NCBI GenBank assembly: GCA_010093705.1
Contig: MU006116.1
Location: forward strand, 198,702-262,701
Direction of reading: 5' to 3'
From: Patellaria atrata CBS 101060
Lineage: Eukaryota; Ascomycota; Dothideomycetes; Patellariales; Patellariaceae
DNA length: 64,000 nt
Of this stretch, positions 1-64,000 are shown piece by piece. Made by a program: the position numbers and the translations under genes. Each line of letters opens with the position of its first letter. The stretch's first letter is position 1. Under the pieces are notes generated by a model that ran no database searches, was not told the origin of the DNA, and worked only from the letters and a program-made list of their open reading frames with translations.

Positions 1-878
1 GTTGTGACAACAGTTGGTATGTGATCCAGTTCTCGTCGAACCGGGTAAGTTTTGTGTTCGCTAATAATCTATCTGTATAAAGCCCAGGGTATACTTGAGT
101 ACAAGCGAAAACGTCAAAGGATGCAAATAGATCACAATATCCAAGCATTTCTCGATCGGTTTTACATGTCGCGTATTGGAATACGTATGTTGATTGGGCA
201 GCATATTGCCCTTACTGAACAGCGGCAGCGTCCTGATCCCAATTACGTCGGCATAATATGTACCAAAACAAACGTTCGAGAATTAGCATTGGAAGCTATC
301 GATAATGCACGATTCGTCTGCGAAGATCACTACGGACTTTTCGACGCTCCAAAAATTCAATTGGTTTGCAGTCCCGATATTCACTTCATGTATGTTCCAG
401 GACATTTGAGTCATATGTTGTTTGAGACCCTCAAAAATTCGTTACGCGCTGTTGTGGAAAGATACGGACAAGACAAGGAGGAATTTCCGGTAACGAAGGT
501 TGTCGTTGCAGAGGGAAAGGAGGATATCACGATAAAGATTAGCGATGAAGGTGGAGGGATACCGAGAAGTGCTATTCCACTCGTTTGGACGTACATGTAT
601 ACCACTGTGGACCAGACCCCTAGCTTGGATCCCGACTTTGACAAAAGCGACTTCAAAGCACCGATGGCTGGTTTCGGGTATGGGCTGCCGATCAGTCGCC
701 TGTACGCCAGATATTTCGGTGGAGATCTGAAACTGATCAGCATGGAGGGGTATGGGGCCTTTTCCTCTTTTTGAGCTCTTCCCGTATGAATTCATAGCTA
801 ACAAGTGCATACAGTTACGGCACAGATGTATATCTCCATCTCAATCGGCTGTCCTCGTCCTCAGAGCCGTTGCAATGA
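1..878 (+). CDS. Mitochondrial protein kinase of the pyruvate/branched-chain dehydrogenase kinase family (3' part)
   Basis: The family phosphorylates the E1 subunit of mitochondrial 2-oxoacid dehydrogenase complexes and shuts them down; the kinase fold is of the GHKL (histidine-kinase-like) type. The window cuts off the 5' end. Exon ends read from phase are 1-16, 83-749 and 815-878, with introns 17-82 and 750-814. The first exon gives VVTTV, which joins to AQGILEYKRK, the usual family sequence. Visible motifs are the N-box (ETLKNSLRAVVERYG), the G1 box (DEGGGIP) and the G2 box (GFGYGLPISRLYARYFGG). Splicing the last intron gives SMEGYGTDVYLHLNRL and a normal C-terminus ending EPLQ. The ATP-binding half therefore looks intact. 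Whether the substrate is pyruvate or branched-chain dehydrogenase cannot be told from this part. Family assignment is firm. Confidence 0.9.
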
Positions 879-1438
879 CAACGACCAGTCACGAGAGGCG
901 AGTGGGGACAGCCTCGAGGAATGACGCAAACTCGTACGTTGCAGGGCATGAGAATGGCCTCGCGGGCCATGCGACTGAAACAGACAGGGCAGTGGGAGGT
1001 TAGTGAGAGGAGGCAGGTTGGAGATGCAGAGGAGATGGTGCATGATCCCTGGTGGAGAAATGTCAGTATGGAGGAGGGAATGTAGGATAGGATATGCAAA
1101 AGCGAAATTGGGAGCCTTGGAAACCTTTGTTGTGTGGATAGCGCATCGATCGATATTTCTGTGTATATTTGTTGAAGGTGAAAACCAGGGAGGTGACTGT
1201 CGGTTAATGTTGTATGGGCGGTCATGTCGAGAGGTTGATGTCAAGTTTCTGTATATACGAGTGAGTCCAGTATCATTTGAAAAGTACTATATGACATACA
1301 ATAAGAGGTAATATAGCTCTATTGGGTATCATGTCAAAATCATCTCTCATGCGTCCTTGAAGCCTTAAGCGTCCGTCAACACACTTATCCAGTCACTCCG
1401 ACCATCATTATTCCCAACCTTCAATAGCTCTCCTAGTC
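879..1438. other. Intergenic, nothing recognised
   Basis: Open frames on both strands here overlap each other and lack splice support or family resemblance. It probably holds the 3' flanks of the converging kinase and small-protein genes. Confidence 0.5.
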
Positions 1439-1938
1439 TTATACCTTTTTCTTGCCGTCGCCGCTTCCACCTCCAGCCCCACTCCCACTTCCCGTCGCAA
1501 CCCCCATCCCGGATTTACGACTCTCCTTGGGTCCGGCCACTCTTAACTCATCTTCCTCATCGGGTCGCCATTCCTCAATCAAACCCAAGTCCTCTTCTGG
1601 CTCAGGCATTCCAGCCAGTATCCGCTCAAAGTGGAGACGAGTTTGGGGGATGCTCTATTACCATTCCGTCACACAACAAGCATGAGCGAAGCGTATAATG
1701 AAGACGTTGGAATGGACATGGCGAGGGAATGAGGGCATTGATAGGGGTTGTGGGAAAGGAAGCATACCTCATTTCGCACGCTCGCCCACCAGACCAGCAT
1801 CTCGTTGGACTCGAGGAACCGCGCTGCTTCGTAGCGTCGGTGTTGTTCGTTGAAGGTGTCGGTATTTTTGGAGGTGGGACGAGCGCGGGGAGGGGTTGTG
1901 GACGATGGTTGAGGAGGAGACGGTGGCGGTGGAGGCAT
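1439..1938 (-). CDS. Small hypothetical protein, two exons
   Basis: The model has exon 1 at 1938-1768 and exon 2 at 1654-1439, separated by a 113-nt phase-0 intron (gtatgc...tag), and gives 128 aa. The start is the first ATG after a GTG in the same frame. The N-terminus is a proline/serine/threonine tail (about residues 1-25). A helical-looking core follows, running through RYEAARFLESNEMLVWW and, across the intron, PQTRLHFERILAGMPEPEED. The C-terminus is Gly/Ser-rich and basic (GSGSGAGGGSGDGKKK). The continuous, compositionally different core across the splice argues that the gene is real. I do not recognise the family and assign no function. Confidence 0.5.
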
Positions 1939-2853
1939 CACTCTTTGGGGTTTGAGGGTGGGGATTGTGGAGATGGAGGGTTAAGAAGGGGGCTCGCGTA
2001 GAAGTAGAAGCTTCAGAACGCATTCATCGTCGAGAGAGGAGGTTCACCAGGTTTGTTTGAATCTATTGGCATCCTAGATTCAGTTAACAATGGAAATTGA
2101 CGGGAGGTGTACGGTAAGTCAAGCTAAGTTTCTAGGATTCCAATATTAGTAATCATTCCTCATCCTCACCTTCTCTGGAAGACATGGAAACAGGAGGGAA
2201 CGACCGCACCACCCACAACAGACGAATGTTCAACCGATACGACGGTATATTGGGCCTTGACCGAGGAAACAGAGAAGAGAATGAAGCAACGTAACTCTTA
2301 GGCTTGGTCTACGGTGTTTCGAAACTATATTGCACAAAGATATTATCTGGGTTGCATCGGCTTTCACGCGTCATTTACGGAATGCCATAAGTTACCTTTG
2401 CAAAGAGCCGACCAACAGAAGTTGCCCATGTCTCGGGGAGGAAATGGGTTTCATCGATGATATCCCGAGTAGCAGATGTTGAGGTTGGTGAAAGCCGGAT
2501 CGTGTGTAGGTGGTATAGTAATTGCTCCTTATTGCCGAATGTGGTTTATAAATATAAAGCATTGTGTAGATGTTGTTTTAGCGTTACAACAGTCAGCTGG
2601 AGGGATCAGTTCCAAATACTTTTTGGGCGATTCAATCTGACGGCGGTTTCATGTGTTCGTTGTTCATCGAACACTTCGTTTCAGACAACTTTTCATGCAT
2701 ATTAAGGAGTTGAAACTGAATATTATATCATTCAGTTTCCCTACTAGCTATATGCTCGTTTCTGCCCATCGTCATCCTCTCCACGTCCATCTCAAGTTGT
2801 TAGACATAACGTTCATTCGCCTATCTCACTTGAGTCGAGTATAAATGTAGTCC
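1939..2853. other. Intergenic, nothing recognised
   Basis: Only short overlapping frames with no domain or splice support. The part next to 1938 would hold the promoter and 5' UTR of the small minus-strand gene. Confidence 0.4.
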
Positions 2854-3786
2854 TCAATCTCGTGTTGAAAATTGTTCACAGCCAAGTTGAGCCCAGCGAA
2901 GTAACTCTATGAGCTCTGCGTACCTTCGCGAACCCCTCCCGTTATCATCACGGACCAAAGCGAGAATCTCCTTGACGAATCCGCCGTATAGAGTCCTCAC
3001 TTCGATCTGTAGTAGGTGAGGTGTAGCAGTCAGTAATTGTTCATAGAAAAGCACGGCTGGGTGCTCGATCAAGTCACCGTCCCACCCGAAGTAAGCTTAG
3101 GGGTCGGCCAGGGCGGAGGCTCCAATTGGAGGTAATGGACGAGAATAGAGCGACATCTTACCAATTATTGAAGACACAGGTATTCTGAGCTCTTTGACAT
3201 GTCCTTTAATCAAACCCTTTTTTTTAGAAATTAATAGACCATCTAGTAGCTTTCTTAGAGGTCCGTATAATTCTGATAGGGCTGTTACGTGCATGATTCT
3301 TTTGCGGCATCACATTCCGTACTTACCTCGAGGGAGAATTTTCTATAGCGAAGTTCCTTTTGACTCATCGAATCCAGTTGTTTTGCAAGTACGGCCTTAG
3401 CTGGTTGCTTGGTCGGAAAACGGAATGAGCGGTGTTTCGCAGTGATATCGGCTTTAGGTTTTGCAGCTTTAGCTTTGATGAGGTTGATCTTGCGCTGGTC
3501 GTAACCTGGGCCCAGGAAGGTGAACACATTGCGAACTAATCGGTTGGTGTTAAATACATGCTATCTGAGAGGTGGAGAATGTGTTTATGGTACCATTCTT
3601 ATCCTTGAAGAGTGCGAACCCATCATCGATTTCATTGAGCATCCTTGCATCCTTTTCCGCCTGTCTGCGCTCGAACTCTTCAGGTAGCATGATCACTTCG
3701 ACAACCTCGTTGAAACAGACTACATTCGCCCGGTTTTCCTATTCAAGAAGCCGGTCGATGGAGGTTTTAATAAAGGCCGGCCGAAA
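2854..3786 (-). pseudogene. Unresolved minus-strand coding remnant or multi-exon gene
   Basis: Several minus-strand stretches have protein-like composition but sit in different frames or are split by stops. About 3786-3572 contains EELERRQAEKDARMLNEIDDGF. Position 3527-3330 contains FLGPGYDQRKINLIKAKAA and a basic run, and ends at a good donor (gtaagta). About 3294-3097 contains ELYGPLRKLLDGL. About 3072-2854 contains RTLYGGFVKEILALVRDDNG. The order and shared strand suggest one gene, either with more introns than I can place or decayed. I recognise no family, and a chance cluster of open frames is possible. Confidence 0.3.
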
Positions 3787-3792
3787 ATAGTG

Positions 3793-4000
3793 GATCGAAA
3801 TGAGGATGGAAAGAGCGAAAGAGATGATGGATCAGGAGAGACATGCGAGAACCATGGTGAGTGCTGCAATGACTTTTCAAACCGTACTCATGATCAAAAC
3901 GTAGACCGAAAGAGAAATGAATTTGACGAACTAGTAGAAGACGGCAACGATTGTGGTGAGTGCTGCCATAGCTTGTTCAGCCGCACTTACGATCATCTTT
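3793..4000. repeat. Imperfect tandem duplication, about 99-bp unit
   Basis: The string gtgagtgctgc occurs at 3857 and 3956, exactly 99 bases apart. Similar sequence follows both copies (caaaccgtactcatgatca versus cagccgcacttacgatcat). Similar purine-rich sequence precedes both. Because 99 is a multiple of three, a plus-strand frame stays open through both units (GECCNDFSNRTHDQ and GECCHSLFSRTYDHL). Coding status is unknown. Confidence 0.5.
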
Positions 4001-5007
4001 GATAGTAAGGGGACAGAGCGAGTGTAAGGTTGACAATAGCAGGATAAAGTCAAAAGAGAGGTTGGAATAGAAATGGTATTCATCTTCCATTTGTTTGTTG
4101 CCAATGCAACACTCCAGCTAACACAACACGACTTCAAATCCTGAAGCTTTCCCTAAAGATTCGGAATTCCAATTTCGTCTTCGTGAATTAAGAGCATTTT
4201 TGTTATACAAAGAAGAAGCTGAGCTTGATAATGACGTATTTTCTATGAGAATGAATAAGTATTACCGTGTTGAATCCAGCACATACCTTAGGGCTATGAT
4301 GAATTTTCCTTACTACCCGTTTAGACTCGAATCTCGAAGCTAGCTTATACTGTAAACAAAATAAAGAGGAGTCTCGGGTACAGAAACTTAGACAAGGAAT
4401 ACCGATAATCCTTGGTGGCTCCTCAAAAGGAGAGTCGGCTCACCGTCCACGCTCAAAAAGTGCTCAGGGCCTCCAGCTATAGGGTTTGCTCTGTTAGATT
4501 CGCAACATCCATTAGCGACAGGGCAATTAGGGGAATCGGGATGAGGGGACGCTAGAACGACACGCGACCTTAAGTTCACCCCTAGTCATCTCGTCAAAAT
4601 ACTAAGATACTGATAACCTGGAAGAATGCGTGACCCCTTGAAGCATAACCGCATGTGCGGAATGGATTTATCGGAAGTAGTGGAGGCTAGCACTGTAGTA
4701 AAACTAGGTGCTCACTAACTCAGGCGCAATTACGTGGGAAGAAGCGGAACGAGCACGCTATTGCCGGACCTCATGGATCGACAATTTGTAGGGCTTTGTC
4801 CTAGAGAGCATGACTCGAACATGCTCATGAGCATAATGATTGCTTTTCTTGAGTTACATACAGAACATATCGCTTTCCATTGGTATCATACGTAGTTTAC
4901 AGAATTCGCCAGTCACAACTGTAATATCATGAGACAAATAGGCCGCCCATTTTTCCTCTATAAAACCCATATCAGATAAATGGAACCATTACAACGATAT
5001 CATCATC
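4001..5007. other. Intergenic, nothing recognised
   Basis: Short frames only. One tRNA T-arm-like hairpin near 4807-4823 was examined and rejected. Confidence 0.4.
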
Positions 5008-6740
5008 TCATCGTCCAAGAACCAAACCTTTCCTGCTCTCCGTCTCGCTGTCACTCTCTCCTCTGTCCCTCCTGGACCCGCTGACCGGGTTTGTTGGACC
5101 GTATGCGGGTTCCACGATCTGCTTCGTTACGGTCACCACGCGGATCTGACCGTCGGCTACTGGAACACTGCTTCCATTTGCGCCGACGCTTGAGCTTTCG
5201 GATGCCCTGCGTGCATAATCTGGTGACGGTCTGTCGATAGCTTCGACATATGTCTTAACCGTCTCTGGCATGGGCGATGGACGCGCGGAAGGAATGAGTG
5301 AGCCGAGAGAAAAGCCCCCGTTGGCGGATTTTTGCCTACCATGAGCATTCAATGGATGAAGCGGTAAGGAATTGATGTTTTTCGCATTGCTGGTAGTCGT
5401 CGGCGTCGACCTTGTAGATTCAACGTCGTACACCCCCCCCTCAAGCGCTTTATCGGATGAATCGGAGAGTGTATCAAACTTGCCCATATCACCATTCTTG
5501 GTGCCAAGGCTACCCATACCGTAATGAGGCCTTCTATTAGAAGAAGAGCCGTAGTTGTCATTTCTGATGCCTCCCGTCTGCCCAGATCGGGATGGGAAAG
5601 CATTCGGAAAGAATTTGGTGAGCAGTGCACGGAGAGTGGGAAGAGAAGCGCAAATGATGCCAACGTTTAGTTCCACGCAAGACCAGATAGCCGTACCAGG
5701 GTTGTCCCAAGTTATGTCTTTGGATATCGTGACGATATAAAGAGCATGCAATCGGAGAATAGATGTGATACCAGCGCTGCTCAAGCGGTTAGCGATACTT
5801 TTTCATGGATATTAGCTTGGAACGCAGCACTTACAAGCCACCAAGTGCCAAAATCAGGATCAGACTGATCTTCTGCCGCTTTGGTAACATCAAGCCGCGA
5901 AGCACAAATATTGGGAGCAGGATTAAGGAGAAATCCGTGACGATATTAATTCCTGCATTCAAGAACCATAGCAGGGGTTTGTTCAGACACTTCCCTTCAC
6001 CCCGCTCATCCCAGAAGTACTGTACCGGAATGCAGTTAAAGATTGCCGAAAGAACTGTCCAGAAGCCGTAGAAGACAATGATACCTACGAAGATCCAGCA
6101 GGCACGACGAACGGGTTTCGAGACACATATGCGAAGATACTGCATAAGCACACTGAGCTTGATAGTTGTGAGGGAGATGTTATAGGTCAAGATGCTTGCA
6201 AACAGTGCCTAGGTTCTCGAATTAGCGCTGAAAACCCGCCATCGGCCAGGATAGCATTGACAGATGTCAAAACGAGGCAACGAAAACCCCAGGACGAACC
6301 TTTAGTGAGCCCATACCTTGCTCCAGAGTAAGAGTGGCCACGTGACGGCCCATGCCGTAATGTACTTCTTGCAGGGTGTTACCAAGTGAACGCAACATAG
6401 GGTGCCAGGAGTGAAGATGCCTTACGGTAGCACATGCAAATTGACGTAGCAATTGCAAATATCTGAGTTTACTGTTAGGTCCTGCTTGATAGGATATCTC
6501 AAAAGAACGTTTCGAAGACTGAGCGGCGAGCAAACTGTATGATGGACTACGTACCCAAGCAATTCCCATAAACCAGTCATCGATCGCAATATTGTGAATG
6601 ATGCGCAATCGGGTATAGAATCTCATTATAATGACCATGGTCGCCAGAATAGGCAAGGAAATGACAACGCCTAGAACCTGCCATCCTTTGTTGTCATGTA
6701 GGCCTGGTGTATCAGCTGCGGGAGGAGGTGGTGCCGACAT
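5008..6740 (-). CDS. PTH11-type rhodopsin-domain integral membrane protein, five exons
   Basis: This family is the large fungal set of seven-helix plasma-membrane proteins with a rhodopsin-like domain, some of which are receptors. Exons by splice signal and phase are 6740-6555, 6462-6426 (37 nt), 6367-6300, 6208-5835 and 5776-5008, giving about 477 aa. The assembled protein has an N-terminal helix (GVVISLPILATMVIIMRFY), the DDWFM motif after it, YGMGRHV, then ALFASILTYNISL and QYFWDERGEGKC. A long hydrophilic Ser/Pro-rich tail follows residue 300 or so and is probably cytoplasmic. The last intron ends in a gagcag acceptor, so one serine may be optional. A GA microsatellite lies just upstream of the ATG. 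Ligand and pathway are unknown. Confidence 0.85.
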
Positions 6741-6782
6741 TTTTTCTTTCACTGACTGTTGAGAGATGGACAGAAGGATGGG

Positions 6783-6785
<3 letters not shown>

Positions 6786-6813
<28 letters not shown>

Positions 6814-6822
6814 AGAAGAGAG
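6786..6822. repeat. (GA)n microsatellite
   Basis: A run of GA dinucleotides with few interruptions, about 45-80 bp upstream of the ATG of the minus-strand rhodopsin-domain gene. It is therefore probably in its 5' UTR or core promoter and reads as CT on the coding strand. Confidence 0.9.
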
Positions 6823-8137
6823 ATACTTGGCTGTTGAAAGAAAGGGTTTCACATGTAAGGTACAGGTTGGAGAGTGGACAAGAAATAGGGCCTTCGAAGT
6901 GCCAGGCAAAACGGATAGCAGTTTCTTATGAAGGCATCCTTATGAGAGACTTGGTAAACGTTTATACGGTATGGCTATCTCCTGAGGTTGGCTAAATAAT
7001 ACTGCATAACTGTTGATAGTGTGGTTGGAATATGGCGAACGCGAGAAGCTTTGGCCTTCGCCGATGTAATTCGCACCGGGAAACCTGGGTCTTGGCTGCA
7101 TCCAAGCTTGATTTATGCAAAAAGGTTCAGGGGTGTGGAAAGTCGAGACTGATCAATAGGGTTAAAAGGAGAGTGTTAAGGTACAGGCACAGCGTAGTAG
7201 TAAGATGGTGGAACTAGTACCTTAGTGCCAAGTGGAGTTGAAGTCCAAGGGCTTTCCTTCCTTTATTACCGCATCAGGCTTTGAAACTGTTAAACATGTA
7301 CGCAAAAGGCATAGTTTTAACATACCATAGCGTAAGAGGTAAGGCCAGGGAGTTTGATAACGCCAGAACGCCAAAGTGCGGGGGATCAGGCGGAGGGAAG
7401 TGGTCCGGGACCAGTTAGCCAGTAGAGAGTGATGTTATTGATTAGCCTTGACGCGTTAGTAAAAGAGTAGCGAAAATACAGCTAGTAATAGTCAAGAGAG
7501 AGATGAGAGATCAACCTTGGGTTCCTGGGATTAACAGAAGTACAGATGGGAGGGACAATGGGGGAGTACTTACAGTACAGTACACATAGACTGCTCGCTG
7601 TCGTGACATGTACCTTACCAATAGTACAGAGTTCCTGAACTGCTTTTCTGATCTCTTTCTCCTTTTCGCGTCCAAGCCGTTTCTCCATCAATGCGGGCTA
7701 CTTTCAAAGGTATTTCCTAACACCATTGAGGTGGCTGACAGTACTGCATCTCTACTGTAAATCCCATCGATGAAGCAATATCTGTTCCGCCGCCACGATG
7801 CCTGAATGCACTTTGGCGACTTTACTACTGAGATAGTAGATCCATGCTAGCTCACTCAACCGACTGGGAAAACGGAATTTATGCTGTTTCACATGCATTT
7901 GGACCCTGCAAGTCTTGTCAAAAGGTAACTTTCTCCGAAACCTGATGAGGATCATGAGGTGCTGTCATGTTCCTCATACTTCTTTTTCGCACGTGTCGGC
8001 GCCCGGCATACTGGTATAGAAATGGTAGCTAATACTTCACCGAAAGATCCTCAAGCTCAGACACTACTACGGTACTAACCACGTCTCGGTCTAAATAATA
8101 CTAAGGGCCTAGGCTGTTAGCTTCGCTCAGTCATCTG
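6823..8137. other. Intergenic, nothing recognised
   Basis: Minus-strand frames at 7482-7691 and 7752-7955 are short, have no ATG-to-stop family resemblance and no convincing splice partners. Confidence 0.4.
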
Positions 8138-8198
8138 TAATAATAACAATGATAATAACAATGATAATAACAATGATAATAACAATGATAATAATAAA
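8138..8198. repeat. 12-bp minisatellite, about four units
   Basis: The unit taataacaatga is repeated about four times head to tail and then decays into ataataaat. Position is inside a long gene-free stretch. Confidence 0.9.
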
Positions 8199-11100
8199 TC
8201 AACCTACAGTCTTACAGATGTCGTCACCTGAAAAGTGTGAAGCTAGCATGAGTCGAAATTTCCAAAATTCATCGCCGATGGAAGGCTTGCTGCTAAAGCT
8301 TATTGTTGCAAGACCGTTATAACTTTCGCGATTCATCCGATGATGTAGTTAGCCGTCGAATTGCTTGTCCTCCGATGATCTTGTGTCTCAATGAATTCCT
8401 ACGGCCTGACTGGATGGGGTTGATGTCCTGTAAAAGTGTAAAATTTTTTCGGCCTTCAGGCGTGCTGTAGTTCTAGTAGTGGGCTTGTTTCGGTTAGGAT
8501 TACCTTCACGATTGACATCATATTCGAACGGCGGTAAGTTAGGGCTAAACGAAGATTATTAGCCGTAAGGAAATCAATGAAAGAAAATACAGGTAGCAGT
8601 ATAGACCACAAAGGGGAAATGAGATATCACATTGAATGAAGATGTATTCCCGAAGAAAAAGCTCGAAGACTGTCGTGACAGATGGTTGTGCTTAATAGGA
8701 ATTACACCAGCGCATGTACTACTCTCTACAGTACCAGATCTCTCAAAAAGGTTGAAGGAGATATTTTCAAATTAATATTGTACTTGTAAATCTGTACCCG
8801 GTAAACTTCCAACCTGTAAATCCCATGGATACCCCGGAGACAGCAGACCTTTGGTAAGGTATGCCTGCAGCTGCCTAGCATGCGCCAAAGACCTCAATCT
8901 TGAGATTCAGAAGGGCCATAAAAGTATATTTCCATGCCATGAATACGGTAGTGACTTGTACCTGCATACCCCACGCACACCTGTCTTTGTGATGCAAAGC
9001 TGATGGGATCATGGGAGCTCTCTCAAACTTTCTGAACTGACCTTGGATCTATCAAACCAGACAGAGACACCATGATCGCCAGCGGAGAACAGTTGAGATT
9101 TTGACAATCAACCGTGTATGCCTGATTGGTGGAAGAAGAATAGGTAAGGTAAGGAGAACCTTATACTGTAGTCCCATCTAAAATAGTGAAACGGGTTTCG
9201 CACGGATAGTCGGCTACAGTGATACTAAGATTTAGTTAGCTGCAATAATCATGAGGCTTGTATGCTATCAAGCAGGGACTATCAAATTCGAGCTTTGGAT
9301 ATGCAACCTATTGGCCGTTTGTAGAATAACTCCACAAGACGGCGAGAACGCCAGGCCATTAATTATTAGTTTCAGGTGAGGTGAGAGGTTCTGGCGTAGA
9401 ATGTGGAAGAGACTAAAAAGAGAATAGTCATTTGAGTAGTCCAGAAGATGTTAGCTGACAATCTTTGAGTTCAGCTGTTCGTAGGGCTGTTTGACAGTAT
9501 GAAGGTCCATTTGTCGAATCCAATAATGAGAGCGGCCGGTGTGCATTCGCAGTTTCTCCTCCCCATCCATATCTACTGTACTTAGAAGAGTGATCTCACC
9601 GATACCACCTACCCAGTTTCGCTTGAGCACTTCCAGTAATGTACAAGTTGGACCACGGTAACTCGTTTTGCCTGTATCTTATCTCGTACCAAGCGAACAC
9701 AGGAACTCTCAATTGCGAGAGATGATATAGCAACCCTCTATGCTCATAAGAGAGAGCCGTTACTGCGAGACTAACGCGATTCTCCTTGCTTCACGATCTG
9801 TAGAGGTTCTCCTTCTCAAGCTTCCATCTCGTTCAAGTCCTTTTCCGTTTTATCTGGACGCTACGGGTAATATTAGAAGGCGAATAATTACTCTTTCGGC
9901 CTCAAATACACAGAGAAAACCGTGAGACTATATCTGGAGGTGGATACCTATAAAAGTGAGGGTGGAACCCGCATGATGGATATAGGAAGAATACTTACTG
10001 CTTATTACCACGACATAATGAGTTACTTGTCGCCTCAAAGCTACCGATAATTCATGATTGGAACGTTTCTAACGGCACATGATACATATTCATTCCAACT
10101 AGGAGAGGGAGACTTCGAATAAGGCCGATGTTTTGCTTGAAAGGGTCGCTTTTGCGAAATACCATGTGCGTATCAAGGCTCTGCCAGCCGAACACCACTG
10201 TAAACACTACAGCTTGTCTGTTTCAACCTGATCACACGGCAATGACTTCACAGCCCAACCGGCGGCAGAACCGAGGAAGCCATCTTCGCCTTTCAACATA
10301 TTTCCGGAACTGAGCGACACTCGAGTTCACCCTCTCCTTTTCGGAAGTTGATATATTCTCTGGGAAAAGCATGGTGAGGACCTCAGTGGCAGATGCAGTG
10401 GTCAAAGCTGCTGTTGCAGGATATGATTCGAATGTGACATGGTAGATACTGATGTCCTCCGCGAGGCTCTAGGAATATTGTTGAAATGGTTTATATTGAC
10501 TGTTCACCCAATGTCAGTGAGTGAAATATCGGATAGAAATTCCTCGATAAAGCTTACCCAGAATTCATAAACTCAAGATGGTCGCCTTTTTCTTCCCGAT
10601 CGACCAAGAAGACGAGAGATTTCTCATCTTCCACCTTAAGACCCCAATACATCCGTTGAGCCCCATTCTGAGCGATTATGGTAGATAATACATCCTCCTA
10701 AACATGCCCGGCTACGTTGTTCGTATTACCAACATCCAAGCCGGATTTTAGGGAATATATACTGAACCATCCAAGTGTGGGGTTCTGATGAAAGTGATGA
10801 AGAAGTCATAGCAATGCTTGCCTACTTCTATCGAGGACGGGGAAAGCTTCGGTTGAACCCGAGATCTACTCATAAACAACAACGAGGAAAGCGGACACAA
10901 AAGAAAAGAATATTCTCCAGGATATCACCGAGGACTTTTGGCGAGTGAAGATAACTAGAACTACGTCTGGTTAAAGTCCTTTCGCCGTTTTCCCCTTACT
11001 GTATTCTTGTACTTCGTGAGTTGGCGCGAAACCCTCCGAGTTCTTTTGAGTGGAAAGAGTTCTTATACAGTCACATACACGTACATATGTCAACCTAAAT

Positions 11101-11364
11101 TCATTTGCAAATGGTAAGATGTCTGAGTAAAAGAAGAACCACTGATAGACTATTTCAAGCGCTGAAACACGTTGGTGGCTGAGTCAATGGAGTAATCTGA
11201 TTTCATACGTATGACAGCACGGCAGGCTTGTGTCTCAAAAGGAGAGACCCTCCGCACTTCGCTCTACCATAGACTGATAATGAGCAAGAGAATCAAATCC
11301 CCAATGATTCCTCATCAAGATCCATTGTCTGCTCGACTCTGATACCGATAGATTGAGGCATGCC
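8199..11364. other. Gene-free stretch
   Basis: About 3.2 kb without a frame I can support on either strand. An 11-nt match to the end of the 43-kb MITE (CTGTAGTTCTA) lies at 8465-8475. Confidence 0.5.
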
Positions 11365-14300
11365 ATGGCGGAACCAATAGGTGCAATCGTTGCTGTATCG
11401 CACATCACTAATAGGATCATTAAATATCTGCGGGACGTCCAGGAAGCTGACAATGAGCGTGAATTTCTACTCAAACAGGTTAGAGATGCCAGTATGAATG
11501 CGATGTCTATACCCTTCCTCCTGGAGAGAGGGGTTGCATCATCATCAACAGCACCATGGGTCGTACATCTAACCCAATTGACTGGAAAAGATGGTTCGTT
11601 GGAGAAGTATGTGGCATTGTTACAAGAGATCGAGGAAAGAGTTAAAATAAAGGACGTATCGTCCCGTTCCAGACAAAGGGTGCAAAGGGTCTTTCAGGAT
11701 CTCGGGTTCCCTTTTCAAAAGACAGATTTGGACAACCTATTGAAAAGAGTGACGGTATATAGGGAGATGTTCAGGTCGGCGCTACAAAGAGTTGACGTAG
11801 AGGTTGCCATAGCAACGAGATCAATAGTGCAGACGTCCGAGACACAGCTTAGGGATTTGACAAGTTTGACGATACCGATGGTGTCTGCTTACTGAAAGAT
11901 CTAAAGGCCATTGAGCGATCGATACCGAACTTACGAGTACTTGTTGCGTCGAGGCCAGTACCAAATGAATACTTTGATTTATTCTATCCGGCTAATCAAG
12001 TAGACGTCGTCGTTCACGATACCGACCTAAGAAAGTTCGTCGAGGCAACACTGGAGGAGTTCGCGGAGATACGGGTCTTGTCTCCATTGCTCAAGGCTAG
12101 AACGTCGGATGAAGAGCGTCAACATATTGCCTCGCAGATCATTTCGAAATCTGATGGAGTCTTTATCTTGGCCAAGAATTCTTTAAGGACTATATCCCTT
12201 TGCGATACCAAGGTATCTCTTCTAGCAAGCTTAGATGATCTCGCCAAAAGCTCTGGAGATGCTATCGACGCAACTGTCACCAGAATTCGCGAGCAGGATT
12301 CTTGGGACAGACGCTCACTTGGCAGGAAGGCTCTAATTTGGATGGGAAATATAGGAAGAGGGTTGACAGTCGGCGAATTACTCCACGCTCTTTCGCTATA
12401 CACCAACAAGTTTACACCCGATTTGAACCATGACGCTGTCGGCGATGAATCACACCTTATCGCAGCAACTCAAGGAGTTATCTCAATCGAACCTTCTACG
12501 AAGTTGACGTTGATCGATAACAGTTTCCAAGAGCGGTTCGACGCGATCATCCCTAAAGCAGATATTGAAATAGCGGAAATTTGTCTACGTTACCTGAATT
12601 TTGAAACCTTTAAATCCGGTCACTGTACGTCAAAAGAAGCATAGGACCGCCGAAAGACCGAGTATCCCTTTCTAGGATATGCTGCTACTTACTGGGGATT
12701 TCATGCAAGTGTCGGTCCTGAAACCACACTCGTTGAGAAGATACTAGAAGTTCTGGGAAACGACGATATCGTTGCTTCTGCTGCTTAAGCCTTAATACCT
12801 GCCCTCGACTGGAACGGATTTCCAAAGAATTACAATGCCCTCCCCGCTCTTTCATCTCCACCACTGCTACGAGATATACACCTAGCAGCGTATTTCAATC
12901 TGTCTGAAACCATGAACCGGTTACTACAAGATAGAAACGATATCGATATTCAGTCCCTCAATGGATACACAGCACTGCACATCGCGTGTAAGAGAGGATT
13001 TATACCCATCGTTAAGTTACTATTAGAGCATGGAGCTGATCCAAATTACAGAAGTCAACAGGGCCACTCTATAATGCAAACGGCTGTGGAATGTATGAAA
13101 GAGGACTTGGTGAGGTTGTTGCTCGAGAAAAGTTCTGCAATCGTTAATCAGAGAGGGAGACAAAGCACGACACCACTGATGAGCGCTTGCAAGCTCAGTT
13201 TGAATAACATAAGCAGGATACTCCTTGAAGCTGGCGCGGATCCGTCCCTGAAGGATGACTCAGGCAATAACGCACTTCATTGGTGTGCGATATCTGGCAA
13301 CTGCAATATTGCTGAGGAATTATTAAAGTTACATCCAGAACTTGTCAACAATACCTCGAATCAAAACCGAACAGCATTATCATATGCAGCAGAGCACCGT
13401 CATTCTTCTATGCTCAAACTACTTTACGACATGGTGCAGGAGCATGCCTCAGAGATACCGTCGCCGACCACATTCCTCTTCATTGGAGTGTGAAATCAAA
13501 CCATCTAGAGGGCGGTGAGATACTTTTAGCTGCTGATCGTACTTCAGTAAATCGGGTCGGTAGTGACCACAAGACCTGCCTCGCATATGCAACAGAATGC
13601 CTTTCCGTTGATATGTTGCATCTATTGAAAAAATATGAAGCGGATCCGGGCATTCAAGATTATGATGGTAGAACCCCATTACATTGGGCTTTCTCTCAAT
13701 TATCCCAAAAGGACGCTGAGGAGGACCGGGTGAAGATAGTGACATTACTTCACGGAAACTTTGGGATCAATGTCAATTGTCAGGACTTCCGCGGAAGAAC
13801 AGCCCTGCATCTAGCCATCGAAGGACGTCTTCCAAAATCAGTTGGAAAACTTCTTGCAGCCGGAGCGGATCCTGGAATAAGAGCATTCGCGGAGATGGGA
13901 TGGAACGCATATCATTATTGCGCCGCATTCGGAACTCCCGAGATACTCCAACTGATATACGAACATACTAAAGGCCTCCATCTATTTGAACGAGCCACCT
14001 TCTAGTTCGACACGATTCTTCACACTGCAGTGGTAAGGCAAAACGTGAGCTTAATTGAACCGATACTCAGGCTTGGCTTTGATATTGAGGCGAGGACCCG
14101 CAGGCTATCCACACCGTTGACACTGGCATCAGACTTTAGAAATCTGGCTGCTGTGCCCATCCTACTAAAAAATGGAGCGAATGCATCTGCTCAGGATGAG
14201 GATGGATGGACAGCGTTTCGGTTTGCGGCAACGACCCAGGCAGATGACGTTCTAGCCGCATTGCTCGACTTGACAGTTGACCACTCGCCTCTCTTGCTCC

Positions 14301-14524
14301 CGAACCGGTGGGGTGAGTCGACGCTTCATGTTCCCGCAAAACATGGGCATGTGAAAATAGCTAAAGTGTTGGTTAAGAAAGCGAAGATACGAAGTATGTA
14401 CAAATGTAGAACAGCGGGAGGGCTTACGCCGAGGGATTTCGCCAATAAAGAAGGTGCAGATGGCGGTAACCAAAATTTTGGAGGAAGGCGAAAATTTGTC
14501 GACGAGATAGATCAGAGCTATTAG
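11365..14524 (+). pseudogene. Decayed STAND/NLR-type NACHT-ankyrin protein
   Basis: Intact relatives are fungal NLR-like proteins with a helical N-terminal domain, a NACHT NTPase and ankyrin repeats, several of which act in non-self recognition. Here the helical N-terminus starts at ATG 11365 (MAEPIGAIVAVSHI) and runs to a TGA at 11893. The frame then changes. The next readable part is just past a NACHT Walker B position (DDTDGVCLLKDLKAIE, then LRVLVASRP), so the Walker A segment is missing. Further lesions are TAG at 12642, TAA at 12786, a frameshift near 13430-13460 and TAG at 14003. About fourteen ankyrin repeats follow from 12940 to 14420, for example NGYTALHIACKRG and GRTALHLAIEGR. The three in-frame stops could all come from C-to-T changes in Gln codons. 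The gene cannot encode a full protein. Confidence 0.9.
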
Positions 14525-14758
14525 TATAACGAATCATTCCTACAAATCTTTAGTGGAAAATATTCTATATTCAGATATACCGATTGAACGCTAGTTTACC
14601 CCATTAAAGACAAAAGTGTACAGGGAATCATAGAACCCGGACCCAGAACCAATTACGCCGCCCAATACCGATACAATCGTATAGTAAAATTCAAAACCAG
14701 TCCTAGTACGCTAGTCATACCCCGAGTAGTTGTATATAGCCCTAACCGTTTACAATCG

Positions 14759-15235
14759 TCAGGGCCTGCCAAGGTTGAGTCCGCTCAGGATTTTCTTTTG
14801 ATGGCCGTTCTTCCGTACGCCACGGATGTTTTTGATGCTCTCGGCTAGACTCTTTTGCAACTTCGGGCGAACCGACGGGCTAGGCCGTACATTATTTTCC
14901 AAGGCCTTCTTCCGCCTGAGCGATTTGTCAGTGAGCCCAGACTTAGGGGCAGGACCCTTCCTAATCACCGGCTTCTTCTGCTGCATCATGTATAGCACAT
15001 TGAATGGTTTGGTTGAGGTAGCGGAAGTCGTTTCTTGTACTGAATCCGCAGAAGGCGTTGAGGACGAGGAGGTGTCAGGAGAGATTGAGGGTGCTCGGCT
15101 CGGACAGGAAAGAAAAGTTTGTTGCGTCTCCTGAGGAACTGAGGTGCTCAGGTGTGGATTTTGACCGAGGAAACCTTTATACACGACGTCTGCTGAAGAG
15201 GAAGCCTTTGCGGTTGTTAAGTTGAGGGTAGACAT
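14759..15235 (-). CDS. Basic low-complexity hypothetical protein
   Basis: A single-exon frame of 158 aa with an ATG start. The first half is Ser/Thr/Pro-rich. The second half is strongly basic (KKPVIRKGPAPKSG, SLRRKKALENN, RKNGHQKKI), which would suit nuclear or nucleic-acid association. No domain is recognised. Low complexity could inflate a chance frame, but the length, the ATG and the shift from acidic-neutral to basic favour a real gene. About 100 bp upstream lies a (GT)n run at 15341-15354. Confidence 0.5.
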   Translation of the reverse strand: MSTLNLTTAKASSSADVVYKGFLGQNPHLSTSVPQETQQTFLSCPSRAPSISPDTSSSSTPSADSVQETTSATSTKPFNVLYMMQQKKPVIRKGPAPKSGLTDKSLRRKKALENNVRPSPSVRPKLQKSLAESIKNIRGVRKNGHQKKILSGLNLGRP

Positions 15236-15821
15236 AGTGATAAAATGGTCGTTGAGAGGTGATTAAAGAGGTATGTATGCGAGTTGATGTATAAGTTCAA
15301 ATGAAGTGAGCAAAGGTCGCGGTTTATGCGAGTTTGGTTTTGTGTGTGTGTGTGTACGTTAGAATGGTTAGAAAATTGTGAGGACTAAGAAGGATGGAAG
15401 AGAAGGCAATATTTATAGAGAAACAGCATGCTCCGTGCGATGGTAATTGACAGTCAACACTAGAATTTCGAAAAGTGGGACCAGAAAGAGGAGTTCTCGC
15501 TGCTTCCATGATAGTAAAGTGACCGTAAACCGTGGATGGCGGAGATCGTGGTTAAAATGATAATACTCTGGGAGTGGTTGTATGCTAGGCGATCGAATAG
15601 TGGCTAGTACCGCGATACTGAGTTGTCAGACCACAAGCTGGGGAATGTGGTGCATAATATAATCCTCGTTCACAGTGGTACTGTACCGATCATTTTGTGC
15701 AGCCGTCAACCTAAAACCCATACGTAAATAAGCGAGTCAAAGCTGTATCAAAATAAATTGAAGTCAAAACATCTGACCAACTACCTTAGTATCTCTGTTC
15801 CATAACCTCATCTAACATGGT
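15236..15821. other. Intergenic with (GT)n run
   Basis: It holds a GT dinucleotide run at 15341-15354 and is the probable promoter of the minus-strand gene ending at 14759. Nothing else recognised. Confidence 0.5.
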
Positions 15822-17020
15822 CTACCACCTCAACGGTTCCGAACCGATAGAACCCCAAAGAGGTGGACCGTTAGGTGCAGAATCATACTTTCCGTACGTG
15901 TCATAGTATGAATCTTCGGCATACTTCTCACTCGTTTCCAGCAGCTTTTGTCTCTCTCGATTCCATTGCCAGTCTGTCGGCTCCCTCCATGGGCAATCGT
16001 CCCCCCAATAGCGAGCCATAGTCGGTACACCCCAGCGAGCGCAGAGATACGCGGGGCGATTGCAATTCACACAGTCGATGTCATCTTCACGGGGATGGTC
16101 GTTAACATAGAGTCCTGCGCATCCGTGGGGAAGCCACGATGGGTTTTCTAATTGAGGGATTTCACCGGGGAACAACGGAATTGGCGGCAGGACTGTTGAT
16201 CGGGATTTTTTATGCGTTTCGATTTGGTGTTTATAGACTGTGGAACGATCTGTCGTCGAGACGTTATACACACATGATTGTAACGGACAGGCCCATCCGC
16301 AAAGGAAATTCTGATTGTACATCTCGAACTTCTCGTGAGCGAGCCACGTGCGGCCTGAAGAGATGTAAGAATGAAGTACAATGAAACAGGACCTCGTAGA
16401 AATGACTTACGGCCATCACTTCCTATCCTGTTAGGCTGCCTGGTATTCTTTACGATTCTATGGTATGTCGTTCGTCGCTCAGCAACAGTTATTGGACCGG
16501 TATCTGTAAAGTAAGTTATTAATATACCTTTATGAAAGCGAGGACTTACGGTATGTTAGATGTACTGATTCCGGGAGCTGAGCTGTTTCATCTATTTCAA
16601 GACTCAGGGCCCTATTCTTGTTGGAGTGGAAGTTGTTCGCAGGATCCAAATACCTTCAGGTTTAAAATCTTCCCCAATTGGTAACAATAGAACGTGAATA
16701 TCAAATGTATGGTCCGCTTGCTCTAGGAAAGCCTGATAATGTCGAGAACGGTGTTCGGACCCGGTATACTCTTTAAGGAGTCTAGCAAGTCGGCGCACAT
16801 CATCCAAAACTAAGATATCGACCGAGACTTGGTAATCCTCGTCATACCGGCTCCCGAGGCTGCGAAGGATTAAACTTCCCGAATGTCGGGCCGACTCGGT
16901 TGCGTAACTGCTAGCAGAAGCCGGTAGCGCTACGAGGTCTCCAGGCGGTCCGGTTGACGCGGAATGATTATCATAAAGTGGAACAACGCCGAAAACTTTC
17001 ATACGGCTAGTACTAGACAT
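15822..17020 (-). CDS. Hypothetical Cys/His-containing protein, four exons
   Basis: Exons read from splice signals and phase are 17020-16654, 16582-16550 (33 nt), 16503-16411 and 16354-15822, giving 341 aa. The three introns are 71, 46 and 56 nt and keep one frame throughout. The N-terminal part has a Ser/Ala-rich segment and a segment like YQVSVDILVLDDVRRLARLL. After the small exons comes RTWLAHEKFEMYNQNF, then a C2H2-like spacing (CPLQSC ... HQIETH) and a second Cys group (CVNCNRPAYLC). These could bind zinc, but the finger spacing is longer than the consensus. The C-terminus is rich in Trp and Tyr. No family recognised. The first intron is the least certain part of the model. Confidence 0.6.
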
Positions 17021-20000
17021 ACTAAATATGCAGTAGAAGAGATCGCGTGAGCATGAGTTCGATGGTCGAAGGGAGTGACGATTGAATATGAATCAGAGGG
17101 GACGAGGCACGAGACGAAAAGGGATAGTAAAGTGGAGGTTCAACATATCAAATTCCACGCTCTAAGAAGAGTTTTATAGGAATTTTAAGCATTGAAAAAA
17201 TATAGAGGCATTGAGGTACGCTAGGTATAACTCCGAACTGCCAGTGAGCGGCAAAGTCGCACAGGTCAATAATCGGACGAGGCATACAGACAGATGACTT
17301 CACAGCAAAGTAACGAAGCCGGAGAGCGAAGGCCAAGGGGGATGCAAGCTGGAATTAGGCACCGAAAGGTTATCAAATAACTTGGTGATATATCGTAGTG
17401 GAGCCGCTATCTGTACAGCGGGCCGGCCGAGACATTTCATCGCCAGTGTCAGGCCAAGTGTTGTCCCTGATCCGCGGGAGATGCAATTGGATGCTGAACT
17501 GGTCGAGATCCAACAATGCACGTAGAGACGGAAGTATCCAAATGTATTTCCAGGTAGCTTGCAGATTGAGCAACGCTTGAGCAAGACGGATTACTTCCGT
17601 TGCCTGCGTGAAGTGCGTGAAATGCGTGGGCCCTTGCACATCTGGGGTCGACGGGGAATATATAGTAAAGAAGCTTGTCTGCGCCCTGAGTTTGAAGAGA
17701 AGAACGTCTCGGTCCGCCCCGCTGAGAATCCCAGGGGAATGGATGGGCAACAAGGGAATACAAAATGGAAAAATAGGACAGTTGAGAAGCTTCAAGGGTA
17801 GGTTTCACAAAAGGGCATAGGTGAGCGCTATGCGGCAGTCGTCATCCTCTGAGATCCTTTCCTGCATATGTGTAGCCCTCGTTGCCTCCCCTGGTACATC
17901 TGCAAAGTTCCTTTCTCGTCGCAACCCAGCAATAGGGACTCGACTGTCACAAGATCCTGCAATACCGAATTATGATGCCACGGTTCTGGCATGAACGACG
18001 AAGCGGGGGCGTTCGTTCGGCGGATTCAACTTGTGAAATCAAAGCTGCCACGAAACCTATGGGAGGACATGGATAATTATTGAAACCTAAGGCATGCAAT
18101 CGAGGACGGAAATGGAATTGGACTGCATTTCATCAGCTATTAGATGGACGGGGTGAATCTGATAGCAACACAGTCAGCATACTACAACTGCACGGTAAGG
18201 TTAAAGGCTTCGAACAAAGGAGATAGGATTGTCGGGTACCTTTACTGTAGCTCTGGGTTCTAGGGTGGGAGACGAGGGAATGTTGCAGTTTACGGGCGAC
18301 TGCATTTCATCTCTCCCACTCATGGCCCTGTGTTTGTACTATGCGAATGTGTAAGGTGCAGTTGGCTTGATTTCTATGCGTGTGATGCAGATGCAGGAAA
18401 TCGGTCGGTCGGTGCGAGCCGGGAGAACGGCGAAGGGGGTCGAAGAAAAGGCGAGAAAAGAAGCGCGCTATACGGATACTTCCTGTACATTAACATCAGA
18501 ATCACCTTTCATCCCGTACAGTGAACAACTCTGTACTCGGTAATACCCTTTTAACATCCCATCCATCCATTATTCTGGACTCGAGTTGACGCTCTACTAG
18601 TCCTCCTAGTCCACCTCCTTGCATCTATTCCCGTATTTGATATGATCAAGGGGTGGAACTATACTGTATGCCAACGCATCACCATTAAAGCTGACAGAGG
18701 TCGCATCAAATTGGGTCAACATACCGGTATCGATACCTTCACTACTCGTCATCTTGAAATCAGACTTGGCCCGATGTTTCGGCAGACCTCTGATCACAGC
18801 AAGCCTTCAGTTCGGGTCCAACCGAATTCCATCTTTTCGTCCCAAGATAGGTATCAGAACCTATTAACTTGAGACTCATGTTAACTCTTGGTTTGAGCAT
18901 CTCGCTACAAGCATCGTTCGGTTTGATTATGTCGATCTTGCACATCTTTAGATGCTGCCGTTACTCCCGAATTCAGCAGTACTGCTTACGTGGATGCTCT
19001 TTGCTTCGATGGCCCGCACTCGGGGTCTCCCACTGTCTCTGCATAAGGTAACCACGGGAGACTTCGTTGGATTTCTAGACTGAAAGATATTCCGTACCTA
19101 GACCTGTTGAGACAACTTAGGAATCACCATGCTGCACCTGTGTAGCATGGAGATAACCGCATCGACATTTGGACATAAATTGTGGATAGAACCTTATCTT
19201 GAACTTTCGACTTACCGTTATGGCTCAATCTTCGTGAGATTATGCTATGACATCCCATTTTGGTGATGGAATTGTTTCCTGTTCAACCACATTGGGCGGG
19301 ATAAGCTCTAGGGAAAAGGTGAGTTATGAAAGCCCGATCGAATGCTCTTATTCAGCCCTCAAGTTACCTTCTTGTTATCACTAGGGACGGTGCTGTGTTG
19401 GCAGCACCGGTGCCTTGACGGAACTATGAAATCCATTGCGCTGTTCTTATGGTTAAGGGACTAGCATATTATCATCGCTCATATTATCGTAGTCCGGTTG
19501 GATGAGCATTTACCAAGATAACCAAACCACCATCAGATCGTTCTCTGGGTGTCCATGTTTCTCTTTCCTAGAGTTTATTACTGTAAATGTTAGTCCAGTC
19601 GCCGTCAGGTGTCGTCTGTCACATGTATACTCCAAGAAAGGTGCACAGAAAAATGCAGAACGATTTGTTGCATATCGTATACTTTTACTTCTAAAGGTAT
19701 TTGTAAGGTCTTAATTCGACTTTTGACAGGGGAAAAGTCACGCCGCGATTTAGATAGCCAGAGATGGTCTCATGTGGGTTCTCACGAATAAGCCAGTTTT
19801 GCTCAAGCATCATACTCCCTGGACTCCATAGTGATCATGTGGAATAGTTTAATAGTAGATATCACACAAGATGCATTGTTCTTATTCTTGTACGAGTGAG
19901 GCCAGCAGCCAGTGTTTCATCAATAACGTACCGGTACACCAAAGACATGATGCGGAATCTGAACCATCCACATACTTTTACAATTCATTCTAACTATTTT

Positions 20001-21819
20001 ATCCACGGCGTCGCCACCAGGTATATATTCTCTTCATCCTCCTCGCTGTCATCATTCCTGCCAGGTCAGTATATAACCCTTCAGTTCTAGAAAGGGATGA
20101 TATGTTATCGCCTGTTCTCTGGCGTGATATGCATTACCACATCCTCGTTTGATTCATGTGTCATGATTCAGAAACTAAGCTCTTGGACATCTTTAAGGAG
20201 CGCAAGCGCTTTTGAAACCTCCAGGTAACTATAGAATACTATGCAACAGAAGAAGATCAGTCTGTTTACTCACCTAATGGCTGAACCCTGGTCCTATATC
20301 ATCCTTAACGCAACTAATATATAATGTCGGCCACATCTTCGGACTTGAAAATGAAATTCAGAGGCCGGATACACCAGATTTCGCGGAATTCTCACTGTAA
20401 CAAGCTCACAGATTACAGCACCATTAAGGAGTACATCGGAAGTATGCGACTCCATGCTGTATCAATTATCCTGCTCCGATGTCGAAAAGACGTGCGATAT
20501 ACTCTTTTCTGCTCCCATTCCATCCCTTGAGAGTGGTATCAGCGACGTAAATTCCGGTTCACGTATGAATATGATTTCGATGGCATCATGCACTACTACT
20601 CTGGTCAAGGAATGAAAGAAGGTGCGCAGGTGTCTTCTGAGCTAGTACAAAAGCCGGGACATGAGAAGATTCTAAGGGAAGCTAGAGAAAAAATCTCCAG
20701 TCACCAATACGATTCCTACGGTAACACTAGCTGAGGATCCGTTCGGAGCGGTGCATCCTTTAATGGATGAATATGTGATGGCATAAAATGGAAAATGTGA
20801 CAACTACTCCCCCTTCCAGAACTTGGAAATCATTCATTTCTTCATAGAACAAATAGTGGATGCACATCCAAATCGTTCCAATAGAATCATTACAACATTT
20901 AACTCAGCGCCGATATTTTGAATGTTTCAAGGAACAGTCTCATCACCGGATATGCATATGCCGGTGCCAGAGCTTGAGATTGATAGGAGCTGAGTGCAAT
21001 CGAGACGCGCAGCAACAATCGCGTATAGAGATTAACCCGTTCCATTTCTCTAGCTGCTTTGAAGTATTGGAGCAGTAAGTAGCCGACGTATGCTGCCGTC
21101 CCTTGTCCGTTGCCTGCTTAGTGACAGACAGTGCGTATTGTACACCTCATACACTCCTGCCACATCGATCACCGAGGATGTCCGCTGACTCCATTGAGAC
21201 TTCAGTCCCCGTCCCGATGGCGCCTCCTGACATTTCCAGACCCACGGAATCGGAATGCATTCCATTGCGACCTCCATGCATGGTAATTTGTTGCCTTTCC
21301 CAGGCAAAGCGGTAACATGTAGTTTCGAAACTCAATATGTGACTTCTGAATGCTTTCCCTCGCTGCCTGATTATTCTGGACATATCACGAACAGATTAAA
21401 GATCGACGACCTTGTCCTAGAGAGTTTTCCTTGCTCTTTTGAACCTGAATAGAAGGAAATGGTTCCGGGTGACATTTCACAAGAGGCCTCTCAAACACAC
21501 CGAAAGAGTTGTACGGGAGGCGATACGAGCTTTTGAATATTAATGTCGGTATTGAGTCCCTACATTATTGTCAGACACATGTTTAGATCGAATTGGATAT
21601 GCGCGAAGTCGATGGACGACGGGAAATGCCAAAAGGACTGTACATTGATTGACCGATGCGAATATGAGAGGAAGCGGGAGAGGCATCTCCACCTTTCTTC
21701 AACTCTGCGACGTCATCTGCTCGTCCAGCTAGAATGCAAGTCCTACGCGTTTTTTTCAGGTCTACGATTACAGCAGAAACAACGTGGTCCTCATAAAGTC
21801 GAACATTCGTCAAGCAAGT
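17021..21819. other. Long gene-free stretch
   Basis: About 4.8 kb. A minus-strand frame at 17795-17373 starts with ATG and is 140 aa, but it overlaps another frame of similar length and resembles no family. Frames elsewhere are under 110 aa and lack support. No repeat or RNA gene seen. Confidence 0.5.
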
Positions 21820-22817
21820 ATGTCTTCAGAATACGCCACAATCGGCGTCGTCACAGGGGCTAATAAAGGAGTTGGTCTAGCCACAGGTACGGTCTCATCC
21901 TCCCGTAAAACAGCAAAGCCCTTCTAACGATCTATTTATTAGTCCGAAATCTTGCCTTACAATATCCCAACTCGAATTTCAACAAGGGACCATTCCTTAT
22001 ATACTTGACGGCACGCGACGTTGGCAGAGGCGAGGCTGCAGTGTCCCAGCTGAATGAGGACTCTCAGTTGAGGAACGCGAACGCTCTTAGGGCTGCTGGT
22101 GGTTTGACCGACATTCGATACTATACTTTGGATATTGCACAGAAAGAAAGTATCCAGGACTTTGCGCAGTACCTTAAGACAACCCATAATGACGGTATTG
22201 ATTTTGTTATCAATAACGCGGGTATCGCTTTAGACGGCTTCAGTGAGTTGACCATTTCATCTGCCATATCTTGTATGTGAGTGTAGCAACACTGATTAAG
22301 CGTATCTTTAGATGCCGATTTGGTGAGAGATACTCTCCACACAAACTACTACGGTAGCCTCAACGCCACCTACGCTTTCCTCCCCTTGCTCAAGTTGAAC
22401 GGCCGTCTTGTGAACGTATCAAGTGAAGCCGGTAAATTGAGCAAATTCTCGCCTTCCATACGCTCCCGTTTTCTCTCCGCTCGCTCAGTTGACGATGTGA
22501 CGGTGTTGATGGAAGAGTTCCAAGCTGCCGTTGAAGAAGGTAGGGAGAAGGATGCTGGATTTCCTAGCGCAGCATATGCGACCTCTAAAGCTGGTATGAC
22601 TGGGTTCACCACAGTAATAGCTAGAGAGGAGAAAGAAAAGGGAAGTGAGGTCTTGATAAACGCGGTGACCCCTGGATATACGAACACAGACATGAGCAAG
22701 GGCAATGGGACCAAAACACCGGATGAAGGATCCCGGACATTGGTCCTAGTTGCGTTGGGAGATATTGGCAAACAAACTGCTTTGTTTTGGCAAGATGAGA
22801 GGCCAGTTGAATGGTGA
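21820..22817 (+). CDS. Short-chain dehydrogenase/reductase, carbonyl-reductase-like, three exons
   Basis: SDRs of this type reduce carbonyl groups with NADPH, usually in the cytosol. Exons 21820-21886, 21943-22242 and 22312-22817 give 290 aa in one continuous frame. The cofactor loop is TGANKGVG (residues 12-19), NNAG lies at the end of strand 4, the catalytic Ser is in NVSSEAG (S159 or S160) and the YxxxK pair is Y211/K215. The C-terminus (LFWQDERPVEW) matches the usual carbonyl-reductase ending. The insertion between the Ser and Tyr motifs is also typical of the CBR1 group. Substrate is unknown. Both introns have standard GT..AG ends. Confidence 0.9.
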
Positions 22818-23967
22818 GGGGTGTTAGTACTGGACGGTGGGCGAGACTCTGCTCCCAAGCAGCTGTCTCCCGATGCTGTGTATGCAAACGAAAGATACCG
22901 GTCGCAGTTTGTCACAGAATAGGGCTGAACTGCTAGTCCACATACTACTCTTCTACTAGTCAACTACCGATATCTTTCGAACTTTTGGTTAAAGTATCTC
23001 AAGGGACGATGGAGTCCTAGCCAGTGATTATCGGTCCTCACCAAAGTGGTCTCAGCATTATGTACCGTATTTCTACGTGGTATTGAACGGATATGTCACT
23101 AATATGGATGCACAGTTCTTTGGTTTTTTAAGGCTGATATAGCTACTCAGATAGGCGTCAAATTGACAAGAGATATCCATATCGCTACCTTTATTACTTG
23201 CGCTGCCATAGGTAGTTTTGCAACATACCGTACTGTACTGTACTGCGCTGTACTGTACGGAATTCTTACTGTACTTTACAAGCTGACCTACCCCTCCCCT
23301 ACCTTGGGTGCTCTAATAAAAATCCAGAGCGGCGTAATACCTTACTCCAAGGTCTCCATACCTTACCCCTAGACCTCGGCTGGGCTTTCGTACTCGTACA
23401 GTATTTTTACCTTTTTAGGTATATAAAAGTAACTTAAAAGTCCAACAACCTAAACGCCACATGGATTTATTTTATTGAAGGATGTATTGCACCTTATGAG
23501 CTTCCTCTTCCTTTCCCATTCTTCCTCCTCTTCCTCTTCCTCTTTCCCGTCTCACTCTGCTTTCTACCGTTAATCGTTGTTTCATCGTTGCTTATTATTA
23601 TATACCCTAGACTCAGCTGACCGCTTACCTTACCCATCTATACCAATGAAGAGCCGCCCGTGCCTGGTACCCGCACCGGCCTCATTCCCCGCTGTAACGC
23701 TGTTTATATTGTCGCTCATCTATTATTCTCTTATTCTCTTAACCTTTTCATCTGTTCCTGGGAAAATAAATCATGCCCCTCTCCGGGTCTCGTCCATGCC
23801 TGTCACAGCGGCTTTACGAGTCAATTGAGCTAGTGCTTCCGGCTTTGCAAACAAATATTCCTGTCTGCGGCCTTCCAGTATAAGATGGGCCTGCCTGTCA
23901 TACGAAGAGTTGGTCCTGGGTCGAATCTGAGATCCGCATTAATTCGTGAATAACGTTTCAAGTCACA
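22818..23967. other. Intergenic with a TACTG-rich patch
   Basis: At about 23228-23262 the words TACTG/CTGTAC recur in a short tandem-like run. CT-rich sequence follows at 23500-23560. No gene recognised. The last part is the promoter of the mutarotase gene. Confidence 0.4.
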
Positions 23968-25328
23968 ATGCGTTTCCAGTCCCTCTTTTATACGGCAATC
24001 TTTGCCGCTACTGCCGCTGCAGTCGAGCCTGACGAGAGTGGTAGATATACACTCACAGCAGACGGTATTAAGGCACAGGTAACGCATCCTAGTCTATATT
24101 GCTATATGGGCATTCCACCTAATGTTTTTGATAGTTCATTCCATATGGCGCCTCCCTCACCAACCTGTTCGTCAAGGACAAGAATGGAGTTGATCGAGAT
24201 ATTGTGCTCGGTTATGATAATACCTCATTCTATCGTGTGTGAACCCTCAAATATCTCAGTATCGTGGAACAAGCTCTGTTAATACAGTCACCCGGCTAGC
24301 TGTTGATCCAGGTCATCCTGTCCTAAATGCTGTTCCGGGACGTTATGTCAACAGAATCAGAGACGGTGTATTCACCCTGGATAACAAAACTTACCATACA
24401 GAACACAACGATGGGAACAACACCCTCCACAGCGGGACAAAGAATTGGTCATTCCGGTTTTGGAATGTATCGGAAGCTACGAAAGATTCTATAACTTTCT
24501 CCCTTGATGATCCAGCTTTCTCTACGGATATGCCCGGCCGTGTGGAAGCCCAAGTTACTTATACACTTACGCCCAATAAATGGCATATCAAAATGAGAGC
24601 TATTTCTCCGGATGTGAGGACCAGTACGACATTCTCCTATTACCTGTTAATCTGACCTGTTACTAACTTATTCTCCTGCAGTAATTATGCTTACACAACA
24701 TACATATTTCAATCTTGATGCATTTGCGAATCCGTCGACTGATTTAGTGTGGAACCATACCCTGTATATGCCTTATGGCGAATCATACCTCGAACCCGAT
24801 CCGAATATGGTTCCTACCGGCAAAATCATCAAGGCTCCGAAAAACTCAACGAATGATTTCTGGAGCGAGCCTCATCAATTCGGCCGCGCCTTGAACAATT
24901 CCGACTTTGTCGGCAACTGTGGAACGGCGTCAGGATGCGCAGGCTACAACAACCAATGGCTGATTAGGGGTAAGAAGCGGACCAAGCCTGTTGCAACCCT
25001 GCGCAGTGACTGGAGCGGAATTTCGGCCAAGTTGAGCACAAATCAAGATGGTTTGGTCATCTACACTTGTTATTGGTTTGATGGCATGACCCCTGTAAAG
25101 AGTACTCAGGGTGTTCAAGGACAAGACAGGACGATTAAGAGCAGTGGATGTGTTGCTATTGAAGCTCATGATTGGGTGGATGGAATTAATCAGTGAGTAT
25201 TATTCCGATGTGAATATGCATGAATGCTAATGGTATCTAGCCCCGAGTGGAATAGAATGGATAAGCAAGTATTCGGTCCAGGACAATTGTACGAGTGGGA
25301 CAGCACGTGGGCCTTCTCAGCTTCCTAG
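23968..25328 (+). CDS. Secreted aldose 1-epimerase (galactose mutarotase family), five exons
   Basis: The enzyme interconverts alpha and beta anomers of aldoses. Exons 23968-24078, 24135-24234, 24300-24623, 24682-25192 and 25241-25328 sum to 378 codons with consistent phases (377 aa). The N-terminus is a signal peptide (MRFQSLFYTAIFAATAAA), so the product is probably secreted. Family landmarks after splicing are IPYGASLTNLFVKD, DPGHPVLNAVPGRYVNRI, NNTLHSG, the catalytic-His segment LTQHTYFNLD and the Glu segment AIEAHDWVDG near the C-terminus. The intron before LTQHTYF has a perfect TACTAAC branch point. The intron at 24235-24299 is the least certain junction. Confidence 0.88.
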
Positions 25329-28300
25329 ACGCGATGTAGAACCGCTCGTAACGTGTACGCTAAATACAAAAGGATTTTTTTTAAAAAAAATAAAAATATA
25401 AATGCAAGCACTGCATATATACTCTAATATCATACATTTGGCAGATAAGCTCGCTTATGTTATAACATGTACAGAGTAACAAATCTGCTAGAGCGAAAAT
25501 CTGAAATGTAAGAGTATAGTAGGTTTACGAGCCGCTGCAATACGAATATAGGTACTTCCGCGATCTCTTTCATTCTCGAAATTAAATTAGCCGTAATGTT
25601 CACCTTTTCATATGATATATCAAGGTGTAAAATTTATAAGTTCAACTCTCCTGAAGTCAGAAAGCAAACATTTTCCAGCCATTATACATTGTAACATTCC
25701 CCTAGAAGCACCACTGTCAGGATTGACTGAAAAGTGATATCTAACCCAAGATGAGACAACTTGCGCCCACACAGTGAGGCCCACGGAGAATGTTCTTCCA
25801 ATTGCAGGAAGTGTCGATATCTGTGCCCGCAAGAGGTCTATCCAGGTCGGACAGATTCATGGCACGGGAGTTCAACAATAACTTTCCACCGTCCGTACGG
25901 GAAAGAGCTGACTCATCTGCAGCGAAGGAGCAGAGCCACACGGAGCCCTCTAGTAAGCAGCTCAGTAGTGAGAGCTACCTATACAGGATTCTTCTCCGCC
26001 GTCAAAAAGTGATACTCCTCGGGCTGAGGCTTAAGGTTATCTCAGTTTTCAGATTCTCTCCGAGGTGTGTCATCGTAGTCACGCTTTGCGCTCCTTTTAA
26101 TCCGCGTTAACCGTATTTAAATAACTATTAATACATTAAATTTAAGGTTACTATTATCAAGTTTTTAATTAATTAAAATATAACTAAATTTTTAGTAATT
26201 AATATTTTATAACAAGTTTTAAGATAAATAATATTGTTACTGACGGGAGATTTATACTTCTCTAAGCTGGAACCAGATAGGTATAAACACGCGCAAGGTT
26301 GCTCACAGGTGAGGACCTCCTTCCTAGAAGGGTAGGTTTCCGCTTCGTGATAGGACGTGCAAAGGTTGCACTTCGAGTTGACGATACAACTCGCTTCCCC
26401 TTAACTCTCTCTCAAAAGCTTCCACGGTAGAGACAAGTGATACTGTACGAACACAGTATAACAAAGGTGAGTTAAGTCAAAGATCGTAACATCCAGCCTT
26501 ATAGTAAGATATGTGGGTAAGAAGAACTACGAAGAATCTAAATACATGCGTAAAGGAGCGTCCTTAAGTATTCCTTCCTCACAGTCCTATTTGATGTGCT
26601 CGATGCTCGCTGCTCGATACCCTTCGAGTCCTCCTTTGAAAGTAAACCACAGAGGGGAATGTTGAGGGAAGTGGAACTGAAAAGCAGAGGTATATTGCAA
26701 GAATCTTGATCATCCTTAGCTAGTGAGATGTAGACATGCACATTTATACCGAGTACATCTATATGATCTCATATGTATTCATTGTAAGTTAGCTTTGCTA
26801 TATCATCCACTCTCATTGACTGATATCTGCTCTTCCAGATTTTCCGAACGTTCTCCATAGTATGGCAGTAACTTATGATAAGTCAGTCAGGGTCACCAGT
26901 TTGAACTGTCTCTCTCTTGGTATCAGCTTCGTTATCGGTCTACGAAGCTGTGCACCTTTCATTAAACGGGTAAGCTTCTTTACCATAGTGGTTGACTGAA
27001 CGGGGCCTTTGAACCAACAATTCCTAGATCAACGTCTATCTAAAAGCTTGGTATTGTACAATACAATAACTCGTGACGTCCAGAGTTTACCCTCAGGTTC
27101 ATTGCCCCGCAGACATCTTAATCTATGACTGGAGACTCACTGTAGTGACGCACTAAATCTGGCCCAATATCGGCGCCCGATTGTTCGCGATGGGAAATAA
27201 CATCGGCCTCTAGTGTGCCGAGACGTACGTTGTTGACGCTTATACGGTGCACATAGCCAGCGCAACGAGTACGACATCCTTCGTGACAAACATGGCAAAG
27301 CTTCGGCATTTCCGTTATTCCCTCCAACCCTTTACGATAAGTTTGGACTGCACTGAGAATATTTTACTTGGGTTTGTGGGACTGGACTAGAGCATTGTGA
27401 GCTCCATTCTTCTGTGAATGCGGGGTCAGCGGTTGAGATTTAGAACACTTCCTGCTGGGGATAAGCAATGGTTTCATTTTGAACTCATAATAGAAAAACC
27501 TGCACGGTTTTCAACTGGTATACAGTGAGGGGCCCCCTCTAACTGTGTGGCCATGAGAGAATATCGTTCACGGAGTCTCATCTCCTCTGGTTCTCGAGTG
27601 AGTTAGCTTTTAGCTAAAATTAGAATGTTTCTTGCGTTCCCAGGTAAAGGTAGATGAGAATGTTCTGTGTCTCCTGAGAGACTGACTGAACTCTCGATTC
27701 TACTAGACAGTGAGTGATATCCCTTCCCCTACTACGACTGGCAGCCGCCTACCTCTATGCAATACGCTTATCAAACAAGTGCTGACAGTATGAACAGACC
27801 TCCATTAACTTCGCACTTGAGTCCTAGATATGGTTAGAAGCTGATCAGGTATGTCATAATTTTCATATAGTGCGCCCTAGAAAGGATAATCAGCAGTTAT
27901 CATACTGAACGCTCAATCTCGACTGTGAGGTTGAACTGCATATCGACCGTAGGCTACAGCCCCCAAATAGGCTCAAGCAAACCCAGTTGCGGTTATGGGG
28001 TCAGATGTCTTAGGGTTGTTACCATGCTTCAAGCTCGACCTATCATAGGGGGGATGTTCCCAAATGCATGCTTGACCTGGCTGCAAAAGACCCGACCCCG
28101 CGTTCCCGTTCGCATTCAAGATCCACCTCCACGGCACGTTGGGTAGATAGTCTTTTGTGGCGTTCAATACTGTGCTTTGCTTCGACGCCGGATTGCAAGG
28201 GAAAGCCCCTTGCGTTATATTCTTGAGAATTAAATTGGACCCAAAAATAGAAATTCTTCACCACTTCCTCATGTTCTGAAGCAAACAATAATATCTTATC

Positions 28301-28627
28301 ATCCCTGGCAATTGGTCCGTGTCGAAATCGGTTCCCGAGACAAGATATTGTTCAGGTAGTGACGATTGAGACGATGAATATATGCCCTACGTGTATGCAA
28401 TCAGCAGAAAGTGGAAGAGCTTTCAAAGTATGAAGCCATGGACGGTTACACTGAAAGAATGCACATCATGCAATCTACCATCGAGTACTGCCTGGAACCC
28501 AGAATATTTATATTTCATAAGTCCGCTTTATATTTCTGTTTTGTTTATTAACGCCCTCCTTTTGCAGCAGACATTGAGGATTTAAGTCGAACCAAAACAT
28601 CGAGTCCAAGAACGTGAATCATCCAAA
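25329..28627. other. Gene-free stretch with an AT-rich block and a hairpin-dense patch
   Basis: It starts with an A/T homopolymer run (25370-25400). An almost pure AT block lies at about 26105-26240, and a patch of closely spaced inverted repeats lies at 26320-26395. No frame with family support. The last few hundred bases are the promoter of the micro-exon gene. Confidence 0.5.
26105..26240. repeat. AT-rich block
   Basis: Long run composed almost only of A and T with words such as taattaattaaaa and taatatttta. Composition is far from the flanks. No second copy is visible in the window. Confidence 0.7.
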
Positions 28628-29677
28628 ATGCGGTTTCTTGATTGGCTTATTGCTGCATCGTTTGCGGCGGCTTTACCTGCCGCTCAGTTGGTGAGATCGT
28701 CGGTTCTTGTAAGAGTTCTATTCATGTTCCCCTCAAGATGTCACGGCGCAAGTATAGGGTAGCTTATCCCCCTAGGTCAAACCACGAATAGTTTCGGCTG
28801 GGACTAAACTTCCTCTGCATGGAGAAATTGTACCTGTATGTAATGTAGCTCTACTTGCCAAAGGTTGTATTGCCGGAACTGACGGTACAAAATAGATCAA
28901 GGAGAGATGTTTAGACTCAGAGGATTCAGATAACTTCGTCCCAGTAGGTCTAACAGGCGCATACTGAGGTCCTGTATCTTACGACGACAATGTGGTAGAT
29001 CAAAGCTCGTAACACCTTGGCGGAAGCCGATAGAAGTAAAAATGTCTCTTTACTAAGTGTGGATGAGAGTGGTGCCGTCCCTGTACGTACTTGTATCTTC
29101 GATCTATGGCGTTAATAACTGTGTGCATGGAGCTGATCGTATAGCTGTAGATCAAAAAGCGTTGTCTCGATACCGGAAGGTCGGATGATTTTGTACCGGT
29201 AAGTACATCGGTGCATGTGTCAAGGACAGGTATCTCATGACTGCACTGCGGTAGATCAAAGCTCGAAGTGATGTCGGAGGCGTTTCCTTGCTAAGTTTGG
29301 ATGAGGACGGTGCGGTGCCAGTACATAACCTCATTAGTAGTTGTTGGACAATTACAACTGACATTTCCGTAAGATCAAAACGAGGACCGAAGATAGTAGG
29401 GGGTCTCAACTAGTGAGTTTTCTTGCACCACTCAAATAAGCGAAGGTGGTAACAAAGCCTCTTCTAGTCTAAGGAGCGTTCTCCTTCGCCTTTGGACAGG
29501 GAATTTTGTGCCGGTATGTTAGGTTCGATATACCAGTAAAGGAATGAAGTTTGCTAAGGAGTCATAGATCAGCGTTCGCTCGGCCCAGTCTAAGGAAGGC
29601 AAGGATTTTGTCCCTGTACGTAAATTTCCAATAGTAGCCACGAAAGAGCTGGCCACTTACACATATTCTAGATCTAA
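28628..29677 (+). CDS. Secreted repeat-peptide precursor encoded by about ten micro-exons
   Basis: Exon 1 (28628-28690) encodes a signal peptide (MRFLDWLIAASFAAALPAAQL). Exons 2-7 are 28776-28835, 28896-28943, 28999-29082, 29151-29198, 29255-29320 and 29374-29412. Exon 8 is 29468-29513, exon 9 is 29568-29615 and exon 10 holds ATC TAA at 29672. Exons 2-7 and 9 are 39-84 nt, all multiples of three, and begin and end in phase 0. From exon 3 on, most units start IK-x-R and most end in VP. Short units are like IKERCLDSEDSDNFVP and IKKRCLDTGRSDDFVP. Long units share VSLLSxDExGAVP. Exon 8 is 46 nt and breaks frame unless it is skipped or spliced otherwise. The design resembles secreted precursors cut by a kexin-type protease into several peptides, but only one strict KR site is present. 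Function is unknown. Confidence 0.75.
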
Positions 29678-30294
29678 AATATGTTCTTCGTCGTGGATTC
29701 CTATTATAGTAGGTTCTAAACTGGATGATTGTTATGGAGCGAGTGTTTACTCCGTAGAAAATACACATTTCTTTGTCACAGAAGCCGAGGACAGTTTCAG
29801 CGTGGGATATGGCGGTAGTTTTCTGATGGTAGATGAGTTTCCATTCTCTTGACATCATCTTCAACTATTTCAACCATCTACCCTTCAATCATATAATATA
29901 GGTTTATATCCTCCAGTTATATTCAGATAGGAAGCTCTGAAAATTGGGCCTCGGACTCAGGAATATAATTAATCCGCCAGTTTCTTTCAGCAGAACTTGA
30001 ACACTGAAGACGTAAATCAGAACTATCGTATGTTGGTATATAAGGTATGGAGTACTGAACGTTTTGGAGCACCTACGTGATCACGAGGTTCGCGTCTGAG
30101 CCCGAGACTTACCCGACTCGACGCGTTTACCCAACGCGTCGAGTTACTGCAACGCACTCTACCTTAATTTTTTATTCACAGATTACCATTATGTCCCCTT
30201 CAATTTAATACGACTTCAGGATACTAAAGATCTGTTTATCGAATCCTTTATTTATACTCAATATCTGCGACAATATCAATACTCAACATTTTTC
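29678..30294. other. Intergenic, helicase promoter
   Basis: Nothing coding recognised. It contains the ACGCGT inverted repeat listed separately. Confidence 0.5.
30116..30144. promoter_or_regulatory. Inverted repeat carrying two ACGCGT (MCB-like) boxes
   Basis: Arms ACTCGACGCGT (30116-30126) and ACGCGTCGAGT (30134-30144) are perfect inverted copies around a 7-nt loop. Each contains ACGCGT, the MluI cell-cycle box bound by the MBF complex in yeasts at G1/S genes. The boxes lie about 155-175 bp upstream of the ATG of a DNA helicase gene, a fitting target. Binding is inferred, not shown. Confidence 0.5.
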
Positions 30295-32247
30295 ATGGAC
30301 GACTTTCGTACTCATCGGAATCCTGTCCAAGTCCCTCCACTCGCTCGAAATCATTCCGGACAAGACTTGAAGAGAGATCGCTCTCAAGTCGATATTGGTA
30401 CAGCGTACGATGCTTCATACAGCTTTAAACGGCGCTCGTGTAATTCTACACGTTCAGTTCCGAGGGAGGTAGAGGTGATTAGTCTCCTCTCATCAGACGA
30501 GGAAGATGAGTGTATTCCCTTACCACACACCACTCTCCGATCATTCCGTGCTCAGATATCAGGCCAAGTACACGATATTACCTCGAGCCGAAAACCTTTG
30601 GGTGACATCAGCAATTTGGAATCAGTACACAACTCCAGCCTGCCAGATGTGTCGCCGACATTGAAGACTGAAATTTACTTGTCTTCTAACGCCTCCCCTC
30701 GCGATCCAGCCGTTATACCAACGGAGCCGAAACTGTGCAAAGAACAGCAGGATTTAGTGGACCTCATATCAAGCGGAAAGAACGTATTCTACACTGGATC
30801 TGCAGGGTGTGGAAAATCCACTGTCCTTAAAGCTTTCGTGAAGCGTCTGAGGAACGAAGGTAAACAAGTAAACATTATTGCACCTACTGGCCGGGCAGCG
30901 TTGGATATCAACGGGTCTACTACTTGGACGTACGCTGGATGGACGCCGGATAGTCACAAGAAGGCGATCAAGAAACTACGGGAAGCAGCACACGGCAAAT
31001 TCGTCATGAAACGGCTCAAGGCTACAGATGTTCTGGTCATTGATGAAATCTCTATGGTAGAAAATTTACATTTTGAACGTATCAACCACCTCATGAAAGA
31101 GGCTAGGCGTAGAGAGGACGCTTTCGGAGGCGTTCAGTTAGTCGTTACCGGTGACTTCTGCCAACTTCCTCCAGTTAAACCATTCCAACACTGCATCGAA
31201 TGTGGGAGAGAACTGCAAGCCAACCTAACTCAAACGGAGTATACTTGCGTAGAACATGGAAAATACTTTGACATCGATAAATGGGCCTTTAGGAGTAAAG
31301 CTTGGGGGGAGTGTCGCTTCGTCCACGTGAATCTGACAAATATTCATAGACAGAGCGACAAAGTTTTTATTGATCTTCTTCAGCGTTGTCGTCTAGGACT
31401 AAACCTCTCGCAGAAGGACGAAGATCTTCTCCTCAATCACCCCTCATCAACTGAGAATGCAGTGAAGCTGTATTCAACTCGGGAAGAAGTACGTCGGGTT
31501 AACCTAGAGGCATTTCAAAAGCTCCGAACTCCACCTATCCGTTACAGGTGTTACGATCACTTTAGGCACAATCCGGAGCACAAACATTTACGGTGGAAAA
31601 CCGCGAGGAGCCCTTTCGATAACTCATTAACTGCGCTCCAAGACCATCGATTCGATGCTTGGATTGAGGTGAAAGAGGGTATGTTAGTCGTATTACTAGT
31701 CAATCTCGACCTTCAAGCCGGTCTCGTCAATGGTAGCCAGGGCGTCATAGTTGGTTTTGAAGAGTACGACCCTGCAAAGCTCCCAAAGGCGCTTTCTGAA
31801 TCCGAAAAACGGAGTAATGCTTCTATCCCTAATGTCCTCATTGGAGATCATGTTCATCTTCGCGAAACAAATATCCAAAGGTTCATTGACCAAGCAGATC
31901 GAAAAAAATGGCCAATTGTTCATTTCGACAACGATGTGACTCGCACAATATATGCGGATTGTCGTGTGCATGAACTAGGCGACGAACTGCCGTATAGTCT
32001 GCTCTCGCGAACGCAGATTCCCTTGACAGCGGCATGGGCTATGACGATACACAAATCACAAGGTATGACTCTAAACAGAGTTGTCGTCAATTTGTCGAAG
32101 AACTTCGAAGAAGGTCAAATGTATGTTGCGCTATCGAGAGCGCGGAGTCTTGAAGGACTGAAAGTTGAAGGATTGGGGAGTTGTATGGGTGGTGGGAATG
32201 AGCAGGTGAAGGAGTTTCTGAGGCAAAAGTTTGGAATAATGGGATAA
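30295..32247 (+). CDS. PIF1-family 5'-3' DNA helicase
   Basis: PIF1 helicases act on telomeres, replication forks, G-quadruplexes and mitochondrial DNA. This single-exon gene gives 650 aa from the ATG at 30295. Walker A is GSAGCGKST (168-176), Walker B is VIDE (248-251), and motif III is GDFCQLPPV (286-294). Near the C-terminus are AWAMTIHKSQGMTL and YVALSRARSLEGLKV. The first 140 residues are hydrophilic and unconserved-looking, except for VISLLSSDEEDE (61-72), which looks like a SUMO-interaction motif. Right after motif III a segment with C300-x2-C303-x14-C318-x2-H321 could bind zinc. No clear mitochondrial presequence is seen. The upstream ACGCGT pair suggests S-phase expression. Confidence 0.93.
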   Translation: MDDFRTHRNPVQVPPLARNHSGQDLKRDRSQVDIGTAYDASYSFKRRSCNSTRSVPREVEVISLLSSDEEDECIPLPHTTLRSFRAQISGQVHDITSSRKPLGDISNLESVHNSSLPDVSPTLKTEIYLSSNASPRDPAVIPTEPKLCKEQQDLVDLISSGKNVFYTGSAGCGKSTVLKAFVKRLRNEGKQVNIIAPTGRAALDINGSTTWTYAGWTPDSHKKAIKKLREAAHGKFVMKRLKATDVLVIDEISMVENLHFERINHLMKEARRREDAFGGVQLVVTGDFCQLPPVKPFQHCIECGRELQANLTQTEYTCVEHGKYFDIDKWAFRSKAWGECRFVHVNLTNIHRQSDKVFIDLLQRCRLGLNLSQKDEDLLLNHPSSTENAVKLYSTREEVRRVNLEAFQKLRTPPIRYRCYDHFRHNPEHKHLRWKTARSPFDNSLTALQDHRFDAWIEVKEGMLVVLLVNLDLQAGLVNGSQGVIVGFEEYDPAKLPKALSESEKRSNASIPNVLIGDHVHLRETNIQRFIDQADRKKWPIVHFDNDVTRTIYADCRVHELGDELPYSLLSRTQIPLTAAWAMTIHKSQGMTLNRVVVNLSKNFEEGQMYVALSRARSLEGLKVEGLGSCMGGGNEQVKEFLRQKFGIMG

Positions 32248-35029
32248 GATGGACAGACTATATTAGGGTTTTGCATATGTTGGGAAGGATGGTGAATTAT
32301 TTTGGCTATGGAGTACTTACTATCTCGAGTATCAAAAGAAATTTATCGCTAGGTGGACAGGGTCTATACTTACTATTGATTTCAGTTCATGCCCCAGGAC
32401 AGGACTCTCTTGGGGAAGTTTCCCCTTTTCCTCGGTGACCCTGATTTCAATATTAGCTAACGTGTGGTCCATGGCTACTGATGGACTACGATTCTCACCA
32501 TGATGGCTGCTCCCTCAACAATATCCTTCTCCATTTCTAGGTTCTACGATGAGATATCATCGACCTCACAACATACCCAAGACGACATCCCGCGTGATAT
32601 ATCGTCACTATGCGGACGCCTACTATAAATCGAACGAAACGGTGGTAAACTGGTAATATTTTGATGTGTTTGCAACCCGATTCCCGAGGAATTGTTGGAG
32701 AAGATAGAAATACGACATACAGGAGAGATTGCTGTACAATAGGACCAGTTATGATTCGCGTTCCCCGGTCTCTACGACTTAAGGTAATCAAAAGAGCTAG
32801 GAAATATGCCAGTACGTCTTGCCAGATGCCTCTACTTGACGTGATGCCGGGAAATAAAATCAATTGCATGCATATTCTTAATATGCGGCGGAAGGGATGT
32901 TTTGTGTGGGGTAAAGACCAGGGAGTGATAGAGCATATTGACACTTTGCAACGACACAGCGTCCAAGGTCACAGCCATCTATGAGCGCATCGAGTCAAGT
33001 AGAGAAAATTAGAAGAAGCAGCTGATCAATCGTACTTCTACATCTCGCACTCGGCTAATATAGGAAACGGCATTCGTCCAGTAAACGCTCCTGGTTTTCC
33101 GGTTGATGTTGGATTGCTTGAATATCATGAAGGAAGCATCTTCGCCCTGGGAAAAGGCGCAATTAATTAATATTCAAAGAGTTCTTTGGAACCCATCTTG
33201 CAAGGTTCACAGCACAATCCTCCTATCGAAGCATCGACGCTTTTCCTTTGTATTTGATTGATACCAGCACGCGTCTCATAATGGAGCTTTAAGAGTGGGA
33301 TGGTGCCAGTCGTAACTCCATCCCAGTCGCACTGATATCCAAAAAGGCTATATTAAGAAGGTCAAAGTGGAGAATTCGAGGATTTCGGCTTTCGACAAAT
33401 AAATACCCCTAAGAGCCGGCCCCGTCGCGATGGCGCCGGATCTAGCTCTGGCTTTCGAATACTGTACAGTACAATAATAATGGAAGCAGATTGACTGCTC
33501 CCAGTGTCTCTCGGGTTGTACTTTTATTCGCTCGAACCATGATTGACAATGGATGGAGATCTCAAGAGTCCAAACGGCCTTCTGTTTTAGAACTTCCTTC
33601 TACTATCGTCGATGGATCTAAACTATCCCTCATTTGATTCGCTTGAAGCCCATTATTCGCTCTTCGCTATAAGGTTTCACGTATATCTCACAGTTCCCAT
33701 ACTGGAACTGGGACTCTCATCAGCACTACTAAAATCATGACATAGTTGTACAGAAACACAACCAGCGATGATGGCAACTTTTCGTCTCCCTTATTTGACC
33801 CAAGACTGTTGAGTCACTTCTAGATTCCCGCGATAGTCATTTGGTCCTTCGCTGTGGAACTTGCGAGCTGTGAGGTTCAGCCCTGAGCTTGCATGTGAAT
33901 ATCGACTTCGTGATCTTCTTGAATTCTCATCACACTGGCATCATAACAAGACTTTAGAGGAATTTGATACTACAATGACGAGAATTCATTATAGAGATAA
34001 CCGATCAAATGTCCGCTCCAAACCCGACCATTATTATATTACGACCCTTACTCCAAAAGAGAATTTCCATGAATCATTTTCTTTCCATCCGCCCGTTTCC
34101 CCACAGACACTATTGAAAATAAGAATAAGTAGAGGCTCAAATGAACCAGGCCAGATCTCTTAGCCGTCTAATATCGAGTCCCGGTCAAGGGTTAGGCACA
34201 ATATCTGCTGTACGATTCCTAGACTTGTTCCATACTACGAAGCCGATTTGATGCGATCTTAACCTGGTAAAGAGGAGAAACGATTCCAGGGCTCTCTCGT
34301 GCTTATATTCCTTTTATTCCCACACCACCAGCCCCAACAACGGTCTCGGTGGCGAGAGGACCTAGCGAGGACATGGTAATCAAGAGAATTCCACGAATTG
34401 CACTACTCGACGCAAGATACTACTTATTGTTTTAGCTCTCAAACTTGGCTTTGTACGATTTGCGGAGTGCATCTCTTGGCTGCTCTTGATATGGGGTTGA
34501 GGTTTAGGCTATTCAATCCTTGAGTGCCGAGTGGCGACCGTTTTGTGTCTTGTATCAAACCACTGCCGCCGTTCCGCCGCTCCCCTTAACATCACTTTCT
34601 TCTTGAGCAGTTTAACACCAAAGTCTTATTATTATTACAGTAGTACATTTCCGCTCGCTTCAACCTGGATCCGCATAGGGGTTCAGAAGCGGCACACTTG
34701 GCAACAGATCATCCACTACAAGTACAGTACCGCTTAATCGGATAAATATTGGGTTGTTCAATATGAGCCAACGAGGAATCCTTCTAGAAGGCATAGATGC
34801 TAAGATCACCCAGTGAGGTTAATTAAGATTAGCAAAGCTGTAAGGCTTGACCTGCTATTCGAATATATCTTATTAGTGTCCGGGGCATTGCTAATGAACA
34901 CTCTATAGTGCAATATCAGATTGTATCAAAAAAAGAGACCCTCAGACGTACTCAGATGACACTGCGTGTGTATAAAAGCTCGTCTCCGACCAACTCCAAA
35001 GATGGGCCCTTTCAACAACTATCGACAAG
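32248..35029. other. Gene-free stretch
   Basis: About 2.8 kb with only overlapping frames of about 135 aa or less and no family resemblance. The end contains the promoter of the glucuronoyl esterase. Confidence 0.5.
34971..34978 (+). promoter_or_regulatory. TATA box of the glucuronoyl esterase gene
   Basis: TATAAAAG lies about 52-59 bp upstream of the ATG at 35030. The sequence fits the TATA consensus; the short distance implies a short 5' UTR. Confidence 0.55.
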
Positions 35030-36199
35030 ATGAAGTACCAAACTGCGTCCGCCATCCTTGCGCTCGTAGCTACGGCTACCGCACAGTCCTGCCCGGCGAC
35101 CCCCTCGGGCATGGGAACGTCGACAAGCGCCCTCCCTGACCCTTTTAAGTTTCACAGCGGCGCTGATGTGACCACAAAGGACGAATTCATATGCCGACAG
35201 GCCGAGATGTCTCAGCTCTTACAGAAATACGAGCTCGGCACGATGCCACCAAAGCCCCAGACCGTTACCGGATCCATGTCCGGCAGCAACCTTCAAATTT
35301 CAGTCACCGACAACGGAAAATCCATCTCGTTCTCCGTTGGTATCAGGAAGCCATCCGGAAGTGGTCCATTCCCAGCTATCATCGCTTATGGTGCGGCCAG
35401 CATTCCCGTTCCTAACAACGTTGCCACAATCACCTTCAATAATGATGATATTGCTGCCCAGGCAAATACCGGCAGCCGAGGAAACGGCAAGTTCTATACC
35501 CTTTACGGAAGAGATCACTCCGCCGGCGCCACCACCGCATGGGCTTGGGGTGTTGCTCGTATCATTGACGCTCTTGAGTCGACTTCCGCAGCTGGTATCG
35601 ACCCCAAGCGTGTCGGTGTTACCGGGTGTTCCCGCAATGGCAAGGGAGCCTTCATCGCCGGTGCTCTCGAGCCCCGTGTGGCTCTCACCCTCCCTCAAGA
35701 ATCTGGCTCCGGTGGGTCCGCATGCTGGCGTATCTCGAACTGGCAAAAGTCCAACGGTCAGAATGTCCAGACCTCCACTCAAATCATTACCGAGAACGTA
35801 TGGTTCTCTAAGAACTTCGACCCATATGTCAACAACGTCAACTCCCTCCCAGTGGACCACCATTTCTTGGCCGGTTTGGTCGCTCCCCGGGGTTTGTATG
35901 TCATTGAGAACACATCTATGGAATGGCTCGGCGCTACGAGCACATATGGATGCATGCAAGCGGGCAAGAAGATCTACAAAGCTCTCGGTGTCCCGGAGAA
36001 CATGGGTTACTCTCAAGTCGGTGGTCACAACCATTGCCAATTCCCATCTGCACAGAACTCTGAACTCACTGCTTTCATCAACAAGTTCTTGTTGAACCAA
36101 TCTGCTTCGGGCACCGATCTCTTCAGGACCGATGGCAGCTTCAGCAACTACAAGGAGTCCCAATGGAGCGGTTCATGGGCCACCCCAAATCTGGCTTAG
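35030..36199 (+). CDS. Secreted 4-O-methyl-glucuronoyl methylesterase (CE15)
   Basis: The enzyme cleaves the ester bond between lignin alcohols and the 4-O-methyl-glucuronic acid side chains of xylan. The single-exon gene gives 389 aa. Residues 1-18 form a signal peptide (MKYQTASAILALVATATA). The CE15 nucleophile motif is GCSRNGKG with S201. The likely triad Glu is E224 in LPQESG, and the His is H335 in GGHNHCQFP. No cellulose-binding module is present, so the protein is the catalytic domain alone. Third-position C/G preference is much stronger than in neighbours, as in highly expressed fungal secreted enzymes. The identification is firm. Confidence 0.93.
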   Translation: MKYQTASAILALVATATAQSCPATPSGMGTSTSALPDPFKFHSGADVTTKDEFICRQAEMSQLLQKYELGTMPPKPQTVTGSMSGSNLQISVTDNGKSISFSVGIRKPSGSGPFPAIIAYGAASIPVPNNVATITFNNDDIAAQANTGSRGNGKFYTLYGRDHSAGATTAWAWGVARIIDALESTSAAGIDPKRVGVTGCSRNGKGAFIAGALEPRVALTLPQESGSGGSACWRISNWQKSNGQNVQTSTQIITENVWFSKNFDPYVNNVNSLPVDHHFLAGLVAPRGLYVIENTSMEWLGATSTYGCMQAGKKIYKALGVPENMGYSQVGGHNHCQFPSAQNSELTAFINKFLLNQSASGTDLFRTDGSFSNYKESQWSGSWATPNLA

Positions 36200-37009
36200 A
36201 AAAGCCATGTCTTCGTGGAATTGTACGAGCTGGGATGCCGTATTGGGTGATAGGGGTTATAAGGACACTGGTAGTATGCGAGCATTTCTTGTCCTCCTGC
36301 TAAGTGTATCAGTATAGCCCTTATTCTAGTAGCACATTCAAAATACCATTCACTGTTATTACTTGAAGAACATTGCCTTTGAAGTGTTTGACTTGTTCGA
36401 TGATTCGTGACTCGTGATGTCTGTTTGATCTTCTTGCAACTGCATTTCTTCAAGAGTGGAAATCATAAAATTTCGACTAATGTCGGTAATCTAGTGAGTC
36501 CAAGACGCACAAGCGCCGGCAAGAGTAAAAAAACATCGTATCCTAGCCTCGTTCACCATAACCCGCAGTATGCTCACTGGCCTCTCGTTAAGGGTAGAGA
36601 ATCAAGAGCACTTCAGACTATCTAAGGTCTGGTGTTAATGCAGCTCATATGCCTGAGTGGAGTTCGTGACTTGGGCATGGGTTAGGACCCTTTCTAAGAG
36701 TGGGCCTATGGCTAGCTAGGGACAAGAGTTCAGCGGTTTCATGTAGCTTATAATCGCGTGTGGATTTTCGGTCGTGACAAGCTGGAGGGATTTCCTGAGA
36801 ATTGTACAGTCATTCGGTCCTACAACGACATAAAAACAGTTATAACATTAAGAGATGTAGTACGTCATATCGATGGTCAGTACTGAATTTGAATGATTGA
36901 GGATCTAGTATGAGGAGTTGAATAACGGAAGGTTCTAATCTTACGGTGGCGCATGTATTTTCTTGATGGCTTAGTTGTCTTCTATAGACTCGAAGTTACC
37001 TACTTAATT
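36200..37009. other. Intergenic, nothing recognised
   Basis: Converging 3' flanks of the esterase (plus) and the dehydrogenase (minus). Only short frames. Confidence 0.5.
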
Positions 37010-38244
37010 CTAATCTGCTTTCGGACTAACGAGAATCTTGATATGCTCATCTTTATTTTCAATGAGTTCCTTGTATCCCTTTTCCAAAATGTCTTCCAAT
37101 CGGATCCGACTAGTCACCATTTGCTCAAGCCCTTTGAATTTACCTGATTTATCTTAGTTAAGATCAATTTCCCGAGATCGGATAGACAATACCTTCATTA
37201 AATGCTTCCATAGTCTCGGAGAAATCTACATCATCATACGCAAATGACGGTTTGATAGTCACCTCTTTAAACATGAATAAGCCAAAAGGAACTGTGAACT
37301 AAATACACATTAGCGCATTTGTCTCTCTACTATGAAAATTCTTACTCACTGGACTCTCCCAGCCAGCGACGTTGATATAAGTTCCTTGATGTGCCAAAGA
37401 ATCAAAACCATCGTAGCATCCCGCTGGGATTCCGGCGGCATCAAAGACGAATTCAACGCCCTTACCACCCGTCAAAGCTCTGCATCTGTCCCCGACTTTC
37501 TCTTGAATCGGATCGAAGACGGCATCTGCAAGCTCCTCGTTCTGTGCACGTCGTTTTGTCGTTGGCTCAGACACGTAAATTTGGTCTGCACTGCGAGCAC
37601 GTAGAACGAGAATTAATGCTATGCCAATAGGTCCACCACCTAGAATGAGGACTGCCCGACCGAGGAAGGAGTCTATGGCTGCGCTCTTCACTGCTCGCCA
37701 GGCCACTGCTAGTGGTTCTACCAATGCAGCAAACTCTAAGTCTTCGGGGTTTCTCAAGGCATAGCACATACTCTCTTTGACAGCGACGGTTTCAGAGAAA
37801 CCGCCACCGCCTCCACCGGAGAAACCAAGGAATCCCCACTTCAAGCAGGTGTTGGTCTGTGACTTCATACATCGAGGGCAAGAAACACAGTAAAGTCTTG
37901 GATCAACCACCACGGATTGACCTACTTCTAGCTTGGAATTTGCAGGAGCTTGAAGGACGCGACCGCAGAATTCGTGTCCTAAGGTTACGGGTAGAGTATC
38001 GTTGGTGAGAGGATGAGGATGTCCTTCAATAGGAATATTCTGAGGGCCTGCATAGTAATTTCAGTCCCCTACGATACGGATGTAGTGTTGAAAAGGATAA
38101 CATACCCACGAGATATTCATGTAGATCGGTTCCACAAATTCCACACCATTCTACAGCTATCAAAGCTTCGTCATCTTTCGCCTGGGGAACCTCGACATCT
38201 CTGATTCTAATATCCTTTTTTCCGTAAAACTGGGCAGCTTTCAT
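37010..38244 (-). CDS. Zinc-dependent (R,R)-butanediol dehydrogenase-type MDR, four exons
   Basis: Members of this medium-chain dehydrogenase group oxidise 2,3-butanediol or related polyols with NAD(P). Exons 38244-38106, 38047-37350, 37298-37193 and 37143-37010 sum to 359 codons with consistent phases (358 aa). Catalytic-zinc residues are C37 (CGICGTDLHE) and H71-E72 (TLGHEF). Four structural-zinc cysteines lie in LYCVSCPRCMKSQTNTCLK. The Rossmann loop is LGGGPIG. A glycine run (GFSGGGGGGFSE) sits in the usual GG.AEY position. The C-terminus, GKFKGLEQMVTSRI to the end, is recovered only by splicing a short last intron with a ctaac branch point. Exact substrate is not determined. Confidence 0.9.
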
Positions 38245-38622
38245 TTCTTCTTCACGATCCTCTCTACTTAGGGATCTTTAGACTGTAATCTGAAGACTAT
38301 CGGTCATGTATCCAATGTATTATACAACGAGCGGTTTTCCACTTGCTGAACCGATTGGCTAACATTTTCCGACGGGCTGGTCAATGGTGCGTTAATATCA
38401 GCTTCAAGTGAAGGTCGAGGTTCAAGGTCGGGTATTCTAAACGGGTATTCTGCTGCAGTTCTCCAAAGGTATTCTAAAAAGGGCATTGTAAAGAGGGGAG
38501 AACCTGCTGATTAATCGTGTCATATTTTAACCTCAACCTAGTTCTACCGTAAGCAGTGACCGAAAAGAAGTGCATCATACAAAATACTGGACGCCGTACT
38601 TTGACTGACTGTTTTCATTTCA
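38245..38622. other. Divergent intergenic region
   Basis: 378 bp between the dehydrogenase (minus) and the IMPACT-domain gene (plus), so it is a possible shared promoter. No motif I can support. Confidence 0.5.
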
Positions 38623-39351
38623 ATGTCACTGAAGCGCCCTCGGTCGTCTTCATCAGCTAGCAGTATCTATGTCTCATCTTCGATAGAGGACCGAAAGTCA
38701 ACGTTCCTGGCCCACTATTCGCCTTCTCCAACGGCTGACGTTCGTGCAATACAAAATCAAACCGTCCTGAAGACTGCGTCGCATCGTGTCGCAGCTTGGA
38801 GAATACCTTCCACCCAGCAAACACTTGATTCTAGAAATCGCATCTATAAAACTGGGTACGATGATGATGGTGAGAATAATGCGGGAAGGAAACTACTCAG
38901 AGTACTTGAAGAGACGGATGTTGTTGGCGCAGTCGTTGTTGCGCGATGGTATGGGGGGATATTATTGGGCCCGGTAAGATTCACTCATATCGAGCGCTGT
39001 GCACAAGACGTAATATCGACATGGAAACATAAGCAGAGGTGTGCTGAATCGGAAAATCCTAAACAAAAAGCGCAGAAAATTGTGGATGATAAGAAAGAAA
39101 AAAACCGCTTGACTCATGAATTAATCGAACGTGATGGGAATATTGTAGTCTTGAGAGAGCTTTTGAGAGACACATTGGCAAAAAAATTGAACAGTCCAGG
39201 ATCACGCAAAACACAGACACCTACGAAGATACCGGACTATAATAAGCTGGGACTTGAAGCTCTGATACGGTTGAATAAGGCCAAAGACGCTACAATCACT
39301 TGGCTGTTGAAAGAGATTGAGGAAGCAGAATCTTCCCTTCAGATAGGTTGA
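38623..39351 (+). CDS. IMPACT (UPF0029) domain protein with coiled-coil tail
   Basis: The IMPACT fold is found in yeast Yih1 and mammalian IMPACT, which bind Gcn1 and dampen Gcn2 activation; many other fungal members are uncharacterised. This single-exon gene gives 242 aa. The domain covers roughly residues 25-130 with the diagnostic DDDGENNAGRKLLRVLEE and VVARWYGGILLGPVRF. The N-terminal RWD domain of Yih1 is absent and replaced by a Ser-rich leader. Residues 130-242 are charged and helical-looking, and probably form a coiled coil. It is therefore an IMPACT-only paralogue rather than a Yih1 orthologue. Confidence 0.85.
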   Translation: MSLKRPRSSSSASSIYVSSSIEDRKSTFLAHYSPSPTADVRAIQNQTVLKTASHRVAAWRIPSTQQTLDSRNRIYKTGYDDDGENNAGRKLLRVLEETDVVGAVVVARWYGGILLGPVRFTHIERCAQDVISTWKHKQRCAESENPKQKAQKIVDDKKEKNRLTHELIERDGNIVVLRELLRDTLAKKLNSPGSRKTQTPTKIPDYNKLGLEALIRLNKAKDATITWLLKEIEEAESSLQIG

Positions 39352-40740
39352 CGACATAGTGTCTTCTGTTGGGATACCTGATGGTGCATTCTTTCTCCTT
39401 ACTGGATAGCCCTTGGTTAAGACTTTCCTTTGAGACTATCAACGGCCCGTCGTATCTCCTTAGTCAACCTTATTATTCTTTCTCCAATCTGTCGTCGCTT
39501 CCGCCGTTGTGTTGTTCCTCGTCTGCTATAGCTCGCTCTCAACGTAGTTTTCTGCTCTCAATATCGGAAAGTCGAGACATACCAAAGATGACCGTCTATG
39601 TGTAGGATTTTACCGTACGAGGACGAGCAGCGGAGGCGGTTGTGTTATAAGATCCACGTCCCCATCCGTCAGGAGTTGTTTTGAAAGCGTACGGAGGGCC
39701 ATGAAACAACAAACCCGACCTCGAGGTTGTATACATAGCCGCACTCTCTTAGATACGACAAGTGGCAAATTTCACTGGTTCGCTGTACATAATGGACCAC
39801 AGATATTCTGACCTAGTGAAGGTAAGATAAGCTACGAAATGCGCTATAAAGGCAACGGCTAATGCTGTTTAGTTCAGATATGAAATGCTTGTAGGACATA
39901 TTATTGTGGACGGAGCCTCTGGGATAATCTTTATCTAGAATTGGAGTAATTTCATGAGAAAGCCTTAATGGGCCCCTCATCTGCCTCAATCATTTGGTGG
40001 TGTGTTGCAGAATATTCTCCCTCTTCAAACAAGAGCTCCCGATAGTTCAACTCAAGGTCATCACACCCTTATACTGTTCCTAGGGAACATGTATATCATT
40101 TGAATACAACACGATTTTTCAACCAACAGTACCTGGAGAGACTCTTTGATTCAGTGCAGATGTCTATAAAGTCTATGGAAATATAACATATGTTCAATAA
40201 TGTTACCAAACAATATGAAGAATTTTCGAACGAATGATGGGTACGTTGTACAGTATCTAACGGAATAAATCCGTACGGTTTAATATAGATTCCGGTTAAA
40301 GTTAGCGCAGTCTATTTGTAAGTTTCAGTGTTAACTATGTATCCCACATAGTATAAGTACGGTACCTTAAGTAGGTACCTTAGCGAGCGTAAAGTAAGGT
40401 ACTGAACGGTACTGGTGATGGATGTCGGGTTGCCTCATTCCTCCAAGGGCTCTCCTTTTAGATAACTGGTACTAGAGCTGTTCAAGTAACGTTCAAGGTC
40501 TCATGCTCTTTGGTAAGGTACCTCAAGCCGCTGCCTTACTATTATCACCTATTAGTCAGGCAGTAGTGATTGAGGTGATCTGCAACTTCTCCATGAACCA
40601 CTGAAACTACTCCATGACGTTATTCAGTTATATTTCATTATGTTTATATATTTCTACCTTGTGTGCAATATACATGACCTGCAGAAGGGGCTAGCCCTGA
40701 CGGGCGCCTCTACCTTCTATCAAAGCGGTAATCTACGTCG
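39352..40740. other. Gene-free stretch
   Basis: No supported frame. A patch at about 40360-40410 repeats ggtacct/ggtact words several times. Confidence 0.5.
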
Positions 40741-42843
40741 TCACGGCCATAACCCCCCTTGACCGAAACCCTCCGTCTTGACAATCCATTCTGAAGGCCA
40801 GGATGTTCTATCAGCTGCCATCATAGCAACAGCAAGTAGTAAACCTCCGCTCGCTGGAAAATATGGCGTTGGAACTCTCGTTCCGCCAACCGGCATCCCT
40901 ACATCATCAAATTTGTATTCATCGTGCAACAAGAACCCTACAGCGCGTTCCGCGTCTCCAAACTTAGCGGCAGCCATGGAAAACAGTGGAAAATCCCAAC
41001 CGTATGAAAAGGTGAAGTTCCATGTTTCGAAGATCTTATCAAGTGTAGCTCGCATGATCGTATTGTTAATATTCAAACCTGACGGCAGTAGGGCAATGGG
41101 CATTAACATGGTAGGATGGTCTTCTGTGTATGCTGACGTATTCCACATGTCCCCGATGCCTTCGTAAGTCACATACATCCCGTCCTGTATGGGTAAAGGA
41201 GCTAGGTTGCTTGCCACTTCTGTCCACGTTGCCGGTACCGGTTTGCCTTGACGTCGTTGCCATTTCGACGCAACGTCCAGACCAAATCGCCAGTACGCTA
41301 ATTCATACATTGGGTTTCGAGTGGCGTTTGGGGGTGTATTTTCCGAAGCCGGATACATGGGGGGGCCAAGGTCATAGAAACTGGTCGTCTGATTGAAGAA
41401 GGCGTAACTAGTCATAAAGTCGGCAGTCCCTTTGATAATCGCATCCCATTTTTTCAGCGTACGATGCTTGTTCTGTGACCTAGAGTACTCTAGCTCTGCA
41501 AAGAAGATTGGATGTGGTTGCTGCCAGATGAGGAGACTGTTAATTTCTCCTGGGGCCGATCGACCCGTTGGATCGCTCATTTTCCCCCATCTAGCTCCGG
41601 TGTAGCCTTGATTACGAGCTCTAGGGAAGCTAGCAGCAAGGAATCGCTCGTAGACCCCTGGTACATGAAGGTTTAGTATCTGTCTTTTACCCCAAAGGAT
41701 CCAGTGGGTGGAATGCCAGATAACCATCTCAAGGTGAAACTTCCCGTACCAGCCGTTGTTGACCAGACCTGATTCTTGCGGGGGGTCTCGGGAGGCTCCA
41801 TTCACGGCTAGAAGGTATTGAGAGAGTATGATGCGGCGTTGTAGCTCTGTAGCAGACTGATTAGCGCTGGAGGTGAGATCAACGAACGCGCCCGTTGACC
41901 AATACTCTTCCCAATGGTCAGATGAAGCAGATTTGACGTTTCGAAAGTCTGGTAAATGAGCAGGCTCGGAGGGCGAGAAGTTGACGGTAAAGGTTAGAGT
42001 ATCACTAAACGGCGACCTTAACATAAATCTGTGTCTAGAGGATCCAAGGCGGTCTAGTTTCGCTTGTCCTTGCCATCTAATGCTGGTGAAATACGTTGTT
42101 GTGTCGAGATTATGCCTGATATGAGCCTCCTGATAGGTCTTTTTGAGGGTGGTTGTGTGCTTCTCGGTCGCATTCCATACGCCAACAAAGGGGGCCTCGA
42201 ACTTTGTTTTACCATCTTGACCATAAGGGAAATCGATAAATATTGACAACTGACCCAAGGACAGAAGTGATGTCTTCACCTGAACGGCTATGGCATCTCG
42301 ATTCGGATCTGCAATGGTTTGCACAGTAACTTCATGCGCGCCTAATTTGAAAGACGAATGAATCACTCCAGAGTAAAGATCTAAATACTGTTTTGTCTTA
42401 GTCAAATCCTTCTCTGTTACGTTACTCGAGAAATCAAAGCCGACCCTGGCGAGGTTGATTCTATGTGGATTTCCTATCAACCATTGGGATATATCTCGCT
42501 GCGCGGGATTGGGCTGATTGTAGGTAACAAGTCTCCCATGGGTCCACCATTGTAGTCCAGTAAAATCATCTATCGATGTCTGACCCGGAGTTGTTGGTAA
42601 GGAGACATTGTGCCAACCCCACGAGGATAACGTGTTGAAGGGACGGAAGGTTTGGAGCCCAGTTATATCTGCGCCGAAACCCAAATTTCCATTCCCAACC
42701 TGCATAGGTGTATCATCGGAAGATGCATTGCGGTAGGGGTTGAAACGAGTAACAACTCTACGTCGGTCGATGGTAGTACTCGTACATATTGTAGGAAGAA
42801 TGGCGTGCCATAAAAGCAGCAAGCTAGTCAGGGAAATCAGCAT
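40741..42843 (-). CDS. Secreted six-hairpin glycosidase-like enzyme
   Basis: A single-exon gene of 700 aa from the ATG at 42843. Residues 1-22 are a signal peptide (MLISLTSLLLLWHAILPTIC). The N-terminal third is a beta-rich domain (PMQVGNGNLGFGADITG). The middle and C-terminus resemble an (alpha/alpha)6 barrel, with GWYGKFHLEMVIWHSTHW, ARWGKMSDPTGRSAPGE and LLIWQQPHPIFFAELEY, sequences that recur in proteins annotated as six-hairpin glycosidases near GH65/GH95. I cannot fix the GH family or substrate from memory. Several N-glycosylation sequons (NVS, NATR, NTS) fit secretion. Alternatives are an acid-trehalase-like or fucosidase-like enzyme. Confidence 0.75.
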   Translation of the reverse strand: MLISLTSLLLLWHAILPTICTSTTIDRRRVVTRFNPYRNASSDDTPMQVGNGNLGFGADITGLQTFRPFNTLSSWGWHNVSLPTTPGQTSIDDFTGLQWWTHGRLVTYNQPNPAQRDISQWLIGNPHRINLARVGFDFSSNVTEKDLTKTKQYLDLYSGVIHSSFKLGAHEVTVQTIADPNRDAIAVQVKTSLLSLGQLSIFIDFPYGQDGKTKFEAPFVGVWNATEKHTTTLKKTYQEAHIRHNLDTTTYFTSIRWQGQAKLDRLGSSRHRFMLRSPFSDTLTFTVNFSPSEPAHLPDFRNVKSASSDHWEEYWSTGAFVDLTSSANQSATELQRRIILSQYLLAVNGASRDPPQESGLVNNGWYGKFHLEMVIWHSTHWILWGKRQILNLHVPGVYERFLAASFPRARNQGYTGARWGKMSDPTGRSAPGEINSLLIWQQPHPIFFAELEYSRSQNKHRTLKKWDAIIKGTADFMTSYAFFNQTTSFYDLGPPMYPASENTPPNATRNPMYELAYWRFGLDVASKWQRRQGKPVPATWTEVASNLAPLPIQDGMYVTYEGIGDMWNTSAYTEDHPTMLMPIALLPSGLNINNTIMRATLDKIFETWNFTFSYGWDFPLFSMAAAKFGDAERAVGFLLHDEYKFDDVGMPVGGTRVPTPYFPASGGLLLAVAMMAADRTSWPSEWIVKTEGFGQGGLWP

Positions 42844-44896
42844 GGTGTAATTTCTTCAGGAGAGAAAACATACCGTGAAGTCACAGGCCATGGCTATGGG
42901 CTTTAAGTCGTTGTCGATATGACGATATTAAGGTGATACCAGGTTTAGAGGAGTGATTTCAGCCGCGATAGGTTTTACTGTAGTTCTACTGTATGAAGCC
43001 CCGCAGCTACCTTCTTATATTACTGCCACCTCACTACCTTACCTCCCCGCGGTCATACATCAGTCTTATATTTTCTGTATCTGGAGTAATTCATGTCAAT
43101 CGAGTGCATGGAGAAGACTGAGGCCATCGAAATGTTGGAGAGTCGTTTATCCAGTAGTTCTACAGTATCTATTAGTGCACAGTTTCGCACCAATTGCTGT
43201 AGTACTGTAAAAGTCAAAGAGAAAATACAAGTCTTTCCAATTTTCGTTTCCAACCAGCAGATTAAATATCAATGCTAACGGAGTAGAACTACAGTACAAT
43301 ATGAAGCGTCTCAATTTCCCCCCCAAAAAAGGCAGGTTCAGCGTCAACTCCCTGAACCTATTTCCGCATGTCTGTATCCTCTCTCTCCACTTCTTTAGAG
43401 TGCTGTGAGCAGAGTTTAAAGGTATTGTTTATTTTTGTTCGCTCATAGCAAAATTCGTGAAAGGTCAATTTCGATGTGTCCTCCTTTTAACGTATTTCCT
43501 TATGGATTACAGCACTACGCCCGATTTTGGGCTTCATGCCAGTCGGACAATGGAGGCCTGACTTTCTAGAACTAGAAATGATCCCTCTAGTTTCCTCGTT
43601 CACACACCTGGAGATTTCCCCATCCCAAATTCCAGTCATAATGGGTTGCTGTCGAGGTATTTGGACATATAGAGAAGATTGCAGTTGTTGTAAAGAGTCT
43701 CGTCGAGAACGGGCATCCAGTCCAAGTTATACGTGGAAGACAGTTCGAAGAAATGGATGAGAAAACAGGGGCTACGTTCGTTCGAGTATACACAGTATGG
43801 TCCCTACGGTTTGTTCGAGGTGAAACAACTAGAGCATCTGCAAACACTCAACGGGGAGGAGAAGCACCTTTCGGCAATCATGCTTGATCAGATGAAGAGC
43901 AAATATAACACAGTGCAGTGAGTACTTCGGGATTCCCGTCGCGATGATCGACGGGGAGCATTCAAAATTATTCCTCGACTTCTAAGTTCCGTTTCTATGG
44001 TAGGTCGGCGAGTTTTGGGACCTCTACTTGTAGTTCTACTGTACTGGACTGTACGTACATAAGAAATCAAGCAACATGACTCCCTCCTATTAGCTCTACT
44101 CCTACTCCTACCAGGCGAATCAATATGCATTGCACCGCAGTTTTCGGTGTTGGATTTGGGGTTTTGCGATGCTAGTTCTCTATCTGACTGGCTGCGAGAC
44201 AATGCTTCTCGCTCCTTCGTGCTGGGTGCAAGGGGCGGGACTTTTGGGGGCCGCAGTGATCTCCATCTCCCGGTTTTCCAGAAATTGTTCCCTGGAATCT
44301 TTTTCTTCCACCTCATAGTCTTTCCAGAACGATGACAATAGTTTCTTCGTAAAAGGGAGCTCGTCCTATACTTCCTCGCATGAATCTATGACCCGATCCA
44401 ATGATCAAGCAGTTGCAAAGAAGCAACTTGTAACGCGAAGAGACTAGATACTAGACGATGTACCAAATCTGATTCAATGACAGAAGGCCCAAAAAAACAC
44501 CAATGTAGGACGGGGGCGGAGCCATCCATCGCACAGATCCTATCCTGTCCAGATACACCTGCAGCTATTATCACGTACCTACCTTAGTCCTAGGACTGCA
44601 CTATACTCGGCAAACTTCGAACGTTGGTGGCTACCTCCAATGGAACCTCCATCAAGTCCCCGATGGACGTTACCACGTTTTCTAGTGTCTGTCCACACTT
44701 AATGCCTGCTTCTCTCCTGCTTTTCATTTCTATCATAATACGGTAGTCATTCTGATACTATACTACTAAGCACTGTCATTACTTGGTTAACCCCCTTCCA
44801 CTACCTAGATTCTGAGGTATCAACAAACACTACTACTTCCACTTATCTCTCGCCTACTATAATAGGACCCCCTTTTCTACAAAGAGCTTAGGATTT
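42844..44896. other. Gene-free stretch with a MITE
   Basis: Contains the MITE at 42978-43294 and a solitary end-like sequence at 44029-44043. Frames here are short and overlap. The last part is the ABC transporter promoter. Confidence 0.5.
42978..43294. mobile_element. MITE, Tc1/mariner type, 317 bp
   Basis: The ends are 13-bp perfect terminal inverted repeats (CTGTAGTTCTACT at 42978-42990 and its reverse complement at 43282-43294). TA flanks both ends (42976-42977 and 43295-43296), as expected for Tc1/mariner target duplication. No transposase is encoded. A related internal word lies at 43154-43167. The element sits in the promoter side of the glycosidase-like gene, about 135 bp from its ATG. 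Confidence 0.7.
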
Positions 44897-47800
44897 ATGG
44901 CTGGATGGTTGAGGGAAAATGGACCGTCTCCAACCTTCTTGCACAGTCCCTCGGAAATCTCGGAGGTTTCTCTACCTGAGTCTGAACGATGGCCACAACC
45001 TCTTAGCAAGGCTCACCTCTCCACATTCTCTACTCCCATAGAGGGAAAGGACCTTGCCACTCCCGATCTATGGCAACCAGACCAAACTCTCTCAGATGGA
45101 ATAGGGGTTGCATTTCGTAACCTTACCGTCCAACGGTCTCACTGTTCAGGATACCTGCCCACGTTTGGGAACCTGCCGCTACGCGCGGCTAGGTATTTGG
45201 CTAAAAGTTTAGGTGGAGAAAGATCAAAAGTGACTATTTTGAGACGTTTGGATGGATTGGTCAATAAAGGAGAGCTGCTTTTAGTCCTTGGTAGGCCTGG
45301 TAGCGGGTCCTCGACCCTTTTGAAGGTCCTGGCGGGATATACTCATGGCACGCATCTAGATTCAGACTCAAAAATGAATTACAAAGGTACATAGTCTCTT
45401 TACTAGACCCCAAACCGTCTCTTCCCCCGTCGTGGTATTTCTCACCTACTATACTATACACCACTTGCTTGACTCCCTATACAGGGAAGTTGGCACTGTA
45501 CGAATAATCGCCCGACCGTACTGAGAACTTTAACATATCGATAATGGAGACTGGTTGATACCGCAAAATAGCGGTACCATAGACGTTATGTGCTAAGTGT
45601 ACACGAACTCTCCTCAGTCTAGGAATGTCAACAGTGAGGGGGGATGTGATGTGGTTGATGCTTTGTTGGGTTCGAATTGCTTAGTTTCTCACTGACAATC
45701 TTTCAAGGTATTGACGCAAAGACTATGCACTCCGAGTTCAAGGGTGAGTGCATCTATATAGGAGAGGAAGATTCCCATTTCCCCGAACTTTCCGTCTCGG
45801 AGACCTTGAGTATTGCTGCGAGATTCAAATTCCCAAAATTCAAACCGGAGGCGACACTGGAAACTCAAGAAGCACATTGTCAATATGTTCGCGACCTAGT
45901 GCTTGAAGAATTCCGCCTTTCAAGCTGCAAAAGTTCTCTCTTAGGAAGGCTTACTGATGAGGAAAGAAGAAGACTTACCATCGCGGAGGCCTATATGGGG
46001 TACAGCGCCTTCCAGTGCTGGGATAACGTATCGAGGGAGATGGATACCAGCACGTCTTTTCGATTTGTCAAAAGTCTGAGATCATCGGCGGAATCACATG
46101 GTACTACTAGCATAATTACGCTCTATCAGATGTCACAAAATATGTACCAATTATTCGATAAGGTTACCCTACTCTACGAAGGCCGACAAATATTCTTTGG
46201 GGGAATACATAATGCGAAAGAATTCTTCGAACGTCTGGGCTTTCGATGTCCGGACCGTATGTCAACCCCAGAGTTTTTAACGGCCCTGACCCACCCCGAG
46301 GAAGCGCGATACCTTATCAGTCCAGGACAAGATAATATCGTTCCTCGTACCGCCGAAGACTTTGAGCACGTGTGGCTGGTAAGTCAGGAACGAAGCGCAT
46401 TGCTAAATGACATAGTTCGCTTTGAACGGGCCTTTCCGCTAGGAGGGTTAGCGTTATCGAGATTTCGTGATCTCGTGCATGTCAAAACTGGTGATAGGAG
46501 GCGCTCGACTAATCGGTATGCTAGACCATTTATCTTCTCCTTGCCACGGTACTTCTAGGTCAACGTACGCTTGCTTCAAATTCACCTCTGACTACGTTAT
46601 ACGGACTAGATCAGAGTATGCAGGTAAACTATGAACGTGTACCATGTATACATCGCACAGTACATTTATGTTCGAGTATCAACTAAGAATCATATAGCAA
46701 GCGTACGACAACTGAGTGTTGCTAACCAAATGGACCGAAGGGCACAGATACTTCATGAATACTGCTAATTTGGATCTTAGACTTGATGAATCTCCTTATG
46801 CGAGTTCTTTCTCGCGACAACTACGACTTTGTATTGTTCGATCGTTCCATCGTTTCGAGAGTGATATCATACGCCAGTTACTATCAGTAGCCATATACGT
46901 ACTATTATCTCTACTTATGGGATCACTGTTCTATGATCTTTCTGGTGATACGAGCAGTCTCTACACGAGAAACAATCTTTTATACCTGTGTACAGTATTC
47001 TGCTCTTGCGTTTGCTTCACTGACGTCCGTCCCCCTTATTCCCACCCCAAACCTTTAATATATGCGCATTTTTTGTTTTACCTGACAATAAACATAGATC
47101 AATATGCTATTACTAAGGCGACGTATCGTCACCAAACATTCAAGCCTTGGATTCTACCATCCGGCTGCGGAATCAGCCGCATGTATGATATCGGATCTTC
47201 CTCTCAAACTTTTGCAGTCTGGTATCTTTAGCACCATCATATACCATTTAACACACCTTAGGAGGACCTTTTCAGCTTTCTTAACATTTTGGCTATTTAT
47301 CTTTATGGGAGCAATCACTATGTCATCGTTGACTAGTCTGCTTTTCTCCATCTCGAAGACCGACACACAAGCTACATTTTCCATTAGTATTATAATGCTT
47401 GTATCAATGATGTGGATAGGATTTCCAATCCCGAAAAACGACATGCCACAATGGTTAGAATGGGTCATAACAATAAATCCTTCTGCGTACGTTTACCGAA
47501 GCTTGATTCTGAACGAGGTATGTTTTTCAAAGGTCATCCGAGGGTCCAGATATTGATATCTCAATTAGTATCAAGATCGTCAGTTTCCTTGCAGTTCATT
47601 CGTACCTAGAGGGCCTGAGTACTCTTTTGTTCGCTCGAGCGAACAGACTTGTTCCGTGTTCGGCTCACAAACTAATAGTTCCGAGATTGATGCAAACATC
47701 TATATTGCAGACATGTTCGGTTTCGAGACCTCACAGTTATGGATGTAAGCTAAACATCTCTCTCTTTCGTCATAGTTGACATTTCTAATCCCCTTGTTCA

Positions 47801-50678
47801 CTTGCGGGTCAACTCACACAGACTGCTATTAACAAAGTCTCAACAGCCGTCAATTATTTGTACGGTGCAGTTTTGACATATGTTTACTTTTCTTCTCTTA
47901 TGTTAGACTTTACTGTAAATAAGAGTCGAAGACGATTTTAAGAGCGAGCCGTACGTGTACAACCGTATTGTTTGAGGGTGATCATACTGTTGCGGACGTT
48001 CCGTGTATTCTCCACTTATATTTACAATAGCATTGCCCCGTACAGCGGACGAGGGGTGTTACGACGGGAAAGCATAAGATATTCTGTTTCACCTGCTAAT
48101 CATGTGTAGCGCCCTCCCTATATTGTTCGGGATGACGTTACTGTTTAGCATCGCACACCTCATTTCCTCCGAAAATATATTGTTCAAAAGACAGGTTAGC
48201 GGGGTCCTAAAATTTCCGCGGTCTAGACGTCCGATCAAGAGATCTATGTCTGATGAGGAGGCACGGTTCAGTGCTAGATCTTATATGACTAGCCCGGCAA
48301 CAAAGAAAGGTATGGTGCGTTCTGAAGTTAGTCTAAATGCTTTCAATGACCTAGCAGAGACACCGCGGCATAAACACATACTCCATTGGAAAGATTTAGC
48401 CTATGAAATACCAGTTGCTGGGCGCAATAAGAAAATTCTCGACGAAATAGAAGGCTGGCTTAAACCTGGGACGCTAACCGCACTTATGGGCGCAAAAGGT
48501 GTGGGAAAGACCAGTCTCATGAAAGTCCTTAGTGGCAGAGCCTCCATTGGAATCATCAGTGGCCAAATTCTGATACATGGCCGACCACGAGATGTAGGTT
48601 TTCAAAGAAAAGTTGGTTACGTTCAACGAAATTGCCTTCAATCGCATAGCACAACTGTGCGAGAAGCTCTTCTGTCAAGTGCTGCTTTAAGACAACCGGC
48701 TTCAGTCTCAACAGAAGATAGGAGAACTTATGTTGAGGAGATTATCAGAATGATGGATATGGACGAATTTGCAGATGCCGTGATTGGTGTCCCTAGCCAA
48801 GGTATATGGATATGATATCGACCCTGTTATGACTGTACAGTTATGTTGACAGGTTGTAGACCATCTTAACGTCGAACAGTGCATCAAGACTACCATTGCT
48901 ATAGAGTTAGCTGCGAAGCCACAGATGTGCCTCTTCTTGGGTAGGTTATGATCCTGACTCTTCTCATATAATGGCTCACTATATATGGAAGACGAACCAA
49001 TTACTGGTGTTGATGAGGAGACTGCATGGTCCATATGCCTACTCTTACGAAATCTTGCGAACCATGGGCAAACAATTTTATGCTCAATCTCCCAGCCATC
49101 AGCTTTTCTATTTAGTGCATTTGATAACCTTCTTCTTCTTGGACGAGGCGGTAAGCCGCTCTACTTTGGTGATATTGGGCGTGATTGTGCGATAATGATT
49201 GCGTACTTCGAGAACCATGGTGGAAGAAAATTCAATCACGGAGAAAATCCAGCCGATTGGATGTTGGACATAACAACAGAAACTTCAACCTCTCGTAGTA
49301 CAATTGATTGGGCCAAAAAATGGCGAGACTCGATGCAAAGGGAAGCTGTTCATAAGCAACTGGATAACCTAAGGCGGAACCTGGCTCTAACTGGCCTACT
49401 CAATAATCAACAGCTACTGAACCCGCCCCAAGAATTTGCTAACCCAATTGTCATTCAGTTGCGGTCTGTAGCTACACGTCGGTTCCGCGAATACTGGCGT
49501 ATGCCTGGTTATTCTTGGGCACTTGTATGTTTGGGACTTGGTTTTGTAAGTTGAAGTATTTGGAAGTAAAGATTTACTATCTAACGTAATTGTTATATAT
49601 ATATATAGGCTACTGCTACTGGGATAACGTTTTTTCAGCAACCAAATGACATCCGAAGCTATAACAGTCGTCAATTCGCTATCCTTTTCATCCTTATCTC
49701 CGCACCTTGTTCCAGTCGCATTCAAATACCTCGGTATCTCCATGACCTGAGAATATTCAAGTTTCATGAGCAGTCGTTAAAGACATATTCATGGACTGTC
49801 CACATATGGAGCGGAATAATTGTTGAGGTGTGTTGGAATACCATCATAGCAACTATCACATTCGGAACATGGTATCTTGCAGTTTGCTTTGATAGCAAAT
49901 CACACCATAACGGAAGAAGAGCTGGCTTGACTTTTCTCCTCATTTGGGGATACTACATTTTTGTGGCCAGTTTGTTCCTTTTAATTACTATTGGTGTTAA
50001 CAGCCCTCGACTTGCGACGAGGATTACAGATATTCTCTTCTGTATATTCTTCCTATCCAGCGGGTAAGTTTTGCCTGTTGAAATGCACTCCCTGTAGCTG
50101 AATGCTTTAGGGTATTTGTACCTCTCCCTCATGTCTCGCGGTTCTGGATTTTTATGTACCGTATCTCACCTTTGAACCATGTGGTATCTGCGATATTCTC
50201 AACAATTTCATTCGGAACGCCTGTGTCTTGCCGCCCTAACGACGTTGTGGTCTTCAATTCTCCACCCACAACAACATGCTTAGAGTATCTAGCGCCGTTT
50301 ATACAAGAATTTGGAGGGTCACTAGTAGGGGTAATGGGGACGGGACGCTTAGAGGAGGGTAATCGGTGCAGTTTTTGTCCTATTACCGATTCGAATAGTA
50401 TATTGAGGGAGTTCGGCATCGAGCCCAGTCGGCGATGGTGGAGTATCGGGTTTATGGCCATCTACATCGGGTTTAATACTGCTGGAGTATTTGCACTGTA
50501 CTGGTTTCTAAATGTGAGGGGACAGAAAGTAAAGGTTATTAACGAGTGGGAAATTCCAGATCACGCCGTCAGCGCAACGAGAAGCCTCCGGAAACGGTTA
50601 GAGGTCGATCTTTACGGTGTGTTGTCTGGTGAAAAGCAGACAACAAGATTCGATACAAAGGACAAGTTGAGGATATGA
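44897..50678 (+). pseudogene. PDR/CDR-type (ABCG) ABC transporter, diverged and probably broken
   Basis: Full-size fungal PDR pumps export xenobiotics at the plasma membrane with the order NBD1-TMD1-NBD2-TMD2. NBD1 has [12 protein letters not shown], then a 321-nt intron (45387-45707), then SVSETLSIAARF and FQCWDN; its signature is DEERRRLTIAEA instead of GGERKR. TMD1 starts near 46790 (RQLRLCIVRSF). Its frame changes near 46985-47000, and the next junction (to 47098) does not keep phase. NBD2 has GAKGVGKTSLMKVL and NVEQCIKTTIAIELAAKP; a spliced intron (48941-48991) gives LFLDEPITGVD. TMD2, from about 49440, splices cleanly to the C-terminus at 50678. Large parts look conserved, but two frame conflicts in TMD1 and altered signatures suggest loss of function or sequence error. 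Confidence 0.7.
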
Positions 50679-51496
50679 TTTACACGTAACAGTTAGTGAA
50701 CCTCAGAACTTCAGGGAATGAAATACATTGCTTATATTCAACTCCATTAGTTCATCTATATCACTTCATCCCGTAGGTGTCATATCCCAAATCCTGAAAA
50801 ACCTGCGCTACAGGTCCGGGGCCTTATGCCTAAAAGGGACCTGAACACTACATAGAAAGGGAAAAACAGGACTATAGAGTTTTGATGGTACATGAACCGT
50901 TGAGTATAACATGTGAATTACAAATAGACAAACCCAACACCTGGGTCGAGTAGAGGAATGGGAATGGGAAAGAGAATTTCCTAGAGAATAAAAATATATG
51001 ATTGAGTTTCTGATACGGTAGTCTGTTAAAAACTGCGTATCAATATGAAGTAATGAAGGTGATTTCAAGAATGACTCAAGGGTAGATATATATGTGTCAA
51101 TTAGATGGCACATTGTAAAAGAGAAAGGGATGTGAAGTCAAACTTTGAACCTCAGGGACCTAGCTGATGTTGACGCCTATTGGGGTATCGATGTTAGCTC
51201 AGATGGGTGTTGAGTATCTTCAAGGAGACGAAGTGGTAAAGGGTCCATTGAAGAGGTATGTGCCAATGTTGCCGCGTCGGCTACCGTAGAAAGAGCCATA
51301 AGTCCCTCGTAGGAAGTACACCCAGCTTTTGTACCCCTATTCAAGTTGATAGACATGAACAAGACAAATCAGATATTAAAGTATAGTTTTTGTTCATGTT
51401 TTAACTACTTTTTACTTCTACCGAGGAGATTCTTTGGTGTCTCTCCTTCTGTCCTGGAATGCTACCCAAAGAAAGAAAACCTCCTACTCCTCCTAC
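50679..51496. other. Intergenic, nothing recognised
   Basis: Converging 3' flanks of the ABC transporter and the xylanase. Short frames only. Confidence 0.5.
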
Positions 51497-52778
51497 TTAC
51501 GACGCAGGCGAAGGTGCAGCGTTGATCGCATCTAAGGTAGCTTGGTATGCAGGTTTCTTCTGGTAGTTGTCATTCCATAGCAGAGCTGCGCCCTCACCGG
51601 GGAATGTTTGAGGGACCCAGGAATATCTGTCGGAAATACCCTGGAAGAAGTAAAACGATGTGTCAGCAAAATTCTCATTATATGGACTTGGGCCCCGTCC
51701 CAGAAGGATTGACTTACCCAGACGGTGAAACCAACACATCTTTCAACATTCATACAGCTGGTCATAACTCTGGCATAAGCTTCAGCGTGTAACTGCAACT
51801 TCGCGGCAGTCGCTGGGGTGTTCATGCGAATATCAATTTCGGTGTAAGCGACATCAACATTGAGATCCGTATACAACCTCAGTGTAGTCTCTAGCACCTC
51901 CACACTTGGCGTGGCTACATCCTGAGTCGGAGTCTTTTCGATGGTGAGATGTCCCTGTAAGCCAACACCGTCGATCTTGACACCCCACGATTGAATGAGC
52001 TGAACAATACGCTGGGCTCCCAGTGCTTTGGCTTGTCCATATTCCAGGTTGTAATCGTTGTAATAAAGTTTTGCATTCGGGTCGACTTGAGCAGCGAGTC
52101 TGAAAGCAATGGGAATGAAAGCTTCGCCGATTACACGATAGAAAACGGAGTTACGATACGTGCCATCCTCGTTCAGCGCTATATTCAGTATTTAGCACAG
52201 TTTTATACAGCTAAACTATCGGAAGAGGTGGCGTCACTGACCTTCATTGACAACATCCCAATGTGTACACTTCCCTTTATATCTTCCCGCTACCTGTCTG
52301 ATATGATTCTCCATAACTTGAATCAACGTTGCATTATTGTTGATATTGTTGACCCAACCAGGTAACTGACTGTGCCAGACGAGGGTATGGCATCTCATCT
52401 CTAAGTTGTTCTGTTGTGCGTAGTTTGCGACCTGGTCAGCTCCCCCCCAGTTGAATTGTCCGCGGTTTGGTTCTGTCGCATCCCACTTCATTGCATTTTC
52501 AGGGGTGATAGACTTGAAGTCCGCTTTGTTATTGATGATATTGCGCTCAGAGTTATCGTTGCGAATAGTTAACGAGGTGCCAATGTATTTACGACCCTTT
52601 GCGGCAAAGGCAGTCTGTAGACCCGCGGCTTGACGAGATTCGATTCTACGAGTCGTATATTAGTGCCTGCCCCTGAAAGTAGAGGTGGAGGTAGAGAGGA
52701 TTACGGTTCAGCAATTGGCACTGGACTTGCGGAGGCAATGGCACTGAGGGCCAAAATGGCAGACGAAAGGAAACGCAT
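51497..52778 (-). CDS. Secreted endo-1,4-beta-xylanase (GH10), four exons
   Basis: GH10 enzymes cut the xylan backbone with retention of configuration. Exons 52778-52705, 52645-52242, 52178-51718 and 51640-51497 sum to 361 codons with consistent phases (360 aa). The signal peptide is [17 protein letters not shown]. Family landmarks are [29 protein letters not shown], the acid/base E159 in HWDVVNE (split by intron 2) and the nucleophile E273 in YTEIDIR. The C-terminus is PTYR-like ([15 protein letters not shown]) and has no cellulose-binding module. Together with the CE15 esterase it would attack glucuronoxylan. The identification is firm. Confidence 0.93.
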
Positions 52779-53977
52779 CTTGACTACGTTCTGTAGCTGA
52801 ACCTGGATTTCGGTAGGAAGATCTGAGGTAGAATGTCCTATTGACTTTCATTGTCGTCGATGATTGAGGTCTTTATAGTGGCCTCATCCCTATTCTCCCA
52901 TATACAACAAATACCCGGCTTGGGGTGTTTTTACAAAACCCACGAAACAAGGCCATGGCTCAAATTCATCAATGTATCTAGTAGCTATACAAGCTTCAAG
53001 ATCTCGGAATCCAGTAACACGCGGCCGCGATAACATATTAGTATTAAAGGCATCCAGATTCCATTGGCCGTGATTCATTAGGACAGATGGGATCGTTTTA
53101 CCCATCGGATGAGACGAGGGAAATGAGATGCTGTGGGCAACTGCTTACTGACAAAATCCCGGAAGTACCTGCAGCAATGCGGGGGAGGTTTCTATTAGGA
53201 ATTAATTCAAAATCCATCGTGAGGCGTCTCGTGGTGCAAGACACGTAGAATTTAGATGAGATCATTAATCATGGTGTGAAGATGTAAATAGGCAAAATTC
53301 TAGTGTCGATATTGTTGATGGGGTCAAGGCGTAGGGCAGGTGGAGGTCCTGGGCTGGATTTCCTGTTTGCATGATTTGCAGACGAGAAAATAGTAGTCTA
53401 AGTACATTGGTTTCAACTACACTTCACATTAATTGCTCCAACTATTTTTTTACTCTCGAGTTGGATCTCTCCACCAACTCAAGAAGAGCAGCAGACATGT
53501 TAGGGAGGAATAACTTGATCATTAGGTCGACTCTACCTCGGCGCCGAACCATAACTATTCCATTTGAGTCAATGCCTGTAGTTCTACTATACCACGGTCT
53601 CCAGGAGCCTGTAAATACAGTAGAGTAGTAGTGTAATTGAAGTATTTGCTTGATAAGCGCATTCTCTGAACCTTTTACAATTTTAAGAAGGAAACTCTCT
53701 CTTCACTGTACTATACAGCTAAGGCCGGGATCTTGAAAGGAGTCCTTCTGTGCGTACGGTAAGCGCATCGTGAGTAGAGGACACACGACTGCGCGCGACA
53801 AAGCGGAAGACATCGTACGGTAGTCGTGATAAGTAAGAGAGGTCACAACAAATTGAAAGTATTGTCCTCCTCTTTGCGTAATAGCTCTTGGATTCATCGT
53901 TTGCTTACACTCAATACTCATTCTCCACCCTGCGTATCTCAAACTATCCATCCGCTATCGATCATCAGCAGAGGAAA
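52779..53977. other. Intergenic, xylanase promoter side
   Basis: About 1.2 kb between the divergent xylanase gene and the small plus-strand gene. A 13-nt match to the 43-kb MITE end lies at 53576-53588. No XlnR-type GGCTAA site was found near the xylanase start. Confidence 0.5.
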
Positions 53978-54439
53978 ATGCGTCTAACAGCTATTACATT
54001 CCTAACACGATGGCATGCAATGCTGGGTCTTCCGCGACAATTTCCTCCTACCTGGTACCGAGACAGGCTTCGAGAAGAACTACGGGAACGTCGTACCGCG
54101 AGGACACCCTGGGAGAAGCTCAGCGAGACTTCAGATGTGTTCTTTTCCATTAGTAGGGCTCGGTACGACGGATATCCTGTCTGGAACATGAACCCTTTCA
54201 TCGCGTTTCGATACGGATTTGTGTACATGTACATGTTGACGAAGTACACTTCACGCTGGCAATTCTATCGGACGACGGCCATCTTTTGCAACATTCCTCA
54301 TTACGATTCGGTTCGCGAGGTGGTGAATCCAAGTAAAGATAACAAAATGAAGGAAGTTGCTTCCCGTCATAACATCAATCCGGAGAAATTTCATCGAATC
54401 GGTAGTCGCTTACGGCGAGTCTGGCCCCTTCTTCCCTAG
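53978..54439 (+). CDS. Small hypothetical protein
   Basis: Single exon, 153 aa from the first ATG (MRLTAITFLTRW). The upstream extension of the frame has no ATG. The protein is basic and rich in Arg, Tyr and Trp, with ERRTARTPWEKLSETSDVFF, SRARYDGYPVWNMNPF and a hydrophobic stretch near GFVYMYMLTKY. It has no signal peptide I can support. The composition and the Trp-containing motifs look like a conserved fungal protein, but I cannot name the family or function. Confidence 0.55.
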   Translation: MRLTAITFLTRWHAMLGLPRQFPPTWYRDRLREELRERRTARTPWEKLSETSDVFFSISRARYDGYPVWNMNPFIAFRYGFVYMYMLTKYTSRWQFYRTTAIFCNIPHYDSVREVVNPSKDNKMKEVASRHNINPEKFHRIGSRLRRVWPLLP

Positions 54440-55420
54440 CAATTGATACGCTGCCAAGGTCTTTTAAAAACCGAAGTCAAAAAGTATTTCATGTTCTTAT
54501 TTCTACTACTGAGAGAAATAGCTAACCTGTCTACACAGATAGTGGGCTGGTTGTTCGACTGTTTGATCTATGCAACGATCGCGCTGGACTTGCGATTGAA
54601 ATAGGCCCTCCACCATTTCTTCTTTACGGTTTAGATAGAGATATTGGTCTTTATAACAATAATTTAACCAGTTCTTCAATCTCGAAATGACTTTGCTTTA
54701 TCGATCAGCATTGATCAGTTCTATAGCTTTGTTAATCGAATTGTTTTTTTCCCCGGCAAGGGGAAAGGCAAGCTTTGATCGAAGCACGGGAAATTTTTTG
54801 CACCGTTTTAATAGAGTGAATCTGCTTGTGATAAGCATGAGTTTGAGCTCTATTGAATTATCACGGCGGTAGCAATTCAAGGCCCCATTAAAAGGTTCAA
54901 AAGGTTTGCTCGCCACGGCTAATTACATATTGCTTTAATACATACCTTGGAGCTTGCTCTTTGTTTTCCGTCGAAAGACAGAGGAAACACAATCAGACCA
55001 TATATGACGTACGATGTCCTGATAGGTGCTATTGCCTAGTCAATCATTAAGCAAAGTATAACATGAAATATAAGTTTGCAGTTCCCAGATTAAGCAAACT
55101 AAGCCTCCTTCCTTTCTTCTGGTTCAAGCTATCCTCAACTATCTCATACAATCAATCAGTTTGCTTTCTACCCAAAAGCTCTTTGCTATCTTCTTATACT
55201 TCCCTATCAATCGAACAATCACTTGGTGTAAAGCATATATAGTTGGAGAGAAAGCTGTCATGCTGTTAATTAATTCCCTTAATTCGAACTTGGCTAATAG
55301 AAAAGATATTTTTCCAACCGCCTAGAGTTCATCTGTCCTCTGCCTACGCATACTTCTCGTTACATAATACGGTGAGTCCAACAACGAAAATAAGGCGGTG
55401 TAGCCACACCTAAGTTGACA
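54440..55420. other. Intergenic, nothing recognised
   Basis: Short frames only. Promoter region of the kinase/HAD/UPRT fusion. Confidence 0.5.
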
Positions 55421-57433
55421 ATGGTCATGTTATTACCACCAGTTGCTCCCATGTCCAATTTGAAACAAATAGTTATCGGGTTATATGGTGTTCCTGGTGT
55501 GGGGAAGACGTTTCTACTCGCTGGCTTAAAAGAAAGCTTTGGAGAGGAGGAGTACGATTTCTACGAGGGATCTGAGATGATTTCCAAGGTTGTCCCTGGC
55601 GGCCTCAACGCTTTCCACAAGCTAGAGAAGGAAGAGAAGGCCCATTGGCGCCAGGTTGCTATAGACAAGATTCGTGAAAGAAGTGCCAATAACAGGAAAG
55701 TCGCAGTGGTCACTGGACATTTCATGTTTTGGGACGAGGAAAAAGAAGCTGGATATACAGTTATGACGCGCAAAGACTTGGAGGTGTATTCCCACATAAT
55801 CTATTTAGATATTCCCACGGCTATTGTGCTGCGACGTCGGTCGGCCGACAATGATAGAGCTCGAGCCCCGGTTTCTGAAGCGCATTTAAGTAAATGGCAA
55901 CAGGATGAAAAGACTCAGCTTCGAGATCTATGCCGAAGACATGGCATTCTGTTTTTAGCCATGTCCAAACCTTCACCAAGAGCTGTCTTAACGCTTTTGC
56001 GTGATTTTGGCAAACATTCTGAGTCCTACAATACATCCGTCGCAGTGAGGGAACTGGACAGCGTGATTACCGCTGAACAACCTGGCTTAAACACAGCAGT
56101 AGTTCTCGATGCCGATCGGACTTTGGCCCCGGAGGACACGGGTTCCCTGTTCTGGAAGAAACTCAAGGGTAGAGAATCTACTTTGAAGGAGTTATTTAGT
56201 GGCCCTTTGCAATACTCATATACCGCTTTCCGTCAAGCTTCATTACTGCATGAAGAGGTTACTGATGATGACCAATTCGAAGCTTTGTGCCGCACAATAG
56301 CAGGAGAGGTAACAATGTACCCCGAGTTTAAATCTTTGTTGAAGGTGGTAGCAGAAGAAAACCACACTCAAGCGGTGGTGGTTAGTTGTGGTCTGCGCAG
56401 AGTTTGGGAAATGGTGTTGGAGAGAGAAGGTGTCTCTCACTCAGTAAAAGTCATCGGTGGGGGACGTATTTCAGACGGTTTTGTCGTGACAGCAAATGTA
56501 AAAGCTGCTCTAGTCCGCCAGTTGCGAGCTACCCATGGCATGCATGTTTGGGCCTTTGGAGACAGTCCGTTGGATCTCGAGATGTTGAAAGAAGCCAATC
56601 ACGCCGTAGTAGTGGTTGGCGACGAGACAAGCAGAAGTAAGACGATGGAGGCAGATTTAAGGTCCTCTATCGCAAAAGGACTACGTACCCGTCAGGCTTT
56701 ACTCCCCCCTGATGTTCTTCCTCGTCTGGACCCCATGATTCTTCCTATAGTTAGCTTTTCGGAAAGGGGATTCATTGATTCTATCATAAACAATCATCGC
56801 AAGCCTGATATACGGGTTATCGAAGCGACGAATACGAATGCTGCTAGATTACTCATGACCGCCACACGTGATGAGAGACATTGTGGACCAATGCTAAGAG
56901 AAGCTCACCGTCGTATTGGAGCTTACTTGGCAACACATTTCCTTACGGAATTGATTGGCATTGAAGAGTATTTGATCCCACATGTACAAGGCCACAAGAC
57001 AAGCGGTTACCGGCTGTTAAATGAAGACAAGACATCAGTTGTTGCTCTAATGCGGGGTGGTGAACCAATGGCTTTGGGTGTCAACGATGTGTTCCCGCTC
57101 GCCATGTTTATCCATGCTAGATGTCCAGTTGACATTGAACTTCAGCACCTTGCGGGTCAAACTACCGTTTTGCTGGTGGACTCAGTGGTGAATAGCGGGA
57201 AAACGGTGGTTCAGTTTATTGAACGGGTACGTGAATTAAATCCTACTATTCGCATCGTTGTAGTTGCAGGCGTCATCCAAAGTAGATCAGTCCGCGGTGA
57301 AAATCCTAATCAAGGACTAGCTAGTCAAAGAGATGTTAGTCTTGTCACTTTACGGTTATCTGAGAATGCATTCACTGGTAGAGGAACGACTGATACTGGT
57401 AACCGACTCTTTAATACCACACATATCTGTTGA
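55421..57433 (+). CDS. P-loop kinase / HAD phosphatase / uracil phosphoribosyltransferase fusion
   Basis: A single intact exon of 670 aa from the ATG at 55421. Domain 1 (about 15-200) is a small P-loop kinase-like domain with Walker A GVPGVGKT (23-30) and an Arg-rich segment (VLRRRSADNDRAR). Domain 2 (about 225-430) is a HAD phosphatase of the phosphoserine-phosphatase type: DADRT (D230, D232), VVSCG and GDSPLD (D381, D385). Domain 3 (about 455-670) matches uracil phosphoribosyltransferases: RDERHCGPMLREAHRRIG, VALMRGGEPMA, the PRPP loop VDSVVNSGKT (D587-T595) and the usual ending TDTGNRLFNTTH. All active-site motifs are present, so it may be functional in nucleotide or nucleoside salvage. 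The joint reaction is unknown. It converges on an NB-ARC pseudogene. Confidence 0.88.
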   Translation: MVMLLPPVAPMSNLKQIVIGLYGVPGVGKTFLLAGLKESFGEEEYDFYEGSEMISKVVPGGLNAFHKLEKEEKAHWRQVAIDKIRERSANNRKVAVVTGHFMFWDEEKEAGYTVMTRKDLEVYSHIIYLDIPTAIVLRRRSADNDRARAPVSEAHLSKWQQDEKTQLRDLCRRHGILFLAMSKPSPRAVLTLLRDFGKHSESYNTSVAVRELDSVITAEQPGLNTAVVLDADRTLAPEDTGSLFWKKLKGRESTLKELFSGPLQYSYTAFRQASLLHEEVTDDDQFEALCRTIAGEVTMYPEFKSLLKVVAEENHTQAVVVSCGLRRVWEMVLEREGVSHSVKVIGGGRISDGFVVTANVKAALVRQLRATHGMHVWAFGDSPLDLEMLKEANHAVVVVGDETSRSKTMEADLRSSIAKGLRTRQALLPPDVLPRLDPMILPIVSFSERGFIDSIINNHRKPDIRVIEATNTNAARLLMTATRDERHCGPMLREAHRRIGAYLATHFLTELIGIEEYLIPHVQGHKTSGYRLLNEDKTSVVALMRGGEPMALGVNDVFPLAMFIHARCPVDIELQHLAGQTTVLLVDSVVNSGKTVVQFIERVRELNPTIRIVVVAGVIQSRSVRGENPNQGLASQRDVSLVTLRLSENAFTGRGTTDTGNRLFNTTHIC

Positions 57434-57455
57434 ACTTAGCGATCAGATCCAATAT

Positions 57456-57725
57456 TGTTTGAGTATTGGCAAGCAGGATCAACGTGCTGCTCGCTTATTT
57501 CTCCACGGACCACGGTATCAGAGTAACCAGGGTTACTAATCTGATACAGCACTACTGTGCTATCTTTTAGTTCTTACTGTTGGTACTATTTTCGTTATTT
57601 TCTAAGACGCAGATTTCATACTGTTCCGTTCTTTTTAGTACACACCTGCAGTATATAACAGCTAGATAGAACCACTCTTTAAGAATCAAGCATGCATCTT
57701 TTCAGCTACCGCAGCAATCCGACAG
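57456..57725. mobile_element. MITE copy 1 (about 270 bp)
   Basis: By eye roughly nine bases in ten match copy 2 at 58978-59240, in the same orientation. The right end is CCGACA(G). The left end TGTTTGA is a decayed form of TGTCAGA. AATAT flanks both sides (57451-57455 and 57726-57730), a likely 5-bp target duplication. It lies just 23 bp past the stop codon of the kinase/HAD/UPRT gene, so it may sit in its 3' UTR. Confidence 0.65.
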
Positions 57726-57730
57726 AATAT

Positions 57731-59600
57731 ATAAGATACAAAAGAAAGCTATCGGCATTCAGCCGTCTGACAAAATACTCTGCCCGCGTCTGGCCTTGAA
57801 CAACCTCTGGCATGGCATATCTTTTTGCCATGGCTGACTGGAACCGTGTGCCTTCTGCCGCTGCACCAAAAACCCAGCTCGTCCTTACTTGTTGACCCAA
57901 CCATGCTTCACCCGGTTATGCTTCTTAGTAGCGTTTCAAGCACCCTCTTTCTCGTCTCCATCACCTGCACCTCCAGCTCTTCAGCTTCCTTCCACCGCCC
58001 CTGATTCTTGTACATCGACAACAGGTTGGCCATGCTGGTCAGCGTGTCTGGATGCTCGTCCCCAAGCACCCTCTTCCTCATCTCCATTGCTTGCACAAAT
58101 AACTCTTCAGACTCGTTGTACCGTCCATCACTAAATAGTGTCGTAGCATACTTCTATGCCAAGGTTGATCTATTCCTGATCTCTTGCTCAACGAGACTAT
58201 GTGATAAAGCGTATTTAACATGCGGAAGTAATCGTCTCCACTTACTTCTATTACCATGATTCTGGGAACACCCTGAGTAGCTGTTTGATAGCATTTCGGG
58301 TCCATTGGTCCAGCCTCTCCTGCTTTCGAAGCTACTCCCGTAGAGCGCGATGCACCAGTTGGTGAACATCGAGCGCGGATTCGGCAGGCCGCCTTATAAT
58401 AAGCGCGTAGCTGCTGAGAACTTTTATTGCATCTTCCCTTTCACGAGGCAACGATGCTTGTAGATAATCCAGCGGGATGTCTTTTCGGTCTACGCAGGCG
58501 GCAAGAAACAGATAGTCTGCTGCTAGCGTATCTCTACGGCGGATCTGGTCCATGGAGATAAGTAGTGTGGTAGCTATAAAACTTTTTATACCGTACTCCT
58601 GTAGCTTGTACTTAGATAATTCGCTATCATGCTCGAGAGCTTCTTTCTTTCGTTTGACTAGTTGTGATCGGTACTCCTGTAACGTGACATTTCTGATATT
58701 AATATAGGCTGCTGCTTGGACAACTGCTAAGGGGAGATATAATAGCTTTTGTAGTAAAAACTTCACCTCCTGCTACCGGAGTATCTAAATAGTTTTCTAA
58801 CATCCTTTGGGCAGTATCTGGTGTCATTTCCCCTAGCTCTACAATATTTTGCGGTGATAAACCCTTGGCTGTGTCACTGTTAATTGTTGTGAAGATGATA
58901 GAACATAGTTCCGACTGTGGAAGGTAGTCCATTAAGTTAGTAGCTCGTGCCGTGTAAATTAGCAAACACTGCCTTGCTGTCAGAATATTGGTAACCAGGA
59001 TAAACGTGGTGCTCGCTTATTACACCACGGACTATGGTATCGGAGTAGCCAGGGTTACTAATCTGATACAGCACTATCTTTTAGTTCTTACTGTCGGTAC
59101 TATTTTCGTTGTTTTCTAAGACATAGATTTCATACTGTTCCGTCCTTTTTGATACACACCTGCAGTATATAACACCTAGATAGTACCACTCTTTTGAGAA
59201 AAAAGCCATGCATCTTTTCAGCTACTGCAGCAATCTGACACTTGCACCCTTTCAATTTAGCTGAAATTTCACCAACTGCTTAATATTTGCATTTTCATCG
59301 TTCCAGCCAGGAACGTCGAGCTTTTGGGCAATACTTACATACGATTGATAGAGACTATCTATATTGCTTGTATCAATCCAGAAGATATAGTAATTCTTGT
59401 TTATTTGTCTTATTTCATACGCAAGCTCGAGTAATAGCTGTGATTTACCTACTCCTTCGGGTCCTACTATCGCTGATACTGTAGTTTGCTTGTCTCTGAG
59501 GAGATTTGCTTCCAGTTCCGCAAGCTGTGATGTCAGATATATGAATAGCTGATAGATTGAAGGATGTCGCTTGATTCTACAAATGAGAGCTGCAGAGAGC
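57731..59600 (-). pseudogene. NB-ARC/TPR NLR-type gene, broken
   Basis: Read on the minus strand, the order is: QLAELEANLLRDKQTT and the P-loop VGPEGVGKSQLLLELAYE (about 59530-59420), then YIFWIDTSN, SIAQKLDVPGW and KQLVKFQLN. After an inserted MITE comes CLLIYTARATNLMDYLPQ, then IIFTTINSDTAKGL and a winged-helix-like part (TLAADYLFLAACVDRKDIP, DVHQLVHRAL). The C-terminus has kinesin-light-chain-like TPRs (RKRVLGDEHPDTLTSMANLL). Lesions are a TGA at 59252-59254, the MITE, and frame changes near 58760, 58350 and 58150. Intact relatives are fungal STAND proteins with ATP-switch and repeat-sensor domains. No N-terminal effector domain was found upstream. Confidence 0.85.
58978..59240. mobile_element. 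MITE copy 2 (263 bp) inserted in the NB-ARC domain
   Basis: The ends TGTCAGA and TCTGACA are inverted. CTTGC flanks both sides (58973-58977 and 59241-59245), a perfect 5-bp target duplication. The element lies inside the NB-ARC coding sequence. No transposase is present. An internal imperfect palindrome spans about 59038-59070 (gtatcgg...ctgatac). Confidence 0.8.
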
Positions 59601-60376
59601 TGATTATATACAACAGTATTGTTCCAAAACGAACGTTCCGTAACGGACGGGACGGAGACATACTAATCGTACTAAACACGACTAAATACGACTAAAACAC
59701 GACTAAGAGACGACGCTATCGTGTTTTCTATCTCTTCGGTTAGACGATACAAAAGAGGGTAAGTGACCACGCTATGCTGGGGTCAGTGGTCGGCGATCAG
59801 CACGACCGATCACAACAGAGAATAGAAGAAACAATACTGCCACCACTGCCACCACTGCCACCACCAGGATATCCAGTCTGACATGTGACTCTCGACCCAC
59901 GAAATGATCGTTTCGGGAAAACGGAATGATAGACGGTGCGCTAGTAGCTGCTTCCACTTCCATCTAGGGTCTTCCCAATGCTTTCTCCTTTCCCTCGCCA
60001 TAGGAGGTTAGCATGGAGATATCGAGAATTCTAAAAGGGCAGTATATATTGTCTTCTTCAGTTGTTTTGCGATTTTCGGCCCATTCCATTCGCTCGGATA
60101 TAGTGAATCCGTCTAGAATAGGGATTTATGAAGATAGAAGAGTAGCTCCATAGCACAAGAGGCTGCATGCGCAGTATTGTAGATAATGCAATACAATGGA
60201 TTAAAAAAAAAGAATTCGTCTAAGGGACAACCCGATATCGCTTTAAGTGGAACGCTACTGATATCACATACCAGCTGTTTAAGAGATATTTTATCGCCTA
60301 TCCGACGTCCTTCACTGGAAAAGAACTCGACTGATACAGGAGCAATAAGTTCTTGAAGTGTCCAACCTTGAGTAAA
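59601..60376. other. Intergenic with simple tandem repeats
   Basis: Tandem copies of a word like cacgactaaa lie at about 59668-59707, and three copies of tgccaccac lie at 59836-59866. No supported gene. Confidence 0.5.
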
Positions 60377-60645
60377 TGTTAGATGGTGAGGCTCGCTACC
60401 GGGTAAATGTATGCTTACTAGTTCAAAACAGTAGTGAAAACAATGGTATGGAACGGTAGCTTGAGACAGAGCGTCAAACCGTATTAAAATAGATCTCTGA
60501 CAAGAGCACGGATCTATGGTGTTTTATCTGTTCTCTTTCTGACCCAGTATCATTGTCAACTGTTCAGTAGATAGTCCGTATCTCTCTCAGTAGTTGCAAA
60601 TCAAGCGATATATTCAATGCATCTGCAGATCCAGTTTATCTAACA
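60377..60645 (+). repeat. 5' LTR of the copia element (269 bp)
   Basis: It starts TGTTAGAT (60377-60384) and ends ATCTAACA (60638-60645), a perfect 8-bp terminal inverted repeat with the canonical TG..CA. The next bases, GTTACGAGCCCGG, may be the primer-binding site, though they lack the usual TGG start. The gag ATG follows 162 bp later. The matching 3' copy is outside the window. Confidence 0.65.
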
Positions 60646-60806
60646 GTTACGAGCCCGGACTTTGTGTTGTTTTGAAGCCGTACATCTTGCTCAATTTCGA
60701 TCCGTTTATACTCATCTCATTTTGAATCGATATATTCGAATCTTTTGAAGTCAGCTGTGCTGCTCCACCGTTGTTTTTACCTATCTCTTGTGCTATCAAT
60801 TTAGAT

Positions 60807-62002
60807 ATGTCGACTTCAACAAATCCTTCGTCTCAAGTGGCCACAGTCACTCTGAAAGATGCCTCTGACTGGCACAATTGGTACTATCTTATCAAGAATC
60901 AGGCGGAAATGGAAGATATCTGGGAATATTGTGATCCAGATCTTCAAGAGAAACCTGAGTTACCATCATCACCGCCCAACCGGCCAATGTGAAAGAATGG
61001 CTCCGTACAGGCACTCCACCAACTGGAGAGACCCAAGCATCTATGACCGGATTGTACACCTCGTTTAGAGCTAACGCCAGAGATCAATCAGAAAAGAGAG
61101 CCAAGATCGTGAAACTCTATTCTCTGATTACGAGTACTGTTCCAGCCAGCAACCTACCGTTAAGTGAGGAGACGAAAGAACCATACACCCTTTTAAAGAA
61201 GCTTAAGTCAAGATTTAAGCTTGAAGACCGGACGATTCGGAACGAAGCATACAGCAGGTATCTACATCATCTGCGAACAATTAGAAAGAGAGATATTGAC
61301 GCTTGGTGTACAACTTACCTAGGCTTGTATGAAGACTGCATCCGTTTTAAAGTCCCCGAAGTGGCCGGAGAAGGTCCAATTAGGGATCTACTAAACACTC
61401 TAGCCAAAACCTATGAACAATGGGCAACAGCCAAAGCTGTCAACGTAAACGACCAGCTCGACGCAAATGAAAAGGTCGAAATTTCGATGATCATATCTCA
61501 ATTCCGCAATTACCACAAAGCCCAGACAATCAAAGACCCAGTTGGAGGTGTGTTTGCTGCACTCCAAGGCCAGTCTCTCGATGAATCCACCACACAAGCT
61601 ATTGTTTCCACGGCAAAGAAGACGTCTAGAAATGGCCGTCTTAAGAAGTGCCTTTGTGGGAAAGACCACCGTTGGGGAGCCTGCCCTTATATCAATCCAC
61701 GAGCTACAAAGCCAAAAGACTATTCCGAGACCACCCAAAAGCTCGTTGATACCAAGATTTTGGAGCTAAATGAGTGGCAACGACTCGCAATCCAGAAAAT
61801 TCGAACATCTAGGCCAGAGAAGGCTAAAGATGAGAAGGAAGACGCCTCTAAATCTGACGACAATCGAAAAGGAGACATTGGTATGTTCGTTGGAGCAAAG
61901 TTTTCGGGTCCTGCAGACATCGTGTTGGCAAATGCACGTTCTTCTAACAAACACTGGCTTCACGACTCCGTTCTTCTTGATTCGGGATCTAGCATCATAT
62001 AA
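60807..62002 (+). pseudogene. copia gag and protease remnant
   Basis: The ATG at 60807 opens MSTSTNPSSQVATVTLKDAS, with the gag-type DWHNWYYLIKNQ. A frameshift near 60985 moves to EWLRTGTPPTGETQAS, which is open to 62002. The body has the UBN2-like SRFKLEDRTIRNEAYSRYL. The knuckle is CLCGKDHRWGACPY. The protease site is LLDSGSS, followed at once by a stop at 62000-62002; the continuing sequence (NDRSNFEIESYC) is in another frame. Confidence 0.8.
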
Positions 62003-62136
62003 CCAACGATCGGTCAAATTTTGAGATTGAAAGTTACTGCGATAATCGATGGATTGAAGTAGGAAAGGGGTCATGCCAGATATTAGCGAAAGGCAGGTGG
62101 ACAATTGAAGTTGAAGGACTAGAGGGTACCCGAAGA

Positions 62137-62865
62137 ATGATTTTCAGGGAAGCTTATCTCTGTCCGGACTTTAATGCCTCTGTTATTGGTCTCAAAAGCC
62201 TTAGAAAACGGGGAGAATTTTGGAACCACCGTCGTGGCTGTCTTGAGTACGAAAACGGAGATATGATGTGTAAAGTTTTGGAAAAAGGCGACCATTATCT
62301 ATTGAACTATAAAGATGTTGTTCAAGTCGGATCAGTATTTACTGCTCACAAATCAACAGACCCAAACCCTCCAGTAAGCGCAACAAGTAGACGTTGGCAT
62401 CGGATTATGGGCCATTCCGGGCCTGAGGCAATCAAGCATCTTACTACCGATGTAGTAGGAGCAGAAATAGATGGCAGAGGACCATCTACAATTGATTGCG
62501 AGGTTTGTGCTGTCTCAAAGGCAACAGAAATTGTCAGTCGACGCCCTTTAGACGAGCCGGCAACACGGATTTTCCAACGGGTATCCTATGATATTGTATC
62601 ATTCCCACCGGGTTATAATGGCCATCGTTATCTCACCCACTACCATTGCGACTACTCTCACTGGATTGATCTAGAGACGTTAGCGACAAAGCTAGAGACG
62701 AATGAAAGTAATCGCAAGTATTTTAAACGCACCAGAACTCAGTTTGGAGTTGAAATTCAAAGATTCAAAAGTGACAACGAGACAGCGTTAGGAAAAGCTC
62801 ACAATAGGCTTTTAGATGAGACAGGTACGATAGCAGAGCCTTCAGCTCCGGATACTCCAGCCTAG
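62137..62865 (+). pseudogene. copia integrase remnant
   Basis: Contains the HHCC-type zinc module (RWHRIMGHSGPEAIKHL ... CEVCAVSKA), the first catalytic Asp near YDIVSFPPGYNGHRYL and the second in FKSDNETAL. The TAG at 62863-62865 interrupts just before NGDAERSG, where the conserved Glu of the DDE triad lies. The usual residue at the stop is Gln, so one C-to-T change explains it. Reading resumes to about 63130, where another stop occurs. Confidence 0.8.
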
Positions 62866-63149
62866 AATGGTGATGCTGAACGATCTGGAAGGGTGATTAT
62901 TACCAAGGCTCGTTCCATGTCCACTGATTCTATGATCCCTTGGGAGCTTTGGACGGAAATTGTAGCAGCAGCAGTGTTTATTAACAATCGGACACCTCAT
63001 CGATGTGAGCGGCCTCTAGTAATTGTGTTCCAACTATCTAGTCCAGATGCTATCTACAATCAAGATGAAGAAGAAGAGAAGAGTCTGAGGGTAGGTTTGA
63101 AGGAAATATTACTGGCTGATCTTCGGATGTAGGGCATCCCATACCACTA

Positions 63150-64000
63150 GGCTCTAGCCTGTTACAATCGATCGCTTAACTGGAAGACACCGTTTCAAGT
63201 AGTAACAGGGCGAAAACCGAATATATCTCACCTTAAAACATACGGTTGCCGAGCATACGTCCTAGATAAGCACATTCCACGTCTCCAAAATCTCCGACCT
63301 AGAGCAATGATTGGATATCTTGTAGGCTACGATTCCACAAACATCTACAGGTTCCCAGCAGGAAACGGGTGTTCCGATCCAGAGACGTCAAATTCAACGA
63401 AGATCGGTTCTATGATCCAACAGTGCTGGATTTCGGTCATTTACTACGTGAGAGAGCTGATGAGGTGATCGTTATGCTTGAAGTTCCCCCTATGATCACT
63501 ACAATTGAAGAAGTTGACGAACCAGTGCTCCTTGAAGATATCGTGGACGCTGAGGCGACTCAAGTTTGCAATTTGAAGCAGACGACGCAAACAGCAGTTG
63601 GCAAGGCCAAAGATGGAAGGGTGGACCAGTCCGGGACATTTCCTACCCCCCCTCCAGACACACCTCCAACATCAGACTCACCGTCAAATTCGCATGTTTT
63701 AACACCAACTTCAACACCTTAACTCTCAGCACAACCACAGCAACTAGATAGAACAACTGGAAATGCTGACGAAGCGCAAGAAACGAGTCTCAGTGGCCCT
63801 ACGGATTCAGCTGATGCTATGGAAGACCCCGAGGCCGCGCCGCCAAGCGTATCACTCTCCGACCATCCACGACAGAGGCAATCGTCGTCTTCTTTAAGGA
63901 CAGATGAAGAAGGAGAGGTAATAGAGGTAGAGAGGGGGCAAGATAAACCCACACAGGAAGAGCTAGTGGAGCAGCAGATCCAAAGCGAGCTTCATACCAG
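63150..64000 (+). pseudogene. copia polyprotein linker remnant
   Basis: Starts with LNWKTPFQVVTGRKPNISHL and TYGCRAYVLDKHIP, the conserved integrase C-terminal (GKxP-like) region. It shifts frame near 63365 into FRSRDVKFNEDRFYDP and then a Pro/Ser/Thr-rich, acidic linker. A TAA at 63719-63721 interrupts it. The reverse transcriptase is not reached. Confidence 0.75.

Follow-up and report, generated by a model that had tools for sequence, protein, structure and literature searches.

The window analysed here is a stretch of 64,000 nucleotides of Patellaria atrata DNA, corresponding to C28:198702-262701 of a genome of 28.3 Mb in 46 contigs, and its end is the end of the contig. It contains, at positions 28628-29677 on the + strand, a repeat gene with symmetric phase-0 exons and a start that resembles a signal peptide by eye, a description that is supported by the DNA. 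Open-frame exons with usable splice sites, a duplication and protein-level constraint on the repeats are all observed, and the comparisons among its own repeats make the gene look real and under protein-level selection. The explanation preferred here, held tentatively and somewhat short of probable, is a secreted precursor, modular in build and with an unusual exon layout, that has grown by duplication of a pair of exons, termed A and B, and that is predicted to be cut at some of its tags.

Exon structure

The gene is readable as nine phase-0 exons separated by GT-AG introns of 53-85 nt, plus one of 155 nt. The joined exons total 462 nt and encode 153 aa and a stop. After a signal-peptide-like exon, so judged by eye, come seven short repeat exons, between 39 and 84 nt long (13-28 aa), and lastly an exon consisting of ATC TAA. 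The original prediction had described this anatomy, with a signal-peptide exon, short exons nearly all in multiples of three, mostly with IK-x-R starts and VP ends, and a final ATC TAA, and its coordinates check out. It had also described the repeat exons as phase-0, and all nine exons are indeed multiples of three in phase 0 under the predicted splicing, in which a stretch at 29468-29513 is treated as skipped. Because every modelled exon is in phase 0, loss, skipping or copying of a cassette keeps the frame open.

Exon 1 (28628-28690; MRFLDWLIAASFAAALPAAQL) has the donor GTGAGA and a codon score of +0.121 bits/codon. Exon 2 (28776-28835; VKPRIVSAGTKLPLHGEIVP) is a divergent first repeat, the VKPR of which fits a relaxed Kex2 motif; it scores 26 bits with the profile model R2, of which it is itself a member. 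Two exon types then alternate, type A of 16 aa ending in FVP and type B of 22-28 aa with SLLSxDExGAVP. Exon 3 (28896-28943; IKERCLDSEDSDNFVP) is of type A and exon 4 (28999-29082; IKARNTLAEADRSKNVSLLSVDESGAVP) of type B, and their respective copies are exon 5 (29151-29198; IKKRCLDTGRSDDFVP), which carries the sole dibasic tag, and exon 6 (29255-29320; IKARSDVGGVSLLSLDEDGAVP). Exon 7 (29374-29412; IKTRTEDSRGSQL) is weak, with an AAG acceptor, the donor GTGAGT and no VP end. Exon 8 (29568-29615; ISVRSAQSKEGKDFVP) is type A-like and also a member of R2. Exon 9 (29672-29677) follows the acceptor TTCTAG and has the AG/ATC start of the repeats (slashes mark splice borders). All of these exons are on the + strand. 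The tag at the start is IK-x-R in five of the seven repeat exons, VKPR in one and ISVR in one, and VP is found at the end of every repeat exon except exon 7. Five consecutive exons (2-6) have the form [I/V]K-x-R...VP.

A read-through end was considered and rejected. The open frame continues for 78 codons beyond exon 8 (29616-29849) with a codon use of -0.106 bits/codon, compared with +0.078 for the joined exons. Because this extension scores like non-coding DNA, the ATC TAA exon is preferred as the end of the gene.

Several other features were observed in the window. A PIF1-like helicase gene in one open frame lies downstream of the repeat gene (30298-32247). An ankyrin-repeat gene, possibly a fungal NLR-like gene, extends across several overlapping frames at 11308-14524, of which 12789-13493 was scanned. 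Open frames at the contig end (60959-62865) resemble a copia-type retroelement; the first of these frames has a weak match, below the cut-off, to Pfam DUF6565. That the DNA is fungal agrees with its gene content, which includes a fungal glucuronoyl esterase and the UstYa family, and with its short introns.

Protein-level constraint and cassette duplication

The independent evidence for the gene is a substitution test. The comparison of exon 3 with exon 5 and of exon 4 with exon 6 used 35 aligned codons; 19 of these come from exons 4 and 6 (28 and 22 codons long), whose middle part could not be aligned and was excluded. Exons 3 and 5 gave a pS of 1.14, a saturated value in which differences exceed sites, and a pN of 0.23; exons 4 and 6 gave 0.61 and 0.17, respectively. 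Pooled, the two pairs have a pS of 0.82 and a pN of 0.20. High pS combined with low pN between the repeat pairs argues that the frame is coding and constrained at the protein level. Residues are identical at 26 of the 35 positions despite 36 base differences in 105. When these differences were placed at random, none of 20,000 trials reached 26 identities (mean 13.4, largest 21), and 14,372 made a stop. Exon 8 gave a pS of 0.77 and a pN of 0.46 when compared with exon 3, and a pS of 0.71 and a pN of 0.52 when compared with exon 5, which suggests lower constraint and is a weaker sign of selection.

The V and P codons at the exon ends differ at the third base, which indicates that the end motif is held at the protein level. 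The first codon is ATC in six of the seven exons, and the exon start is perhaps also held at the splice level. Codon use of the joined exons (152 codons) was +0.078 bits/codon, and none of 5000 samples of non-coding codons scored as high; two stretches of spacer supplied the non-coding codons, and most background frequencies came from one of the two as well.

A repeat of 43 nt straddles the border between intron 3 and exon 4, and its second copy, at 79% identity and a spacing of 256, straddles that between intron 5 and exon 6. Intron 3 (28944-28998) and intron 5 (29199-29254), both directly 5' of a type B exon, have similar tails. Their last 32 nt (28967-28998 and 29223-29254) are identical at 23 positions, whereas none of the remaining 35 pairs among nine introns exceeds 15; the two pieces that adjoin 29468-29513 are counted as introns here. 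The shared tails and the 43-nt repeat indicate that a cassette of A exon, intron and B exon was copied together with its introns. The precursor gene would have grown via tandem duplication of this cassette. The tails of introns 3 and 5 are more alike than are synonymous positions in the exons, which may point to a recent copy, to conversion or to an element used in splicing.

Clustering and uniqueness of the exon pattern

A scan for [ILV][KR]xR...[VI]P between AG and a GT[AG]N[GA] donor gave five matches on the + strand of the window, all of them consecutive in the repeat gene (exons 2-6). No match was found on the - strand of the window, on either strand of 82,002 bases of other genome stretches (62,002 bases included) or in 100 strands of 64 kb simulated with a first-order Markov model. 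Since the pattern was taken from the repeat gene itself, this result describes rarity and clustering and is no independent discovery. The same holds for R2, a sequence-only model of six exons, which ranked those six highest in 126 kb, necessarily so by construction. Outside its training set, R2 found two matches up to E 10 in the 126 kb, and both belong to the repeat gene: 29471-29519 (8.8 bits, E 0.095), which overlaps the repeat-like stretch 29468-29513, and 29372-29402 (2.9 bits, E 7.1), which overlaps exon 7.

The splice-border motif VP/GTANGT occurs at 177 sites genome-wide. Six of these lie inside the repeat gene in a span of 792 bp, five at modelled exon ends and one at the end of 29468-29513. 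Inspection by eye of the 177 sites showed no further group of at least three. The window holds seven VP/GTANGT sites and four FVP/GTA sites, compared with 0.31 and 0.17 expected, respectively. The motif as such has no genome-wide excess, as the reversed control gave 211 sites against the 177. FVP/GTA was found at 117 sites genome-wide, compared with 131 in the reversed control, and the four of the repeat gene are among the 17 from C20:43900 onward. One other same-strand pair of VP/GTANGT sites within 1 kb was seen by eye (C20:106796 and 107418, -); the site at C20:106796 lies antisense inside a match to the kexin P-domain. Two further pairs, picked out by eye with the first 100 of the 117 FVP/GTA sites, were rejected as DNA without such exons. 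One consists of two same-strand FVP/GTA sites less than 2 kb apart (C1:1410721 and 1412459), the other of an FVP/GTA and a VP/GTANGT site on the same strand (C1:3040583 and 3041174).

Searches of the genome with an 82-aa query (exons 3-6) and a 57-aa query (exons 1-3), at E up to 10, returned the gene itself alone, and it is apparently single-copy. These searches use the repeats of this gene, so that the same exon design with different repeats would escape them.

Tags and putative processing by kexin

The tags were compared with a relaxed Kex2 motif in the form [LIVMTPF]x[KRTPEI]R, the P4 set of which is wider than the aliphatic P4 of the published motif. In the excerpted text of PMC8528282, that motif has Arg at P1 and Lys/Arg, Thr, Pro, Glu or Ile at P2, with an aliphatic residue favoured at P4. 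VKPR, IKER, IKKR and IKTR fit the expression, and IKAR (twice) and ISVR fail it. IKER, IKKR and IKTR are the fitting tags that bracket the two A+B pairs. One tag of the seven, IKKR, is dibasic, with one KR and one KK site that overlap. A match to a kexin-type P-domain is present in the genome (C20:106572-106832). According to part of the text of a fungal Kex2 study (PMC2515848), cleavage took place where predicted in about two thirds of the proteins tested and did not in the others; a motif alone is thus no proof of cutting.

The release of peptides by kexin after each IK-x-R, as originally proposed, does not agree with these tags, since IKKR alone is dibasic and both copies of IKAR, as well as ISVR, fail even the relaxed motif. 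The broader reading of the gene as a secreted repeat precursor is retained in part: the phase-0 repeat exons, the selection and the lack of a described family stand, and the kexin cut at each tag is not supported.

As a modular precursor, the predicted spliced product would enter the secretory pathway, and a kexin-type protease would cut at VKPR, IKER, IKKR and IKTR and spare IKAR and ISVR. Such cuts would yield a short propeptide, two related A+B peptides and a tail. The two A+B peptides would have the form CLD[S/T]...FVPIKAR...SLLS[V/L]DE[S/D]GAVP plus tag, with an N-terminal Cys and lengths of 44 and 38 residues including the tag. The apparent alternation of fitting and non-fitting tags is read from these two A+B pairs. 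A more specific proposal combines one repeat per phase-0 exon with two alternating tag classes, such that kexin cuts at the A-exon tags release the A+B peptides, and skipping or duplication of exons edits the peptide set; we consider this doubtful.

The predicted protein has a mean hydropathy of 0.461 and a net charge of 0, and by this crude charge-hydropathy value it falls off the disordered side. Because the protein is not marked as disordered, a modular repeat protein that is secreted and stays whole, with the repeats as binding or structural modules and IK-x-R...VP as module borders, is a serious rival, if a somewhat unlikely one. It agrees with the six non-dibasic tags of the seven and with the three (IKAR twice and ISVR) that fail the relaxed motif, and SP7-like effectors are, in excerpts of PMC11333574, secreted proteins with imperfect repeats. 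Against it stand the spacing of three of the four fitting tags, which bracket the A+B pairs, and the shortness of the protein, which has two cysteines and no domain match.

The weak 3' end

An eighth repeat-like stretch, absent from the original prediction, lies inside the 155-nt gap between exons 7 and 8 (29468-29513, +). It is 46 nt long, sits between two pieces the size of introns (55 and 54 nt) and is out of frame, with a tag-like start and an FVP-like end in different frames. As its length is no multiple of three and its two ends are in different frames, inclusion gives an early stop; it may be a dead or decayed exon, a skipped exon or an assembly error. With this stretch and exon 7, the 3' end of the gene looks partly decayed. 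The decayed appearance, the weaker constraint on exon 8, the lack of a relative in the genome, the lack of a genome-wide excess of VP/GTANGT and the small number of A+B pairs (two) behind the tag alternation count against the modular precursor. A decaying gene, with repeats that were formerly selected and a locus that is now losing function, would account for the broken frame of 29468-29513, for the AAG acceptor and missing VP end of exon 7 and for the fact that searches of the genome gave no paralogue. Such decay is unlikely, as the start codon, the signal-like exon, exons 2-6, exon 8 and the stop are all open with usable splice sites, and skipping of 29468-29513 leaves an in-frame product.

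Comparison with known systems

The repeat gene had no match in Pfam, NCBIfam or PDB at E up to 10, NCBIfam being a prokaryotic library and therefore a weak test, and Rfam gave nothing across the window at gathering scores. The earlier statement that no described family with this repeat was recognised is thus borne out in these protein collections. Among the open-licence PubMed Central titles and abstract starts listed, no fungal micro-exon effectors and no secreted proteins with one repeat per exon were found.

Kex2-processed repeat proteins (KEPs; Le Marquer 2019; Umemura 2020), which include the dikaritin precursors and Epichloe GigA, are similar to the present gene in having a signal peptide (here a signal-peptide-like exon, by eye), imperfect repeats and a basic tag at the repeat borders. 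They differ in that six of the seven tags here are non-dibasic, each repeat has its own exon and the contig has no UstYa match. The KEP screen described in part of the text of PMC6339444 asks for at least four fragments after cuts at KR/RR (or KK), at least three of them similar. The repeat gene has repeated similar motifs and, by eye, a signal-peptide-like exon 1, and with its single dibasic tag, the overlapping KR and KK of IKKR, it falls short of the four fragments and outside the published KEP definition. The words intron and exon occur 0 times in the KEP papers PMC7329392 and PMC6339444, and in a third, PMC9769878, intron occurs once and exon 0 times.

UstYa (DUF3328) gave nine exon-level matches at E up to 0.001, located on C2, C6, C8, C13 and C32. 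None is on C28, the contig of the repeat gene, which stops at the window end; the UstYa gene that lies beside dikaritin and epichloecyclin precursors was thus not found there. An open frame of 194 aa on C8 (513258-513842) has five KR tags between similar repeats like DSAWWVYIPDLNYDEA and sits between the UstYa matches C8:511379-511777 and 514925-515360, with which it likely forms a dikaritin-type cluster. KR-tagged precursors were looked for in one 10 kb stretch each on C8 and C6, two of the five UstYa contigs, and none was found in the C6 stretch. An ordinary KR-tagged precursor is thus present in the genome, close to UstYa matches and with all repeats in a single open frame. The repeat gene of the window is built differently, and the parallel with gigA that had been drawn is weak. 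One dibasic tag in seven, against the five KR tags of that precursor, also counts against a cut precursor.

That the window gene is itself a typical KEP or a dikaritin/epichloecyclin precursor, as the signal-like exon, the repeats and the kexin P-domain match in the genome could suggest, is very unlikely, as one KR and one KK overlapping in IKKR do not give the at least four fragments required in the excerpts of PMC6339444 and none of the nine UstYa matches is on C28. A chance pattern in non-coding DNA, for which it can be said that exons 2, 5 and 7 singly score slightly below zero in codon use, is scarcely credible in view of the substitution test, the exon clustering, the codon use and the intron-tail identity.

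The original prediction also drew a parallel with the micro-exon genes of schistosomes, in which, according to excerpts of PMC5825161, about 80% of the coding sequence is contributed by symmetric exons 6-36 bp long. The likeness holds for the signal peptide (here a signal-peptide-like exon, by eye), the tandem, symmetric, short exons (predicted) and the potential for in-frame skipping. It does not extend to exon length, as the repeat exons are 39-84 nt, the last exon is 6 nt and, by the range in those excerpts, one exon of the nine (exon 9) qualifies, well away from a share of about 80%; in addition, the repeats here are mutually similar.

The SP7-like effectors of arbuscular mycorrhizal fungi, likened here by description, have a signal peptide (in the present gene a signal-peptide-like exon, by eye) and, as here, imperfect repeats with a conserved island at the end of each. 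The excerpts of PMC11333574 describe a conserved intron before the first repeat and do not mention inter-repeat introns. In the present gene an intron likewise precedes the first repeat. Effectors with a Kex2-processed pro-domain (K2PP) share the relaxed Kex2 motif in a secreted protein, and differ in that theirs marks one removed N-terminal pro-domain without repeats, as given in part of the text of PMC8528282.

Significance

In the literature covered, the excerpts cited and the listed titles and abstract starts from open-licence PubMed Central, a design with one repeat per phase-0 exon is undescribed. Gene finders are poor at such short exons. The published fungal repeat-peptide screens considered here start from predicted proteins, and that of PMC6339444, in its excerpted text, starts from dibasic sites. 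With exons of 39-84 nt and non-dibasic tags, a precursor of this kind could escape such screens on both counts. If confirmed, the finding would suggest a search for similar genes at the DNA level, and would show how introns between repeats allow a set of secreted peptides to change cassette by cassette.
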